Source: Streptomyces sp. GS7 (lineage in GTDB: Bacteria > Actinomycetota > Actinomycetes > Streptomycetales > Streptomycetaceae). From it: a DNA stretch of 64,000 nucleotides. The notes beneath the pieces were generated by a model. That model worked only from the letters and a program-made list of their open reading frames with translations, was not told the origin of the DNA and searched no databases. Position 1 is the first letter of the stretch, and each line of letters begins with the position of its first letter. Shown here piece after piece: positions 1-64,000 of the stretch. A program made the translations under genes and the position numbers. The stretch spans positions 8,030,501 to 8,094,500 of the forward strand of contig NZ_CP047146.1 in the NCBI RefSeq assembly GCF_009834125.1, written 5' to 3'.

Positions 1-462
1 CCGAAACCGCGACGGCGCCCCGTGCCTTCCAGAAACAGTCGGGACGTCCACCGACCGGCGAATTCACCACGGCGGATCGATCGGCCCTGCTCTCCCGAAC
101 CCGCAAGCCGGACGGTGGAGAGCCGTACCGGCGGAACTCCGGCCGCGACGCGCCATCCACGGCGCCCCCAATGAATGGTCTCCGACCGAAGCGAAAATTG
201 AGAAACCCCCACTCCGCGCAACCACGTCCGCGAGTGGGGGCACCTCCCAGCGTTAGCTGGGGGACGGCGCCGGTTTAGGCGCAAAGGGGGGCCTCAAGCT
301 TGGGCGCGGGCAGGGCCGGGGGAACGTGCCCCGCCCGCGCCGTGTGCGCTGAGCCGTGGGTACGGGGGGAACCCCGGCTCTTTGCGCCGCCGATGACCAG
401 TCGGCTCATTCTCTACTGCGTCACTGGCTCAAAAAACGTCACACCTGGCCGACGGGCGCCGT
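1..462. other. Intergenic region at window start
   Basis: I see no convincing gene here. One frame is open on the plus strand through about 270 but has no start, no recognisable motif and an unremarkable composition. The region carries the palindromic repeat at 206-263, and its right end is the 3' flank of the minus-strand gene that stops at 463. A gene tail entering from the left cannot be excluded. Confidence 0.5.
206..263. repeat. REP-like nested palindrome
   Basis: Two adjacent palindromes are visible. CCCCCACTC at 206-214 pairs with GAGTGGGGG at 232-240, and CCCAGC at 246-251 pairs with GCTGGG at 256-261. The TGGGGG-CCCAGC-GCTGGGGGA pattern resembles a dispersed intergenic repeat that I remember from Streptomyces genomes. 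A degenerate copy lies inside a coding region at 30588-30632. Confidence 0.6.
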
Positions 463-1506
463 TCAGGAGGGGGTGGGCGAGGCCACGGAGGGGGTGGGCG
501 CGGGGGTGGTGGGGGCCGACGGGGCGGTCACGCTCGGCGAGGCGGAGGGGGAAGAGTCACCCTCCTCGTCGCCGCCACCGCCACCGCTGTTCTGGCCGCC
601 GCCACCGCCGCCGCCGTTCTGGCCGCCGCCGCTTCTGCCGCCGCCACCGCCCAAGCCATCGTTGTCACCCGAGCCGCCGCCGCTCTGGCCCTGCGCCAGA
701 TACTGCCGGCAGAAGGCGTGCACCTTGTCCGGGCCGCCGGCCTTGCTCTCCAGGCGCTTGAGCGTGTCCCGGTCGATATCGCCGCGTCTGCCGGATTCGT
801 AGTCCGTGCAGAGCCCCAGCAGCAGCTTCTTCTTGTCGCCGCCCCCGGGCAGGTCCTTGCCGTCGTCGCCGAGGACTCCGCCGAGGATTCCGCCGGTGCC
901 GGGCGCGGCCGGACTCTGGCTGCTCCCCGGGCTGCCGCCCGGGGTGGGCGTCGGGCCGGGGGTGGTGGTCCGGTCGCCGGGGGTGCCCCCAGGGGTCCGA
1001 CTGGTTTCGCCGCCGCTCTGCGTGGGCTGCCCGCCGTCGAGCGGGCTCGGCGACTCGGCCGCCGAGACGCTGGCGCCGGGCTCGGGTTCGCCGCCCCGGA
1101 AAGGGGTCGGCAGTACGCCCGTACCGGCCGCGACCGCGATGCCGCCGATCGCGCAGGCCGCGAGGGCGACCGCGAAGCCGCGCCGGAACGGGCGGGCGAG
1201 CCGGGTGCGTTCTCCGGCACCGGCGGCACGTTCGCCGCGCAGGGTGGGCAGCCGGCCCGGCGCGGCGGCGTCGCGCGAAGCGGCGCCGGCGCCGTGCCGG
1301 GCCTGGCGGAAGGCGGCGAGCGCCGCCTCCTCGCCGGGCAGTGCGGCGCTTTCGGGCAGGCCGGACTCGACCGCCGCGGCGGCCTTCAGCAGCTGTTCGA
1401 GTTCGCGTGCGCCGTCGCCGTCCCGGGAACTGACCGGCTCACCGCGCAGCAGTCGCTCCGCGGCGTCCTTGTCGAGCCAGCTGTACCGGTCGTGGTCGGC
1501 CATCAC
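463..1506 (-). CDS. Membrane partner of ECF sigma factor (candidate anti-sigma)
   Basis: This 347-residue protein starts with the ATG that overlaps the sigma-factor stop by 4 nt, so the two are translationally coupled. Residues 1-105 are cytoplasmic and helical, a hydrophobic segment near 108-130 (FAVALAACAIGGIAVAAG) is a single membrane span, and the rest is an exported Pro/Ser/Thr region. Within that region is a small Cys-containing segment (LCTDYESGRRGDI to AFCRQYLAQ), followed by a Gly/Asn-rich tail. I see no HxxxCxxC zinc anti-sigma signature. The anti-sigma role is inferred from position and topology. Other options are a sigma-linked membrane sensor or a secreted cell-wall protein. Confidence 0.7.
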   Translation of the reverse strand: MMADHDRYSWLDKDAAERLLRGEPVSSRDGDGARELEQLLKAAAAVESGLPESAALPGEEAALAAFRQARHGAGAASRDAAAPGRLPTLRGERAAGAGERTRLARPFRRGFAVALAACAIGGIAVAAGTGVLPTPFRGGEPEPGASVSAAESPSPLDGGQPTQSGGETSRTPGGTPGDRTTTPGPTPTPGGSPGSSQSPAAPGTGGILGGVLGDDGKDLPGGGDKKKLLLGLCTDYESGRRGDIDRDTLKRLESKAGGPDKVHAFCRQYLAQGQSGGGSGDNDGLGGGGGRSGGGQNGGGGGGGQNSGGGGGDEEGDSSPSASPSVTAPSAPTTPAPTPSVASPTPS

Positions 1507-2258
1507 ATGTCCTTCTGCGTTCGTGCGGCCGTTTCCGTCACACCTGGTACGTACGATTCCGCCACACCATCGCGACGTCTTCGCCCCTGTATGGGCACCT
1601 CACCCACTGTTCCACCACCCTTGCCCGAACCGGCCGCGGACGTCCCGGAGGAGCCCGGTCCCCCGCCGTCCGCACCGCCTTCCTCCAGCAGCTCCGCGAG
1701 CTTGCGCAGCCCGCGGTGCGCCGACGTGCGCACCGCTCCGGGCCGCTTGCCCAGGACCTGTGCCGCGCTCTTGGCGTCCAGCCCGACGACCACCCGCAGC
1801 GTCACCGCCTCGGCCTGATCCTGCGGCAGCCGCGCTATCAGCCGGAGGGTGTGGCCGGTGCCCAGCGCCTCCAGCGCCTCGCCCGCGGTGTCGGACGCGC
1901 CGGGGGTGTCGGCGAGTTCACTCTCGTCGCCACCGATGACCGGGCGGCGTCCGCGCATCCGAATGTGGTCAAGCGCACGATTGCGGGCAATCCGGGCAGC
2001 CCAGCCGCGGAAGCGGTCCGCGTCGCCGCTGAAGCGGGCGAGGTCTCGGGTTATCTGGAGCCAGGACTCGGACGCCACATCCTCCGCGTCCGCTTCGCCC
2101 ACCAAGGTCCGCACATACCCCAGAAGTCTGGGATGTACTGCACGGTAGACGAGCCGGAAGGCCGCCTCGTCGCCGTCCTGCGCCGCCTGCACGGCAACCG
2201 TCAGCCGACCGTCGTCCGGCTGAATGTCGTCCCCTCGCACGGGTCCATCCTGTCGCAC
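1503..2258 (-). CDS. ECF-type RNA polymerase sigma factor
   Basis: The protein has about 251 residues. Region 2 is recognisable by DAEDVASESWLQITRDLARF and the following RFRGWAARIARNRALDHIR, and region 4 by LPQDQAEAVTLRVVVGLDAK with the helix-turn-helix AAQVLGKRPGAVRTSAHRGL. A Ser/Gly-rich tail of about 35 residues follows. The GTG at 2258 was taken; a second in-frame GTG at 2240 is possible. It lies directly upstream of, and overlaps, the membrane protein ending at 463, the usual sigma/anti-sigma arrangement. The signal and regulon cannot be read from the sequence. Confidence 0.9.
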   Translation of the reverse strand: MRQDGPVRGDDIQPDDGRLTVAVQAAQDGDEAAFRLVYRAVHPRLLGYVRTLVGEADAEDVASESWLQITRDLARFSGDADRFRGWAARIARNRALDHIRMRGRRPVIGGDESELADTPGASDTAGEALEALGTGHTLRLIARLPQDQAEAVTLRVVVGLDAKSAAQVLGKRPGAVRTSAHRGLRKLAELLEEGGADGGGPGSSGTSAAGSGKGGGTVGEVPIQGRRRRDGVAESYVPGVTETAARTQKDM

Positions 2259-2771
2259 GCTGAATGTCCGCCGCCCGGTCCTTGCCGCTTCGCACTGCCG
2301 CTGTTTCTTCGCTGATGGTTCGTCGTTCGTGCCGCCGTGGCCGCCGCGCGATCAGCTCGCCCAGCCGCTCCGCCGACCGCCGGTAATCCGGCCGCGTCTG
2401 CTGACCGTAACCCGTGAGATCGGTCTTCCGGCACCCGGCCCACCTCTTGGGACGTTCGGCGCACAAACGTCACGCGCGCACGATTCCATCTGAACTCCCG
2501 GGTAACCGGCCGTTCTTCGGCCGCCGGAACAGCCGTGATCAACACGCCCGCCGGCGCGTTCCCGCACGTTACGGGCCCGGCCCGGCCCACGTCCAGACCA
2601 CTGGCCGTGCCGCCGCCCGTACCCCGTGTGACGCTTTTCGGCCCGTCGGCGCTGTATCGATTAGGAGCCCGTCGCGGGCTCCCCGAGAACGACGGCCGGG
2701 GCCTCTCCTGTGGGGGGTGGCGGCCCCGGCCGTCCCTCGTATGCCGTCTCCGGCCCTTCTGGCCGGAGCGC
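2259..2771. other. Intergenic region, promoter side of sigma gene
   Basis: This 513-base gap separates the hexosaminidase stop from the sigma-factor start, both on the minus strand. It holds the two hairpins at 2664-2734 that end the hexosaminidase transcript, and must hold the sigma promoter. I could not pick out a confident -35/-10 pair. No gene-like frame is convincing. Confidence 0.5.
2664..2734 (-). terminator. Double hairpin terminator after hexosaminidase
   Basis: GACGGCCGGGGCC at 2691-2703 pairs perfectly over 13 bp with GGCCCCGGCCGTC at 2722-2734. A second hairpin, GGAGCCC/GGGCTCC at 2664-2682, follows in the minus-strand direction. There is no U-tract, as is usual in Streptomyces. 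Confidence 0.75.
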
Positions 2772-4478
2772 TCACACCCGGTTCGCCAGTGCCTTGAAGC
2801 CCGCCCAGGACAGCGCGGGGGTCCGCGGGTCCCAGGTCTTCTGCGCCAGCGCCGCCAGCGGCAACCGGATCCCGTCCGCGATCTGCTGAGGGGTCTGCGC
2901 GTCCGCGTGGTCGCACCAGACCGCGAACCGCCCGCCCGGGATCCGGTCCGGTCCGGTCTGGCCCGCCGGCACGGACACCGGGGAGGTGCCGCGCAGCACC
3001 CTCGGGGTCCAGCTCTCGTAGATCCGCTCACCGGTCGGATAGGTGAAGTTGTTGGGCTCGCCGAGCACGTAGTAGAGGTACTCGTCGTTGGCGTTCAGCA
3101 CGGTGCGGCCCTCGTTCAGGTACGCGGCCGGGTCGCGGGCGCCGATCTCCTTGCCGGTCCAGTAGACGGCCGTGCGGTCCTTGTCCGCGGTCACCTTGCC
3201 GCCGGCGAAGAAGCCGTCGTTCCAGGCTTCGATCCGGCTCTTGCCTGCCGCCTCCACGGTCTTCTGCCGGTCGTTGAGCCAGCCGGTCGCCAGGTCCTTG
3301 ATGGTGGCGCCGGACCCGTACCTGTCCTGCGCGGCCCGGGCCAGCTGCGGGAACGACGCCGCCGGGTCGCTGGCCGTCAGCGCCTGGTACTCGTCGCCGC
3401 CCAGGTGCCAGTACGGACCCGGGAAGAGCCGGGCGAACTCCTTCAGCAGCGAGTCGATCAGCTCCCCGGACTTCGGGTTGGAGATGTCGATCGCACCGCG
3501 CACCACCCTGCCGGAGGCGCTGCGCAGCTGGAGGTCGGGATAGTGGTCCAGCACGGCGCCGAGGTGTCCGGGCGAGTCGATCTCCGGGATGAGCGTGACG
3601 TGCAGGCTCTGCCCGACCTTCACCAGGTGGCGGACCTCGTCCTTGGTCAGATGGTCCCTGGAGACGATCTCGGGGTGGCCGTCGCTCTGGATGCGGAAGC
3701 CCTGGTCGTCGGAGAAGTGCAGATGGAGCTGGTTCAACTTGAGGTCGGCCAGCTGCCGGATGCGGGCCTCGATCCAGGCCGCGGTGAACGGCTTGCGGGC
3801 GTTGTCCAGCATCATCCCGCGCTGCGGGCGGTCCGGGCGGTCGTTGATGGTGCCCTCGGGGAGCCCGCCGGCCGTGCGGACGGCCTGCTTGACGGTACGG
3901 GTGCCGTTGAAGATGCCTGCGTCGGTGGGGGCCGTGAGGGTGAGCCGGGTGCCGCGGGCGGTGAGGGTGTAGGACTCGTCGGCGGTGCTGGTGGGCGGCG
4001 CGTTGTCCGGCCGGCCACCGTCCTTCCCGGTGAGTCTCACCTCGACGTCCCCGGGCCGTACGGTCTGCTCTCCCCACACAACCGGGAGCCCGCCGAGATC
4101 CTTGGCCATGAGTTGCGCTTCGTCGGCGACGGTGCTCTGCTGCCCGGCCGGCACCACCACCCGGGCGCCCTTGGACGGACGCCAGCCGATTCCGTCGGCC
4201 GGACGGAACTCCCGTACGGCCGGGACGATGTGCGGCGGACCGGTCACCTTCGTCCAGCTCGGGGTGGGTGCGGCACGGCCTTCGGGGGCGACGGCACGCC
4301 CCGGGGGCTGGGAATCGGCCGCTCCCGAGCAGCCGCCGAGCAGCAGCGCTCCGGCGAGCACCGGGGCGGCCAGCAGCGCGGACCGGGCCGCCGGGCCGCG
4401 GCCGCGCCGGGGCTTCCAGGGTGGCGACGGGGAGGCCGAGGGCCGCGGGAACTGCGGCAGCCGCAACGGGTTCGACAT
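2772..4478 (-). CDS. Secreted lipoprotein beta-N-acetylhexosaminidase (GH20)
   Basis: This 568-residue exo-enzyme removes terminal N-acetylglucosamine from chitin or peptidoglycan oligosaccharides. The ATG at 4478 follows a GTGAGGA ribosome-binding site; an in-frame ATG at 4601 lacks one. The N-terminus has an Arg-rich stretch, the hydrophobic core SALLAAPVLAGALLL and a lipobox ending in Cys (LLGGC), so it is predicted to be a membrane-anchored lipoprotein. A GH20 N-terminal domain is followed by the TIM barrel with LNQLHLHFSDDQGF, PEIDSPGHL and the catalytic Asp-Glu pair at about 362-363 in WHLGGDEYQA, where the substrate acetamido group assists catalysis. It is monocistronic. Confidence 0.95.
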   Translation of the reverse strand: MSNPLRLPQFPRPSASPSPPWKPRRGRGPAARSALLAAPVLAGALLLGGCSGAADSQPPGRAVAPEGRAAPTPSWTKVTGPPHIVPAVREFRPADGIGWRPSKGARVVVPAGQQSTVADEAQLMAKDLGGLPVVWGEQTVRPGDVEVRLTGKDGGRPDNAPPTSTADESYTLTARGTRLTLTAPTDAGIFNGTRTVKQAVRTAGGLPEGTINDRPDRPQRGMMLDNARKPFTAAWIEARIRQLADLKLNQLHLHFSDDQGFRIQSDGHPEIVSRDHLTKDEVRHLVKVGQSLHVTLIPEIDSPGHLGAVLDHYPDLQLRSASGRVVRGAIDISNPKSGELIDSLLKEFARLFPGPYWHLGGDEYQALTASDPAASFPQLARAAQDRYGSGATIKDLATGWLNDRQKTVEAAGKSRIEAWNDGFFAGGKVTADKDRTAVYWTGKEIGARDPAAYLNEGRTVLNANDEYLYYVLGEPNNFTYPTGERIYESWTPRVLRGTSPVSVPAGQTGPDRIPGGRFAVWCDHADAQTPQQIADGIRLPLAALAQKTWDPRTPALSWAGFKALANRV

Positions 4479-4867
4479 CGTGCAATCCTCACTTTTCGGG
4501 GCGAAGGTATTGCCAGGTGCGCGGAACGGGTCGTCCACCGAGCGCGCAAAAGCTCTCTCATCCGGGTGAAAATCGCGCATCCATCGGACAGTGGCCGACA
4601 AGCGTCGTTAGCGTGGGCTCACCGTCGCTCACCCCCTTCCAGGGGGCTGCTGGACCGCCGGAAATCCGCCGGGTGCCGCATCGTCGGCCACATCACCGCA
4701 CCCGCCTCCGCTTCCGTACGTATCAGGCTTTTCGTCCATTTCCGCTCAAGCGCCCCTCCAGCTTCCGTCAGCCACCCGCCCCGCACCCGTCGAACAGACC
4801 CCTTCGCATCCGATCTCATCCGTCCGAGGAGTTCACGCTGTCCGGCGACACCCCGGCCGCCCGCCCG
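4479..4867. other. Divergent intergenic region, hexosaminidase / UraD-like gene
   Basis: This 389-base spacer must hold the minus-strand hexosaminidase promoter and, unless the plus gene starts further upstream, its promoter too. I looked for a DasR-type site, an ACTGGTCTAGACCA-like palindrome expected near chitin genes, and found none by eye. No convincing gene is present; the open frames there are composition artefacts. Confidence 0.5.
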
Positions 4868-5425
4868 ATGACGCGGCCTCACCCGCACGTCCAGAGGTGC
4901 GGCATACCTTGGCAGAGCCGGATCTCGCCGCCGCCGGCGCACCCCCCGCAGCGCGGTCTCGACCGTTTCAACGCCCTCTCCGACGACGCGGCGGTGGCCG
5001 CCCTGCTGGCCTGCTGCGGTAGCCGCCGCTGGGCCGAGCGGATCGCCGCGCACCGCCCCTACCCGGACCCCGGATCCCTGCTGGCCGCATGCGACGAGGC
5101 CAGCTACGACCTCACCCCGACCGAGGTGGCCGGGGCCCTCGCGCGCGAGTCCGCCGCCCCGCTCCCGTGGGCCGGGCGCGGTCCCGGCACCCGTGCCGCC
5201 GCCACCGCGCTGCGCGCCGCGCACGCCGAGTACGAGCGCCGCTTCCGCCATGTCTTCACGCTCTGCCTGGACGGCTACCGCGACGAGGAACTGCTGGACC
5301 GGACGCTGTACGCCCTGCGCACCCGGCTGGGCAACGCGCCCGACCAGGAGCGGTCGGTCACCGCGGAGGAATTGCGCCGGCTGGCCCGCGGCCGACTGGC
5401 GCGACTTGCGGCCGGTTGCCTGTGA
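4868..5425 (+). CDS. UraD-like protein (OHCU decarboxylase family), probably not a canonical enzyme
   Basis: The family fold is suggested by GLDRFNALSDDAAVAALLACC, where the FN and ALLxCCGS positions match the OHCU decarboxylase family, and by a C-terminal arm (LDRTLYALRTRLGN) typical of it. Canonical enzymes decarboxylate 2-oxo-4-hydroxy-4-carboxy-5-ureidoimidazoline in urate breakdown and carry a catalytic His in an HPR/HPD-type motif. I cannot find that motif in the Asp-Leu-Thr-Pro stretch where it should sit. No uricase or allantoin gene is nearby. The ATG at 4868 has no clear ribosome-binding site, so the start is uncertain. The product is about 185 residues. Confidence 0.6.
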   Translation: MTRPHPHVQRCGIPWQSRISPPPAHPPQRGLDRFNALSDDAAVAALLACCGSRRWAERIAAHRPYPDPGSLLAACDEASYDLTPTEVAGALARESAAPLPWAGRGPGTRAAATALRAAHAEYERRFRHVFTLCLDGYRDEELLDRTLYALRTRLGNAPDQERSVTAEELRRLARGRLARLAAGCL

Positions 5426-5442
5426 TATCCCGTTTCGTACTT

Positions 5443-5476
5443 GTGTGATAGCCCGTTGGTGCCTGTTTGATCACAC
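5443..5476. promoter_or_regulatory. Inverted repeat upstream of sdhC
   Basis: GTGTGAT at 5443-5449 and ATCACAC at 5470-5476 form a perfect 7-bp inverted repeat with a 20-bp spacer. It lies about 130 bases upstream of the sdhC start, where the sdh promoter should be. It could bind a dimeric regulator or form a hairpin. The spacing does not fit the redox regulator Rex or a CRP site. Confidence 0.35.
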
Positions 5477-5607
5477 CTAAGGACCCCCGCGCGAGGAACC
5501 GACAGCTCGTCGATACGATGACGAGCGGCCGGTGGACCGTACCCGGCCGGGCCCGACCGACAGAGAAGCCGGCGCGGCCCTAGTCCCCGCTCCCGGAGGG
5601 TTCTTCC

Positions 5608-5988
5608 GTGCCGGCTGGAACGCTGTACCGCGGCCGGGAAGGCATGTGGTCCTGGGTGGCTCACCGAGTCACCGGCGTCCTCATTTTCTTCTTCCTGTTC
5701 GTCCACGTCCTCGACACCGCTCTCGTGCGCGTCTCCCCCGAGGCGTACGACAACGTCGTTGCGACATACAAGACGCCCATCGTCAACGTGATGGAGTACG
5801 GCCTGGTGGCCGCCATCCTCTTCCACGCGCTCAACGGCCTCCGGGTCATCGCGGTGGACTTCTGGTCCAAGGGCCCGAAGTACCAGAAGCAGCTGCTGTG
5901 GACCGTTGTCGGTGTCTGGGTCGTGCTGATGGCCGGTGCCTTCTACCCCGTGCTCCAGCACACGCTGCGCACGCTGTTCGGGAGCTGA
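5608..5988 (+). CDS. sdhC: Succinate dehydrogenase cytochrome b556 subunit
   Basis: This 126-residue membrane anchor of complex II starts with GTG at 5608, preceded by GGAGGG with 7-nt spacing. Three hydrophobic helices are visible, starting with VTGVLIFFFLFVHVLDTALV, whose His is a probable haem b ligand, then VMEYGLVAAILFHALNGLRV and LLWTVVGVWVVLMAGAFY. It passes electrons from the SdhAB head to the menaquinone pool. It is the first gene of a four-gene operon; sdhD follows after 6 nt. Confidence 0.95.
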   Translation: MPAGTLYRGREGMWSWVAHRVTGVLIFFFLFVHVLDTALVRVSPEAYDNVVATYKTPIVNVMEYGLVAAILFHALNGLRVIAVDFWSKGPKYQKQLLWTVVGVWVVLMAGAFYPVLQHTLRTLFGS

Positions 5989-5994
5989 CGCGAG

Positions 5995-6483
5995 ATGTCT
6001 GCTGAATCCACGACCGCAGGTGCCACCGCGGCGGGCGCGTCCGACGGCGTCCCGCTCTACGACGTGGACAACCCCGCACCGGTCATCGAGCCGCCGCGCA
6101 AGCGCACCTCGAAGACCCCGAAGTCGACCCGCACCAACTTCGAGCTGTACGGCTGGCTGTTCATGCGGCTGTCCGGCATCGTGCTCGTCGTCCTGGTCCT
6201 CGGCCACCTGCTGATCCAGCTGGTGCTCGACGGCGGCGTCTCCAAGATCGGCTTCGCCTTCGTGGCCGGCCGCTGGGCCTCGCCGTTCTGGCAGGCCTGG
6301 GACCTGTGCATGCTCTGGCTCGCCATGCTGCACGGCGCCAACGGCCTGCGCACCGTCATCAACGACTACGCGCAGCGGGACACCACCCGCTTCTGGCTGA
6401 AGATGCTGCTCTACACCGCCACGGTGTTCACCGTCCTTCTGGGCACGCTGGTGATCTTCACCTTCGACCCGAACATCCGCTAG
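5995..6483 (+). CDS. sdhD: Succinate dehydrogenase hydrophobic membrane anchor subunit
   Basis: This is a 162-residue second membrane subunit of complex II. A soluble Thr/Lys-rich N-terminus of about 45 residues precedes three helices: LFMRLSGIVLVVLVLGHLLI with a candidate haem or quinone-site His, the ASPFWQAWDLCMLWLAMLHG segment ending in NGLRTVINDY, and LYTATVFTVLLGTLVIF. The ATG at 5995 lies 6 nt after sdhC. Together SdhC and SdhD hold haem b and the quinone site in the cytoplasmic membrane. Confidence 0.95.
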   Translation: MSAESTTAGATAAGASDGVPLYDVDNPAPVIEPPRKRTSKTPKSTRTNFELYGWLFMRLSGIVLVVLVLGHLLIQLVLDGGVSKIGFAFVAGRWASPFWQAWDLCMLWLAMLHGANGLRTVINDYAQRDTTRFWLKMLLYTATVFTVLLGTLVIFTFDPNIR

Positions 6484-6516
6484 GCGCCGGGCCACGAGGG
6501 ACCGAGGTACCAATCC

Positions 6517-8271
6517 ATGAAGATCCACAAGTACGACACCGTCATCGTCGGCGCCGGCGGCGCGGGCATGCGCGCGGCCATCGAGTCGACCAAGCGCAGC
6601 CGCACCGCCGTGCTGACGAAGCTCTACCCGACCCGCTCCCACACCGGCGCCGCCCAGGGCGGTATGGCCGCCGCCCTCGCGAACGTCGAGGAGGACAACT
6701 GGGAGTGGCACACCTTCGACACGATCAAGGGCGGCGACTACCTGGTCGACCAGGACGCCGCCGAGATCCTCGCGAAGGAGGCCATCGACTCGGTCCTCGA
6801 CCTGGAGAAGATGGGCCTGCCGTTCAACCGCACCCCGGACGGCACGATCGACCAGCGCCGCTTCGGCGGCCACTCCCGCAACCACGGTGAGGCCCCGGTC
6901 CGCCGGTCCTGCTACGCCTCGGACCGCACCGGCCACATGATCCTCCAGACGCTGTACCAGAACTGCGTCAAGGAGGGCGTGGAGTTCTTCAACGAGTTCT
7001 ACGTGCTCGACCTGCTGCTCCAGGACGTCGACGGCGTCAAGAAGTCCGCGGGCGTCGTCGCGTACGAGCTGGCGACCGGCGAGATCCACGTCTTCCAGGC
7101 GAAGGCGATCATCTTCGCGTCCGGCGGCACCGGCAAGTTCTTCAAGGTGACCTCCAACGCGCACACCCTGACCGGTGACGGCCAGGCCGCCGCGTACCGC
7201 CGCGGTCTGCCGCTGGAGGACATGGAGTTCTTCCAGTTCCACCCGACGGGCATCTGGCGGATGGGCATCCTCCTGACCGAGGGTGCGCGCGGTGAGGGCG
7301 GCATCCTCCGCAACAAGGACGGCGAGCGCTTCATGGAGAAGTACGCGCCCGTCATGAAGGACCTCGCCTCGCGTGACGTCGTCTCGCGCTCCATCTACAC
7401 GGAGATCCGCGAGGGCCGCGGCTGCGGTCCCGACGGCGACCACGTCTACCTGGACCTCACGCACCTGCCGCCGGAGCAGCTGGACGCCAAGCTCCCGGAC
7501 ATCACGGAGTTCGCGCGCACCTACCTCGGTATCGAGCCCTACACGGACCCGATCCCGATCCAGCCGACCGCGCACTACGCCATGGGCGGCATCCCGACCA
7601 ACGTCGAGGGCGAGGTGCTGGCCGACAACACCACCGTCGTCCCGGGCCTGTACGCCGCCGGCGAGGTCGCCTGCGTCTCCGTGCACGGCGCCAACCGCCT
7701 GGGCACCAACTCCCTCCTGGACATCAACGTCTTCGGCCGCCGGGCCGGCATCGCCGCCGCGGAGTACTCGGCCACCGCCGACTACGTCGAACTGCCCGAG
7801 GACCCGGCGCAGCTCGTCGCCGACCAGGTGGAGCGGCTGCGCAACTCCACCGGCAACGAGCGGGTGGCGGAGCTGCGCAAGGAGCTCCAGGAGTGCATGG
7901 ACGCCAACGTGATGGTGTTCCGCACCGAGCAGACGATCAAGACCGCGGTCGAGAAGATCGCCGAGCTGCGCGAGCGCTACCGGAACGTGGCGATCCAGGA
8001 CAAGGGCAAGCGGTTCAACACCGACCTGCTGGAGGCCATCGAGCTGGGCAACCTGCTCGACCTGGCCGAGGTCATGGCGGTGTCGGCCCTCGCCCGCAAG
8101 GAGTCCCGCGGCGGCCACTACCGCGAGGACTACCCCAACCGCGACGACGTCAACTTCATGCGGCACACCATGGCGTACCGCGAGGTGGGCGCAGACGGCT
8201 CCGAGTCGATCCGCCTCGACTACAAGCCGGTCGTGCAGACCCGCTACCAGCCGATGGAGCGTAAGTACTGA
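6517..8271 (+). CDS. sdhA: Succinate dehydrogenase flavoprotein subunit
   Basis: This 584-residue catalytic subunit oxidises succinate to fumarate. The FAD-binding [11 protein letters not shown] lies near the N-terminus. The His of [15 protein letters not shown] is the expected covalent FAD attachment site. Further signatures are [28 protein letters not shown] and [13 protein letters not shown], and a C-terminal domain with [18 protein letters not shown]. The length is typical of the family. The ATG at 6517 follows an ACCGAGG-type site. Its stop codon overlaps the sdhB ATG as TGATG, so the two are coupled. Confidence 0.97.
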
Positions 8272-9044
8272 TGAGCACCCCGACTCTCGACAAGCACTCC
8301 GCGGCACTGGACGCGGCCGAGAATGACGCGTCGCACCTGATCAGCGTCACCTTCCGGATCCGCCGGTTCAACCCGGAGGTCGCGGAGGAGGCCAGCTGGC
8401 AGGACTTCCAGCTGGAGATCGACCCCAAGGAGCGCGTCCTGGACGCCCTCCACAAGATCAAGTGGGACCAGGACGGTTCGCTGACCTTCCGGCGCTCCTG
8501 CGCCCACGGCATCTGCGGCTCCGACGCCATGCGCATCAACGGCCGCAACCGCCTGGCCTGCAAGACGCTGATCAAGGACATCAACCCCGAGAAGCCGATC
8601 ACCGTCGAGGCCATCAAGGGCCTGACGGTGCTGAAGGACCTTGTCGTCGACATGGAGCCCTTCTTCCAGGCGTACCGGGACGTGATGCCGTTCCTGATCA
8701 CGACCGGCAACGAGCCGACCCGCGAGCGCCGGCAGTCCGCCGAGGACCGCGAGCGCTTCGACGACACCACCAAGTGCATCCTGTGCGCGGCCTGCACCAC
8801 CTCGTGCCCCGTGTTCTGGAACGACGGCCAGTACTTCGGCCCGGCGGCGATCGTCAACGCGCACCGCTTCATCTTCGACTCGCGCGACGAGGGCGGCGAG
8901 CAGCGGCTCGAAATCCTCAACGACAAGGACGGCGTCTGGCGCTGCCGTACGACCTTCAACTGCACGGACGCCTGCCCGCGCGGTATCGAGGTCACCAAGG
9001 CGATCCAGGAAGTCAAGCGGGCGCTGATCACCCGGCGCTTCTGA
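8271..9044 (+). CDS. sdhB: Succinate dehydrogenase iron-sulfur subunit
   Basis: This 257-residue subunit carries electrons from FAD to the membrane. The 2Fe-2S cluster ligands are in SCAHGICGSDAMRINGRNRL plus the following Cys. The 4Fe-4S and 3Fe-4S ligands are in CILCAACTTSCPVFW and CRTTFNCTDACPRGI, the expected order for this family. It ends the sdh operon, and a strong hairpin follows at 9081-9114. The tail of the opposing gene ending at 9028 overlaps the last 17 bases. Confidence 0.97.
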   Translation: MSTPTLDKHSAALDAAENDASHLISVTFRIRRFNPEVAEEASWQDFQLEIDPKERVLDALHKIKWDQDGSLTFRRSCAHGICGSDAMRINGRNRLACKTLIKDINPEKPITVEAIKGLTVLKDLVVDMEPFFQAYRDVMPFLITTGNEPTRERRQSAEDRERFDDTTKCILCAACTTSCPVFWNDGQYFGPAAIVNAHRFIFDSRDEGGEQRLEILNDKDGVWRCRTTFNCTDACPRGIEVTKAIQEVKRALITRRF

Positions 9045-9891
9045 GCCGACCGGCCCCTGCCGGGGCCACCCGGCCGCCGAGGGCCCCGCTTCCGTACCCA
9101 CGGGAGCGGGGCCCTTCGCCGTACACCGGGCGGAGCGACGCCCAGGGGCGGGCTCCTTCGCCGTACAACGGGCAGAGCGACGCAGCAGCCGGATACACCA
9201 GCACCGGCGGCAGCTCCCCGTCGGCCAGCGCCACCGGCGCGTCCCGGCAGAAGTACGAGGGGACGAAGACCAGTCCCCGCCCCGCCAGGTGGAGTTCGCG
9301 GTCGACCGGGTAGGCGACCTCCAGAACGGGCGGCTGCCAGCGCATCGCCGGACCGAAGGTGCGCAGCATCGCCTCCGCGCCCGCCTCGTCGAGCGCGTGC
9401 CGGCGCAACGCCCGGTCCGCGCCGACCTGTTGGGCGATCCGCGGCCAGCCGGGCGCGATCGCGAGATGGTGGTAGGTGCGCAGCCCGCGGGCCAGCCGGC
9501 GCAGCGCGGGCGGCTCGCCGTCGGCGATCTCGCGGACCCAGGGCGGCAGCGGCTGCCCGTGCCGCTCGGCCAGCAGCGCCAGCTCCGCGCGCAGCCGCCG
9601 GCGCGGGGTGCTCATCACCGCCTCCAGGCCGGGCTCCACGCCGTACAGGGACGCGAACGGGGTGAGGAAGTCCGGGAAGTAGCCGTGCTGCGGCACCAGC
9701 GGAAGGATGCCGCGCAGCGGTCCGGGACCGTGCCGCACGGCGTGCCGGCGCCAGGCGGTCAGCGCCGGGTCGCTGCGGGCCCGCGGGTCGCGCAGCGCGT
9801 GCAGGCTCAGCACCGTCTCCCACAGCGGATCGGCCCCGTCGGCCACGCGTGTGCAGGCCAGGTCCCGTGCGGTGAAATGCACTCTCAGCAC
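9028..9891 (-). CDS. DUF5937-type regulator lacking its C-terminal helix-turn-helix (probable truncated gene)
   Basis: The N-terminal part (VLRVHFTARDLACTRVADG, then LWETVLSLHAL) matches the sensor domain of ArsR-like regulators, which carry a winged helix at the C-terminus. Similarity holds through GRGLVFVPSYFC and PPVLVYPA. From there, where the winged helix should begin, the frame reads through a 42-bp duplication and the sdhB terminator and stops inside sdhB. No helix-turn-helix remains in 287 residues. The GTG at 9891 has a GGGGG site upstream; GTG at 9882 is an alternative. The gene is probably a remnant that has lost DNA binding. A moonlighting sensor role cannot be excluded. Confidence 0.65.
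   Translation of the reverse strand: MLRVHFTARDLACTRVADGADPLWETVLSLHALRDPRARSDPALTAWRRHAVRHGPGPLRGILPLVPQHGYFPDFLTPFASLYGVEPGLEAVMSTPRRRLRAELALLAERHGQPLPPWVREIADGEPPALRRLARGLRTYHHLAIAPGWPRIAQQVGADRALRRHALDEAGAEAMLRTFGPAMRWQPPVLEVAYPVDRELHLAGRGLVFVPSYFCRDAPVALADGELPPVLVYPAAASLCPLYGEGARPWASLRPVYGEGPRSRGYGSGALGGRVAPAGAGRLRSAG
9081..9114. terminator. sdh operon terminator
   Basis: GGGCCCCGCTTCC at 9081-9093 pairs with GGGAGCGGGGCCC at 9102-9114 with one mismatch and an 8-nt loop, 37 bases after the sdhB stop. It lies inside the open frame of the truncated opposing regulator, which supports the view that this frame's tail is not ancestral coding sequence. Confidence 0.8.
9113..9183. repeat. Direct repeat of 29 bp, period 42 bp
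   Basis: Bases 9113-9141 and 9155-9183 match at 27 of 29 positions, both beginning CCTTCGCCGTACA. The 42-bp period is a multiple of three, so the opposing frame reads two similar peptides, CPLYGEGARP and RPVYGEGPRS. The duplication sits at the 3' break of the truncated regulator. Confidence 0.7.
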
Positions 9892-9979
9892 GCCGTACCC
9901 CCGTCGCTCCCGATGATGGCGCGGTGCGCGCCATGCCCGCGGCCGCACTGCCCGGCGGGTGTCCGGCGCGCCGCGCCGC

Positions 9980-10390
9980 TCAGGCCGACCGTAGTGCCAT
10001 CGCGGCCAACGCCCGGTCCTGGACGCGCCGTTCCCGCATGATCTGTGCGTACGCGTCCAGCGCCGCCCGGCGCTGGTGCAACTGGGCGATCTCCGCGTCG
10101 AGTTGGGCCATCTGCTGCTCGACCACACCGCACGAGAACGCACACGGGGTCAGCCCGGGGCCGCCCTGGGCGCAGGGCAGCAGCGCGCGGACGGCGTCGG
10201 TGTTCAGCCCCGTGGCGAGCAGTTCGCGGATCCGGGCGACGGTCTCGACCGACCCGGTGTCGTAGCTGCGGTAGCCGTTCGGGTCGCGGCCGGCCCGCAG
10301 CAGCCCGCGCTGCTCGTAGTAGCGCAAGGAGCGGGCGCTGGCGCCGGTGCGGCGCGCGAGCTCCCCGATGCGTATCCGATGGTCCCCCAT
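9980..10390 (-). CDS. MerR-family transcriptional regulator
   Basis: A 136-residue protein starting at the ATG at 10390, chosen because the family begins immediately with the winged helix-turn-helix (RIRIGELARRTGASARSLRY, then YEQRGLL). The dimerisation coiled coil lies around VVEQQMAQLDAEIAQLHQRR. Three Cys (LPCAQG and PCAFSC) could sense thiols or metals but do not match CueR or SoxR spacing. It diverges from the alpha/beta hydrolase at 10485 with a palindrome between them, so it probably controls that gene and itself. Confidence 0.85.
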   Translation of the reverse strand: MGDHRIRIGELARRTGASARSLRYYEQRGLLRAGRDPNGYRSYDTGSVETVARIRELLATGLNTDAVRALLPCAQGGPGLTPCAFSCGVVEQQMAQLDAEIAQLHQRRAALDAYAQIMRERRVQDRALAAMALRSA

Positions 10391-10449
10391 ACGGCCCTCT
10401 CCCCTGCTGCTCGCGCCGGCGGAACCTGCTGCCGCGGCCGCCGACTTGA

Positions 10450-10468
10450 CCTTGACATCGGTGTCAGG
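10450..10468. promoter_or_regulatory. Putative MerR operator between regulator and hydrolase
   Basis: CCTTGACATCGGTGTCAGG contains the dyad TGACA-N4-TGTCA at 10453-10466. MerR regulators bind such dyads between -35 and -10 elements. TTGACA at 10452-10457 can serve as a -35 element. That would place the transcript start near the hydrolase ATG at 10485, suggesting a very short or absent leader. Confidence 0.6.
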
Positions 10469-10484
10469 CTGCAACCTCTTTCCC

Positions 10485-11306
10485 ATGACGCAGATTCCCG
10501 CACCGCACACCGCCCCCGCCCCTCTCCCGCCGCTCGCCACGACCCTCGCGGGCCCGGCCGCCGGCCCCGGCGTGCTGCTGGCCCACGGCGCGACCGGCAG
10601 CGTCCGGAACAACTACGACACCCTCATCCCCGCCCTCACCGCCTCCGGCCACCGCGTGGTGGCCCCCGACTACCCGGGTTCCGGCGAAACCCCGCGCGCC
10701 ACCGGCCCGTTGGAGCTGGACGCGCTGGCCGACGCGGTGGTCGCGCAGGCCACCGCGGCGGGCCTGGAGACCTTCACCCTGATCGGCTTCTCCCTGGGCA
10801 CCGCGGTCTCCGTACGGGCCGCGGCGCGCCACCCCGAGCGGGTGCGCGGCCTCGTCCTGACCGCCGGCCTGGCGAAGCCGGACGCCCGTACGCGGGTCTG
10901 GCTGGACCTGTGGCTGCGCCTCCTGGACCGGGGCGACTACACCGGCTTCGCACAGGCCCGCGCCCTCGGCGGGCTGGCGCCCGAGTACCTCGGCGCGCTG
11001 CCGCCGGCCGAGCTGGCGGCCGTCCTGGACCCGGACCCGGCGCTGCCGCCGCGCGGCTCGGCCGAGCAGACGGCCCTCGTCCGGGAGGTGGACACCACCG
11101 CCGACCTCCCGGGCATCGCGGTCCCGACCCTGGTCATCGCCACGACGCGGGACGCGCTGGTGCACCCCTCCCACTCCCGCTACCTGGCCGACCACATACC
11201 GGGAGCCGCCTACGCGGAGATCGAGAGCGGCCATCTGCCGATGGCGGAACGGGGCGCGGAGTGGCTGGCACTGATCACGGACTTCCTCGCCGAGCACGGG
11301 CTGTGA
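10485..11306 (+). CDS. Alpha/beta hydrolase
   Basis: A 273-residue soluble enzyme of the alpha/beta hydrolase fold. The oxyanion segment is LLAHGATGS, the nucleophile elbow is GFSLGTAVS with catalytic Ser, and the C-terminal catalytic His is in ESGHLPMAERG. The acid residue probably lies in the TRDALVHPSH segment. The substrate cannot be told from the sequence; esters, lactones or haloalkanes are possible. The ATG at 10485 lies 17 bases past the MerR dyad and lacks a clear ribosome-binding site, consistent with a nearly leaderless, regulator-controlled transcript. Confidence 0.85.
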   Translation: MTQIPAPHTAPAPLPPLATTLAGPAAGPGVLLAHGATGSVRNNYDTLIPALTASGHRVVAPDYPGSGETPRATGPLELDALADAVVAQATAAGLETFTLIGFSLGTAVSVRAAARHPERVRGLVLTAGLAKPDARTRVWLDLWLRLLDRGDYTGFAQARALGGLAPEYLGALPPAELAAVLDPDPALPPRGSAEQTALVREVDTTADLPGIAVPTLVIATTRDALVHPSHSRYLADHIPGAAYAEIESGHLPMAERGAEWLALITDFLAEHGL

Positions 11307-11315
11307 GGAGCACCC

Positions 11316-11341
11316 GGGGCCCGGCAGCACGGTCGGGCCCC
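11316..11341 (+). terminator. Hairpin after the hydrolase gene
   Basis: GGGGCCCG at 11316-11323 pairs perfectly with CGGGCCCC at 11334-11341 over a 10-nt loop, starting 9 bases after the stop. It probably ends the hydrolase transcript and may also stop the opposing gene. Confidence 0.65.
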
Positions 11342-11418
11342 AACGGCCGTCCGGACAGGCCCTGGTGGGCGAGACGCCGGAATCCGGGGGCTCGTGGGCC
11401 AGACCCTGGAACCGGGAT

Positions 11419-11937
11419 CTAGTGGGCCGGACCCTGGTGCGCGCCCTCCAGGACCTTGTCCAGGAAGGCGTCCAGGTTCCGCACCGTACGGGCGATCCGC
11501 TCCTCCAGCGGAAGCGTCTCCTCGTGCCGGCCGGCCAGTTGGGACCGCTTGCGCCCGCGGACGTAGAGGGAGCAGGCGAGATCGGCGCAGAGATACGTCC
11601 CCACGGTGTTGCCCTGGCGGCCCGCGGGACCGGCGCGGCGGGCGGCGAGCAAACTGACCCCGGAACCGGGGTGCCCCGTCAGGCAGACCGAGCACACCGT
11701 CGTCTTGGTGAAGGTCCGCCGCACGCCCTGCGGCACCCGCAGCGTCACACCGACCAGGCCGTCCCCGCGCGGCGCGACCAGATAGCTCCGGTCCGGCGCG
11801 CCCGGGTCACGCCACCCCAGGAAGTCCAGGTCCCCCCAGGAGACGTCCGGCAGTGCCGGCAGATTGATCCGGTTCGCCTCACCTTTCGAGCAGTTGACGA
11901 AGGACGTGCGTATCGCTTTTTCACCGACGGGGTCCAT
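11419..11937 (-). CDS. FBP domain (EF-G-binding-type treble-clef zinc finger) protein
   Basis: A 172-residue protein whose features match the FBP family: N-terminal RTSFVNCSKGEANRINLP, then DLDFLGWRDPGAP and a Cys pair CSVCLTGHPGSGVSLL. The second Cys of the cluster lies in YLCADLACSLYVRGRK, giving a four-Cys zinc site of the type found in FusB/FBP proteins that bind elongation factor G. The C-terminus is helical (RTVRNLDAFLDKVLEG). The ATG at 11937 fits the family start. The role in translation is inferred from the family only. Confidence 0.85.
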   Translation of the reverse strand: MDPVGEKAIRTSFVNCSKGEANRINLPALPDVSWGDLDFLGWRDPGAPDRSYLVAPRGDGLVGVTLRVPQGVRRTFTKTTVCSVCLTGHPGSGVSLLAARRAGPAGRQGNTVGTYLCADLACSLYVRGRKRSQLAGRHEETLPLEERIARTVRNLDAFLDKVLEGAHQGPAH

Positions 11938-12037
11938 GGACGCGGAAGCTAGCAGGGCGGCCGGAGCGCCGTCTCCCGATTTATCCCCCGCAGGGCGCCG
12001 CACGCCGGGTCGACGGCGGCGGCGCCGACTCCTCGGT

Positions 12038-13528
12038 CTACTCGATGACGCGGGGCGCCACCGTGCGCTCCGGCGCACGGGGCTCCTCGTCCTCGATGAG
12101 GTGGTCCGGCCGCTGCCCGCCGGTGCGCTCCTTCTCCGCCTTGCCCTTCCCCGGGGCTCCCGCTTCGGCGGCCTTCGCACCGCCGCGGCTGCGGTGGAGT
12201 GCGGAGCCGCCCTGCCGGGTGCCGCCCGCCGGACCGCCCGGTGTGCCGGCCGCGCCACCGCGGGCCCGCGCCGGCGCACCGCCGCGTCCGGCGGCCGAAC
12301 CCGGCGCGCCCGCCCGGCCCTTGGCACCGCCGCCGGCCGGCACCGGCCCGGCACCGGCCGTGCCACCTGCCGCGCCACCGGGACGCCCGGCGGCGCGGGC
12401 ACCAGGGGTGCGGACCCCGCCGCCGGCGGCGCGGGGGGTGCCGGAGCCCGTACCGGCGCCCGCTATGCCGAGGACGCCCGGCGGAATCGCGCCGGCGGGG
12501 AGGCCGCCGACCGGACCGGCGACCGCACCGTGCCCGGCGCCCGGCGTGCCGGTGCCGACCGGACCGACCGCGGCGACCGCGCCGGTGCCGCCGTGCGGCG
12601 GGGCGAGGGTGCCGCCCTGCACACTGGCCAGCCCGGTGGTCGTCGGCACCTCGGGCCGGCTGACCTTGGGGCCGTCGAACCCGGCCGGCACGGCACCGCC
12701 GCCCGCGCCCCCGGGCGCCTGCCGCGCGGGCTGGTGCACCGCGCTGCCGCCCGCCACCGACACGTTCACGGGGGCCGGCGCGGGGCTCGACGAGGGGTGC
12801 TTGGGCCAGTCGCCGGCCACGCCCCGCGGGTCGTGGCTCTCCCTGAGGACCTTGGCGTGGCCGTGGTAGTTGGCGGCCAGCTCGTCCATCACGACGACCG
12901 CCTCGACCTGGCGCTGCTTGCTCATGGGCAGGCTGCCCCGGTTGAGCTCCAGCGCCGTGCGGGTGTCCATCTTGGGGTTGGCCATGTCCCGCCGGAACTG
13001 GCTGTCGTCGCCGGCCTCCAGCTCGCTGCCGGCCGTGCCCGGGTCGTGGATCTTCGCCATGGCCTGCTTGGCCTCGCGGAGGTTGTGGGCGACGCCGTGC
13101 TCGGGCCCGGTGCCCCGGGTGCCGACCAGGCTGCGCTCCACGACCCTGGCGTGCGCGTAGGTCCGGTCGATCTTCGCCAGGACCTTGGCCGCCTCCCTGC
13201 GGAACGCCTGGGCCGCCGAGCCCTCCCAGTGCGCCGAGGCGTGCTCGACGGCGTCCGCGAAGGACTTCCGGATGCCGCCGCGTCCGTCCTCGCCGCCGAT
13301 CCCGTCGGCGGCGGAGCGCCAGTGCAGGCCCGACGCGTCGATGGCCGCCGGGTTGGCGCTCTCGATCATCCGCCGGAGCTCGCCGATGGAGCGGTGCTGG
13401 AAGTCGGACGGGGAGCGCGGGGTGTGGGCCTGCCCCGCGAGCGACGCGAGCCGCTCCTCCCGCTCCGCCTCCGCGCGCCGCTGCTCCGTCGCCCTCGCGC
13501 TGCCGTACTCCTGCCGGGCGTCAGCCAC
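12038..13528 (-). CDS. Large ESX/PPE-like WXG protein with Pro/Gly/Ala-rich tail
   Basis: A 496-residue protein. Residues 1-240 are helical and contain a WXG signature (HWEGSAAQAFRREAAKV, Trp near 101), typical of type VII secretion substrates. Residues 245-496 are a low-complexity Gly/Ala/Pro region ending in a charged tail. The preceding gene on the same strand encodes a WXG100-size helical protein, and the two stand 46 bases apart, as ESX substrate pairs do. Such proteins are often misannotated as IF-2 because of the Pro-rich tail. No secretion machinery gene is in the window. Confidence 0.7.
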   Translation of the reverse strand: MADARQEYGSARATEQRRAEAEREERLASLAGQAHTPRSPSDFQHRSIGELRRMIESANPAAIDASGLHWRSAADGIGGEDGRGGIRKSFADAVEHASAHWEGSAAQAFRREAAKVLAKIDRTYAHARVVERSLVGTRGTGPEHGVAHNLREAKQAMAKIHDPGTAGSELEAGDDSQFRRDMANPKMDTRTALELNRGSLPMSKQRQVEAVVVMDELAANYHGHAKVLRESHDPRGVAGDWPKHPSSSPAPAPVNVSVAGGSAVHQPARQAPGGAGGGAVPAGFDGPKVSRPEVPTTTGLASVQGGTLAPPHGGTGAVAAVGPVGTGTPGAGHGAVAGPVGGLPAGAIPPGVLGIAGAGTGSGTPRAAGGGVRTPGARAAGRPGGAAGGTAGAGPVPAGGGAKGRAGAPGSAAGRGGAPARARGGAAGTPGGPAGGTRQGGSALHRSRGGAKAAEAGAPGKGKAEKERTGGQRPDHLIEDEEPRAPERTVAPRVIE

Positions 13529-13574
13529 GCCCGCCCCCCTTCGTCGTCACCCTCGCCGCCGCGCCACCGCGGAG

Positions 13575-13883
13575 TCAGCCGTTCATGGACCTGGTGGTGT
13601 GCTCCAGGTCCTCGTACGCACCCCGGCTGGCCTCGGTCTTCTCCCCGAACCTGTGGAGCAGCTCCTGGAGCGCCGCGATGACCTGCGACATGTACTCCTG
13701 CATGTTGTCGTGGGCGCCGGCGAGTTCCCCCGCCTCCAGGAAATCGATCCCGAACGCCGACTTCGGGATCGTCGTGCTGTACTTCACCTTCTGGCCGGGG
13801 TCGTCCATATCGCGCTGAAGGCGCCTGAGCCGGCGTACGACGGTGTCCAGCTCTTCCAGGTCGACCTTGAACTGCTCAGCCAT
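13575..13883 (-). CDS. WXG100-size ESX-like small helical protein
   Basis: A 102-residue protein beginning MAEQFKVDLEEL, consistent with a two-helix hairpin. The ATG at 13883 follows a GGGGAG site. The length and the N-terminal pattern of the WXG100/ESAT-6 family fit, but there is no Trp-Xxx-Gly in the middle turn. The likely function is as a type VII-secreted partner of the large WXG protein downstream. An in-frame ATG at 13961 is less likely because its added residues are basic and not family-like. Confidence 0.65.
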   Translation of the reverse strand: MAEQFKVDLEELDTVVRRLRRLQRDMDDPGQKVKYSTTIPKSAFGIDFLEAGELAGAHDNMQEYMSQVIAALQELLHRFGEKTEASRGAYEDLEHTTRSMNG

Positions 13884-14421
13884 TTCCGCTGCTCTCCCCG
13901 TTACCCGCGCGCCCTTCTCGCCCCTTCGCACCGCCTCGCGGAGCCACCACGGTAAGGACACCGTAAAGATAATCCAGATTACGGAGTAAGCGGTCCGAAT
14001 AGCAAGATCGTAAGTCGTGAACTGTCCGATTCCTGGCCATTTACGAATGCCATTGACGGGCAGGTCGCCGCCAAGGAGCCGCAGGGCTCCCGCTCCCCCG
14101 TACTCCTCATACCCACCACGGAGCGATCCGTGGCGCGGAGCCCCCCGGCCACGCCGCCCAACCGAGCAGCTCCGCAGGAACGCTGACGGATCGTCAGCTC
14201 GCTCGCGGCGCCGCGTGCGGACACCGTGGCGAGCCGCGACCGACCCCGGAAGTACGCGGCCGGATCACCCGCGGCGCACCGCGCGAGGCCACCGGCCCCC
14301 TCCCGGGAATTCCCGGCGACAGCGCTTCACCGGCAGCTCACCAGCACCCCGACGGCAGGGCGCGGGGCCACCGGCCGGATACTGGCAGGGCAAGGCTCCC
14401 CGCAGCAGAGGACACATTCCC
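13884..14421. other. Divergent intergenic region upstream of ESX-like pair
   Basis: This spacer of 538 bases contains an unusually AT-rich patch at about 13950-14060, the best candidate for the minus-strand promoter of the ESX-like genes. No defined promoter hexamers were assigned. An open minus-strand frame of about 80 codons at 13979-14224 has no recognisable features, and I do not call it a gene. Confidence 0.5.
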
Positions 14422-14685
14422 ATGAAGCTCAGCCGCCCCGTCTCCTGGTTCCTGCTCGCCTTCGGCGCTTGGTCGTGGATGGTCTGGGTGACCTTCGTGA
14501 AGAATTTGATCAAGGACGCCAGCGGACTGGCCTTCGATCACGGGAACCCCACCGCGTATTTCTGGATCCACCTCACCCTGGCCATCGTGTCGTTCATTCT
14601 GGGGACCGCTATTGGCGTTATCGGGTTCCGGGGCCTTCGCGCACTCCGCCGGGAGTCGGCGCAGCAGGCTCCCGCGGAGGGCTGA
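14422..14685 (+). CDS. Small two-helix membrane protein
   Basis: An 87-residue protein. Two hydrophobic helices are visible: SWFLLAFGAWSWMVWVTFV and WIHLTLAIVSFILGTAIGVI. A short Arg-rich C-terminal tail (RALRRES) should face the cytoplasm. From memory a similar small membrane protein precedes the carboxypeptidase gene in other Streptomyces, so it may be linked to cell-envelope work, but no function is known. An inverted fragment of this gene lies at 15384-15518. Confidence 0.8.
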   Translation: MKLSRPVSWFLLAFGAWSWMVWVTFVKNLIKDASGLAFDHGNPTAYFWIHLTLAIVSFILGTAIGVIGFRGLRALRRESAQQAPAEG

Positions 14686-15252
14686 GCGGGTCCCTCGGGG
14701 AAGGGCCACCGGGGGCAAGGCGGCGGGGCGATCGGGGGCGGGCGGGGCCACGCCGAACGCGTCCCTACCAGCGGGTTCGCCCGGCCCGTCGGCCGGGAGC
14801 GGCGTCGTTCACCCGAACGGGAACGGCGGAGAACGTTCCCCCGCCCTTCCGGACGTACCCGCACGGCGCAACGCCCCCGCCGCGCCTCCCGCCCCCTCCC
14901 CGTCACACCAGGCGCCCAACTCCCCTCTCCGGGCCGTGCAGTTGACCTCGCGCACCCGGCTCATGCGGGAACTCATGCAGGCACTCGTCCATGCACTCGT
15001 CCATGGTCGCTCGCCGCGTGGCCAACTCCTCGCGCGCTCGGCACAGACCGCCTTTCCCACGCCGAGTTCACCGGCCCGCGCCGCGTCCATGAGTGATTCA
15101 CATCCCGGACGAACGGCTTTGGGATCCCAACCGGACCGGCCGACGTCTTTGAACCTGTGGACTACCCGCCAACCCCGACTGCCGGCCGGCGCCGCACCGG
15201 CGACCACCCGCGCATCGGGCGGCGCTCCGGAGGCGTCGGGGCGTGCTGTGGA

Positions 15253-15336
15253 CCGTCGGGCGTACGTGATGGGCCGTCAGGCGCACCCGGCGCACCGCCG
15301 GGCGTACGCGACGGCCCGCCGGGCGTACACCGCGCC
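15253..15336. repeat. Imperfect tandem repeat, four 21-bp units
   Basis: The units start at 15253, 15274, 15295 and 15316. Each begins CCG(T/C)C(G/A)GGCG and most carry GTAC next, for example CCGCCGGGCGTACGCGACGGC in unit three. No gene is recognised across it. The spacing is too short for a CRISPR array. Confidence 0.7.
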
Positions 15337-15383
15337 GCGAACCGTGTCCGTGTGCTCGCCACCGGGCCGCGACACGCACCGTG

Positions 15384-15518
15384 TCATGCGCTCCGACCTG
15401 CTCTTTCGCCCAGTCCCCGCGCTGTGACGGTCAGTTGTTTGTGAAAGGTGAACCAGATGGACCAGCCCCCCACCCCGATGGCGAGCAGGAACCAGGACAC
15501 GAGGCGAGAGAGCTTCAC
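15384..15518 (-). pseudogene. Inverted, truncated copy of the small membrane protein gene
   Basis: Reading the minus strand from GTG at 15518 gives 44 residues starting VKLSRLVSWFLLAIG. The intact gene at 14422 starts MKLSRPVSWFLLAFG. Similarity continues for about 30 residues, then the copy diverges and stops, lacking the second membrane helix. The copy is in opposite orientation to the original and lies just upstream of the carboxypeptidase start. It is best explained as an inverted partial duplication. Expression as a short membrane peptide is possible but unsupported. Confidence 0.7.
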
Positions 15519-15576
15519 GGGTTCCGGTACCGGCAGCGGCTCCATCCGGCCGTCGGGAGGGGCACTCTTCCGTGGC

Positions 15577-17019
15577 ATGCGTTCGGTGATGCCGCTCAGG
15601 GCGGGTACGTTCACGGACGTGCCGACGACCTTCTCTCCTTCCGCCGCGGGTGCCGCCCCCGGTCCCGACTCCGATTCCGCCGCGTCCGGCGGCCGACCGG
15701 ACTCGTCCGCCACCCCGCGCGCGACCCGGTCCCCGGCGTCGTCCTCGGGTTCTCCCGTACGGGCGGTCGCCGCGCTGGCGACGTCCGCGCTGCTGGCGTC
15801 ACCGCTGCTGGCGGGCACCGCGTACGCCCTCCCCCATGACGGCCGGCAGCCACCCAAGGCCCCTGTGCCGCCGGCGAAGATGTCGCAGGTCGGCGGGGAC
15901 CGGCTGGGCCTGCCCGGCGTACAGGTGCAGCCGAAGGCCGGGGCGCCGAAGCTCCCGGGGCCGGAGGAGATCACCGCCCGTTCGTGGATCGTGTCGGACG
16001 CCGAGTCCGGGCAGGTGCTGGCCGCCAAGAATCCGCACTGGCAGCTCGCCCCGGCCAGCACGCTGAAGATGCTGTTCGCGGACACCGTGCTGCCGAAATT
16101 CCCGAAGACCAAGAAATACACCGTCAAGTCGGCCGACCTGGCGGGAATGGGCGCGGGCAGCAGCCTCGTCGGGATAAAGGAGAACCTCACCTATACCGTC
16201 CACGATTTGTGGCTGGGAGTATTTCTGCGGTCCGGAAACGACGCGGTGCACACGCTCTCGGCGATGAACGGCGGGACCGCGGCCACGGTCAAGGAGATGC
16301 AGCAGCGCGCGAAAGAGCTGAGCGCGACCGATACGCACGTCATCACCCCGGACGGATATGACGCGCCGGGGCAGGTGTCCAGCGCGTACGACCTGAGCCT
16401 TTTCGCACGGGCCGGACTCCGGAACGCCGACTTCCGGGAGTACTGCTCCACCGCCAGCGCGCAGTTCCCGGGCGACGAGGGCAAGGACGGAAAGCGGGCG
16501 ACATTCGGGATCCAGAACACCAACCGACTGCTCAGCGGGGATTACGACATCAAGCCGTATCCGGGGATCGCCGGGGTGAAGAACGGGTCGACGACGAATG
16601 CCGGGTCAACGTTCACCGGTGTCGCCCAGCACGGCGACCGCAAGCTCCTGGTCACGGTCATGAACCCGGAGAAGAAGGTCCACAACGAGGCGTACAAGGA
16701 AGCCGCCAAGCTCTTCGACTGGGGCTTCGCCGCGGACGGCAAGGTGGACCCGGTCGGCAACCTGGTCGACGCGAAGGGCGCCAACGGCGACAGCGGCGCC
16801 AAGGACGACCAGCGGGCGCAGGCCGAGCTGGACTCCGCCGGCGGGACGGGCAGCGCCCTGACCGTGGCCGGGATCGCGGGCGGGGCGCTGGTGCTGCTCG
16901 CCGCGGTCGCGATCGCGGTACGGCGGCGCCGGGTGCTGGCGGCGGCCCGCCGGGGCGGCTCCGAGGAGCCCGTGGACACCGGGGACTCCGGCGGTTCCCG
17001 GGGCCACCGGCGGAAGTGA
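15577..17019 (+). CDS. D-alanyl-D-alanine carboxypeptidase (S11, PBP5-like)
   Basis: A penicillin-binding protein that trims the terminal D-Ala of peptidoglycan pentapeptides. The catalytic motifs are visible: SxxK in APASTLKMLF, SxN in RSGNDAVH, and KTG as KNGST. A signal-type hydrophobic segment (VAALATSALLASPLLAG) precedes the mature domain. A C-terminal membrane anchor (VLLAAVAIAV) with an Arg-rich tail follows. The start is uncertain. ATG at 15577 was chosen. Upstream in-frame ATGs exist, and the fifty or so residues before the signal are low-complexity. The product is about 480 residues. Confidence 0.85.
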   Translation: MRSVMPLRAGTFTDVPTTFSPSAAGAAPGPDSDSAASGGRPDSSATPRATRSPASSSGSPVRAVAALATSALLASPLLAGTAYALPHDGRQPPKAPVPPAKMSQVGGDRLGLPGVQVQPKAGAPKLPGPEEITARSWIVSDAESGQVLAAKNPHWQLAPASTLKMLFADTVLPKFPKTKKYTVKSADLAGMGAGSSLVGIKENLTYTVHDLWLGVFLRSGNDAVHTLSAMNGGTAATVKEMQQRAKELSATDTHVITPDGYDAPGQVSSAYDLSLFARAGLRNADFREYCSTASAQFPGDEGKDGKRATFGIQNTNRLLSGDYDIKPYPGIAGVKNGSTTNAGSTFTGVAQHGDRKLLVTVMNPEKKVHNEAYKEAAKLFDWGFAADGKVDPVGNLVDAKGANGDSGAKDDQRAQAELDSAGGTGSALTVAGIAGGALVLLAAVAIAVRRRRVLAAARRGGSEEPVDTGDSGGSRGHRRK

Positions 17020-17064
17020 GCCGGCCGGGGCCGGAGCCCGCTCTCCTACGCGGCGCCGCGGGCG

Positions 17065-18084
17065 CTACGCGCCGGGGGCGGGCTCCGGCTCCGGCTCCGG
17101 CCGCTGGGTCGCCGTCCAGGACGCGCAGAAGACCAGCAGCTTCGCGGTGAAGTTGATCCACAGCAGGAGCGCGATCGGGGTGCCGAACGCGCCGTACATG
17201 CTGCGCGCCGCGACGCCCCGCAGATAGCCGCTGAGCAGCAGCTTCAGCAGCTCGAAGCCGATCGCGCCGATGAGGCCGGCGGTGATGACGGCGCGGCGCG
17301 GCGGATGGGCGCCGGGGAGCTTGGTCAGCACGTACGCGAGCAGCGCGAAGTCGGCGAGCACCGCGATGCAGAAGCCGGCGGCCGTCAGCAGGCCGCCGGC
17401 CGCGCCGCCCTCCGGCAGCCCCATCGCCTCGACCGCCCTGCCGACCGCCGCGGACGCGAAGGCCGAGCAGCCGACCGAGACCAGGGCGACCGCGCCGAGG
17501 CCGAGCAGCAGCCCGCCGTCGCGGAGCTTGTCGAGGAAGAAGTTGCCCTTCTCGTCGGGTGCCTCCCATACGGCGCGCAGGCAGTCGCGCAGCGACCGGA
17601 CCCAGCCCACGCCGGTGAAGAGCAGGATCACACCGGCGATCAGCCCCACCGTGCCGGCGTTGTCGACCAGTCCGGCGATGTCGAGCTGCCGGGAGATGCC
17701 GGGGATCTGCTCGGCGAGCTGGGCCTCCAGCTTGTGCAACTGCCCGTCGGTGAGGGCGGCTGCGCCGATCGCGGCGCCGACGGTGAGCAGTGGGAAGAGC
17801 GCGATGAAGCTGGTGAAGGTGATGGCGGCGGCGAGCCGGGTCCAGTGGACGCGGAGCATCCGCGCGTAGGCGCGCCAGAGGTGGGAGGCGAGCAGCCGGT
17901 CGACGGCGGGAGCCAGCGCCGGGCCGACGACGGGGAGCCGCGTCAGCCAGGCGAACGGGTTGCCCCCCTCGCCGCCCCCCTGGTCCGCGCCGGGCTCCCG
18001 CTCCCCGCCGGCCCCGCGGTCACCTCCCCCGTCCCCTCCGCCGTCCCCGTCCCCGTTCCCCCGAACGCCCCGTACGCCCTTCAT
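17065..18084 (-). CDS. YihY/virulence factor BrkB family membrane protein
   Basis: A 339-residue integral membrane protein. The family core starts at RVHWTRLAAAITFTSFIALF and has six hydrophobic helices, including WINFTAKLLVFCASW near the end. The Gly/Asp-rich N-terminus is cytoplasmic. The ATG at 18084 overlaps the stop of the GtrA gene by 4 nt, so it is co-expressed as the last gene of the PAP2-ubiA-gtrA operon. The family has no established transport substrate; a link to the arabinolipid locus is inferred from the operon. Confidence 0.85.
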   Translation of the reverse strand: MKGVRGVRGNGDGDGGGDGGGDRGAGGEREPGADQGGGEGGNPFAWLTRLPVVGPALAPAVDRLLASHLWRAYARMLRVHWTRLAAAITFTSFIALFPLLTVGAAIGAAALTDGQLHKLEAQLAEQIPGISRQLDIAGLVDNAGTVGLIAGVILLFTGVGWVRSLRDCLRAVWEAPDEKGNFFLDKLRDGGLLLGLGAVALVSVGCSAFASAAVGRAVEAMGLPEGGAAGGLLTAAGFCIAVLADFALLAYVLTKLPGAHPPRRAVITAGLIGAIGFELLKLLLSGYLRGVAARSMYGAFGTPIALLLWINFTAKLLVFCASWTATQRPEPEPEPAPGA

Positions 18085-18560
18085 GCCCGCGTCGCCCTCC
18101 CGTGGCAGGTCTCCCGGTCGATCCGGAACACTAGCTTCCGCGTACCCCAGAAGCGCAGGCACGTACCCAGCGCCATGCCGATTCCCGCGCCGGAGACCAC
18201 ATCGGCGCGCGGTGAGGTCAGGCCGAGCAGGTAGTGGGAAACGCCCAGGCAGAGGAGTTGGACCAGGGCGCCGGCCACGTTCACCACGACGAAGACGCCG
18301 AACTGCCGCGGGCGGCTGTCGTCCGCGGCGGCGCCGCGGTAGGTGCCCACGGCGTTGCCCACGTAGGCGACCAGGCAACCCGCGAGGAACGACAGCGTCT
18401 TCGCACACACCGGGCCGGCACCGGCCGCACCGCGCAGCCACACGAACAGGGCCAGGTCGACGGCGTACGCGCAGCCGCCGGCGAGGGCGAAGCCGAGCAA
18501 CTCGCCGCGCAGCCCGCGCCGCACGGGGGCGGCGGGCCGGGAGGTGGGGCGGTCGCTCAT
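18081..18560 (-). CDS. GtrA-family membrane protein
   Basis: A 159-residue protein with four predicted helices, including FALAGGCAYAVDLALFVWL and TLSFLAGCLVAYVGNAVGTY. A GtrA domain ends with a charged tail. GtrA proteins act as flippase-like or accessory factors for polyprenyl-linked sugars. The mycobacterial homologue Rv3789 stands beside dprE1 and is proposed to act in arabinan assembly. Here it lies between the UbiA-type and YihY genes, which fits handling of decaprenylphosphoryl-arabinose. Confidence 0.85.
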   Translation of the reverse strand: MSDRPTSRPAAPVRRGLRGELLGFALAGGCAYAVDLALFVWLRGAAGAGPVCAKTLSFLAGCLVAYVGNAVGTYRGAAADDSRPRQFGVFVVVNVAGALVQLLCLGVSHYLLGLTSPRADVVSGAGIGMALGTCLRFWGTRKLVFRIDRETCHGRATRA

Positions 18561-18584
18561 ACGTGCCTTCGCGGAGAGGAGACG

Positions 18585-19556
18585 TCAGACGTGGGCGACG
18601 GCCATCGCGTACACCGCGAGCCAGCCGAGGCCGATGGCGGCCAGGGCGCGGTCGCGGAGGAGGACGTCTTCGGGGGCGTCGGCGGTGCCGCGGTCGGCGA
18701 AGACCGCGTAGCGCAGGACGGCGAGGAGGAACGGCACCATCGACAGCTGGCGCCAGGGCAGCAGGCCGGTGTCCGGCCGGTCGTTCTCCAGGGCCCACAG
18801 GCAGTACGCGAGCATCGCGCCGCCGGCCGCCAGCTGCCAGACGAAGCGGAGGTAGCTCTCGGTGTACTCGCGCAGCAGGGCCCGGGTCTCGCCCTTGGTG
18901 CCGGCCATCCGGACCGCCTCGGAGTAGCGCTTGGCGGCGACCATGAACAGCGCGCCGAACCCCGCGGTGATCAGGAACCAGCGGGAGAGCGGGATCCCGA
19001 GCGCCAGTCCGCCGGCCATCGCGCGCATCAGGAAGCCGCTGGTGACGACGGTGAGATCGACGACGAGGACGTGCTTGAGGCGGATGCAGTAGGCGAGTTG
19101 GATCGCGACGTAGACGGCGATGAGCACCGCGGTCGCGGTGTTGCACAGGACGGCGGTGGCCGCCGGGGCGAGCAGGGCGAGCAGTCCGCCGAGGGCGTGG
19201 GCGAGCGGGACGGGGACCTCGCCGGCGGCGACCGGGCGGTGGCACTTGTCGGGGTGGGCGCGGTCGGCGGCGGCGTCCCGGGCGTCGTTGATCAGGTAGA
19301 CGGCGGCCGCGGCGGCGGTGAACAGGACGAAGACCAGCGCCAGCTGGGTGAGGGTGTGGAGGCGGAAGAGGCGGCCCGCGGCGGCCGGGGCGGCGGCCAC
19401 GAGGACGTTCTTGACCCACTGGTGCGGGCGCGCGGTGCGCAGCAGGGCCAGCGGCAGGCGCAGCGGGCGCGGGCGGCCGGCCGGCGTGGCTCCCGGGGCG
19501 GCCGACGGGTCGGGCTGCCGCGGCTCGTCCTCAAGGAGGGCGGTGCGCTCAGCCAT
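18585..19556 (-). CDS. Decaprenyl-phosphate phosphoribosyltransferase (UbiA family)
   Basis: A 323-residue membrane enzyme of the UbiA superfamily. The Asp-rich motif NDARDAAADRAHPDKCHRP matches that of Rv3806c, which joins phosphoribosyl pyrophosphate to decaprenyl phosphate. The second Asp-rich loop is expected around the RLKHVLVVDLTVV stretch. There are eight or nine helices. The ATG at 19556 lies inside the end of the PAP2 gene (8-nt overlap), indicating coupling. The next step, dephosphorylation, would be done by the adjacent PAP2 protein. Confidence 0.9.
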   Translation of the reverse strand: MAERTALLEDEPRQPDPSAAPGATPAGRPRPLRLPLALLRTARPHQWVKNVLVAAAPAAAGRLFRLHTLTQLALVFVLFTAAAAAVYLINDARDAAADRAHPDKCHRPVAAGEVPVPLAHALGGLLALLAPAATAVLCNTATAVLIAVYVAIQLAYCIRLKHVLVVDLTVVTSGFLMRAMAGGLALGIPLSRWFLITAGFGALFMVAAKRYSEAVRMAGTKGETRALLREYTESYLRFVWQLAAGGAMLAYCLWALENDRPDTGLLPWRQLSMVPFLLAVLRYAVFADRGTADAPEDVLLRDRALAAIGLGWLAVYAMAVAHV

Positions 19557-20115
19557 GGGGGCCGCCGTGCGCCGCTCCGCTCCCCGGCGTCCCCGCGCCG
19601 GCCGCGTGCATCCATCCCGCGCCCAGCCGTGCGGTGAGCGCGCCGAGGGCGACGCCGGCCGCGATGTCGGTGGGGTAGTGGACGCCGGCCACCACCCGGG
19701 AGACGCAGACCGCACCGGCCAGGACGGGCAGCGCGGTGCGCAGCCCGGCACCGGTCCGCGTACCGGGCGGGCCGAGTCCGCGCAGCGCGACGACCGCCGC
19801 GGCGGCGGAGGTGGCGTGTGCGCTGGGGAAGGAGTGGCCGCCCACCGTGCCGACCAGGGGCGGCCGGTCCGGGAGGCGGGGGCGGGGGCGGCGGACGGCC
19901 TGTTTGACGCCGGCGCCGGCCAGGTGGGCGGCGGCGATCAGGGCGGTGCCGCGCAGCCAGGCGGCGCGCCGCGGCCGGTCGGCGGCGGCGCCCGCGAGTC
20001 CGACGGCGAGCCACAGCGCGCCGTGTTCGCCGATACGGGAGAGGGCGCGGGTGGCGGTCGCGATCCGCGGGTTCGTACCGCAGTCGCGCAGGGCCAGGAG
20101 CAGGCGGTGGTCCAT
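19549..20115 (-). CDS. PAP2 family phosphatase (putative decaprenylphosphoryl-5-phosphoribose phosphatase)
   Basis: A 188-residue membrane phosphatase. The three PAP2 signature parts are visible: KQAVRRPRPRLPDRP, GGHSFPSAHATSAAA and SRVVAGVHYPTDIAAGV. Rv3807c, the mycobacterial neighbour of the phosphoribosyltransferase gene, has this fold and is thought to remove the 5-phosphate of decaprenylphosphoryl-phosphoribose. The position directly before the UbiA gene with an 8-nt overlap supports the same role. It is the first gene of the minus-strand operon, and its promoter must lie in 20116-20389. Confidence 0.88.
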   Translation of the reverse strand: MDHRLLLALRDCGTNPRIATATRALSRIGEHGALWLAVGLAGAAADRPRRAAWLRGTALIAAAHLAGAGVKQAVRRPRPRLPDRPPLVGTVGGHSFPSAHATSAAAAVVALRGLGPPGTRTGAGLRTALPVLAGAVCVSRVVAGVHYPTDIAAGVALGALTARLGAGWMHAAGAGTPGSGAAHGGPHG

Positions 20116-20389
20116 CCGGTCTCCATGAGGGCGTCGGCGGGGACGGGGCGTCGGCGGTATGGGGCTCGGCGTAGGGGGACGGGGCTCGGCGGTGCGGGTC
20201 CCGGCGGTGTCGGCGGCCGGGGGCTCGGCGGGCGGTGGGCGCGGTCCCTTCCGACTGTCACTGCCCGGGGGCCGGGTTTCCCGGCGATTAGCCCATCCAC
20301 GCCATTAATCACTCTTTTCGGAGCGAGTCGCGGAAACATGCGGATATCCGGGCACATCTCTCCGGGTCCGCGGCACTACCGTCGCTGCC

Positions 20390-21766
20390 ATGCCGCCACC
20401 CGACACCGCCTCCCGCACCCTCACCGGCTGGGGCCGTACCGCCCCCAGCGCGGCCCGGATCGTACGGCCCGGATCGGTGGCCGAGGCGGTCGCCGCGGTG
20501 CGCGACTGCGGTCCGCGCGGCGGCATCCCGCGCGGGCTCGGCCGGGCGTACGGCGATGCCGCGCAGAACGCCGGCGGCACCGTCTGGGACATGACGGGGC
20601 TGGACCGCGTCCTGTCCGTCGACGCGGAGGCGGGGGTGGTGGTCTGCGAGGCGGGGGTGAGCCTGCACCGGCTGATGCGGGTGCTGCTGCCGCTGGGGTG
20701 GTTCGTACCGGTCACGCCGGGGACCCGCTATGTGACCGTCGGCGGCGCCGTCGGCGCCGACATCCACGGCAAGAACCACCATGTCGCGGGGTCCTTCTCA
20801 CGGCATGTGCGGTCCCTGGAACTGCTCACCGCGGACGGCGAGGTCCGCACCGCGGCCCCGGGCTCCGACCTCTTCACCGCCACCTGCGGCGGGATGGGAC
20901 TGACCGGCGCCATCCTCTCCGCGAGCGTCCAACTCCTGCCCGTACGGACCTCGTTGATGACGGTCGACACCGAACGTGCCCGGGACCTGGACGATGTGAT
21001 GGCCCGGCTGGACGCCGAGGACCACCGCTACCGCTACTCCGTCGCCTGGATCGACCTGCTGGCGCGCGGCCGGGCGCTGGGCCGGGCGGTCCTCACCCGC
21101 GGCGACCACGCGCCGCCCGGCGCGCTGTCGCCGCGCGCCCGCCGCGATCCGCTCGCCTTCCGCCCGGCGCAGCTGCCGCCCGCCCCGCGCCACCTCCCGC
21201 GGGGGCTGCTCAACCGGCACTCCGTCGCCCTCTTCAACGCGCTCTGGTACCGCACCGCGCCGCGCCGCCGGACCGGTGAACTCCGCGGGCTCGCCGCCTT
21301 CTTCCACCCGCTGGACGGTCTGCCGCACTGGAACCGCGTCTACGGGCGCGGCGGCTTCGTCCAGTACCAGTTCGTCGTGCCGTACGGCCAGGAGGACGCG
21401 CTGCGCCGGATCGTGCTGCGGATCGCGGACCGGCGCTGCCCGTCCTTCCTCGCGGTCCTCAAGCGCTTCGGGGCCGCCGATCCGGGCTGGCTGTCGTTCC
21501 CGGCCCCGGGGTGGACGCTGGCGCTGGACGTCCCCGCCGGACTGCCGGGCCTGGGTGGCTTCCTGGACGAGCTGGACGAGCGGGTCGCGTCGGCCGGCGG
21601 CCGGGTCTACCTGGCGAAGGACTCCCGGCTGCGGCCCGACCTGCTCGCCGCGATGTACCCCCGGCTCCCCGACTTCCGCGCCCTGCGCGCCGAGCTCGAC
21701 CCGCGCGGGGTCTTCACCTCGGATCTCGCCCGCCGGCTCGGCATCGCGCACCGGCCGGGCCGTTAG
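20390..21766 (+). CDS. dprE1: Decaprenylphosphoryl-beta-D-ribose 2-oxidase (DprE1)
   Basis: This 458-residue FAD enzyme oxidises the ribose 2-hydroxyl of decaprenylphosphoryl-ribose. The FAD-binding region has RGLGRAYGDAAQNAGG and TPGTRYVTVGGAVGADIHG followed by KNHH, matching the PCMH/VAO fold of DprE1. The C-terminus has YQFVVPYGQEDAL, SFPAPGWTLALDVP and AKDSR, the DprE1 substrate region. The residue corresponding to Cys387 of the mycobacterial enzyme, the covalent benzothiazinone target, is Ala378 here. The DprE2 gene follows 31 bases later. Confidence 0.92.
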   Translation: MPPPDTASRTLTGWGRTAPSAARIVRPGSVAEAVAAVRDCGPRGGIPRGLGRAYGDAAQNAGGTVWDMTGLDRVLSVDAEAGVVVCEAGVSLHRLMRVLLPLGWFVPVTPGTRYVTVGGAVGADIHGKNHHVAGSFSRHVRSLELLTADGEVRTAAPGSDLFTATCGGMGLTGAILSASVQLLPVRTSLMTVDTERARDLDDVMARLDAEDHRYRYSVAWIDLLARGRALGRAVLTRGDHAPPGALSPRARRDPLAFRPAQLPPAPRHLPRGLLNRHSVALFNALWYRTAPRRRTGELRGLAAFFHPLDGLPHWNRVYGRGGFVQYQFVVPYGQEDALRRIVLRIADRRCPSFLAVLKRFGAADPGWLSFPAPGWTLALDVPAGLPGLGGFLDELDERVASAGGRVYLAKDSRLRPDLLAAMYPRLPDFRALRAELDPRGVFTSDLARRLGIAHRPGR

Positions 21767-21797
21767 CACCCACCCCACCCCCGTGAGGACCGCTCCC

Positions 21798-22553
21798 GTG
21801 AAAGACGCCTTCGGCAGCCCCCAGTCCCTCCTCGTCCTCGGCGGCACCTCCGAGATCGGGCTGGCCACCGCCGCGCGCCTGGCCGCCCGGCGCACCCGCA
21901 CCGTCTGGCTGGCCGGGCGGCCCTCCCCGGCGCTGGAGGCGTCGGCCGGGCGGCTGCGCGCGCTGGGCGCACAGGTCCGTACGGTCCCGTTCGACGCGCT
22001 GGACACCGACCGCCACGAGGAGGTGCTGGGCAAGGTCTTCGCCGAGGGCGACCTCGACATGGTGCTGCTGGCGTTCGGTGTGCTCGGCGACCAGCCGCGC
22101 GACGAGCGGGAGCCGTCCGGCGCGGTCCGGGTGGCGGCCACCAACTACACCGGCGCGCTGTCCGCCGCCCTGATCTGCGGCCGGGCGCTGCGCCGCCAGG
22201 GCCACGGCTCCCTCGTGGTGCTGTCCTCGGTCGCCGGTGAAAGGGCCCGCCGCTCGAACTTCGTCTACGGCTCCAGCAAGGCGGGCCTGGACGCCCTCGC
22301 GCAGGGACTCGGCGACTCGCTGCACGGCACCGGCGTGCACGTGCTGGTCGTCCGCCCCGGCTTCGTGCACACCAAGATGACGGCCGGGCTGCCCGCCGCG
22401 CCGCTGGCGACCACGCCGGAGGCGGTCGCCGAGGCGATCGAGCACGGGCTGCGGCGGCGGAGCGAGGTGGTGTGGGTGCCGGGGGCGCTGCGCTGTGTGA
22501 TGGCGGTGCTGCGGCATGTGCCGCGGGCGGTGTTCCGCCGGCTTCCGCTGTGA
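21798..22553 (+). CDS. dprE2: Decaprenylphosphoryl-2-keto-ribose reductase (DprE2, SDR family)
   Basis: A 251-residue short-chain dehydrogenase. The Rossmann motif is LLVLGGTSEIGLATAARL. Catalytic residues are Ser in VVLSSVAGERAR and YxxxK in NFVYGSSKAGLDAL. It reduces the 2-keto product of DprE1 to decaprenylphosphoryl-arabinose, the arabinose donor in mycobacteria. The GTG at 21798 was selected for the GAGGAC site 8 nt upstream; another in-frame GTG is at 21783. It lies directly behind DprE1 on the same strand, as in actinobacterial cell-wall clusters. Confidence 0.92.
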   Translation: MKDAFGSPQSLLVLGGTSEIGLATAARLAARRTRTVWLAGRPSPALEASAGRLRALGAQVRTVPFDALDTDRHEEVLGKVFAEGDLDMVLLAFGVLGDQPRDEREPSGAVRVAATNYTGALSAALICGRALRRQGHGSLVVLSSVAGERARRSNFVYGSSKAGLDALAQGLGDSLHGTGVHVLVVRPGFVHTKMTAGLPAAPLATTPEAVAEAIEHGLRRRSEVVWVPGALRCVMAVLRHVPRAVFRRLPL

Positions 22554-22590
22554 GCCGGCCGGGGCCGGGCCGGCCGGGGCGGGTCCCCGC

Positions 22591-23199
22591 TCAGCAGGAG
22601 GGCGCGGGCGGGCGGGAGCGGTCCGTCTCGCCGGCCTGCCGGGGCACCGCCACCGCGGGTCCGCCGGTGCGGCCCGCGCCGCCGAAGGGATACTCGCGCT
22701 GGAGGCGCCAGACCTCGTCGGGCCCCTTCTCGTAGAGCGCGAAGCCGCCGGCCGTCCAGGTGGCGGAGAAGTCGGCCAGCTCCGTCTGCGCGCGGTCCAT
22801 GGCGTCCTCGGCGATGCCGTGCGCGACGGTGACGTGCGGGTGGTACGGGAACTGGAGCTCGCGGGCGCAGGGCCCGGAGGCGGCGCGCACCCGGTCCTGG
22901 AGGGCGGTGCAGCCGCTCGCTCCCTCGGCCAGCTTCACGTACACGACGGGCGAGAGCGGCCGGAAGGTGTCCGTGCCCTCCAGGCGGAGCGGGAAGGGGC
23001 GGCAGGCGGCGGCCACCTCGGCGAGGTGCCGCTCGATGCCGGGGAGGCCGTCGGCGTCGGCCTCGGTCGGCGGGAGGAGGGTGATGTGGGTGGGGATGCC
23101 GGAGGCGGCCGGGTCCCCGAAGCTCTCGCGCTTCCGCTGGAGGAAGCTGCCGTACGGCTCCGGGACCGCGAGCGAAACGCCGAGCGTGACGGTCCCCAC
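22591..23199 (-). CDS. 2H phosphoesterase (2'-5' RNA ligase family)
   Basis: A 202-residue protein with the two His-x-Thr/Ser signatures of the 2H phosphoesterase fold: PTHITLLPP and HPHVTVAHG. The GTG at 23199 follows a strong AGGAGGGAG site with 8-nt spacing, better than the open frame's earlier ATG at 23277. Members act on 2',3'-cyclic nucleotides or RNA ends; the substrate here is unknown. It stands between dprE2, convergent, and trpS, same strand. The C-terminal 30 residues are Pro/Gly-rich and probably disordered. Confidence 0.85.
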   Translation of the reverse strand: MGTVTLGVSLAVPEPYGSFLQRKRESFGDPAASGIPTHITLLPPTEADADGLPGIERHLAEVAAACRPFPLRLEGTDTFRPLSPVVYVKLAEGASGCTALQDRVRAASGPCARELQFPYHPHVTVAHGIAEDAMDRAQTELADFSATWTAGGFALYEKGPDEVWRLQREYPFGGAGRTGGPAVAVPRQAGETDRSRPPAPSC

Positions 23200-23313
23200 T
23201 GCGTTCTCCCTCCTGACGTTCGCGGTGCGCCTCGTGTGTGGCGCCCGCGCATCCTGCTCAGTGTGCCGGGGACGCACCTTACGCGGCGGCGTCCCCGGCC
23301 CTGTCCGGTCCGG

Positions 23314-25682
<2,369 letters not shown>

Positions 25683-25723
25683 GGCGTCCTCCGGGGCGAT
25701 CGATCGGGTCGGTCGTGGTCCCG

Positions 25724-25810
25724 GGGTACCCAGGCGGGCGGCACCTCGCGTCTGTCGCCGCGCACCGCTCCCTCGGGGTCGCTTCCCCGTGCGCCAGTCG
25801 CGGTGCGCAC
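25724..25810 (-). promoter_or_regulatory. ZTP/ZMP riboswitch (pfl motif) of glyA
   Basis: On the minus strand GCACCGC (25800-25806) pairs with GCGGTGC (25762-25768), forming P1. Immediately inside is the conserved GACTGGCG (25792-25799), then a CGGGG/CCCCG hairpin and a GGGAGCG joining segment. The second conserved block CCGCCTGGG (25729-25737) follows after a spacer. This matches the pfl motif, which senses ZTP/ZMP, in the 5' leader of glyA. How the ligand changes expression is unresolved; the aptamer ends about 40 bases before the start codon. Confidence 0.82.
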
Positions 25811-25962
25811 CGGCAGTCTACGGGCTGCCGGCCCGCTGCGTTCGGGCCCGTACGGCCGTGACCAAGCGCCCGGCCCGCCCGGCGGGAACAATAAGGAGGG
25901 GGCCGGAGCGCATCTGCCCGCACCACCGCACCGGCTCGTGCGACCTACCGAACGGAGTCCCC

Positions 25963-27168
25963 GTGACGTCCCCGGAAGAGTTCCTCGCCGCCGCCGAGGC
26001 CCACAGCGCGCACAACTACCACCCGCTGCCCGTCGTCGTGGCCACCGCCGAAGGTGCCTGGATGACGGATGTGGCCGGCCGGCGCTATCTGGACATGCTC
26101 GCCGGGTACTCCGCGCTGAACTTCGGGCACGGCAACCGCCGCCTGCTGGACGCCGCCCGCGCCCAGCTGGAGCGGGTCACCCTCACCTCCCGCGCCTTCC
26201 ACCACGACCGCTTCGCCGACTTCTGCGCCCAGCTCGCCGAGCTGTGCGGGATGGAACTCGTCCTGCCGATGAACACCGGCGCCGAGGCCGTGGAGACGGC
26301 GATCAAGACGGCCCGCAAGTGGGGCTACCGGGTCAAGGGCGTCCGGGACGGCCGGGCGAAGATCGTCGTCGCCGACAACAACTTCCACGGCCGCACCACC
26401 ACCATCGTCTCCTTCTCCACCGACCCCGAGGCGCGCGACGACTTCGGCCCGTACACCCCCGGCTTCGCGATCGTGCCGTACGGCGACCTGGCGGCGCTGG
26501 AGGCGGTGGTCGACGACGACACGGTGGCGGTGCTGCTGGAGCCGATCCAGGGCGAGGCGGGCGTCCTCGTCCCACCGCCCGGCTACCTGGCCGGGGTACG
26601 CGCGCTCACCCGGGCCCGGAACGTGCTGTTCATCGCCGACGAGATCCAGTCCGGCCTGGGCCGTACGGGCAGGACCTTCGCCTGCGAGCACGAGGGCGTG
26701 GTGCCCGACATGTACGTCCTCGGCAAGGCGCTGGGCGGCGGGGTGGTGCCGGTGTCGGCGGTGGTGTCCTCCCGCGAGGTGCTCGGGGTGTTCCGGCCCG
26801 GCGAGCACGGCTCGACGTTCGGCGGCAATCCGCTCGCCTGCGCCGTGGCGCTGGAGGTCATCGCGATCCTCCGCACCGGCGAACTCCAGCAGCGCGCGGC
26901 GGAGTTGGGCGACCACCTGCACCGCGAACTGGCGCCGCTGGTGGAACGCGGCGCGGCCGACGCGGTACGCGGGCGCGGCCTGTGGGCCGGGGTGGACGTC
27001 AACCCGTCACGCGGCGACGGCCGCACCGTCTCGGAACGCCTGCTGGCTCGCGGCGTCCTGGTCAAGGACACCCACGGCGCGACGATCCGCATCGCCCCGC
27101 CACTGGTGATCAGCAGGGAGGACCTGGACTGGGGGCTGGAGCGGGTGCGGGAGGTGTTGGGGGTGTGA
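25963..27168 (+). CDS. rocD: Ornithine aminotransferase
   Basis: A 401-residue class III PLP aminotransferase that converts ornithine to glutamate semialdehyde in arginine catabolism. Signatures are MNTGAEAVETAIKTARKWGY, IQGEAGVLVPPPGYL, the acceptor Lys in VLGKALGGGVVPVSAV, and HGSTFGGNPLACAVA. The GTG at 25963 has an ACGGAG site. The gene diverges from glyA, with a spacer of 280 bases holding the riboswitch on the other strand. A similar sequence could belong to acetylornithine aminotransferase, but the residues before the Lys favour RocD. Confidence 0.9.
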   Translation: MTSPEEFLAAAEAHSAHNYHPLPVVVATAEGAWMTDVAGRRYLDMLAGYSALNFGHGNRRLLDAARAQLERVTLTSRAFHHDRFADFCAQLAELCGMELVLPMNTGAEAVETAIKTARKWGYRVKGVRDGRAKIVVADNNFHGRTTTIVSFSTDPEARDDFGPYTPGFAIVPYGDLAALEAVVDDDTVAVLLEPIQGEAGVLVPPPGYLAGVRALTRARNVLFIADEIQSGLGRTGRTFACEHEGVVPDMYVLGKALGGGVVPVSAVVSSREVLGVFRPGEHGSTFGGNPLACAVALEVIAILRTGELQQRAAELGDHLHRELAPLVERGAADAVRGRGLWAGVDVNPSRGDGRTVSERLLARGVLVKDTHGATIRIAPPLVISREDLDWGLERVREVLGV

Positions 27169-27234
27169 CCGGGGCAGGGGCCGGGGAGCGGCCGCCCCCT
27201 ACGGCCTCCCCGCGATCCCCCGTACAGTCGGTCC

Positions 27235-28155
27235 ATGCTCCTCGGGATGATCTGTGCGCTCGCCTCCGCGCTGTGCTTCGGCACCGCCTCCGTGTTCCAG
27301 GCCGTGGCCGCGCGGGACACCACCCCCGGCACCGGTTCGGGGGTGGACGCCCGGCTGCTGCTGCGGGTGCTGACCCAGTGGCGCTATCTGCTCGGGCTGA
27401 CGCTGGACGGACTGGGGTTCCTCCTGGAGCTGGTGGCCCTGCGGTCGCTGCCGATCTACACGGTCGGCGCGGCGCTGGCGGCCACCCTCGCGGTGACCGC
27501 GGTGGTCGCGGCGCCCCTCCTGGGCACCCGCCTGGCGCGCGCCGAGTGGCTCGCGGTGGCCGTGGTCTGCGGCGGGCTGGCGATGCTGGCGCTGTCGTCC
27601 GGCGCCGAGGGGCATCTGCGGGGCACCTCCGGGCTGCGGATCGGGGTCCTGGTCTTCGCGGTCGCCGTACTGGCCTCCGGCGCGCTGGCCGGCCGGCTGC
27701 CCGACCGCGCACGGGCGGCGGCGCTGGGCCTCGGCGCGGGGTTCGGCTTCGGCGTGGTCGAGGTCGCGGTGCGCCTCATCGACGGTTTCGCGCCGCTCGA
27801 CCTCCTCACCAACCCCGCGAGCTACGCCCTGGTGATCGGCGGCGGCGCCGCGTTCCTCCTGCTGACCACCGCCTTCCAGCGCGGCTCGGTCACCGCGGCC
27901 ACCGCGGGCATGGTGATCGGCGAGACCCTCGGCCCGGCCCTGGTCGGCGTCGCCTGGCTCGGCGACCGCACCCGCGCGGGCCTGGCCCCGCTCGCCGTGG
28001 CCGGCTTCGCACTGGCGGTGGCCGGCGCCCTGGCCCTGGCCCGCTTCGGCGAGGCCCCGGCGGCGGAAACGGCGGCGGGCGCGCCTGCCGCCGGAGACGT
28101 GGCCAGGGGCAGGGGCGAGGGCGAGCCGGGGCCGGTGGCGGCGGAAACGCCGTAG
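27235..28155 (+). CDS. DMT/EamA-like integral membrane protein
   Basis: A 306-residue protein with about ten hydrophobic helices, including MICALASALCFGTASVF and GLDGLGFLLELVAL-like segments. The repeat of two five-helix halves fits the DMT transporter superfamily. Family members export metabolites, amino acids or lipids; the substrate here is unknown. The C-terminus is a Gly/Glu-rich tail. The stop codon falls within the first unit of a 14-bp tandem repeat at 28152-28235. Confidence 0.75.
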   Translation: MLLGMICALASALCFGTASVFQAVAARDTTPGTGSGVDARLLLRVLTQWRYLLGLTLDGLGFLLELVALRSLPIYTVGAALAATLAVTAVVAAPLLGTRLARAEWLAVAVVCGGLAMLALSSGAEGHLRGTSGLRIGVLVFAVAVLASGALAGRLPDRARAAALGLGAGFGFGVVEVAVRLIDGFAPLDLLTNPASYALVIGGGAAFLLLTTAFQRGSVTAATAGMVIGETLGPALVGVAWLGDRTRAGLAPLAVAGFALAVAGALALARFGEAPAAETAAGAPAAGDVARGRGEGEPGPVAAETP

Positions 28156-28235
28156 CAGGACACCAGTAGCGGCACGCCCGTAGTGGGAGGCCCGTAGTGG
28201 GAGGCCCGCAGCGGCACGCTCGTGACGGGACGCCC
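28152..28235. repeat. Tandem repeat, six 14-bp units
   Basis: Units begin at 28152, 28166, 28180, 28194, 28208 and 28222. Units three and four, GTAGTGGGAGGCCC, are identical, and the others vary (GTAGCGGCACGCCC, GCAGCGGCACGCTC). The first unit contains the stop codon of the upstream membrane protein gene. Confidence 0.8.
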
Positions 28236-28272
28236 CGGAGGGGCACCCCGCGGGCCGGCCCGGTGGCGTGCC

Positions 28273-28304
28273 CCTAGGGCCTGTCCGATGGGTCAGGCCC
28301 TAGG
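28273..28304. terminator. Strong palindromic hairpin
   Basis: CCTAGGGCCTG at 28273-28283 pairs perfectly with CAGGCCCTAGG at 28294-28304 over a 10-nt loop. It lies between the membrane protein and the acetyltransferase genes, and may be a transcription terminator or a dispersed palindromic element. Confidence 0.55.
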
Positions 28305-28354
28305 CTGACGCCCTCAGGTACTCCGCTCGCCGACCGAAGGACGATGACGACGCC

Positions 28355-28912
28355 GTGGACGCAGCCGACGACATAGCCGAACGCACCGCCGTACCGGGCC
28401 GATTGACCGGCGAGCTGATGGTGCGCCACCCCGCGCCGGCGGACCATGCGCGGCTCCAGGTGGCGCTGGCCGGCTGGTGGGGCGGGCTCGGCGGGGAGGC
28501 CGGGGCGCTGCAACGGCAGTTGCTCGTACCGCGGTTGTTCCTGCAGCACTTCGCCGGGACGAGCTTCCTGGTCGAGCGGGCCGACGGGACGCTGCACGCG
28601 TTCCTGATCGGCTTCCTGTCGCAGACGGAACCGGACACCGCGTACATCCACTTCGTGGGAGTGTGCCCCGACGGCAAGCGCGGCGGCGTCGGCAGCGCCC
28701 TCTACCGGCGCTTCTTCGCCCTCGCCCGGGAGGCCGGACGGACCCGGGTCCGCTGCATCACCAGCCCCAACAACCACGACTCGATCGCTTACCACACCCG
28801 TATGGGGTTCCGGCTGGAGCCGGGCGACCGGACCGGGGACGACGGGGTGCCGGTGCACACGGACTACGACGGTCCGGGGCTCGACCGGGTGTCGTTCGTA
28901 AGGGAGTTGTGA
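28355..28912 (+). CDS. GNAT-family N-acetyltransferase
   Basis: A 185-residue protein with the acetyl-CoA fold. The central strand FLIGFLSQTEPDTAYIHFVG leads to the phosphate-binding loop CPDGKRGGVGSALYRRFF (R/Q-x-x-G-x-G/A motif), and the last strand is IAYHTRMGFRLEPGD. The GTG at 28355 has a GAAGGA site. The acceptor substrate is unknown; a small molecule or antibiotic is as likely as a protein. Its 3' end overlaps by 49 bases the opposing secreted-protein gene at 28864. Confidence 0.85.
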   Translation: MDAADDIAERTAVPGRLTGELMVRHPAPADHARLQVALAGWWGGLGGEAGALQRQLLVPRLFLQHFAGTSFLVERADGTLHAFLIGFLSQTEPDTAYIHFVGVCPDGKRGGVGSALYRRFFALAREAGRTRVRCITSPNNHDSIAYHTRMGFRLEPGDRTGDDGVPVHTDYDGPGLDRVSFVREL

Positions 28913-29169
28913 GCGCGGAGCGAGCACCCGGGCACCTGAGCCATCACCACGGTGAGGGTGATGGTCCCCTTGGGCAGATCGGCCAGATACCCGGGAGGTT
29001 CAGCGGTGAAGACGCAGCCGACAGGCTCCGTCGTCCCGCCCGAACCCTTGACGTTCACTTCCACTTGGGACGGGTGGGGTCCTGCCTGCGCCGTGCCCGG
29101 CACAGAAGCTGCGCCAAGTCCGGCTACCGTGGCCAACGACGCGGCCAAGGCTCTCACGCGGTGGTGCAT
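28864..29169 (-). CDS. Small secreted protein
   Basis: A 101-residue protein with a clear Sec signal: MHHRVRALAASLATVAGLGA followed by SVPGTAQA and a predicted cleavage before GPHPSQV. The mature part has about 72 residues and two Cys, possibly a disulfide. I recognise no domain. The ATG at 29169 follows AAGGGGG. The 3' end overlaps the acetyltransferase gene on the opposite strand by 49 bases, which would make antisense RNA if both are transcribed. Function is unknown. Confidence 0.65.
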   Translation of the reverse strand: MHHRVRALAASLATVAGLGAASVPGTAQAGPHPSQVEVNVKGSGGTTEPVGCVFTAEPPGYLADLPKGTITLTVVMAQVPGCSLRAHNSLTNDTRSSPGPS

Positions 29170-29313
29170 GATTCCCCCTTGCTCGTAGCTCCTCGCCGCC
29201 GACAGCGACAAGGTGGTCACGGACAGCCAACCTCCAACGGATAAACGCCCAATAAACAAACGGATTCACATAAATCCGGCCACCATGTCCTGATTCGTGC
29301 GAAAGTCCTGGGT

Positions 29314-29345
29314 GGGCCGTGAGGTAGTCCCACGGGACACGGCCC
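29314..29345 (-). terminator. Hairpin after the MocR gene
   Basis: GGGCCGTG at 29314-29321 pairs with CACGGCCC at 29338-29345, with a nested GTCCC/GGGAC inner pair. It begins 6 bases after the minus-strand stop at 29351. Confidence 0.6.
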
Positions 29346-29350
29346 AGTGG

Positions 29351-30883
29351 TCAGGGGAGCACCCGCAGCAGTGCCTCCAGCGCTCCCGTGAACGCATGGT
29401 CAGGGGGCGTCCCGTAGGCCACGACCAGCCCGTCGAACGGCGCGCTCTCCGTGTCCGTTCCGCCGTGCCGAAACCAGCTCAGGCCCTCCAGTGCCAACCC
29501 CGCACGCTCCGCCGCCCGTACGGTGCTCTCCTCGGTGCCGGGCGGTAGGCGGAGCACCATGTGCAGCCCGGCGGCGATCCCGGTGCCCTCGACGTGCGGT
29601 GCGCGTTCCGCGAGGGCGGCGATGAGCTGGTCGCGGCGGCGCCGGTAGCGCTGCCGCATCCCGCGCAGATGCCGGTCGTACCCGCCGCAGTGGATGAACT
29701 CGGCGAGGGTGAGCTGGTCCAGCGAACCGGACTGCCACTCGCCGGTCGCCTTGACGGCGAGCACCGGGTCGATCAGGCGGTCGGGCACCACCATCCAGGC
29801 CAGCCGCAGCGCCGGGGCCAGGCTCTTGCTCGCGGTGCCGAGATAGACGACGTGGTCGGGGTCCAGCCCCTGGAGGGCGCCGACCGGCTGCCGGTCGTAG
29901 CGGAACTCGCCGTCGTAGTCGTCCTCCAGGATGTAACCCCCGGTGGCACGCGCCCAGTTGACGACGGCGGCCCGGCGGTCGGGGTGCAGCGGCACGCCGG
30001 TGGGGAACTGGTGGGCGGGGGTGAGCAGGGCCGCGCGGACGCCGTCGAGGGACGCCAACCGGGCGGCGTCCGCGCCGTGTTCGTCCACCGGGAGGGGAAC
30101 GGTGCCGAGCCCGGCGCGGGTGATGACGTCACGGTGGAAGGCGAGCCCGTAGGACTCGACGGCGATGCGGGCGGACGGACCCTTGGCGTCGGCGTCGGCG
30201 CTGACGACAACGTCGGCCTCGGCGTCGTGCAGCGCGCGGCAGAGCAGGCCCAGTCCCTGCATGAACCCCGCGCAGACGATGATCCGCTCCGGGTCGGCCC
30301 GTACGCCGCGGGCACGGGCCAGATAGTCGGCGAGCACCGTGCGCAGCTCCGGGCGGCCGGCCGCGGTGCCGTAGCCGAACGCCTCGCTGGGCGCGGCGGA
30401 CAGCGCCCGGCGGGCGGCGGCCAGCCAGGCGGTGCGCGGGAAGGAGGCGACGTCCGGGGTGCCCGGGGTGAGGTCGAAGCGCGGTGCGGCGGCGCGGCGC
30501 CGCGGGCCGGCCGCCAGGCCCGGGGCGCGGCGGGCCACCGCCGTGCTGCCGGCGGCCGGCAGCGGTCGCCCTGTGACTCCGTCCCGTTGGGGGTCCCCCC
30601 GGCGGTTGCTGGGGGAACACCCCCAGGCGACCCGGGTGCCGGAGCCCTGGCGGGCGCTGAGCCAGCCCTCGGCGACCAGCTCGGCATAGGCATCGGCGAC
30701 GGTGTTGCGGGCGATGCCGAGGTCGGTGGCGAGCGAACGGGAGGACGGCAGCCGGGTGCCGGGGGCCAGCCGCCCGGACCGTACGGCGGCGCGCAGTGCG
30801 GCCATCAGGGAGGCCCGCAGCCCGCCCGGACCGGTGAGGTCCAGATGCAGATCCCGCCCGAAAGTGGCCCGCGAATTTGTCAT
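29351..30883 (-). CDS. MocR/PdxR-type regulator (GntR helix-turn-helix fused to aminotransferase)
   Basis: A 510-residue fusion. Residues 1-90 hold the GntR winged helix (GTRLPSSRSLATDLGIARNT, VADAYAELVAEGWL). Residues 140-510 are an aminotransferase-fold domain that binds PLP; the PLP Lys is in YLGTASKSLAPALRLAW. The linker is a low-complexity stretch (WGCSPSNRRGDPQRDGVTG) encoded by a REP-like repeat, at 30588-30632. The start at 30883 gives a 47-bp shared promoter with the gene at 30931. Regulators of this type often control adjacent PLP-related or metabolic genes; here the divergent neighbours are AhpD-like. Confidence 0.9.
   Translation of the reverse strand: MTNSRATFGRDLHLDLTGPGGLRASLMAALRAAVRSGRLAPGTRLPSSRSLATDLGIARNTVADAYAELVAEGWLSARQGSGTRVAWGCSPSNRRGDPQRDGVTGRPLPAAGSTAVARRAPGLAAGPRRRAAAPRFDLTPGTPDVASFPRTAWLAAARRALSAAPSEAFGYGTAAGRPELRTVLADYLARARGVRADPERIIVCAGFMQGLGLLCRALHDAEADVVVSADADAKGPSARIAVESYGLAFHRDVITRAGLGTVPLPVDEHGADAARLASLDGVRAALLTPAHQFPTGVPLHPDRRAAVVNWARATGGYILEDDYDGEFRYDRQPVGALQGLDPDHVVYLGTASKSLAPALRLAWMVVPDRLIDPVLAVKATGEWQSGSLDQLTLAEFIHCGGYDRHLRGMRQRYRRRRDQLIAALAERAPHVEGTGIAAGLHMVLRLPPGTEESTVRAAERAGLALEGLSWFRHGGTDTESAPFDGLVVAYGTPPDHAFTGALEALLRVLP
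30588..30632. repeat. REP-like palindrome inside the MocR gene
   Basis: A copy of the TGGGGG-(CC)...GCTGGGGGAA palindrome seen at 206-263. It lies in frame in the linker between the DNA-binding and aminotransferase domains of the MocR-type regulator, encoding part of the residues WGCSPSNRRGDPQRD. The repeat keeps the reading frame. Confidence 0.55.
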
Positions 30884-30930
30884 GGAAGTGGACCATACCG
30901 CTGCGCCACTCGCGCCGTAGCGTGGTGTCC

Positions 30931-31434
30931 ATGACGAACGGGAACGCATCATCCGCACCGCCGGACACCTCCGGCACGCACCATGGGCACGGCCCCCGCA
31001 TGCGGTGGGCCGCGCTCGCCCCGGAGGCGTTCAAGGCCATGGTCGCGCTGGACGCCGCCGCCACGAAGGGCCTGGACCCGGCCCTGGTCGAGCTGGTCAG
31101 GATCCGCGCCTCGCAGCTCAACAAGTGCGCCTACTGCCTCGACATGCACATCACCGACGCCCGCAAGGCCGGGGAGACCGAGGAGCGCATCCACCTCCTC
31201 AACGCCTGGGAGGAGGCGGCCGGTTACTACACCGAGCGCGAGCGGGCGGCCCTGGCGCTGACCGAGGCCGTCACAGTGCTGACTGGGGGAGGCTTCGTCC
31301 CCGACGCCGTCTACGAGCGGGCCGCCGCCCACTTCGACGAGGCCGAACTGGCCCATCTGATCGCCCTGATCACCACCATCAACGCCTGGAACCGCTTCGG
31401 CGTGGCCACGCGCATGACCCCGGGGCAGGGGTGA
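30931..31434 (+). CDS. Carboxymuconolactone decarboxylase/AhpD-like protein 1
   Basis: A 167-residue protein whose active-site motif CAYCLDMH is the CxxCxxxH of AhpD-type alkylhydroperoxidases and related all-helical oxidoreductases. An N-terminal extension of about 30 residues precedes the core. It starts with ATG at 30931, diverging from the MocR regulator. A paralogue lies 4 bases downstream. The two proteins share AGxxEAGD/AWEEA and RERAALALxEAVTVLT. The substrate is unknown; peroxide reduction and carboxymuconolactone-like activity are both possible. Confidence 0.85.
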   Translation: MTNGNASSAPPDTSGTHHGHGPRMRWAALAPEAFKAMVALDAAATKGLDPALVELVRIRASQLNKCAYCLDMHITDARKAGETEERIHLLNAWEEAAGYYTERERAALALTEAVTVLTGGGFVPDAVYERAAAHFDEAELAHLIALITTINAWNRFGVATRMTPGQG

Positions 31435-31438
31435 CCCG

Positions 31439-31888
31439 ATGAGCCGGCGGATGAAGATCTGGGGCCTGCTCCCCGAGTTCGGCAAGGCCCAGCTCAGGCT
31501 GACCATGGCCGCCAAGAAGGGCCTGGGCGACCCGGTCCTGGTCGAGCTGGTCGTGCTGCGCGCCTCGCAGGTCAACCGGTGCGCGTTCTGCATCGACATG
31601 CATGTCAGGAACCTCCGCGAGGCCGGGGTGAGCCCGCGGCGGATCGATCTGCTGCCCGCGTGGGAGGAGGCCGGCGACCTCTACTCCGAGCGCGAGCGGG
31701 CGGCCCTGGCGCTCGCGGAGGCGGTCACGGTGCTGACCGACGGCCACGTCCCCGACGCCGTCTACGAGCGGGCCGCCGCCCAGTTCACCGAGGCCGAACT
31801 GGCCCATCTGATCGCCGTGATCGTCGCGATCAACAACTGGAACCGGGTCAATGTCACGGTGCGCCAGCCCCCGGGGGAGGAGCTGTGA
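31439..31888 (+). CDS. Carboxymuconolactone decarboxylase/AhpD-like protein 2
   Basis: A 149-residue tandem paralogue of the previous gene. The active-site motif is CAFCIDMH, and the stretches RRIDLLPAWEEAGDLYSERE and AELAHLIAVIVAINNWNRVN are conserved with the first copy. The ATG at 31439 lies 4 bases after the first copy's stop, so they are likely co-transcribed. The stop overlaps the GTG of the PEP-mutase-like gene by 4 nt. Two homologous subunits could form a heteromer. Confidence 0.85.
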   Translation: MSRRMKIWGLLPEFGKAQLRLTMAAKKGLGDPVLVELVVLRASQVNRCAFCIDMHVRNLREAGVSPRRIDLLPAWEEAGDLYSERERAALALAEAVTVLTDGHVPDAVYERAAAQFTEAELAHLIAVIVAINNWNRVNVTVRQPPGEEL

Positions 31889-32631
31889 CCGCCGGCACCG
31901 GGCCCACGGCCGCGGCGGCGCTGCGCGCCCTCCACCACGGCCGGCGGCCGGGCGACCCGCTGATCCTCCCCACCGTCTGGGACGCCGCGGCCGCCCGGGT
32001 CTTCGCCGACGCCGGCTTCCCCGCCCTCGCGACGCCGAGCGCGGGCATCGCCGCGTCCCTCGGGTACGCGGACGGCGAGACCCCTGCCGACGAGATGTTC
32101 GCGGCGATCGCCCGGATCGTACGGGCCGTGGACGTGCCGGTGACGGCGGACGTGGAGGCCGGATACGGGCTGTCCGCGAAGGAGTTGGTGGGCCGCCTCG
32201 CGGACTCCGGGGCGGTCGGCTGCAACCTGGAGGACTCCGACCACGCCTCCGGCGCCCTCCGCGACCCGCGGGAGCAGGCGGAGTGGCTGGCCGAGGTCCG
32301 CGCCGCGGCGGGCGACGCCCTGGTCGTCAACGCCCGGGTCGACACCTTCCTGCGCGGCGACACCGGTACCGCGGCGGCCGTCGAGCGCGCCCGCCTCTAC
32401 GCCGAGGCCGGCGCCGACTGCATCTACCCCATCCTGGCGCCGCCCGCGCTGCTGCCCGAACTGTCCGCGGCCATCACCCTGCCGCTCAACGCGCTGGCCG
32501 TGTCCGACGGTCCGTCACCCCGTGAACTGGGCGCCCTGGGCGCGGCCCGGATCACCTTCGGCGGCGGCCTCCAGCGCCGGGCGACCGCGGCGCTGGCGCT
32601 GGTGGCCGAGCGGCTGCTGGACGGCAACTGA
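31885..32631 (+). CDS. Isocitrate lyase/PEP mutase superfamily protein
   Basis: A 248-residue TIM-barrel enzyme. The signature DVEAGYGLSAKELVGRLADS and the following GCNLEDSDH match the Mg-binding part of PEP mutase and 2-methylisocitrate lyase-like enzymes. NARVDTFLRG and PLNALAVSDGPS are further barrel strands. The catalytic KKCGH of true isocitrate lyases is not visible, so a carboxy-C-C bond lyase on another 2-oxo acid is more likely. It ends an operon that starts with the AhpD-like genes, by a 4-nt overlap. Confidence 0.8.
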   Translation: MTAGTGPTAAAALRALHHGRRPGDPLILPTVWDAAAARVFADAGFPALATPSAGIAASLGYADGETPADEMFAAIARIVRAVDVPVTADVEAGYGLSAKELVGRLADSGAVGCNLEDSDHASGALRDPREQAEWLAEVRAAAGDALVVNARVDTFLRGDTGTAAAVERARLYAEAGADCIYPILAPPALLPELSAAITLPLNALAVSDGPSPRELGALGAARITFGGGLQRRATAALALVAERLLDGN

Positions 32632-32679
32632 CGCTGTGGGCACGGGGGTTGGCGGGTAGGGAACCCTGAGCCGGCGGAG

Positions 32680-33087
32680 AAGAAACCGATCGCCTTCCGG
32701 CCTGAGGCCGCGCAGCCGTATGACGACCGGTGCCTTTCCTGGAAGTGCGACGCGCAGACGGTGAGCATCTGGACCACCGCCGACCGCCTCAAGAACGTCG
32801 CCTTCGTCTGCTCGCCCGATGCGCTCAAAACGCTGCAGGCACACCGCAGGGGAGAATCCGACTTGATCCAGCGCGACGGCGTGTTCTACCTGATCGCCAC
32901 GTGCGAAATCCCTGAGGCCGAACAGTACGAGCCGGACGGGTTCATCGGCGTGGACCTCGGCATCGCCAACATCGCCACCACCTCCACCGGCTACAAGGCT
33001 GCCGGGCGCGGCCTGAACCGGCACGCCCGGAAGGGCGAGGCTGCGTGGACTGCGGGGCGTGAGTCACGCGTCCCTGCCACCCCATAG
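32680..33087 (+). pseudogene. tnpB remnant (IS200/IS605 family), internal deletion
   Basis: The frame after the PEP-mutase-like stop reads RPEAAQPYDDRCLSW and then VSIWTTADRLKNVAFV, which match the middle of TnpB. It continues to the RuvC-I block PDGFIGVDLGIANIATTST and then jumps to a tail, KGEAAWTAGRESRVPATP, of the type found at the C-terminus of Streptomyces copies. The Cys-rich zinc ribbon and RuvC-II/III are gone. The N-terminal third is also missing. It cannot encode a functional nuclease. Confidence 0.85.
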
Positions 33088-33170
33088 GGGTGTCTGGACG
33101 GAGGAGCCCACCCAGCAGCCAGTTGGGCACTACCTCCAAGCCCGGTCCTTTAGGACCGGGGCAAGTTGAC
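33088..33170 (+). mobile_element. Right end of IS200/IS605-type element with omega-RNA hairpin
   Basis: Downstream of the tnpB remnant is a perfect hairpin, CCCGGTCC-TTTA-GGACCGGG at 33141-33160, followed by GCAAGTTGAC to 33170. This is the usual right end of such elements, where the transposon-encoded guide RNA ends. The next 16-20 bases would be its guide segment. With TnpB broken, any RNA from here could be inert or an inherited regulatory RNA. Confidence 0.75.
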
Positions 33171-33171
33171 C

Positions 33172-33270
33172 TTCGCCGGGGAGACCGCGGGCAAGGTGTG
33201 CGGGCAGGCCGCCGACGCGGCGTTCACCGACGCGCCCGGCACCCTCCGGGAGCCGGCCGACCCGGCCTGA
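33172..33270 (+). pseudogene. C-terminal fragment of an unidentified gene
   Basis: From the element's right end one frame runs to TGA at 33268: FAGETAGKVCGQAADAAFTD and then TLREPADPA. It looks like a codon-biased protein tail with no start codon, so a gene probably was interrupted by the element. I do not recognise the parent gene. Confidence 0.45.
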
Positions 33271-33310
33271 CGTCCCGCGCCGGCGCATGCTGGCCGCCCT
33301 AGGATGAGTC

Positions 33311-34060
33311 ATGCTCTCCCTCGTCGTGGCGCCCTGGCGGCGCCCCCCGGTGGTCCTGCGCAACGCTGACGTCCCGCACGAGGCGGCCAGCACCATGAAG
33401 GTCGCCGTGCTGGCCGCCCTCTACCGCGGCGGACTGGACCTGGACCGGCAGATCCCGGTGGTCAACCGCTTCGCCTCCGCCGCGGGCGGCACCTTCGCCA
33501 ACTCCCGGGCGGGCGACAGCGATCCGGAGCCCTGGGAGCTGCTGGGCGGCACCGCGTCGCTGCGCTGGCTCGCCGGGCGGATGGTCAGCCACTCCTCCAA
33601 CCTGGCGACCAACCTCTGCCTGGCGCACGTGGGGCGGGAGGCGGTGGCCGACGTGTGGCGGCGGGCCGGCGCGTCCGCCGGCACCGACACCCCGCGCGGC
33701 GTCGAGGACCGGCCGGCCCGCGCCGCCGGCATCTTCAACCGGGTCACCGCACACGACCTGGTCCGGCTGCTGGAGTCGCTGGAGCCGGAGGTGCTGGGCC
33801 TGCTGGAGGACAACGCCCACGGGGTGGACGTGGCCGCGGGCCTGCCGCCCGGCACCCGGCTGGCCAGCAAGAACGGCTGGATCACGGGGGTACGGAACTG
33901 CGCCGCCGTGGTCCACCCGCCCGACGCCGCCCCGTACACCCTCGCGGTCTGCTACACCGGCCCGCTCGCCAACGGGCAGGACACCGGCGACCCGGCCGCC
34001 CGGCTGCTGGCGCGGGTGTCGGCCCGCGTCTGGCGGGCGCGGCACCGGCTGACGGCGTGA
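33311..34060 (+). CDS. Class A beta-lactamase-fold serine hydrolase
   Basis: A 249-residue protein with SxxK in EAASTMKVAVLAAL, SxN in SHSSNLATNL and KTG-equivalent KNG in LASKNGWITGV. No signal peptide is present, and the family's usual N-terminal strands look short, so it may be cytoplasmic or N-terminally truncated. The ATG at 33311 is fixed by an in-frame stop six bases upstream and has AGGATGAG before it. The short family members in Streptomyces are not proven beta-lactamases. Confidence 0.75.
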   Translation: MLSLVVAPWRRPPVVLRNADVPHEAASTMKVAVLAALYRGGLDLDRQIPVVNRFASAAGGTFANSRAGDSDPEPWELLGGTASLRWLAGRMVSHSSNLATNLCLAHVGREAVADVWRRAGASAGTDTPRGVEDRPARAAGIFNRVTAHDLVRLLESLEPEVLGLLEDNAHGVDVAAGLPPGTRLASKNGWITGVRNCAAVVHPPDAAPYTLAVCYTGPLANGQDTGDPAARLLARVSARVWRARHRLTA

Positions 34061-34115
34061 ACCGGCCGGCGTACCGGGCCCGCTGGGGCTCGGTGCGCCG
34101 GCCGGCTCGGGCCGC

Positions 34116-35300
34116 CTACTGCTGGGCGGCGAACTTCTGGCTCAGGGTGGTGAAGACCTCCTGCGCCTCCGGGCCCAGGTGCGGGCCGGCCAGCCAGGTG
34201 TGCTGGCCGTTGCTGATGGAGGTGTTGGACACCAGGGTCAGCTTGCCGCCGCGGTTGACGAACCAGCCGCCGCCGGACGAACCGCCCGTCATCGTGCAGC
34301 CGATGCGGTCCATGGGGGGCATGTTCCGCTCCATGGTGAGGCGGTCGGGCCGGTCCAGGCAGCTCATCATGCGCGCGCCGTCGTAGGGCGCCGCGGCCGG
34401 GTAGCCGAACGCCTTCAGCGAGCCGATGCCTTCCGCGTACGGGGAGTTGAACCAGATCTGGGCGGCGGCGCCGACGGTCTCCTCAAGGGACTTGCCGTTG
34501 CCGTTCTCCGGCTTGACGTGCATCACGGCGAAGTCGTAGACGGAGCCGTCGTTGCCTTTCTCGCCGCCCATGCTGATCCACTGGTTGGACGTGTTGACCC
34601 AGTCGGCCCAGAACTTGCCGTACGGCATCATCTCCGCGGCCGTCGTGTTGTTGAGCTGGTTCGCCGGCACACCGTTGTCGTTGAACGACGGGACGAAGAC
34701 GATGTTGCGCATCCAGCCGCCCTGCTTGCCGGTGTGGACGCAGTGGCCGGCGGTCCAGACGAGGTTGGACTTTCCGGGGTGTGCCGGGTCCTCGACGATC
34801 GTGCCGGAGCAGACCATCGGGCCCTTGGGGCTGTCGAAGAAGATCTTGCCGATCGGGGCCATGTTGCGGTGGTACGGGCGGACGACCTCCTGGGCGGTGA
34901 CCGGTGCCTTCGGCCCCGGGGCGGGGACGTCGGACTGGTCGCCCAGAGCGGCGTCCTGTACGCCGACGTCCGGTGCGGACTTGGCCTGGGCCAGCCGCTC
35001 CGGGTTCCAGTGGTCCTTGATGATCGGGTTGGCGAAGTCCTGCGCCCGGCGGGACCACTTGTCCCAGTTCTTCCAGCCGCCGTCCTTCCACTTCTTCAGG
35101 TCGCCGATGCTGGTCGGCAGGCCGCCCGGGTGCTTCTGGCCGGCGGACGAACTGCCGGGCGCGGCCGAGGCGTTGTTGTCGGTGGGGCCGCAGGCGGTGG
35201 CGGTGAGCGCGAGCAGCGCGGCCGTCGCGGCGGCGGCAGCGGTGGAGCGGCGGACACGGGACCTGGACGGCGTGGATATCCCGGACGGTCGAGACGGCAT
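34116..35300 (-). CDS. Secreted trypsin-like serine peptidase, lipoprotein-type
   Basis: A 394-residue protein with a signal peptide and lipobox ending in Cys (LLALTATAC), so it is expected to be lipid-anchored or secreted. The chymotrypsin-fold catalytic His is in VWTAGHCVH, Asp in SVYDFAVMH, and Ser in GGSSGGGWF, which replaces the usual GDSGG. A Trp/Lys-rich N-terminal region (DLKKWKDGGWKNWDKW) is unusual. The start at 35300 agrees with the signal. Substrate unknown. Confidence 0.85.
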   Translation of the reverse strand: MPSRPSGISTPSRSRVRRSTAAAAATAALLALTATACGPTDNNASAAPGSSSAGQKHPGGLPTSIGDLKKWKDGGWKNWDKWSRRAQDFANPIIKDHWNPERLAQAKSAPDVGVQDAALGDQSDVPAPGPKAPVTAQEVVRPYHRNMAPIGKIFFDSPKGPMVCSGTIVEDPAHPGKSNLVWTAGHCVHTGKQGGWMRNIVFVPSFNDNGVPANQLNNTTAAEMMPYGKFWADWVNTSNQWISMGGEKGNDGSVYDFAVMHVKPENGNGKSLEETVGAAAQIWFNSPYAEGIGSLKAFGYPAAAPYDGARMMSCLDRPDRLTMERNMPPMDRIGCTMTGGSSGGGWFVNRGGKLTLVSNTSISNGQHTWLAGPHLGPEAQEVFTTLSQKFAAQQ

Positions 35301-35428
35301 GGAGCGTTCCCCCCTGATACGGACCGGCGCCGGTGGTGCGCGCCGTTTCTGTCATGCCCCTGTTGGGGCTGCGCTCTACTATGCCGTCACGGCACGGTGG
35401 CGGGGCAGCGGGGGTGGCGGCCCACCGG

Positions 35429-35722
35429 TCAGATGTGGTGCGCCCGCGGATCCCGGCGCGCGACGGCGTGCGCCCGTCCCCGCGCACCCGCCCCGGCACC
35501 CGCCCCCGCCGCGACTCCGGCCCCGGCCCCGGCCCTGGCAGCGACCCCGGCGCCGACCGCGTGCCGGAACTCCTCGATCTGCTCGCGGGTCGGATACCAC
35601 TTCTTGTCGCAGCGGTGGCACCACCACCGCCAGTTGTCCCAGTGCACTTCGGTGGTCGTGGTGTCCCTCCACAACGGGTCGTCGCAGTCGGGGGTGGGGC
35701 ACTTCGGCGGCGGCAGCGGCAT
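35429..35722 (-). CDS. Zinc-ribbon protein
   Basis: A 97-residue protein. KCPTPDCDDPLW and WWCHRCDKKW supply a C-x4-C and C-x2-C pair, a four-Cys zinc ribbon. A Gly/Ala-rich C-terminal half (AGAGAGVAAG) looks like a tail. The ATG at 35722 was preferred because the earlier in-frame GTG at 35875 adds unconvincing residues. The start lies 31 bases from a perfect 28-bp palindrome at 35753-35780. A nucleic acid or protein-binding role is inferred from the fold. Confidence 0.65.
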   Translation of the reverse strand: MPLPPPKCPTPDCDDPLWRDTTTTEVHWDNWRWWCHRCDKKWYPTREQIEEFRHAVGAGVAARAGAGAGVAAGAGAGAGARGRAHAVARRDPRAHHI

Positions 35723-35752
35723 GGTCCTAGCCTGGGCCGCCGACCGCGGCCC

Positions 35753-35780
35753 GGATGGTGCGCCACGTGGCGCACCATCC
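35753..35780. promoter_or_regulatory. Perfect 28-bp palindrome
   Basis: GGATGGTGCGCCAC at 35753-35766 is followed at once by its exact reverse complement, GTGGCGCACCATCC at 35767-35780. It lies in the 269-bp spacer between the zinc-ribbon gene and the NRPS-like gene, and could be an operator for a dimeric or tetrameric repressor or a cruciform. It has no loop, so it makes a poor terminator. Confidence 0.55.
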
Positions 35781-35991
35781 GATCGGGTGAGGGCCCCGCC
35801 ACGGATGTGACGGACCGGCTCCGTACAGGGGCACCGGCCGCGGACGTGCCACGGACGTGCCGCGGAACGGCCCACGGCGGCGCCGGAAGATCGTCCGCCA
35901 CCGGTCCGCGCCTGCGAGCACCCTGCTCCGGCGGCCCGCGGCGGCTCGGAGCGGAAATGCGATCACGGGTGATCGGCGCTGCGATGGAGGC

Positions 35992-38900
35992 ATGGCCACG
36001 ACCAGACAGGGCGTGACGCGGCTGCATCACGTCTTCGAGTCCACCTGTGACCGCATGCCCTCGGCGACCGCGCTGGAGTGCGGGCGGCGCACCCTCACGT
36101 ACGCCGAACTCGACGCGCGCGCCAACCAGATCGCGCACCGGCTCCGCGGGCTCGGCATCGGCCCGGGGGCGCGGGTGGCGATCCTGGTGCCGCGGTCGGT
36201 GGACATGTACGCGTCGCTGCTGGGGGTGGGCAAGGCGGACGCGGCGTTCGTACCGATCGATCCGGCGGCGCCGCCGGACCGGGTCGCCTTCATCGCGGCG
36301 GACGCCGGCGCGGACGCGGTGCTGACGACCGCGCGGACGGCGGCGGGGCTGACCGGCCTCGGGCGGCGGACGCGAGTGGTCCGGCTCGACCGGGACGGCG
36401 GCGCGGGCGGGGACGCCCTGGCCTCCCTGCCGACGACCCGGCCGGACCCGGCCGCGCCCGTGGAGCCTGCGGCACCGCCCGACCCGGCGATCCGGACCGC
36501 CCCCGGCGACCCGCTCGCCTACGTCATGTACACCTCGGGATCCAGCGGGCGCCCCAAGGGCGTGGCGATCGCCCACTCCAGCATCTGCAACTTCCTCGGC
36601 ATCGTCCCGGACGTCTACGACGTGCGCCCGGACGACCGGGTCTACCAGGGCATGACCATCTCCTTCGACTTCTCCATCGAGGAGATCTGGCCGACCTGGG
36701 CGGTGGGCGCCGCGCTCGTCGCGGGGCCCGGCGGCACCGACTCCGAATCCGAATCCGGGTCCGGGTCCGGCTCCGGGCGCTTCGGCGCCGAACTCGCCGA
36801 CACCCTGGAGGAGCGCGCGGTCACCGTGCTGTACTGCGTGCCGACGCTGCTGGCGACCATCCCCCGGGAACTGCCGCGGATCCGCAGCATCATGGTCGGC
36901 GGCGAAGCCTGCCCGGCGCAGCTCGTCGAGCGGTGGAGCCGGCCGGGGCGCCGCATCCTCAACACGTACGGGCCCACCGAGACCACCGTCACCGCGACCG
37001 TGGCGGAACTGCGGCCGGGCCGGCCGGTCACCATCGGCAGGGCGCTGCCCACGTACACGGTGGTGCTGCTCGACGAGCAGCACCGGGCGGTGCCCGACGG
37101 GGCGGTCGGGGAGATCTGCGTCGGCGGCCCCGGTGTCGCCGCAGGCTACGTAGGACGGCCCGAGCTGACCGCGGACCGCTTCATCGAGCATCCGCTGGCC
37201 CCCGAGGGCAGCCGGCTCTACCGCACCGGTGACCTCGGCCGGATCACCCCGGACGGCGAGATCGCGTACCTGGGGCGAGCCGACGACGAGGTGAAGGTCC
37301 GCGGCTACCGCATCGATCTCGGCGAGATCGACAACGTGCTGCTGGAGGACCCCGGCGTGGCCGAGGCCGCCACCGCCCTGGTCGCGATGCCCCACCACAA
37401 CGGCAACGGGAACGGCAACGGCAACGGCAACGGGAACGGGGACCACCGGGAGCTGTCCGCGTACGTCGTCCGCACGGCGGGCGGCGGTGACCACGACCGC
37501 GACGGGGACGCCCTCGTCGCCCGGCTCCACCAGCGCCTGAGGCACCGGCTGCCCGCCTATATGGTCCCGCCCTTTCTGGACATCCTCCCCCAGCTGCCCG
37601 CCATGCCGAGCGGCAAGGTGGACCGCAAGCGGCTGCCCGCGCCGACCGGCCGCCGGCTGACCGGCGGCGGCCGGATCGTCGCTCCCGAAGGGGAATGGGA
37701 GACCCGGGTACGGGACATCTGGGCCGAGGTCTTCGGGGTCCCGGCGGAGACCCTGTCGGCCGAGGCGGACTTCTTCGCCGAACTCGGCGGGCACTCGCTG
37801 CTCGCCGCCCAGGTCGTCTCGCTGCTGCGCAGCCGCGGCATCGGGACCGGCACCGGCCCCGCGCTGCGCGACCTGTACGCGAACCCGACCGTACGGCGCC
37901 TCGCGGAGCGCCTGGCCACCGCGGCCAGCATCACCGGTCCACCGAACGTCAACAGCCTGGAGAGCAACGGCAGTTCCGGCGGCACGGGCGGCATCGGAGG
38001 CACGGGCAGCGTCGGCGGCATCGGCGGCACGGCCAACGGGCACCCGCTGCACGTGGCCCCGCCGGCCCGGCCGCGCCCGCTCCGCCACGGCAGCGGCCGC
38101 ATAGCCGCCGCCGGACTGGCCCAGGCCGCCGCCCTCTACGTGCTCTTCTTCCTCTTCACCCTCCCCGTCGCCTTCACCTTCGCCTGGCGGGGCGGCGCGT
38201 TCACCTTCCGGTCGCCGGTGCCGGTCGCGCCCGTGGTCGCCGCCCTGATCAGCTACATCGGCGTCCGCTGGCTCGTACCGGTGGCCCTCGCCCGCCCCCT
38301 CGCCGCCGGGATCCGCCCCGGCCGCTACCCCCTCTGGGGCACCACCTACCTCCGCCTCTGGGCGCTCGGCCTGCTGCTGAGCGTCAGCCCCCTGCGCGAG
38401 CTGAGCGGCTCCCCCTTCATGGGCGGCTATCTGCGGCTGCTCGGCGCCCGCATCGGACCGCGGACGACCATCGCCACCAACACCGTCCCGCTGCCGGCCC
38501 TGCTCCGCGTGGGCGCGGACGCCTCGATCGGCTACGGCGCCGCGCTACGCGCCTGGCGGGTGGCGGACGGCTGGGTGACCGTCGCCCCGGTGGAGATCGG
38601 CCCGCGGGCGTACGTAGGAGCGCATGCGGTCCTCGAACCGGGCGCCCGTATGGAGGCGGGATCCGGGCTGGGCGAGCAGTCGGTGATCGGCCAGGGCGAG
38701 GTGGTGCCGGCCGGAACGCGCTGGGCCGGATCACCGGCGTCGCCGGTGGCGACCCTGGCACCCCATGTGGAGGAGATGCTGCGCGCCGGCGACCGGCGAC
38801 CGGCGGAGCCCTGGCGACCGCGCCACCTCGCCGCCGCCCTCCTCGGGCTCGGCTTCCTCGAAGTCCTCACCCTCGCCGTGCTGGTGCCGAGCAGCGCCCT

Positions 38901-40266
38901 GGGCTGGTTCACCTGGCTCGCCTGGGGCAGCCTGCCCGCCGCGGTGGTCGTCTTCTTCCTCGGCGGACCGCTGTACGTGCTCACCGTCTGCGCCGCGGTC
39001 GCCCTCGCCAAACGCCTGGTCCTGCCCCGGTCGCCGGTCGGCAGCCACCCCGTCCGCAGCGCCCTGGGCGTCCGCAAATGGCTGGCCGACAAGCTGCTGG
39101 AATTCAGCCTGATCGCCACCAACTCCCTTTACGCGACGCTCTACACGGCCCCCTGGCTGCGGCTGCTCGGCGCGCGGATCGGCCGCGGCGCCGAGGTCTC
39201 CACGGCCGCGCATCTCGACCCGGATCTGCTGACCCTCGGCGAGGGCAGTTTCGTCGCCGACATGGCGGGCGTCGGGACGGCCGCCTTCGCGGGCGGGCAC
39301 TTCGCCAGCCGGCCGACCGAGGTGGGACGGCGCGCGTTCGTCGGCAACGCGGCCTGCCTGCCGGCCGGGACGCGGACCGAGCCCGGCTCCCTGATCGGCG
39401 TCGGCACCGTCCCGCCCCAGGACGACGTGCCGGCCGGCACCTCCTGGCTCGGCTCCCCCGCGATCCTCCTGCCGCACCGCCAGAGCAGCGGCGACTTCCC
39501 CGAGGAACTGACCTTCCGCCCGACCCGCAAGACGGTCCGCCGTCGGCTGGCCATCGAGTACTTCCGCGCCACGATGCCCACGTCCCTCCTGGGCATCGCC
39601 GCCTTCTTCTACCTCCTGGCCCTCTCCGGCACCGCCCACCGTCCGAGCCCGGCCCTGACGGTGCTCCTCGCCCCGGTCTTCCTCATGGGCGCCGGCCTGA
39701 CGGTCATCACCTGCTGCGCGGCGGTCAAGTGGCTCGTCGTCGGCACCTACCGGCCGCGCGTCGAACCCCTCTGGAGCCTGTTCGTCCGCCGCACCGAATT
39801 CGTCACCGGGCTCTACGAGGCGGCCGCCGTCCCGGCCGGCGCCGCCGCGCTCGCCGGAACCCCGTTCCTGCCGTACGTGCTGCGCCTGTTCGGGGCCCGG
39901 ATCGGCCGGCGCACCTGGATAGGCACCACCTTCCTCACCGAGTTCGACCTGGTCGACATCGGCGACGACGCGGCGATCGGCGCGGGCGTAAGCTTGCAGA
40001 CGCATCTGTTCGAAGACCGGGTCATGAAGATGTCGAAGGTCACCGTGCGGGCCGGCGCCAGCGTCGGCACCCGGGCGATCGTGCTGTACGACGGCGTGGT
40101 CGGCGAGGGCGTCCTGCTCGACGCGCTCTCGCTGGTGATGAAGGGCGAGTACCTCACCCCCGGCACGGCATGGCGCGGCATCCCGGCCCAGGGCCTGGCC
40201 CTCCGGCCGGCCGACCTCCCGCCCCCACCCCAGCTGACACCCCGCCCCGACAGCCACTCACGGTGA
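35992..40266 (+). CDS. Pls/PosA-type NRPS-like membrane synthetase
   Basis: A 1424-residue protein. An adenylation domain (residues 1-560) has A3 YVMYTSGSSGRPKG near 177, A5 NTYGPTETT near 324, A7 YRTGDLGR near 410 and the A10 Lys near 542. A carrier protein follows, with the phosphopantetheine Ser near 602 in LGGHSLLAAQ. From about 700 on there are several membrane helices and three left-handed beta-helix (LbH) repeat domains. This layout matches epsilon-poly-lysine synthetase (Pls) and PosA, which join amino acids without a condensation domain. By hand alignment the specificity pocket has Asp226 and Glu230, which could suit a basic amino acid. The start is ATG at 35992, with a weak ribosome-binding site. 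Confidence 0.85.
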   Translation: MATTRQGVTRLHHVFESTCDRMPSATALECGRRTLTYAELDARANQIAHRLRGLGIGPGARVAILVPRSVDMYASLLGVGKADAAFVPIDPAAPPDRVAFIAADAGADAVLTTARTAAGLTGLGRRTRVVRLDRDGGAGGDALASLPTTRPDPAAPVEPAAPPDPAIRTAPGDPLAYVMYTSGSSGRPKGVAIAHSSICNFLGIVPDVYDVRPDDRVYQGMTISFDFSIEEIWPTWAVGAALVAGPGGTDSESESGSGSGSGRFGAELADTLEERAVTVLYCVPTLLATIPRELPRIRSIMVGGEACPAQLVERWSRPGRRILNTYGPTETTVTATVAELRPGRPVTIGRALPTYTVVLLDEQHRAVPDGAVGEICVGGPGVAAGYVGRPELTADRFIEHPLAPEGSRLYRTGDLGRITPDGEIAYLGRADDEVKVRGYRIDLGEIDNVLLEDPGVAEAATALVAMPHHNGNGNGNGNGNGNGDHRELSAYVVRTAGGGDHDRDGDALVARLHQRLRHRLPAYMVPPFLDILPQLPAMPSGKVDRKRLPAPTGRRLTGGGRIVAPEGEWETRVRDIWAEVFGVPAETLSAEADFFAELGGHSLLAAQVVSLLRSRGIGTGTGPALRDLYANPTVRRLAERLATAASITGPPNVNSLESNGSSGGTGGIGGTGSVGGIGGTANGHPLHVAPPARPRPLRHGSGRIAAAGLAQAAALYVLFFLFTLPVAFTFAWRGGAFTFRSPVPVAPVVAALISYIGVRWLVPVALARPLAAGIRPGRYPLWGTTYLRLWALGLLLSVSPLRELSGSPFMGGYLRLLGARIGPRTTIATNTVPLPALLRVGADASIGYGAALRAWRVADGWVTVAPVEIGPRAYVGAHAVLEPGARMEAGSGLGEQSVIGQGEVVPAGTRWAGSPASPVATLAPHVEEMLRAGDRRPAEPWRPRHLAAALLGLGFLEVLTLAVLVPSSALGWFTWLAWGSLPAAVVVFFLGGPLYVLTVCAAVALAKRLVLPRSPVGSHPVRSALGVRKWLADKLLEFSLIATNSLYATLYTAPWLRLLGARIGRGAEVSTAAHLDPDLLTLGEGSFVADMAGVGTAAFAGGHFASRPTEVGRRAFVGNAACLPAGTRTEPGSLIGVGTVPPQDDVPAGTSWLGSPAILLPHRQSSGDFPEELTFRPTRKTVRRRLAIEYFRATMPTSLLGIAAFFYLLALSGTAHRPSPALTVLLAPVFLMGAGLTVITCCAAVKWLVVGTYRPRVEPLWSLFVRRTEFVTGLYEAAAVPAGAAALAGTPFLPYVLRLFGARIGRRTWIGTTFLTEFDLVDIGDDAAIGAGVSLQTHLFEDRVMKMSKVTVRAGASVGTRAIVLYDGVVGEGVLLDALSLVMKGEYLTPGTAWRGIPAQGLALRPADLPPPPQLTPRPDSHSR

Positions 40267-40274
40267 GAGAACCC

Positions 40275-41021
40275 ATGCCACCACCCACCGGCCTCCTCGA
40301 CTCCGTCCGCCGCGCCTTCGGCGCCCGGGAAGAGCCCGGCAGCGCGCCGCTCCCCGAGCCCGGCGGACGCCGCCTGGCCCTCGTCTACCGGGGCCCGGCC
40401 ACCCAACCCGGCTGCCCCGAAGCGGTGGCCGCCCTGCTCGCCTCCGGCCCCTGGGACCTCGACGTCCGCTATACCGGCCCCCACGAGGACCTCCCGCTCT
40501 CCGCCGAAACGCTGGCCCACGCCTATGTCTACGCCCAGCCCGGCGGCGGCTCCCTGGCCCCCGCCTACCGCCGCCTCAAGCGGCAGGCCGACGTGATCCG
40601 CGACTACGTCCACGGCGGCGGGCGCTACCTGGGCTTCTGCCTGGGCGGCTACCTGGCCGGCTCCGACCCCGGCTTCGACCTGCTCCCCGGCGACACCGAC
40701 CAGTACATCACCACACCGGGCGCCACCGTCGACCACGAGCGCGACACCCTCGTCGAAACCCGCTGGCGCGGCCAACCCCGCACCCTCTACTTCCAGGACG
40801 GCCCGCACTTCATCCTCGACGAGGGCGCCGACGCCACCGTCCTCGCCACCTACCCGAACGGCTCCGTGGCCGCCGCCGTCACCCGCTACGGCAACGGCCG
40901 CGTCGGCGTCGTCGGCCCCCACCCCGAAGCCACCGACGACTGGTACCTCGACGAGGGCCTCCCCGTCGTCGAGGCCCGCGACCTGGGCCTCGACCTGGCG
41001 ACGGCGGTGCTGGAGGACTGA
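40275..41021 (+). CDS. BPL_N-domain (amidotransferase-like) protein
   Basis: A 248-residue protein. The central motif YLGFCLGGYLAGSD resembles the nucleophile elbow of class I glutamine amidotransferases and the BPL_N family, with Cys as the candidate nucleophile. VVGPHPEATDDWY supplies a His/Glu pair. It starts 8 bases after the NRPS-like stop with a GGTGAGAGA site, so both are co-expressed. It could hydrolyse, release or modify the synthetase product, or be a structural partner. Function is unknown. Confidence 0.75.
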   Translation: MPPPTGLLDSVRRAFGAREEPGSAPLPEPGGRRLALVYRGPATQPGCPEAVAALLASGPWDLDVRYTGPHEDLPLSAETLAHAYVYAQPGGGSLAPAYRRLKRQADVIRDYVHGGGRYLGFCLGGYLAGSDPGFDLLPGDTDQYITTPGATVDHERDTLVETRWRGQPRTLYFQDGPHFILDEGADATVLATYPNGSVAAAVTRYGNGRVGVVGPHPEATDDWYLDEGLPVVEARDLGLDLATAVLED

Positions 41022-41141
41022 GGTCCAGGCGGTTTATGCCAGAACGCGCATAGTCGCGAGAACGCATGGACGGTCCGCCCACCACTCCGTACGGTCGTGG
41101 TCGAAAGGCCCAACCGGGGCTGTTCACAAGGGGGTTTCCTT

Positions 41142-41351
41142 ATGCCGCGCGAGGAACTGATCCGACTTACCGGGAACGGCAGCGGCGGCCCGTGCGGAGA
41201 GGACGACTGCCCCAACGTCTACCGGACCGCATCGGGCTCCATCGTCGTTCAGGGCGACGTGTCCGACGCCTTCACGCCACCAGCCGGAGAAGGGATCGTG
41301 GAGATCCCCGAAAGCGTACTGAGGGAGGCTGTGCGTGCTCTTGGACGGTGA
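41142..41351 (+). CDS. Small hypothetical protein of the XRE/DUF6879 cassette
   Basis: A 69-residue protein with CGEDDCPNVYRTASGSIVVQ and a C-terminal IPESVLREAVRAL. Similar small proteins stand upstream of DUF6879 genes in Streptomyces (from memory). It starts with ATG at 41142 after AAGGGGG. Its 3' end overlaps the next gene by 17 nt, and the next gene's GAGGGAGG site lies inside it. No function is assigned. Confidence 0.75.
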   Translation: MPREELIRLTGNGSGGPCGEDDCPNVYRTASGSIVVQGDVSDAFTPPAGEGIVEIPESVLREAVRALGR

Positions 41352-41856
41352 GGAGTGGCGGGACATGTTCCGGTCGAACCGGACCGAGGCGTGGCGCCTG
41401 GAGACCCTGCCGCAGTACCTCGTGCCGCAGGAATCCGGTGAACTCGCCGCCTTCCGGGCCGGCGAACGGATCGACCCGCACACCTACACGTCGGCATACG
41501 TGAAGGCACTGAAGGAACACCACGCAGCGGGAAAGCGCAAAGGCCGGGTCCGCATTGTCACCCGGCCGCTGTCCGAGTACCTGGAGTTCGAGTTCTCCCG
41601 GTACTACCGGCCACATGTGCTGGCCGGCGAGGACATTCGTATCCTCGACGTGACCAACCGTGCCAACCCTCTTGAGGGCGTCCAGGACTTCTGGATGTTC
41701 GACCGGTCCTCGGTCGTGCTCATGAACTATGAACCGGACGGCTGCCAGATCAGCCGCGAACTGTTCGAGGGTGACCCGGCACCGTTTCTCGCATACCAAC
41801 GCATCGCGGTGGCCGAGTCCGTGCCGTTCGAGGAGTATGTGAGCTCACCGGGGTGA
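41335..41856 (+). CDS. DUF6879 family protein
   Basis: A 173-residue soluble protein with the family features EWRDMFRSNRTEAWRLETLP and FSRYYRPHVLAGEDIRIL, then FWMFDRSSVVLMNYEPDG. The GTG at 41335 has a GAGGGAGG site 7 nt upstream. It overlaps the XRE gene downstream by 4 nt (GTGA). Members are typically encoded next to XRE/DUF397-type genes and may be their regulatory target or partner; the biochemical role is unknown. Confidence 0.85.
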   Translation: MLLDGEEWRDMFRSNRTEAWRLETLPQYLVPQESGELAAFRAGERIDPHTYTSAYVKALKEHHAAGKRKGRVRIVTRPLSEYLEFEFSRYYRPHVLAGEDIRILDVTNRANPLEGVQDFWMFDRSSVVLMNYEPDGCQISRELFEGDPAPFLAYQRIAVAESVPFEEYVSSPG

Positions 41857-42686
41857 CATTCGAACCGGAACAGTTGGGCTCCTCGGTCGGAGAACTGGCG
41901 GCCACGCTGAAGGCGTTGCGCAAGGGGGCCGGTCTCTCCGGAGACCGGCTCGCCAAACGATGCAACATGTCGCAGTCCAAGGTGAGCCGCATCGAGAACG
42001 CCCGGGTGCGCCCGTCCCTCGTGGACGTGGAGCAGATCCTGAGCGCCGTGGACGCACCCGCCGACGTGATCGAGCGCGTCTCGGCGCTGACGCGCCTGGC
42101 CAACACCGAGTGGCGGAACCTGCGAAGCCTGCGCCGTAAGGGGCTGGGCACCCGGCAGGCAGAGCTGAGAGCGCTGGAAGCGTCCTCCCACCACATGCGG
42201 TACTTCCTGCTGTCTGCCGTCACTGGCCTACTGGCCACCCCCGAATACATCCGCGCGAGCCTCGCGCACTCGCCCGCGGACACGAGCAAGGCCGTGGCCG
42301 GGAAGCTGCAGAGGCAGGAGATCCTGCACGATCGGACAAAGCGGTTCACGTTCATCCTGACCGAGCAGGCGGTCAGGTTTCCGCTCATCGAGCCGCATGC
42401 GCTGGCGATGCAGATGGACCGGCTGGCCTCTCTGACTCATCTGCCGAACGTCAGGCTCGGTGTGATCCCGCTGGATTCACCGGTGCCCGGCATACCGCTG
42501 AACACCTTCACCCTCTACGACGACCGGCTGGCGACAGCCGAACTGTCCACCGGATCGATGGTGTTCCGGGACTCCCGGGACGTGGGAGCGTTCCTGAACG
42601 AGTTCGCGGGCTACGAACGCTGTGCGTTGTTCGGGGAGCGTGCCAGAGAAATTCTCGCAGAGTGGTCGGCACACTGCCGCCGGTGA
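41853..42686 (+). CDS. XRE-family regulator with DUF5753 domain
   Basis: A 277-residue protein. The N-terminal helix-turn-helix is LKALRKGAGLSGDRLAKRCN followed by MSQSKVSRIENARVRP. The C-terminal DUF5753 domain has EWRNLRSLRRKG, the YIRASLAHSP segment and TFTLYDDRLATAELST. Such regulators commonly pair with small DUF397 proteins in Streptomyces; here the partner is DUF6879. The GTG at 41853 overlaps the previous stop. The regulator probably controls its own cassette. Confidence 0.9.
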   Translation: MTFEPEQLGSSVGELAATLKALRKGAGLSGDRLAKRCNMSQSKVSRIENARVRPSLVDVEQILSAVDAPADVIERVSALTRLANTEWRNLRSLRRKGLGTRQAELRALEASSHHMRYFLLSAVTGLLATPEYIRASLAHSPADTSKAVAGKLQRQEILHDRTKRFTFILTEQAVRFPLIEPHALAMQMDRLASLTHLPNVRLGVIPLDSPVPGIPLNTFTLYDDRLATAELSTGSMVFRDSRDVGAFLNEFAGYERCALFGERAREILAEWSAHCRR

Positions 42687-42778
42687 TCTTTGGTCCAGGA
42701 CGTGCATATACAAGGGTCCGTACCGACCCCCGGGACATCATGGGCATCCGAGATTTTCAGCCGGGAGGTGGCGGAGCC

Positions 42779-42988
42779 ATGACCGACCCAGTCAGGTACA
42801 CCCAGGACCCTGTAGAACTTCCCCTGGATTACTGGTTATTGGAGGGCGACCCCGCCCCCGGCTGCGAAGTGTGCGACGCGCTGTCCCGCCAGCGAAAAGA
42901 GGCGCGGAATCGGAATGACTGGCGGGCCGCCTGCGCCACCGCTCGGGAGATCAGGAATCACGAAGGTGCGCACGGCGGGGCGGCGTGA
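42779..42988 (+). CDS. Small cassette protein with a TTA codon
   Basis: A 69-residue protein. The Cys pair GCEVCDALSRQRKEARNRND resembles conserved small Streptomyces proteins encoded near XRE/DUF5753 genes. The ATG at 42779 has GGCGGAG upstream; ATG at 42740 is an alternative start. The leucine codon at 42836-42838 is TTA, which in Streptomyces needs the developmentally regulated bldA tRNA. The next gene overlaps its stop by 4 nt. Confidence 0.7.
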   Translation: MTDPVRYTQDPVELPLDYWLLEGDPAPGCEVCDALSRQRKEARNRNDWRAACATAREIRNHEGAHGGAA

Positions 42989-43158
42989 CAACCATCGAGC
43001 GCACGGCACCGGACGCCGACGGCACCGAGGTCCGGCAAGCGCCGTCTGACGACCCGCGGTACTCGCATTCCGGCGTGGTGGCCATTCCCCCAGGGGCAGA
43101 CGTTCCACCGTGCCCCTTCCCCTGCGCAATCTGCCGAGCCAAGGGACGTCAGCGATAG
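42985..43158 (+). CDS. Small Cys-rich protein ending the cassette
   Basis: A 57-residue frame starting GTG at 42985 and ending TAG at 43158, translationally coupled to the preceding gene by a 4-nt overlap. It ends with CPFPCAICRAKG, giving three closely spaced Cys. The coupling and the codon choice support it as a gene. No homologue is recognised. A strong terminator for the opposing operon follows at 43176. Confidence 0.55.
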   Translation: MTTIERTAPDADGTEVRQAPSDDPRYSHSGVVAIPPGADVPPCPFPCAICRAKGRQR

Positions 43159-43175
43159 GGACGGGAGAAAGGAAA

Positions 43176-43212
43176 TCCCGGGCGGGTCCGTCGGCGACGG
43201 GCCCGCCCGGGA
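43176..43212 (-). terminator. Terminator of the choline/betaine operon
   Basis: TCCCGGGCGGGTCCGTC at 43176-43192 pairs with GACGGGCCCGCCCGGGA at 43196-43212 (one mismatch). On the minus strand the stem is followed by a TTTCCTTT run, an unusually U-rich tail for this genome. It starts 19 bases after the substrate-binding gene's stop. Confidence 0.8.
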
Positions 43213-43230
43213 AAAGGCAGCGGCGTGCGG

Positions 43231-44220
43231 CTACTTCTTCGGCAGCCACCGCTTCCACACGTCCGGGTGTTCCTGCACCCAGCGCTTGGCCGCCTCGTCG
43301 GCGGAGAGGCCGTTCGAGGCGATCATTTCGGAGACCTCGTTCTGGTTCTTCTTGTCCCAGCTGAAGTTCTTCAGGAACGCCACCGCGGAACTGCCGCTCT
43401 TGGCGAAATCGGTGTTGAAGTACTTCTGCAGGGGCGTGGTCGGATACGCGCAGTCGATGGACTGCGGGTCCTTGGTGCCCTTCGCCGCGCAGGCGTCGGT
43501 GTACGGGGGGAGTTTGACCTCCACCATCGGCACCTGGTTGAAGAGCCACTGGGGCTCGTACCAGTACGTCAGGAAGGGCTTCTTCTGCTTGGCGAACTGC
43601 TGGATCTGGGTGATCTGCGCGGCTTCCGAACCGGCGAAGACCACCTGGTAGTTGAGGCCCAGGTTCTTCACCAGCGCCTTGTCGTTGGTGACATAGGAGG
43701 GCGAGCCGTCCATCAGCTGGCCCTTGCTGCCGCTCTCCGACGTGCGGAGCTGGTCGGCGTACTTGTTGAGGTTCTTCCAGTTGAGAACGTCGGGGTGGGC
43801 GTCGGCCCAGTACTTGGGGACCCACCAGCCGATGTGGCCGGTGACGCCGTTGCCGCCGCCCGCCGTGATCGTCTTCTTGTCCTGGACGTAGCGCTTCTCC
43901 TGGTCGGGGTGGCCCCAGTCCTCCAGGATCGCGTCGACCCGGCCCTGGCTGAGCGCGTCCCAGGCGGGGATCTCGTCCACCTGAACGGTGTCGACGTGAT
44001 AGCCCAGTTGGTGTTCCAGGAGGTATTTCGCGACCGCGACGTTGGCCTGGGCGCCGACCCAGGTCTGCACGGAGAGCGTGACGGACTTGGACCCCTTGGC
44101 CGCCGCGAACGGCGACGCCTGCTTGGTCATGTCGGCCTTGCCGCAGGCGGAGAGGGTCAGGAGCAGGGCTCCGGCCGTCGCCACCGAGGTGGTCACGAGC
44201 TTGATGCGTGTGCGGGTCAT
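43231..44220 (-). CDS. Glycine betaine/choline ABC transporter substrate-binding lipoprotein
   Basis: A 329-residue exported protein. It begins with a signal and lipobox (LLLTLSACGK). The mature part matches OpuAC/ProX-like receptors: VTLSVQTWVGAQANVAVAKY, ILEDWGHPDQEKRYVQDK, and GGNGVTGHIGWWVP. It should deliver a quaternary amine to the membrane permease. The ATG at 44220 comes 2 nt after the permease stop, so it is last in the operon. Confidence 0.9.
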   Translation of the reverse strand: MTRTRIKLVTTSVATAGALLLTLSACGKADMTKQASPFAAAKGSKSVTLSVQTWVGAQANVAVAKYLLEHQLGYHVDTVQVDEIPAWDALSQGRVDAILEDWGHPDQEKRYVQDKKTITAGGGNGVTGHIGWWVPKYWADAHPDVLNWKNLNKYADQLRTSESGSKGQLMDGSPSYVTNDKALVKNLGLNYQVVFAGSEAAQITQIQQFAKQKKPFLTYWYEPQWLFNQVPMVEVKLPPYTDACAAKGTKDPQSIDCAYPTTPLQKYFNTDFAKSGSSAVAFLKNFSWDKKNQNEVSEMIASNGLSADEAAKRWVQEHPDVWKRWLPKK

Positions 44221-44222
44221 GG

Positions 44223-46220
44223 TCAGGCTCCCTTCCCCGTCGTCCGCCGTTCCGTCGGCTGGGTGACCCGGTCGAGCATCAGGCCCAGGCAGACGATGGC
44301 GACGCCCGAGACCAGGCCGAGGGCCAGGTTGCCGGTGGAGAGGCCGGTGACGACGTCGTAGCCGAGGGCGCCGCCGCCGACCAGGCCGCCGATGATGACG
44401 ACGGCGAGGACGAGCACCACGCCCTGGTTCACGGCCAGCAGCAACGCGGGCCGGGCCAGCGGGAGTTGGACCTGCCGGAGGGTCTGCCAGCGGGTGGCAC
44501 CGAGGGAGTGGGCGGATTCCATGGCGGCGGGATCGACCTGCCGCAGGCCCTGGGTGGTGATGCGGATGACGGCCGGCAGGGCGTAGACCACGGCCGCGGC
44601 GACGGCCGGGGCGCGGCCCACGGCGAACAGCGCCACGACGGGGATGAGGTAGACGAACTGCGGCATCGTCTGCATCACGTCCAGGACCGGGCGCAGCAGC
44701 GCCTCGAAGCGCTTGCTGCCGGCGGCCAGGATGCCGATGCCGAAGCCCAGCACCAGGGTCACCACCAGGGCGGCGAGGACCTGGGAGAGGGTGTCCATGG
44801 ACGGGTTCCACACACCCAGTACGCCGATGGCGGCCATCGCGAGGACCGCGGTCAGGGCGGTGCGCCAGGTGCCGATGAGCCAGGCCAGCGCGGCGACGAC
44901 GAGCAGCACGCCGTACCAGGGCAGCGCGGTCAGGCCGTCGCGCAGCGGGTTGAGCACCCAGTTGGTGAAGTGCGCGGCCCAGTCGGCGGTGCCGCCGAGG
45001 ACGGGGACGCCGGAGTAGAGGTGGCCGACCATCCACTCCTTGAAGTCGTTGACCGGGCGGGCGATGGCCAGCGTCGCACCGGACGGCCAGACCGTCGAGC
45101 CGGACAGCCGGCCGACCAGGGCGAACGCCGCGGTGAGCACCGCGATCCCGGCCCAGGCGGGCCAGCCGCGCAGCCACTTGGGGCCGGTGGTGCCGGTGGC
45201 GGCGCCGACACGTTCGCCGGCCGCCGCGGTGGTGCGGTCCATGACGATGGCGAGCAGCACGATCGGGATGGCGGCGGCGAGCGCGGAGCCGACGTCCACC
45301 GAGGCCAGCGCCTGGTAGACGCGGTCGCCGAGGCCGGCCGCGCCGATCATGGAGGCGATCACGACCATGGACAGCGCCATCATGATCGTCTGGTTGACGC
45401 CGAGCAGCAGCTCCTTGCGGGCCAGCGGGAGCCGGGCGGTGAGCAGCCGCTGGCGTCCGGTGGCGCCGAGCGAGGAGACGGCCTCCAGGACGCCGGCGTC
45501 CGCGCCGCGCAGCCCGAGCGCGGTCAGCCGCGCCATCGGAGGCGCCGCGTAGATGACGGTGGCCAGCAGCGCGGCCGGTACGCCGATGCCGAAGACCAGC
45601 ACGACGGGGAGCAGGTAGGCGAAGGCGGGGAGCACCTGCATGGTGTCGAGGACCGGGCGCAGGATGCGGAAGAGGCGGTCGGAGAGGCCGGCGGCGAGGC
45701 CGAGCAGCGCGCCGACGGCCACCGAGACGGCGACCGCCACGACCATCAGGGCGAGCGTCTGCATGGTCGGGATCCACATCCCGAGCAGCCCGCTGACCAG
45801 GAAGGAGACCAGCGCGGTGGCGGCGATCCGGAGGCCGGCGACGCGCCAGGCCAGCAGCGTCAGACCGGCGGTCACGCCGGTCCAGCCCAGGGCGAGCAGC
45901 AGCAGGTAGACGGCGCGTACCGAGATCACCACGGCGTTGCTGAGGTGGCCCAGGAAGTACACGAACAGCCAGTGGCTGTCACGGTTGTTGATGATCCAGT
46001 CGCTGGTCTTGCCGAGCGGGCCGGAGAGGTCGACGGTCAGCGCGCCGGGCCAGGCGGCGCCTGACCACTTCGCCTGGACGAGCGGGACCAGGACCGCCGC
46101 GGCGACGGCGAGCAGCAGGAGCTTGGCGAGGCCGCGGCGGCGCAGGAGGGTCTGCACCGGGCCGAACCGGTCGGCGGCGCCCAGCGCGCCGGGCGTGGTG
46201 GTGGGTGCTGCGGTACTCAT
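44223..46220 (-). CDS. Fused double permease of the betaine ABC transporter
   Basis: A 665-residue protein with two complete OpuAB/ProW-like permease domains in tandem. Two EAA loops are visible: SSLGATGRQRLLTARLPLAR in the first half and HSLGATRWQTLRQVQLPLAR in the second. The gene duplicates and joins what is normally a homodimer. The ATG at 46220 overlaps the stop of a 56-residue frame, and its stop is 2 nt from the substrate-binding gene. It acts in the cytoplasmic membrane with the ATPase. Confidence 0.92.
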   Translation of the reverse strand: MSTAAPTTTPGALGAADRFGPVQTLLRRRGLAKLLLLAVAAAVLVPLVQAKWSGAAWPGALTVDLSGPLGKTSDWIINNRDSHWLFVYFLGHLSNAVVISVRAVYLLLLALGWTGVTAGLTLLAWRVAGLRIAATALVSFLVSGLLGMWIPTMQTLALMVVAVAVSVAVGALLGLAAGLSDRLFRILRPVLDTMQVLPAFAYLLPVVLVFGIGVPAALLATVIYAAPPMARLTALGLRGADAGVLEAVSSLGATGRQRLLTARLPLARKELLLGVNQTIMMALSMVVIASMIGAAGLGDRVYQALASVDVGSALAAAIPIVLLAIVMDRTTAAAGERVGAATGTTGPKWLRGWPAWAGIAVLTAAFALVGRLSGSTVWPSGATLAIARPVNDFKEWMVGHLYSGVPVLGGTADWAAHFTNWVLNPLRDGLTALPWYGVLLVVAALAWLIGTWRTALTAVLAMAAIGVLGVWNPSMDTLSQVLAALVVTLVLGFGIGILAAGSKRFEALLRPVLDVMQTMPQFVYLIPVVALFAVGRAPAVAAAVVYALPAVIRITTQGLRQVDPAAMESAHSLGATRWQTLRQVQLPLARPALLLAVNQGVVLVLAVVIIGGLVGGGALGYDVVTGLSTGNLALGLVSGVAIVCLGLMLDRVTQPTERRTTGKGA

Positions 46221-46386
46221 GCCCGACCCCGCTTCACGGTGCCCGTCGGCACGTTCATCGCGGCGGCGCGCTGGGCCTCGCGCCAGTGGCGCAGCAGGGT
46301 GGCGCGCAGCCGGGCGCGGCGGCCGGCGGCGGGGGCGCGGGGGGTGATGGCGCGGGCGGCGCCGCGGTAGGGGGCTGCGGCGTACA

Positions 46387-46387
<1 letters not shown>
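46217..46387 (-). CDS. Small basic protein between ATPase and permease genes
   Basis: A 56-residue Arg/Ala-rich protein beginning MYAAAPYRGAARAITPRAP and ending VKRGRA. It starts with a TGATG overlap to the ATPase stop and ends with an ATGA overlap to the permease start, so ribosomes would pass through it. The tight fit on both sides supports a real gene, but no homologue or function is known. It may only serve to couple the two neighbours' translation. Confidence 0.55.
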
Positions 46388-47573
<1,186 letters not shown>

Positions 47574-47577
<4 letters not shown>

Positions 47578-49115
47578 GCATCACCTCCTTGAGTCGGGGT
47601 CGCGTGAAGCATTTGGGCGCACTTCTCCCCCACCATGAGCACGCCAATCATCGGATTGACCGCGGGCATCGTCGGGAAGACCGAGGCGTCCGCGATCCGG
47701 ATGCCGTCAAGTCCCCGGATCCTCAACTCCGGGTCAACAACGGCGAGTTCGTCGTCGGCGGCGCCCATCTTGCAGGTGCCCGCCGGGTGGTAGACGGTGT
47801 GTGCGGCCTTGCGCACCAGCTCGCCGATCTCCGCGTCGTCGGTGACCTCGGGCCCGGGGAAGACCTCCCGCTTGAGCCACTTGGCGAACGGCTCGGCCTG
47901 GGCGACCCTGCGGGCCAGCTTGATGCCGTCGACGAGGGTCTGCCCGTCGTAGTCGCCCTCGTCCTCGAAGTACCGGAAGTCCAGCGCGGGCTTGACCTCG
48001 GGGTCCGCGGAGGTGAGGTAAAGGCGGCCGCGGGCGCGGGACTTGGGGATGTTGGGGGTCATCGACACACCGTGCTCGGGGCGCTCGTAGCCCAGCCGCT
48101 CGGGGTTGTCGGTGAACGGGATCTGGTAGAAGTGGAACATCAGGTCCGGGCCCTTGTGCTCCGGGTCCCGCTTGACGAACAGCCCGGCGTCCGAGTCCAT
48201 CGCGGAGTTCCCCGGGATCGGCCCGTCGGTCTCCCACACGATCACCGACTCCGGGTGGTCGATCAGGTTCTCCCCGACGCCCGGCAGGTCCAGTACGCAC
48301 TCGATGCCCAGCGCCTCCAGGTCCTTCCTGGGGCCGATGCCGGAGTGCATCAGCAGCCGCGGGGTGTCCACCGCGCCCGCGCACACCAGCACCTCGCGCG
48401 CGGCCTCGACGTACACCTCCTCGCCGTCCTTGGTGCGGACGTGGACGCCCTTGGCGCGGGCGCCGTCCAGCTCCAGGCGGTGCGCCCAGGTCTCCAGCAG
48501 CAGCGTGAGGTTGGGCCGGTCGCCGGCCTCCATGTGCGGGTGGAGGTAGGCGACGGAGGCGGACGACCGCTTGTTGTTCTCCGGGTGGTAGGCGAGGTCG
48601 AAGAAGCCGACGCCCTCGTCGAAGGGCCGGTCGTTGAAGCCCACGACCTCCGGCACGCCGAGCGCCGTCCGCGCCGCCTCGACCCAGTCGGTGGCGATCT
48701 GGTTCTGGTCCTTCTTCGCCACCCGCACGATGTTGTTGCGGAGCTTGCCGAAGAACGGGTCCATGTCGGCGGCGCCCCAGCCGGTGGCGCCGGCCGCCTC
48801 CCACTCGTCCCAGTCGGACGGCAGCGGCTTGAAGGAGATCAGCGTGTTGTGCGAGGAGCAGCCGCCGAGCACCTTGGCGCGGCTGTGCAGGATGTGCGAG
48901 TTGCCGCGTGGCTGCTCGGTCGTGGTGTAGCCGTAGTCGAGGTCGCCGCCGAGCAGGCCGAGCCAGCGGCGCAGCGTCAGGACGTCGTCACGGTCGATGT
49001 CGGACGGGCCGCCCTCGATCACCGCCACGGTGATGCCGGGGTCCTCTGTGAGCCGGGAGGCGATGACGGAGCCGGCGGTGCCACCGCCGACAACGACATA
49101 GTCGTACACGGGCAT
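47574..49115 (-). CDS. betA: GMC-family choline dehydrogenase-like oxidoreductase
   Basis: A 513-residue FAD enzyme. The N-terminal [20 protein letters not shown] binds FAD. The signatures [18 protein letters not shown] and [17 protein letters not shown] mark the GMC family. The C-terminal catalytic His is in [11 protein letters not shown]. With the betaine aldehyde dehydrogenase and betaine transporter on either side, oxidation of choline to betaine aldehyde is the most likely reaction, although other alcohols are possible. Confidence 0.9.
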
Positions 49116-49184
49116 GAGGGGTGTGCTCCTTACTGCAAGAAGTGCGCGGGGTCCGGGAGTTGGGGGCTGCCGGGGGTACGGGGG

Positions 49185-50702
49185 TCAGCCCGCGAACCAG
49201 CGCACCGGCTCCGGCCGGAGGTTCTCGTAGATGTGCTTGCTCTCGCGGTACTCGTCGAGCCCGGAGGGGCCCAGCTCCCTTCCGATGCCGGACTTGCCGA
49301 AGCCGCCCCACTCCGCCTGCGGCAGGTAGGGGTGGTAGTCGTTGATCCATACGGTGCCGTGCCGCAGCCGGGCGGCGACCCGGCGGGCGCGCGCGGTGTC
49401 GGCGGAGAAGACCGCGCCGGCCAGCCCGTACTCGGTGTCGTTGGCGAGGGCGACGGCCTCGTCCTCGGTGGTGAAGGTCTCCACGGTCAGGATCGGGCCG
49501 AACGTCTCCTCCCGGACCACCGTCATCTCGCGATGGCAGCCGTCGAGCACGGTCGGCGCGTAGAAGTAGCCGCCGGCCGGGCGGACGTCGCTCGGCGCGG
49601 GGCGGGCGCCGCCGCAGCGCAGCCGGGCGCCCTCGGCCAGCGCCGAGGCGACGTACGCCTCGACCTTGTCCAGCTGCTGCTGCGAGACGAGCGGGCCGCA
49701 CTCGACGCCCTCGGCGGTGCCGCGGCCCAGCTTGATCTTCTCGGCGCGGCGGGCCAGTTCGGCGACGAAGCGGTCCCGGACGGACTCCTCGATGATCAGC
49801 CGGGCGCCGGCCGAGCAGACCTGCCCGCTGTGGATGAACGCCGCGTTCAGCGCCTGGTCGACGGCGGTGTCGAAGCCCTCGTCGGTGGCGCAGGCGTCGG
49901 CGAAGACCACGTTCGGGTTCTTGCCGCCCAGCTCCAGCGCGATCTTCTTGGCGCCGGAGACCGCCGCCGCGCCCGCCTTCGTGCCGCTGGCCAGCCCGCC
50001 GGTGAAGGAGAACAGGTCCACGTCGGGGTGGTCGGCGAGCCGCTGCCCGACCGGCAGCCCGGCCCCGGTGACGATGTTGGCGACGCCGGCCGGGAGGCCC
50101 GCCTCGACCAGCAGCCCGACCAGGTGGACGGTCGAGAGCGGGGTGACCTCGCTGGGCTTGATCACAAAGGTGTTGCCGGCCGCCAGCGCCGGCGCGATCT
50201 TCCAACTGGCCTGGAGCAGCGGGTAGTTCCAGGGCGTGATCAGCGCGCAGACGCCGACCGGCTCGTGCACCACGATGCTGTGCACGTCCGCCGACCCGGC
50301 GTCGACGACCCGTCCGCCGCTCTCGTTCACCACGAGGTCGGCGAAGTAGCGGAAGGCGTTGGTCACGTCGTCGACGTCGACCCGCCCCTCCTCCAGCGTC
50401 TTGCCGGTGTCCCGGCTCTCGATCAGCGCGATCTCCTCGCGGTCGCGCTGGAGCAGGTCGGCGACCCGGCGCAGCAGCGCCGCACGCTCGGCCACCGCCG
50501 TACGGGGCCAGGCCCCGGCGCCGCCGCCGAAGGCCCGCTTGGCCGCCGCGACCGCCGCGTCGGCGTCCTCCGCGCCGCCCTCGGCCACGAGCTGGAGCGT
50601 CGTCGCGTCGGCGGGGTCCAGGACCTCCCGCGTGGCGCCGGACGCGGCCGTCAGCCACTCCCCGCCTACGTGAATGGTCGCGCTTGTCTCGGTTGCCGAC
50701 AC
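49185..50702 (-). CDS. betB: Betaine aldehyde dehydrogenase
   Basis: A 505-residue NAD(P)-dependent aldehyde dehydrogenase. The catalytic Cys is in HSGQVCSAGARLI, the Glu in IALELGGKNPNVV, and the GFTGG-like loop is read as FSFTGGLASGTKAG. The neighbouring choline dehydrogenase and betaine transporter support betaine aldehyde as the substrate. The GTG at 50702 is used; no ATG lies close. It heads the five-product minus-strand operon, and its promoter should lie in 50703-50924. Confidence 0.92.
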   Translation of the reverse strand: MSATETSATIHVGGEWLTAASGATREVLDPADATTLQLVAEGGAEDADAAVAAAKRAFGGGAGAWPRTAVAERAALLRRVADLLQRDREEIALIESRDTGKTLEEGRVDVDDVTNAFRYFADLVVNESGGRVVDAGSADVHSIVVHEPVGVCALITPWNYPLLQASWKIAPALAAGNTFVIKPSEVTPLSTVHLVGLLVEAGLPAGVANIVTGAGLPVGQRLADHPDVDLFSFTGGLASGTKAGAAAVSGAKKIALELGGKNPNVVFADACATDEGFDTAVDQALNAAFIHSGQVCSAGARLIIEESVRDRFVAELARRAEKIKLGRGTAEGVECGPLVSQQQLDKVEAYVASALAEGARLRCGGARPAPSDVRPAGGYFYAPTVLDGCHREMTVVREETFGPILTVETFTTEDEAVALANDTEYGLAGAVFSADTARARRVAARLRHGTVWINDYHPYLPQAEWGGFGKSGIGRELGPSGLDEYRESKHIYENLRPEPVRWFAG

Positions 50703-50924
50703 GTCGATCTTCTGCCTTCCACTTACCGATGCGTTCTCACCGCCGGCACCCCGGGGGCAGCCAGCAACGGGAACCCCTCCCCGAAACCCCTCGGCCTATG
50801 CCCAAACGTGCACGGAAAGTGACCCGAGTCACGTCGGGCACTCCATATGCGCCCGATTAGCCCGGAACGTACCCTGAATAGCCGTATGCCCTCACGGGAG
50901 CCCCTCGGGACCGGAGGTAGCGAG

Positions 50925-51716
50925 ATGACCGGCACCCGCCGCACCCTCACCGCCCTGACCTGCGGCACGGCCCTCGTCGCAGCGACCGTCTGGAGCGGCG
51001 CCACGGCAGCAGCCCACAACCCCGGCAGCGAGGGCGACCTCGCGCACCGGACGGCCCAGCAGATCTCCGACGACGCCGTGCACGAGCTCCTCGCCGCGAA
51101 GTCCCTGCGCCTGCGGAGCACGACCAGCACCGACCCCACCCGGCTCGATCTCACCCTGGACCGCGAAGGCAACTGCGCCGGCCACATCAGCAAGGGCCCG
51201 CTCGGCCGGGTCGACCTGGTCAAGCGCGGCAAGAACGTCTGGGTGAAGCCCGACGCCGCCTTCTGGAAGAGCCAGTTCCCCGGCAACGACGGGACCGCCG
51301 CCGCCCGGGCCTACGGGGGCCGCTTCCTGCACGGCACCACCGACGACGACTTCCTCCAGCGCCTGACCGCCGCCTGCGACCTCAACAGCTTCCAGCAGGC
51401 GGTCGCCACCCCCGAGTCCTCCTCCCCTCCCGACCCGGCACCGCAGTCGCCCTCGTTCACCCTCACCAAGGGCCGGCCGACCACCGAGGAAGGGACCCCC
51501 GTCCTCCCCGTCACCAAGAAGGCCGGCGGCGCCGCCCAGACCGTCTACGTCGCCATCGAGGGCCGGCACTACCCGCGGAAGCTGGTCACCGAGATCGACG
51601 GCGAGACCGGCACCATCCAGCTCAGCGACTACGACCGGCCGGTCCCCTCCCACACCCCCGATCCCGGCGCCACCACCGACATCTCGGTACTGGAAGGTCC
51701 CGTCCAGAGCGTCTGA
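50925..51716 (+). CDS. Secreted protein, LppX/LprG-like architecture
   Basis: A 263-residue exported protein. A signal peptide is clear: RRTLTALTCGTALVAATVWSG with cleavage near TAAA/HNP. There is no lipobox Cys. The mature part has repeated beta-strand pattern (LRLRSTTSTDPTRLDL, GRVDLVKRGKNVWVKPDAAF) resembling lipid-carrier folds. The start at 50925 was preferred over 50886 for its GGAGGT site. Function unknown; divergent from betB. Confidence 0.75.
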   Translation: MTGTRRTLTALTCGTALVAATVWSGATAAAHNPGSEGDLAHRTAQQISDDAVHELLAAKSLRLRSTTSTDPTRLDLTLDREGNCAGHISKGPLGRVDLVKRGKNVWVKPDAAFWKSQFPGNDGTAAARAYGGRFLHGTTDDDFLQRLTAACDLNSFQQAVATPESSSPPDPAPQSPSFTLTKGRPTTEEGTPVLPVTKKAGGAAQTVYVAIEGRHYPRKLVTEIDGETGTIQLSDYDRPVPSHTPDPGATTDISVLEGPVQSV

Positions 51717-51796
51717 CCCGACCGCCCGCAGGGCTGCTCGGGTAACGCCCGGCGAGCCGTCGGGGGCGGGTGCGAGGGGCGCGAGACACTGCGGGC

Positions 51797-52006
51797 ATGG
51801 CGAGCAAGGCACCGAAGGCAGTACTTCAAGGCGGCCCCGAGGGCATCACGGAGCGGATCGTCGAGGTGGATCCGGACGGGGACGACCTGAAGGTTCCCTA
51901 CCGCGGTGGCTATGAGCACTTCCGGGTCACGAAGCGGGAGTGGGACACGGCCGAGGGGCGGCTGCCCGTCTACGAGTGGTGGGAGCGCACGGAGCTGCCG
52001 GGATAG
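51797..52006 (+). CDS. Small DUF5988-like protein
   Basis: A 69-residue soluble protein reading MASKAPKAVLQGGPEGITER and then LKVPYRGGYEHFRVTKREWD. It resembles the small conserved Streptomyces DUF5988 family. It starts with ATG at 51797. A 40-bp perfect palindrome follows 17 bases after its stop and separates it from the convergent membrane protein. Function unknown. Confidence 0.7.
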   Translation: MASKAPKAVLQGGPEGITERIVEVDPDGDDLKVPYRGGYEHFRVTKREWDTAEGRLPVYEWWERTELPG

Positions 52007-52022
52007 CTCCGCAGCTCCGTGC

Positions 52023-52062
52023 CCGGCGGGCGGGGCGGCCCGCGGGCCGCCCCGCCCGCCGG
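52023..52062. terminator. Bidirectional 40-bp palindromic terminator
   Basis: Bases 52023-52042 are followed directly by their exact reverse complement, 52043-52062, giving a loopless 20-bp inverted repeat that begins CCGGCGGGCGG. It lies in the 57-base gap between the convergent DUF5988-like gene and the minus-strand membrane gene, so it can stop transcripts from both sides. Confidence 0.75.
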
Positions 52063-52063
52063 A

Positions 52064-53083
52064 TCAGCTCGTGGGGGAGAAGGACTGCAGGGCCAGGTGC
52101 TCGGTCTCCTGCTGCCGGGGCCAGTCCGCCGCGGGCCCCAGGACGAGGACCGCGAACTGCCGGCCGTCCGCGGCGGCGAACGCGGTGTCGACGGCCTGGA
52201 CGCGGATGCCGAGGCGGTCGCTGTCGTAGGCGTAGACCAGCTGGGCGCCGCTGGAACCGGACGGTCCGGGGACCGGGCCGAGGCTGATCTGCTGATAGCC
52301 GGGGTTGCCGGCGAGTCCCTGGGACGCCTGCTCCAGGGCCCGCTGGGGGGTGAGGCCGGATTCGGTGATCTGGAAGATCTGGAGCAGGTTGCGGGAGTCC
52401 GCCGAGGTGTAGAAGACGCCGGTGGGCCGTTCGTCGCGCTGCCAGCCGTCGGGGACGGCGAGGGTGAAGCCCTTGACGTCGTGGACGACGTGGTAGCCGC
52501 CCGGGGCGCCGGAGGCGGTGGGCGAGACGGTCGGCGTACCGGACGCGGTGCCGCCGGTGGCGGGCGCCGTGGGGGTGGTGGTGACGGAGGCGGACGAGGT
52601 CGGCGGGTGGGCGGCGGGCGGGCGTGCCGGGGTGCGGCCCCAGAGGAGGTAGGCGCCACCGGCACCGATCGCCAGGACGCCCACCACCGCTGCGGCGATG
52701 AGGGCCCTCGTACGGCGGCGGCCGGTGCCCGGAACGGGCGGTAAGGGCGGGTAAGGGGTCTCCGGTGCGGGTGCGAACGCCTCGGCGGCAGGCGGGAACG
52801 GCGCCTCGGGCACGGGTGGGAACGGCGCCACGGGCGCGGGTGGGACCGCGGGCCCTTCGCGTGGCGGCGCCGGGGTGCCGGAGGAGGCGAACGGCGGCCA
52901 GGGCACATCGGGCGGCGGGGCGCCGGCACCGGACGCCGTACCGTCCGCGGACGGCGCTCCCATCGACGGGGCGGTCGTCGGGCGGGGCGGCAGCGGGCCC
53001 GTGTACGGGCGGGCGGGGCGCGGGGGTCCGGTCTCCCAGGACTGGGTGTCCGGGTTCCAGTGCGGTGCGGGTCCGTCGGGCAT
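52064..53083 (-). CDS. Single-span membrane protein with Pro-rich N-terminus
   Basis: A 339-residue protein. An N-terminal WNPDTQSWE motif and Pro/Ala-rich region of about 115 residues precede one membrane span (ALIAAAVVGVLAIGAGGAYL). The exported domain, after a Thr/Ser-rich stalk, has GYHVVHDVKGFTLAVPDGW and is found in extracytoplasmic domains of Streptomyces sensor-like proteins. It starts 6 nt after the 140-residue RHIM-motif gene and probably shares its transcript. Confidence 0.7.
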   Translation of the reverse strand: MPDGPAPHWNPDTQSWETGPPRPARPYTGPLPPRPTTAPSMGAPSADGTASGAGAPPPDVPWPPFASSGTPAPPREGPAVPPAPVAPFPPVPEAPFPPAAEAFAPAPETPYPPLPPVPGTGRRRTRALIAAAVVGVLAIGAGGAYLLWGRTPARPPAAHPPTSSASVTTTPTAPATGGTASGTPTVSPTASGAPGGYHVVHDVKGFTLAVPDGWQRDERPTGVFYTSADSRNLLQIFQITESGLTPQRALEQASQGLAGNPGYQQISLGPVPGPSGSSGAQLVYAYDSDRLGIRVQAVDTAFAAADGRQFAVLVLGPAADWPRQQETEHLALQSFSPTS

Positions 53084-53089
53084 GGCCGG

Positions 53090-53512
53090 TCAGCCTCCCA
53101 GGAGGGCGCTGACCGCCTGTACGACCGAGGCCCCCGAGGACAGCAGGCCGACGAGGGAACCGGCGTCGGTCAGGGCGGTGCGCAGCCGGGCCAGGCGGCC
53201 GGGGCCGGCTGCGCCGCTTTCGGTGATCTCGCCTTCGGTGTCGGTGAGTTGGGCGGTCAGGGCGGTGATCTCGGGGCTGCCCACGAGCCGCCCGAGGTCC
53301 TCCCGCAGCGCGCGGACGGCCTGGAGGAGTTCCTGCTGCGCCGGGTCGGTGGCGGGGGCGGAGCCCTGGTGATGGGTGACGGTGTTGTGGTTGCCGATGG
53401 CGAAGGCGCCCTGGACGCTGCCGATGTGGATCCCGTGGATGCCCTGGTCGGCGCCGCCGTTACCGCCGTTGCCGGGGTTGTCGCCGTTGCCGGGTGCGTC
53501 AGCCGTTGCCAC
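53090..53512 (-). CDS. Small protein with RHIM-like amyloid motif
   Basis: A 140-residue protein starting GTG at 53512. Residues 1-24 are Gly/Asn-rich. Residues 30-46 read IGSVQGAFAIGNHNTVT, a V/I-x-I-G-x-x-N-like core resembling the RHIM and bacterial amyloid signalling motifs. It is followed by a helical domain (QQELLQAVRALREDLGRLVG) with a hydrophobic C-terminus (SLVGLLSSGASVVQAVSALL), as in pore-forming or membrane-active effectors. It overlaps the larger membrane gene by 14 nt. The motif is shared with the end of that protein. Confidence 0.6.
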   Translation of the reverse strand: MATADAPGNGDNPGNGGNGGADQGIHGIHIGSVQGAFAIGNHNTVTHHQGSAPATDPAQQELLQAVRALREDLGRLVGSPEITALTAQLTDTEGEITESGAAGPGRLARLRTALTDAGSLVGLLSSGASVVQAVSALLGG

Positions 53513-55427
53513 GCTGGGGCCTGCCCTTCTTGGACGCGGAATCGCGCTGGATGGTGTTGTCGCCGTTGCTGATGAGGGTGTTGTGGTCGCCGATGCCCAC
53601 GGCGCCCTGTGCGGACTCGACGTAGACACCGCCCTCGGCGATGTTGACGATCCGCTGCTCGAATTCTTCGGTCCGATAGCCGGCGTCGCGCAGCGCGGTC
53701 ATGACCCCGGCCGCCACCCGGTCCTGAATGGACTTCAGGTAGCGGGCCACGTCCATGTCCTGGAACAGCGATGCCTCGCCGAAGGAGCCCAGCTCTCGGA
53801 CCGAGGCGGCGGGCCCCTCGGGGAGGGCGCCGCCGTTGCCGCCGGTGAGCAGCCGCCAGGCGGTCCGCAGCCCGCGCAGCAGGGTGAGCACGGCGTCGCC
53901 GACGGCACGCGGGGTGTGGGTCAGCGCCCAGACCGCCGTGCCGAAGTGGCCGTGGTGGCGGTAGCGGTGGGCGATCCGGTCGGCGTCCTGGAAGAGCTGG
54001 CGCAGCGGCAGCAGCACATGCGGGGCGACCTCCAACATCAGCATGCCGCCCTGGGAGTGGACCCGCACGAACACGGTGGTGACCACGCCTTCGTTCCAGC
54101 CGCCGACCCTGATCCGCAGGAAGTGCCGGCGGGTCTCGCCGCCCTCCTCGATCGCGGCGGCCCGGTGGGCCTCGAACGCCGCCGGGTCGTACGGTGCCGC
54201 CGCGCGGGTCGGCAGCCCGTCGGCGGGGAGGAAGACGCACTCGTCGATCTCCAGGGCGCGCAGCCGGTCGCGCACCGCCGCTGCCGTCTGCGGTGATCCG
54301 GACGGGACGCGCAGCTCCTCGACCAGCGGGACGACACGGGCCAGGATCGCGCCGTTGTCGAGCGGTTCGGCCGCGCGGCCGGTTCGCGGGACCAGCTCCA
54401 CCGAGAGCGACCAGGGCTTGACCGCCTCGCCGGCGCCGCGGAACGGGTCGGCGGCGCGGTACATCACGAGCGGCCCGTGCTGCTCGACCCGGACGCGGTG
54501 CCGCAGCCGCTGGAAACGGATGCCGTCGGACTGCTCGGCGGGGTCGGACAGCACGTCCGGGAAGCGCTCCCGGGACAGTTCGCGGGCCAGCACGTGGGCG
54601 AACCGGCCGCGCCGGAGGGCGACCAGCACGGCCAGCGCCACCGGCAGCAGCAGCGCGACCCAGACCGGGAACACCGCGGCGAAGCCGGACGAACCAGACG
54701 AGCCGGACACAGCCGCAGCGGAGCCGGGGCCGGCGTAGGGGCCCGGTCCCAAGCCGCCGCCGAGGGAGCCGGACCCCGAGGAGCCGGAGAAGAGGCTGTC
54801 CAGCAGCCAGGCGAGCGGGGACGCGAAGCTCGTCGCGGCATCGTCCCCGCTGAACGCCGCCACCGCCAGCCCCACCACGAGCAGGGTCAGCATGAGGCGG
54901 CCGTTCCAGCGGAAGAGGAGGGACAGGCCGCGGGCCAGCCACTCCGGGAGCGGCGCCCGGCGGACGTAGCGGCCGATCCCCAGCAGGACTACCGGGAGGA
55001 CATAGGCCACCGCCAGCCACCGCGAGAGCGGGAGCGCCACGACGCAGGCGAGCAACATCAGCGCCGCCCAGCCCAGTTCGAGGCGGCGGGCCCGCAGGGC
55101 GTGGGCGAGCACCCGGGCGGCGTCGATGCCCAGGGACGGCGCGGCGAACCGCTCCTCATGGACGTACAGCTCGTCGATGACGGCATCCCGGAACGCCTCG
55201 TCCATGTACGTGCCGGCGCACAGCAGGCGGGTGGTGTCGCTGGCGCCCGGCGGGACGGGCAGGACCGGCGGGAGGGGGGCGGCGGCCGGCGCGGCGCCCG
55301 CGGACTGCTCGGGCACGCCCTTGCTCAGCCGTGGCGGACCGCCCGACCGCTCCGGCTCCTCCGGCTCCTCCGGCTCCTCCGGCTCCTCCGGCTCCTCCGG
55401 CTGCGCAGACACATCCGTACCGCTCAT
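53499..55427 (-). CDS. Membrane protein with C-terminal RHIM-like motif
   Basis: A 642-residue protein. A PEE-repeat N-terminus, three or four hydrophobic helices between about 115 and 275, and a large cytoplasmic domain from about 290 to 595 are visible. Near residues 601-620 it reads VYVESAQGAVGIGDHNTLIS, then a second NGDNTIQ echo. The central domain (RIRVGGWNEGVVTTVFVRVH) is not recognised. The start at 55427 gives an acidic repeat-rich N-terminus. The gene is cotranscribed with the 140- and 339-residue genes. Confidence 0.6.
   Translation of the reverse strand: MSGTDVSAQPEEPEEPEEPEEPEEPERSGGPPRLSKGVPEQSAGAAPAAAPLPPVLPVPPGASDTTRLLCAGTYMDEAFRDAVIDELYVHEERFAAPSLGIDAARVLAHALRARRLELGWAALMLLACVVALPLSRWLAVAYVLPVVLLGIGRYVRRAPLPEWLARGLSLLFRWNGRLMLTLLVVGLAVAAFSGDDAATSFASPLAWLLDSLFSGSSGSGSLGGGLGPGPYAGPGSAAAVSGSSGSSGFAAVFPVWVALLLPVALAVLVALRRGRFAHVLARELSRERFPDVLSDPAEQSDGIRFQRLRHRVRVEQHGPLVMYRAADPFRGAGEAVKPWSLSVELVPRTGRAAEPLDNGAILARVVPLVEELRVPSGSPQTAAAVRDRLRALEIDECVFLPADGLPTRAAAPYDPAAFEAHRAAAIEEGGETRRHFLRIRVGGWNEGVVTTVFVRVHSQGGMLMLEVAPHVLLPLRQLFQDADRIAHRYRHHGHFGTAVWALTHTPRAVGDAVLTLLRGLRTAWRLLTGGNGGALPEGPAASVRELGSFGEASLFQDMDVARYLKSIQDRVAAGVMTALRDAGYRTEEFEQRIVNIAEGGVYVESAQGAVGIGDHNTLISNGDNTIQRDSASKKGRPQRGNG
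55351..55402. repeat. 9-bp minisatellite encoding Pro-Glu-Glu
   Basis: On the plus strand the unit is CTCCTCCGG-type, repeated five to six times within 55351-55402. It encodes the PEE repeat at residues 10-25 of the 642-residue membrane protein. Such tracts vary in copy number by slippage. Confidence 0.7.
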
Positions 55428-55585
55428 CGGCCTCCCCCGTCGCCGCTGTACCGACTACCCGCCTCAACGTGCCGGTGTGCGGGCGCTGTTCCGGCAGCGC
55501 GCCGCCTTCACCCGTACGTGGCAGGGAAGCCGCAGCATAGAGGAGCGCGCCGCACGGCGCACCGCGATTCGGGCCGTCAAACGAC

Positions 55586-55620
55586 CGAGCCCGCACGGCC
55601 GTTGGGACCGTGCGGGCTCG
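55586..55620 (-). terminator. Terminator of mdh
   Basis: CGAGCCCGCACGG at 55586-55598 pairs perfectly with CCGTGCGGGCTCG at 55608-55620 over a 9-nt loop, 20 bases after the mdh stop. Confidence 0.8.
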
Positions 55621-55639
55621 TTCGGGAGGCGGGGGTGGC

Positions 55640-56704
<1,065 letters not shown>

Positions 56705-56713
56705 CTATCGAGG

Positions 56714-56731
56714 TCTCTTGGTATCGAGAGA
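56714..56731. promoter_or_regulatory. Near-perfect 18-bp palindrome upstream of mdh
   Basis: TCTCTTGGTATCGAGAGA at 56714-56731 is a palindrome with one G:T and one mismatched pair out of nine. It is centred about 93 bases upstream of the mdh start. TATCGAG also occurs as a direct repeat at 56706 and 56722. This is a plausible binding site for an unknown dimeric regulator of mdh. Confidence 0.45.
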
Positions 56732-56894
56732 CCCGGCCGTCAGGCTATCGGACCCCCGCCCGGCCCCGACGACGGGCCGGTGTGGGACACCTCACCGGCC
56801 ACCTCACCGGACCCGGACCGGCCACCTGACCGGGCGGCCCCGGTCCCGGCGCGCACCCCGGCGCGCACACCGGCCGGTCCCCGCGCGGCGGTGC

Positions 56895-56934
56895 GGTGGC
56901 CGCCCGCTTGTGGAGGGGAGCGCGGGCGGCCACC
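56895..56934 (-). terminator. Hairpin downstream of icd
   Basis: GGTGGCCGCCCGC at 56895-56907 pairs perfectly with GCGGGCGGCCACC at 56922-56934. It lies 126 bases after the icd stop on the minus strand. Confidence 0.6.
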
Positions 56935-57060
56935 GGCCTGTGCCACACCCGTGGGGGGTATTCGAGCGCATGCCCGGTATCCGCGCGGGCAATCCCCCGG
57001 CCGCGGGGCCGCCCGCCCCGAGCGGCGAATCCCGGCCAGCCTGCGGGCCGCCGGTGCGCC

Positions 57061-58281
57061 TCAGGCGGGCGCCATCGCCTTCTGCAGCCCGGCGTCCAGG
57101 GCGTCCAGGAACTGCTCGGTGGTCAGCCAGGGCTGCGCCGGGCCGATCAGCAGGGCCAGGTCCCTGGTCATCTGGCCGCCCCCGACGGTCTCCACGCAGA
57201 CCTGCTCCAGCGCCTTGGCGAAGCGGACGACCTCGGGGGTGTCGTCGAGCCGGCCGCGGTGGGCGAGCCCGCGGGTCCAGGCGAAGACCGAGGCGATCGG
57301 GTTGGTGGAGGTGGGCTTGCCCTGCTGGTGGTGGCGGTAGTGGCGGGTGACGGTGCCGTGCGCCGCCTCCGCCTCGATGGTCCGCCCGTCGGGGGACATC
57401 AGCACCGACGTCATCAGCCCGAGCGACCCGAAGCCCTGGGCGACGACGTCCGACTGGACGTCGCCGTCGTAGTTCTTGCAGGCCCAGACGTAGCCGCCGG
57501 ACGACTTGAGCACCATGGCGACCATGTCGTCGATCAGCCGGTGCTCGTACGTCAGCCCCTTGGCCTCGAACTCGGTCCGGAACTCGCTGTCGAAGACCTC
57601 CTGGAAGAGGTCCTTGAACCGGCCGTCGTACTTCTTCAGGATCGTGTTCTTCGTCGACATGTAGACCGGGTATCCGCGGTCGAGCCCGTAACGGAACGAG
57701 GCCCGTGCGAAGTCGCGGATCGAGTCGTCGTGGTTGTACATGGCCAGCGCGACGCCGGGGCCCGGGAATTCGTGGACCTCCAGCTCGATCGGCTCGCTGC
57801 CGTCCTTCGGGGTGAAGGCCAGGGTCAGGGTGCCGGCGCCGGGGATCTTGAGGTCGGTGGCGCGGTACTGGTCGCCGAAGGCGTGGCGGCCGACGACGAT
57901 GGGCTCGGTCCAGCCCGGGACCAGCCGCGGCACGTTCTCCATGATGATCGGCTCACGGAAGATCACGCCGCCGAGGATGTTGCGGATGGTTCCGTTCGGC
58001 GAGCGGTACATGGCCTTGAGGTGGAACTCCTCGACCCGCGCCTCGTCCGGCGTGATCGTGGCGCACTTCACGCCGACGCCGTGCTCCTTGATGGCGTGCG
58101 CGGCGTCGACGGTCACCTGGTCGCTGGTCGCGTCCCGGTGCTCGATGCCCAGGTCGAAGTACGCCAGCTCGATGTCGAGGTACGGGAGGATCAGCCGGTC
58201 CCGGATGGACGACCAGATGATGCGGGTCATCTCGTCGCCGTCGAGTTCGACGACGGGGTGGGCAACCTTGATCTTGGCCAT
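57061..58281 (-). CDS. icd: NADP-dependent isocitrate dehydrogenase, homodimeric type
   Basis: A 406-residue enzyme oxidising isocitrate to 2-oxoglutarate. The N-terminus [20 protein letters not shown], the substrate loop [20 protein letters not shown], and the [19 protein letters not shown] segment identify the eukaryote-like (type II) NADP enzyme, not the 740-residue monomeric form that I associate with Streptomyces. ATG at 58281 is used; an upstream ATG at 58293 is possible. It lies upstream of mdh on the same strand. Confidence 0.95.
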
Positions 58282-58420
58282 GAGGCGGAACATCCCTCTC
58301 GCGGTCGGTGCACCCCCCGGACGTCGCCAAGTTACCCGCGTCACACGGGCGCGGGCGGCTACGGCACGGGCGGCTCGCCGTTCCGCGACCACCGCGCCCC
58401 GGGGGGCGCGCCGCGCTCGG

Positions 58421-58849
58421 CTACCGCACCGTGAAGTGCACGATGTCGTCGAGGAACGGGACGTGGATCCACGGCTTGGGCTGCACCATCAGCGCCAGGA
58501 TCACGATGACGAAGCCGAGCCCGCCGTACGTCGCCATGTCGGTGAAGCGGGACCGTACGGCCAGCATCCCCACCGACGGCAGCGCCCACCGCAGCACCGC
58601 GCCGGCCAGCAGGGAGAGGCCGATCACGATCGAGCCGATGCGGAACGCGTCGACCGCGACCAGCAGCAGCCCGGCCGCCACTCCGCCCATGACGGCGAGC
58701 AGCGGCCACTGCCGGGCCGGTGCGGGAGAGTCGCCCGAGGCGGCCCGGCCACCGCCCTCGGGGCGGGCGGTGTCCCGGGTGACCTGCGGAAAGCGGCGCG
58801 AGGTGCGCTGCGGCTCGGATGCGCCCTCTGAGTGCGCTTCGGCGGCCAT
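58421..58849 (-). CDS. DUF3017 membrane protein
   Basis: A 142-residue protein with three hydrophobic helices: [36 protein letters not shown] and [18 protein letters not shown]. The N-terminal 45 residues are polar. It matches the DUF3017 family, encoded next to folD in Streptomyces (from memory). It lies 49 bases after folD on the same strand. Function unknown. Confidence 0.85.
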
Positions 58850-58898
58850 GGGTGGCGGTCAGCCCCTTCCGTGTCCGGGTCGTGTCGTAGACAGGCTC

Positions 58899-59756
58899 TC
58901 AGACCGCGGCGGCGCGCTCGGCCGCCTCGACGACGTTGACCAGCAGCTGGGCCCGGGTCATCGGGCCGACGCCGCCCGGGTTGGGGGCGACCCAGCCGGC
59001 CACCTCGGCGACACCGGGGTGCACATCGCCGACGATCTTGCCGTTCTCGTCCCGGCTGACGCCGACGTCCAGCACGGCCGCGCCGGGCTTGACGTCCTCG
59101 GGCCTGATGATGTGCGGCACACCGGCCGCGGCGACGATGATGTCGGCCTGCCGCAGGTGCGCGGACAGGTCGCGGGTGCCGGTGTGGCACTGGGTGACCG
59201 TGGCGTTCTCCGACTTGCGGGTCAGCACCAGCGGCATCGGGCGGCCGATGGTGATGCCGCGGCCGACCACCACCACGTGCGCGCCCTTGATCTCGACCCC
59301 GTGCCGGCGCAGCAGCTGGACGATGCCGTACGGGGTGCACGGCAGCGGGCCCTCGATGCCGAGCACCAGCCGGCCCAGGCTCATCGGGTGCAGCCCGTCG
59401 GCGTCCTTGGCCGGATCCATCAGCTCCAGCACGCGGTTGGCGTCGATGCCCTTGGGAAGCGGGAGTTGGACGATGTAGCCGGTGCAGGCCGGGTCCTCGT
59501 TGAGCTCCCGGACGACGGCCTCGATCTCCTCCTGCGTGGCGGTCGCCGGCAGTTCGCGCTGGATCGAGGCGATGCCGACCTGCGCGCAGTCGCGGTGCTT
59601 GCCGTTGACGTACCAGCGGCTTCCGGGGTCGTCGCCGACCAGCAGGGTGCCGAGGCCGGGCTGCACGCCCCTGGCCTTCAGCGCCGCGACGCGGTCGGTG
59701 AGCTCGGACTTGATCGCGGCGGCGGTGGCCTTGCCATCCAGAATCTGGGCAGTCAT
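58899..59756 (-). CDS. folD: Bifunctional methylenetetrahydrofolate dehydrogenase/cyclohydrolase
   Basis: A 285-residue enzyme converting 5,10-methylene-THF to 10-formyl-THF. Family motifs are [51 protein letters not shown] and [15 protein letters not shown]. The catalytic Lys expected near 56 lies in the [10 protein letters not shown] segment, where a Y-x-x-x-K pattern is visible (YVNGK). The ATG at 59756 fits the family. It supplies 10-formyl-THF for PurN and PurH. Confidence 0.95.
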
Positions 59757-60003
59757 ACCCCCATCCTCCCGGATGGAGGCACCCGTGTTCCAATCAGGCC
59801 GCACGGACGGCAGTTGTCCGGAAATGATCATTGCGGTTGGACAAAGGCTGACCACCCTGACTGGACAGAGGGATTCCTCACCTAGAAGGATTGACGCGCA
59901 GTGCCGCAGGCATCGTCGGGGGCGGGCCAGTGAAACCACCTGTTTTTCCTCCGAGTCACGCCGCGTCGTCCCCCACTGGCACCCAACGGAGGAAAGCAGC
60001 ACC

Positions 60004-60756
60004 ATGAGCTTCGGTGACCCGAACAACCCGTACGGCCAGCAGCCGCCGCAGGCCCCCCAGGGCCCGTACGGCCAGCAGCCGCCGGTCCCGCCGCAGGGCG
60101 GCGCGCCGGGCTACGGCTACCCGCAGCAGGGCGCCCCGCAGCAGCCCCAGCAGCCGTACGGCTACCCCCAGCAGGGCGCGCCGCAGTACGGCGGCTACCC
60201 GCAGCAGCCGCAGGCCCCGTACGGCCAGCCGGGCATGCCGGGGATGCCCCAGGGTTACGCGAGCTGGGGTGCGCGCGTCGGCGCCTACCTGATCGACGGT
60301 CTGATCGTGGGCCTGATCCCGGGCATCCTGTACGCCATCGGCATCGGCATGACGGCGAGCGCGGCCACGTCGATCCACCCGGACTACTCGGCCTGCCAGC
60401 CGGGCGACATGTCCTGCTACCAGAACGCGGCCAACTCGGCGACGTCCAGCGCCACCCCGACGGGCGCGATCCTGTGCATCGTGCTCGCCGCGATCATCGC
60501 GCTGGTCGGCGGCATCTTCCTCATCGCCAAGGAAGGCAGCACGGGCCAGACCCCGGGCAAGAAGGCGCTGGGCATCCGGCTGGTCAAGGAGACCACCGGT
60601 CAGCCCATCGGCTTCGGCATGGCCTTCGTGCGCAAGATCTGCCACTTCCTCGACAGCCTCGCCTGCTCCATCGGCTACCTGTGGCCGCTGTGGGACGAGA
60701 AGTCGCAGACGTTCGCGGACAAGGTCGCCGGCACCGTGGTCGTCCGCGCCCAGTAA
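60004..60756 (+). CDS. RDD-family membrane protein with Pro/Gln-rich N-terminus
   Basis: A 250-residue protein. Residues 1-80 are a low-complexity Pro/Gln/Gly/Tyr region ([20 protein letters not shown]). The RDD domain starts [19 protein letters not shown] and has about four helices. Cys pairs in [11 protein letters not shown] sit in an exported loop. The [14 protein letters not shown] motif is the RDD family's loop. Diverges from folD. The role is unknown; sodium/proton antiport has been suggested for some members. Confidence 0.85.
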
Positions 60757-60794
60757 CGCCGTACCGGGCCGCACGGACGCCCTGAACAGCCCAC

Positions 60795-60830
60795 CGAAGG
60801 CCCCCTCGCACTCGCGACCGGGGGCCTTCG
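60795..60830 (+). terminator. Terminator after the RDD gene
   Basis: CGAAGGCCCCC at 60795-60805 pairs with GGGGGCCTTCG at 60820-60830, a perfect 11-bp stem starting 39 bases after the stop. Confidence 0.8.
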
Positions 60831-60964
60831 TGGCGCTGTACGGAGCCGGGTCCGTGCCCGGTGGAGCATGACGGAGGCCCGGTGGCCTACCGTCCCGTCA
60901 AACGCACCGATATCCGCTCGCGCGAGCGCCGGTATCGGCTCAAGTCGCCTGAAGGACACCGCTC

Positions 60965-61537
60965 GTGAGCTATCCGAACCCGAACCCCTACGGGCCGCCC
61001 CCGGGCCAGCAGCCCGGATACGGCCATCCCCAGCAGCAGCCGATGCAGCCGCAGCAGCCCATGGCACCGTACGGCGCCTACCCGGGCGGCCCGATGCCCG
61101 GTATGCAGCAGCAGTACCCGACGGTGATGCCGGGCGGCGTCAAGGGCGCCCGCGCGATGCTGTTCGTGCTCGCCGGACTCAACCTCATCGGCCTGGTCCT
61201 GGCGGTGCTGGGGCTGGGCGGCGTCAGCAAGGCGTCGCACGACGCGGCGTCCTCGCCCTACGCGGACATGTCGGCGTTCAACGTCGGCAAGGGCCTGCTG
61301 ATCGCGGCGATCGTCCTCATCGTGGTGTTCACCGCCGCCGCGATCACCCTCGCCGCGCAGTTCGGCAACGGCGGCAAGGGCGTCCGCGTCGGCACCATCG
61401 TCTTCGGCGTCGGCACCATCGTGGTGAGCCTGTTCACCATCCCGTTCGGCCTGGTGCACACCGTGCTGGGCATCCTGGTGGTGGTCTTCGTCAGCAAGGA
61501 CGAGGGCAACGCCTGGTTCAGCAGGCCGCGTTACTGA
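60965..61537 (+). CDS. Pro/Gln-rich membrane protein with two to three spans
   Basis: A 190-residue protein. N-terminal 58 residues are Pro/Gln-rich (PYGPPPGQQPGYGHPQQQPM). Hydrophobic helices follow: GARAMLFVLAGLNLIGLVLA, LLIAAIVLIVVFTAAAITLA and IVVSLFTIPFGLVHTVLGIL. The GTG at 60965 is used. It resembles small Streptomyces membrane proteins near purH, with no known function. Its N-terminal composition matches the RDD protein just upstream. Confidence 0.75.
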   Translation: MSYPNPNPYGPPPGQQPGYGHPQQQPMQPQQPMAPYGAYPGGPMPGMQQQYPTVMPGGVKGARAMLFVLAGLNLIGLVLAVLGLGGVSKASHDAASSPYADMSAFNVGKGLLIAAIVLIVVFTAAAITLAAQFGNGGKGVRVGTIVFGVGTIVVSLFTIPFGLVHTVLGILVVVFVSKDEGNAWFSRPRY

Positions 61538-61557
61538 CCGCGGCCGCACCATGCGGC

Positions 61558-61593
61558 GGAGGGCCGCACCCCCGGGCAGGGGTGCGGCCCTCC
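61558..61593. terminator. Bidirectional terminator between membrane gene and purH
   Basis: GGAGGGCCGCACCCC at 61558-61572 pairs perfectly over 15 bp with GGGGTGCGGCCCTCC at 61579-61593, in the 86-base gap between convergent genes. Confidence 0.85.
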
Positions 61594-61623
61594 GTGCGTA
61601 CCGGCCGTGCGTACCGCTCCGGC

Positions 61624-63192
61624 TCAGTGGAAGAAGTGCCGGGTCCCGGTGAGGTACATCGTCACGCCGGCCTTCTTCGCGGCCTCGACGACCAGTTCGT
61701 CGCGGATCGAACCGCCCGGCTGGACAATGGCCTTGACCCCGGCGGCGATCAGGATCTCCGGGCCGTCGGGGAACGGGAAGAACGCGTCCGACGCCGCGTA
61801 CGCGCCGCGCGCCCGCTCCTCGCCCGCGCGCTCGACGGCGAGCTTGCAGGAGTCGACGCGGTTGACCTGCCCCATGCCGACGCCCACCGAGGCGCCGTCC
61901 TTCGCCAGCAGGATCGCGTTGGACTTCACCGCGCGGCACGCCTTCCAGGCGAACGCCAGCTCCGCCAACTCCTCCGCCGCCAGGGCCTCTCCGGTGGCGA
62001 GGGTCCAGGTGGCCGGGTCGTCGCCCTCGGCCTGGAAGACGTCGGTGTGCTGGAGCACCGCGCCGCCCGACAGCAGCTTGAGGTCACCGGGCTGGTGCGG
62101 AAGACCGTCGACCTTGAGCACGCGGATGTTCTTCTTGCGGGCCAGGATCTCGACCGCGCCGTCCTCGTACGCCGGGGCCGCGATGACCTCGGTGAAGATC
62201 TCCGCGACCTGCTCGGCGAGCGCGACGGTCACCGGGCGGTTCACCGCGATCACCCCGCCGTACGCCGACACCGGGTCGCAGGCGTGCGCCTTGCGGTGGG
62301 CCTCGGCGACGTCCGCGCCGACGGCGATGCCGCAGGGGTTGGCGTGCTTGATGATCGCGACGCAGGGCTGCTCGTGGTCGTAGGCGGCGCGGCGGGCGGC
62401 CTCGGTGTCCACGTAGTTGTTGAAGGACATCTCCTTGCCGTGCAGCTGCTCGGCGTTGGCGATGCCGCCCGGCTGGCCGTCCACGTAGAGGGCGGCGCCC
62501 TGGTGCGGGTTCTCGCCGTAGCGCAGGGTGCTGCGGCGCTCCCAGGTCCCGCCGAGGAACTCGGGCAGCGCGGCGTCCGCCTCGGGCGCGTAGACGTTGG
62601 TCATCCAGGAGGCGACGGCCACGTCGTAGGCGGCGGTGTGCTGGAACGCCTCGGCGGCCAGCCGCTTGCGGGCGGCCAGGTCGAAGCCGCCGCCCTGCAC
62701 GGCCGCGAGAACGTCGGCGTACCGCTCGGGGCTGGTGACCACGGCGACCGAGGGGTGGTTCTTGGCGGCGGCGCGGACCATCGAGGGGCCGCCGATGTCG
62801 ATCTGCTCGACGCACTCGTCGGGGGTGGCGCCGGAGGCGACGGTCTCGCGGAACGGGTAGAGGTTGACGACCACCAGGTCGAACGGCTCGACGCCGAGGT
62901 CGGCCAGCTGCCGCCGGTGGTCCTCAAGGCGCAGGTCGGCGAGGATGCCGGCGTGGACCTTGGGGTGCAGGGTCTTGACCCGGCCGTCGAGGCACTCCGG
63001 GAAGCCGGTGAGCTCCTCGACCCTGGTGACCGGCACCCCGGTGGCGGCGATCTTCGCGGCCGTCGACCCGGTGGAGACGAGCTGGACGCCCGCCGCGTGC
63101 AGCCCCTGGGCCAGCTCCTCCAGCCCGGACTTGTCGTAGACGCTGACCAGAGCGCGGCGGATGGGCCGCTGCGTACCTTCGGTGGCGGTCAC
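61624..63192 (-). CDS. purH: Bifunctional AICAR transformylase/IMP cyclohydrolase
   Basis: A 522-residue enzyme for the last two steps of IMP synthesis, using 10-formyl-THF. The IMP cyclohydrolase domain has [33 protein letters not shown] and [14 protein letters not shown]. The transformylase domain has [28 protein letters not shown] and [13 protein letters not shown]. Its AICAR (ZMP) substrate is a ligand of the riboswitch class ahead of glyA. It overlaps purN by 4 nt. Confidence 0.97.
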
Positions 63193-63833
63193 GAGATACG
63201 TACCTTTCGTCCCTCTATGCGGTAGCCGTGACGGGCCAGACGCCCCACGACCTCGACGAGCAGCGATCGCTCGACTTCCTTGATGCGCTCATGCAGCGCG
63301 GATTCATCGTCCTCGTCCCGGACCTCGACCACGCCCTGCGCGATGATCGGGCCGGTGTCGACGCCGTCGTCGACGAAGTGGACGGTGCAGCCGGTGACCT
63401 TCGCGCCGTACGCGAGCGCGTCGCGCACGCCGTGGGCACCGGGAAAGCTGGGCAGCAGCGCCGGGTGGGTGTTGACCGTCCGGCCGCCGAACCGGGCCAG
63501 GAACTCCTTGCCGAGGATCTTCATGAAGCCCGCCGAGACCACCAGGTCGGGGGCGTGCGCGGCGGTCGCCTCGGCGAGCGCCGCGTCCCACGCCGCCCGG
63601 TCCGCGTAGTCCTTGACCCGGCACACGAACGTCGGCAGCCCGGCCCGCTCGGCGCGCTCCAGACCGGCGATCCCGGTCCGGTCGGCGCCCACGGCCACGA
63701 TCTCGGCGCCGTACTCGGCCGCGCCCTGCGCGGCGACGGCGTCGAGCAGCGCCTGGAGGTTGGTGCCCGAACCGGAGACGAGGACCACGATCCGGGCCGG
63801 GGCGGGGCGATCGGGAAGAGAGGAGGGGGCCAC
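63189..63833 (-). CDS. purN: Phosphoribosylglycinamide formyltransferase
   Basis: A 214-residue enzyme transferring formyl from 10-formyl-THF to GAR. Motifs include [30 protein letters not shown] and the catalytic Asn/His in [14 protein letters not shown] plus Asp in [13 protein letters not shown]. The GTG at 63833 is preceded by a GACCCCCATC leader without a strong ribosome-binding site. Its stop overlaps purH by 4 nt. Confidence 0.96.
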
Positions 63834-63916
63834 GATGGGGGTCTTTCTCGCGGTCGTAAGGGCGGGTCTTGAGGTGCGATGTAGGAGTTGTACGGTCGCA
63901 CAAAGCGAGGGGTCGC

Positions 63917-64000
63917 GTGAATACGGGGAACCCTACGAACGAGCCGACCGTCAGCAACGATACCGGCACACCGAGCGGCCCCCGCGGGACGGGGGCGGGC
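63917..64000 (+). CDS. Possible partial gene leaving the window
   Basis: GTG at 63917 with GCGAGGGG 5 nt upstream opens a frame that runs to the window end: NTGNPTNEPTVSNDTGTP and then GPRGTGAG, a Thr/Asn/Gly-rich N-terminus. Streptomyces membrane proteins encoded beside purN often have such an N-terminus. With 28 codons visible and no motif, this is only a candidate. Confidence 0.4.
   Translation, partial: MNTGNPTNEPTVSNDTGTPSGPRGTGAG

Follow-up and report, generated by a model that had tools for sequence, protein, structure and literature searches.

Organization of the locus and features of its products

The locus lies in a 64,000-nt stretch (hereafter, the window) of contig NZ_CP047146.1 of Streptomyces sp. 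GS7; coordinates below are positions in the window. On its minus strand, ORF reading identified a gene for a 642-aa membrane protein (B, 53499–55427), a candidate sensor or nucleator, and a gene with a GTG start for a 140-aa protein (S, 53090–53512), a candidate effector or amplifier. The two reading frames overlap by 14 nt (53499–53512). Both proteins, their coordinates and the overlap were thus recovered as given in the preliminary description of this DNA. The overlap is likely to result in translational coupling, and the last 40 nt of B contain an ATG or GTG in the S frame at 85 of 110 paired loci (110 of 118 loci were kept; seven chance matches and one contig end were dropped). Directly downstream of S is a gene for a 339-aa protein (C, 52064–53083, minus strand) with a weak, below-cut-off match to TIGR03931 (T7SS-associated). 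No copy of the motif shared by B and S was seen in C by eye. Upstream of B, the window's locus contains mdh and icd.

B has no family match above cut-off in Pfam or NCBIfam, and no NTPase domain was seen when B and 58 relatives were scanned against Pfam. Homologues of B numbered 964 of 7995 candidates scored, and 120 of them were used as rows. In the AF2 model (mean pLDDT 80), supported by hydropathy and a charge count, membrane helices span residues 103–283 (54579–55121, minus strand), followed by an ordered alpha/beta part at residues 303–597 (53637–54521, minus strand) and a tail, residues 603–642, that is modelled as disordered. The long loop at residues 193–249 contains no lysine or arginine, as opposed to 12 in the stretch 273–330, and the C-terminal part of B is therefore predicted to be cytosolic. 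Residues 326–585 show a weak likeness to lipid-binding folds of the helix-grip type (START / Bet v 1); as a lead from a fold search, it was too weak to claim this fold for B.

S likewise has no family match above cut-off in Pfam or NCBIfam; 103 homologues were found in the protein collection. Its AF2 model consists of a disordered head (residues 24–51, pLDDT < 50) and a four-helix bundle at residues 57–139 (53096–53344, minus strand) with helices at 57–74, 80–99, 104–121 and 125–139. A fold search with the bundle returned generic four-helix folds only. The last 27 residues are hydrophobic (mean GRAVY 1.23 and a median of 1 charge at 102 of 104 loci). The preliminary description proposed that this end could act on membranes; it may instead form the core of the bundle. 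PADLOC matched none of the three proteins B, S and C, and a PDB sequence search with B and S returned nothing of weight.

Sequence comparison suggests that S is a distant relative of the DUF5955 family (PF19380). The window's S (P0001) itself gave no match; 51 of 78 S relatives matched at E ≤ 1 (best 5.6e-4) with the curated cut-off not reached, and the DUF5955 profile also produces sub-cut-off matches in control genomes, so that weak matches there mean little. A far-relative S (locus L145) scored above the cut-off, at 52.6 bits. The GS7 genome carries a true DUF5955 gene elsewhere (L119), and no motif was seen in its 124-aa ORF. The S query also gave weak matches in the same genome (L002–L008), with E values from 0.04 to 1.25; one of them (L003) was read, and they appear to be chance hits.

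A terminal motif shared by B and S and its co-variation

A motif of about 20 residues is present in the products of these adjacent, overlapping genes: VYVESAQGAVGIGDHNTLIS at the C-terminus of B (residues 601–620; 53568–53627, minus strand) and IHIGSVQGAFAIGNHNTVT at the N-terminus of S (residues 28–46; 53375–53431, minus strand). In both proteins the motif falls into an end predicted to be disordered. The pattern S-x-Q-G-A-x-x-I-G-x-H-N-T, from which the preliminary description started, is indeed present in both copies. A degenerate DNA pattern encoding the core (I/V-G-x-x-N-T-hydrophobic) matched the 9.07-Mb genome twice, at the B and S motifs, and the reversed control pattern matched once. 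Among the homologues, 103 of 104 S rows and 120 of 121 B rows conformed to a permissive pattern of the core.

The likeness of the two copies exceeds chance. The score between B tail and S head was above the 99th percentile of composition-shuffled heads at 134 of 137 loci; of the three misses, two (L061 and L076) are failures of the extraction rule and one (L039) is a truly weak match. When the motif profiles of S and B were compared with each other, the probability was 98.2 and the score 47.2, whereas 40 column-shuffled controls scored 15.9 at best. In four genomes the S profile alone picked the tail of the neighbouring B (E 1.3e-4 to 9.9e-4). A chance match of low-complexity sequence was ruled out by the shuffled controls, both of heads and of profile columns.

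Gly/Asn-rich terminal segments can act as signals, and the motif could in principle be a targeting, cleavage or folding signal that entails no contact between B and S. If the cell recognized it as a signal, other proteins would be expected to carry it, and the core pattern is found nowhere else in the genome; furthermore, the letters of the motif vary between lineages and yet match within them. We regard this explanation as highly improbable.

We observed that B and S are inherited together. The B profile, run against named genomes, yielded 141 loci, of which the best 80, all Streptomyces by title, were considered; the most divergent B loci fall outside this set. In every one of these 80 loci S is encoded directly downstream of B and in the same orientation. 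Conversely, B adjoins S at 29 of 30 loci chosen by S, the 30th being at a contig edge. At all 110 paired loci the helices of S start 76 to 229 nt past the stop codon of B. Homologues of mdh and C were present in the fetched stretches of 65 and 69 of the 80 B loci, respectively, some stretches being cut by contig ends. The S profile was positive in 78 of 249 genomes of the family (7 of 17 genera), and 18 of 20 same-genus genomes that lacked an S match also lacked a B match. In one of the other two (G056) the S profile was silent, and the tail of a divergent B led to an adjoining ORF that carries a matching motif, with a region of helical appearance behind it; this ORF scored 72 and the runner-up 37.

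Orthologues with the motif missing in one partner, which would speak against the pairing, were sought and seldom found. At L057 the arch of B has an odd length, at L039 the match is weak, and in G048 the tail of B is degraded and no S was found beside it.

Several observations run counter to a strict pair rule. Apart from the unequal arch of L057 (7/8), the weak match of L039 and G048, they comprise three S-profile matches (L155, which was read as ORFs, L156 and L165) with a helical region, no motif and no B match in the fetched stretch, as well as P0191, which is frame-shifted. In favour of the pair, decay of one partner coincides with absence of the other, both in G048, with its degraded B tail, and at L146, where mdh is followed by an apparently decayed S and no B match was obtained.

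We compared motif scores of own partners with those of mismatched partners. At 104 loci (the 110 paired loci minus L029 and L071, whose tails were missed by the rule, and minus four identical ones) the own-partner score was 70.5 vs 44.8 for mismatched partners, and permutations reached at most 49.9. The co-variation of the motif pair, which the preliminary description proposed to check across Streptomyces orthologues, is therefore present. Adding 33 of 40 further fetched loci from several genera and paralogues gave a set of 137 loci with scores of 69.0 vs 39.8 (best of 10,000 permutations, 44.7), which makes the motif a conserved, partner-specific feature of both proteins; for the 33 added loci alone the scores were 65.6 and 45.7. 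Permutations treat related genomes as independent, and the argument is carried by the effect size and by divergent single cases. At L066 (TFVGGSVQGNGIAVG in B and TYVGGSVTGNGIAVG in S) the letters differ from those of other lineages and the partners match. The far-relative pair of L145 (GIQVNGTVNGIVQNGANTRA / GIQVNGTVNGIVQNGANARA) has an own score of 109, with the best other score being 46. By eye, L029 and L071 look paired as well.

When B tails were scored against S heads of other species in the 104-locus set, the score dropped from 72–74 to 35–38 with divergence of the B body. This argues against independent drift of two old copies. The length of the arch, from the I/V strand to IG, goes hand in hand in the two partners: it was 8/8 in 60 loci, 9/9 in 34 and 10/10 in 5. 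Arch lengths were discordant in 2 of 101 rule-scored loci (three were unscored), and inspection by eye left one discordant case (L057), the other being an error of scoring. On a B-body tree of 104 rows, with five arch lengths set by eye (L049, L057, L061, L076 and L114), we counted six arch changes in B and five in S. Three of three independent pairs of changes went in the same direction, a number too small for significance (sign test for joint indels, P = 0.25). Asparagine at the position IG+3 (IGxxN) was present in both partners at 69 loci, in neither at 25 and in only one at 5 (n = 99: 104 loci minus the three unscored, L049 and L057).

Matching copies could also be produced at the level of DNA, by gene conversion or as a repeat, with the likeness of the proteins as a by-product. 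The two copies form a direct repeat with a spacing of about 200 nt, and one protein (P0091) looks like a fusion of a B tail, the motif and S helices joined at the motif. Silent sites are also more alike than expected: four-fold sites match at 0.596 vs 0.477 expected from base use in the B body (102 of 104 loci), and identical residues have identical codons at 0.697 vs 0.592 expected. However, four-fold identity within loci (0.617) is close to that between B and S of near relatives (0.608; 86 loci), with both values above the 0.477 expected, and the fraction of identical codons within loci is inside the between-loci range of 0.617–0.774. The lack of a within-locus excess of DNA identity gives no sign of recent gene conversion. 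These tests, which bear on recent conversion only, weaken gene conversion as the main cause, and we consider it quite improbable.

Comparison with known motifs and with other pairs of the same genome

The preliminary description compared the motif to RHIM. The resemblance in I-G-x-x-N holds, while the glutamine of RHIM is missing: according to an excerpt of PMC7885112, the RHIM core is G-phi-Q-phi-G. Glutamine precedes IG in 0 of 99 B motifs and 0 of 99 S motifs, the residue at this position being G, A, S, T, V or N in all of them. Pfam RHIM (PF12721) gave no match at E ≤ 10 in the whole genome, which is a weak test with a short profile of 22 positions. With the core glutamine absent at 99 of 99 loci, the Pfam profile silent and the asparagine lacking in both partners at 25 of 99 loci, we rejected membership in RHIM. 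In most lineages the motif has the aliphatic-G-x-x-N core of RHIM, fungal PP and BASS3; it also has in common with them an alternation of aliphatic residues and the context of a signalling pair, and differs from them in lacking the core glutamine.

Amyloid signalling pairs of bacteria, BASS / BELL-NLR, were reportedly described by Dyrka et al. in 2020. They are covered in PMC7889193, PMC8086366 and PMC12261475, and an excerpt of PMC7889193 places BASS motifs at the N-terminus of the NLR and the C-terminus of the effector. As far as the excerpts of these papers describe them, such pairs share with B/S adjacent or overlapping genes, a common motif of about 20 residues, occurrence in filamentous actinobacteria and a small helical partner with a hydrophobic segment. 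Partner specificity within one genome, as scored in GS7, is a further common point. BELL effectors were compared with S by description, the points of comparison being the modelled four-helix bundle and the hydrophobic last 27 residues. Unlike in BASS / BELL-NLR pairs, B is a membrane protein according to its model and there is no NLR or STAND partner gene; if B is the receptor, the polarity is also reversed, with the motif at the C-terminus of B and the N-terminus of S.

Following S-profile matches that had no B, we found a second kind of pair, formed by a DUF6232 membrane protein and a DUF5955-like helical protein. The C-terminus of the DUF6232 protein (e.g. HIGDQINQYGDHNIGK) resembles the N-terminus of its partner (HFGDSVTQHGDHNIGI), and the genes overlap by 4 nt, except for one case with an overlap of 1 nt. 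We collected 20 such loci at 19 places. With one place fetched twice, 19 of the 20 loci were scored: own partners gave 67.1 and mismatched partners 50.3, a smaller gap than for B/S. These pairs are similar to B/S in that a membrane protein with a C-terminal motif is encoded by a gene overlapping that of a helical protein with an N-terminal motif; they differ in having an unrelated membrane protein, other motif letters and profiles that do not align above control. The GS7 genome has its own pair of this kind (L186, 1747–2609). No papers on DUF5955 or DUF6232 were found in the open-access library searched.

The recurrence of matching ends in an unrelated pair bears on the possibility that a third protein docks on both the B tail and the S head and that changes in this protein drive their co-variation. 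A common partner would make both motifs follow it, and the frequent presence of a C homologue near B is in line with this. On the other hand, the tail/head match is found again with DUF6232 proteins, at 20 loci, and we consider docking to a third protein unlikely.

About 0.5 kb beyond the DUF6232 pair of GS7 (L186) there is a third pair, which consists of an effector and a STAND-like protein. The label STAND is based on below-cut-off matches to AAA_16 and nSTAND6, and the start of the effector was chosen by us. Its motif is found at the C-terminal end of the effector (SVEVGGDVSGIVSTGD) and the N-terminal end of the STAND-like protein (SVVVHGDVHGIVSTGD), an arrangement that corresponds to BASS systems as outlined in the excerpts of the papers. 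Against this motif family the S and B motif profiles scored 13.6 and 10.7, respectively, and the control maximum was 17.1. Since the motif families of the three pairs do not align above control, kinship of B/S with BASS receives no support. By analogy, B/S may work like BASS/NLR pairs; lacking an NLR and having reversed motif positions, it was not filed as a member.

A putative membrane-anchored switch

Pairing of B and S through the motif is well supported by the data above. With moderate confidence, we interpret the pair as a switch that is composed of a membrane sensor and an effector and operated by templating of the motif, with B as the nucleator of S. B and S would form a co-inherited and probably translationally coupled pair joined by a homotypic beta-arch-type motif. 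B would reside in the membrane, its alpha/beta part and the free tail with the motif facing the cytosol, and would sense a cue, which may be a hydrophobic ligand such as a lipid. In clustered B, the motifs of the tails might then become exposed or aligned and serve as templates for the corresponding N-terminal motif of S. Many S four-helix bundles would thereby be gathered at the membrane, and their hydrophobic last helix may act there on the membrane itself or on the product of C. Such a switch would resemble NLR/BELL amyloid pairs, without an NLR and with reversed polarity. We infer the physical contact, cross-beta templating, the cue and the membrane output. The models agree with the earlier proposal that a sensor recruits the small protein, as they predict a membrane-embedded B with a disordered tail and an S with a disordered head in front of a bundle.

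In Drosophila PGRP-LC / Imd, a membrane receptor seeds the amyloid of a cytosolic adaptor via a matching motif. This is the closest analogue of the logic proposed here for the bacterial B/S pair, and we claim no homology. Both proteins are named among RHIM-like amyloids in an excerpt of PMC7885112. No description of a pair such as B/S was found among the open-access literature matches listed, as judged by titles and abstract openings.

The chief rival to templating is a finite, non-amyloid beta-strand or beta-arch zipper, in which S would be a stoichiometric cytosolic subunit of a B complex that perhaps also includes C. Co-inheritance, matching letters and joint indels would be explained by a finite zipper as well as by amyloid, and a core locus that is fixed next to mdh and has a third conserved gene suits a housekeeping membrane complex. 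However, the two copies follow the same pattern, i.e. they are self-matching rather than lock-and-key, which is typical of templating motifs. They are also located in ends for which the models predict disorder, and the pair scores like the effector/STAND-like pair of the same genome (63 and 67, respectively), which speaks for templating. We consider a finite zipper less probable than templating.

As to the function of the proposed switch, the position beside mdh in most loci marks a fixed core locus and not a defence island. Together with the silence of PADLOC, this argues against a dedicated role in immunity or suicide. Judged by this core location, a physiological role is at least as well supported as one in suicide or defence.

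An excerpt of the review PMC7889193 raises the question of whether bacterial signalling amyloids operate in NLR-independent pathways. B/S and DUF6232 pairs are direct, testable candidates for such amyloids. We tentatively suggest, as a generalization that may well prove too broad, a class of NLR-free, membrane-anchored prion-like switches in actinobacteria, in which the B family and DUF6232 proteins, as unrelated membrane sensors, would each template a DUF5955-like four-helix partner, encoded by an overlapping gene, by a private C-terminal motif. The letters of the motifs would drift in step, forming insulated channels that coexist with the effector/STAND-like pair. The 137 loci, with varied letters but preserved matching, provide a data set for rules of homotypic specificity. 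Within the GS7 genome, own-partner scores were 63 for B/S, 67 for the effector/STAND-like pair and 44 for the DUF6232 pair, the latter being barely above the shuffled 99th percentile of 42 obtained from the B/S set. Every cross-score was between 15 and 34; with three pairs in one genome and no cross-match above noise, a test of insulation is possible.

Additional motif-bearing pairs in the genome

Outside the window, the genome of Streptomyces sp. GS7 contains a second membrane/helical pair (G000:C1:8897246-8898108, corresponding to 1747-2609 of stretch L186), in which the genes for a DUF6232 protein and a DUF5955-like protein overlap by 4 nt and a motif is common to both products. About 0.5 kb after this pair, an effector gene overlaps a STAND/AAA-like gene (L186 3106-5474); the effector motif is C-terminal, and the matching motif is located at the N-terminus of the STAND/AAA-like protein. 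The G-x-x-S-T-G tail of the effector is kept in 53 of its 68 homologues.

Divergent motifs and domain arrangements

In far relatives, the motifs are again matched and have few letters in common with the window motif: GIQVNGTVNGIVQNG at L145 (G171), NGGTxxxGNQAxG at L187 (G056), and SVSGGAFSVG at L163 (G030). A short protein of Streptomyces sp. S186 (P0091) looks like a fusion of the last helices and motif of the 642-residue membrane protein B to the helices of its 140-residue partner S, with the motif forming the junction. At three loci (L155, L156, L165) the DUF5955-like helical domain is present, with no motif and no match to B; at L155 it is followed by a gene for a different apparent membrane protein.

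Third gene and N-terminus of B

The third gene, C (52064-53083, minus strand), has a homologue within the stretch at 69 of the 80 loci. Its product has a proline-rich N-terminus, one membrane segment (judged by eye), and a weak match to TIGR03931 (T7SS-associated). B itself starts with an EEP repeat (EEPEEPEEPEEPEEPE, 55350-55400), and the DNA behind it is a tandem repeat that is short and rich in GC; among its relatives the N-termini differ.
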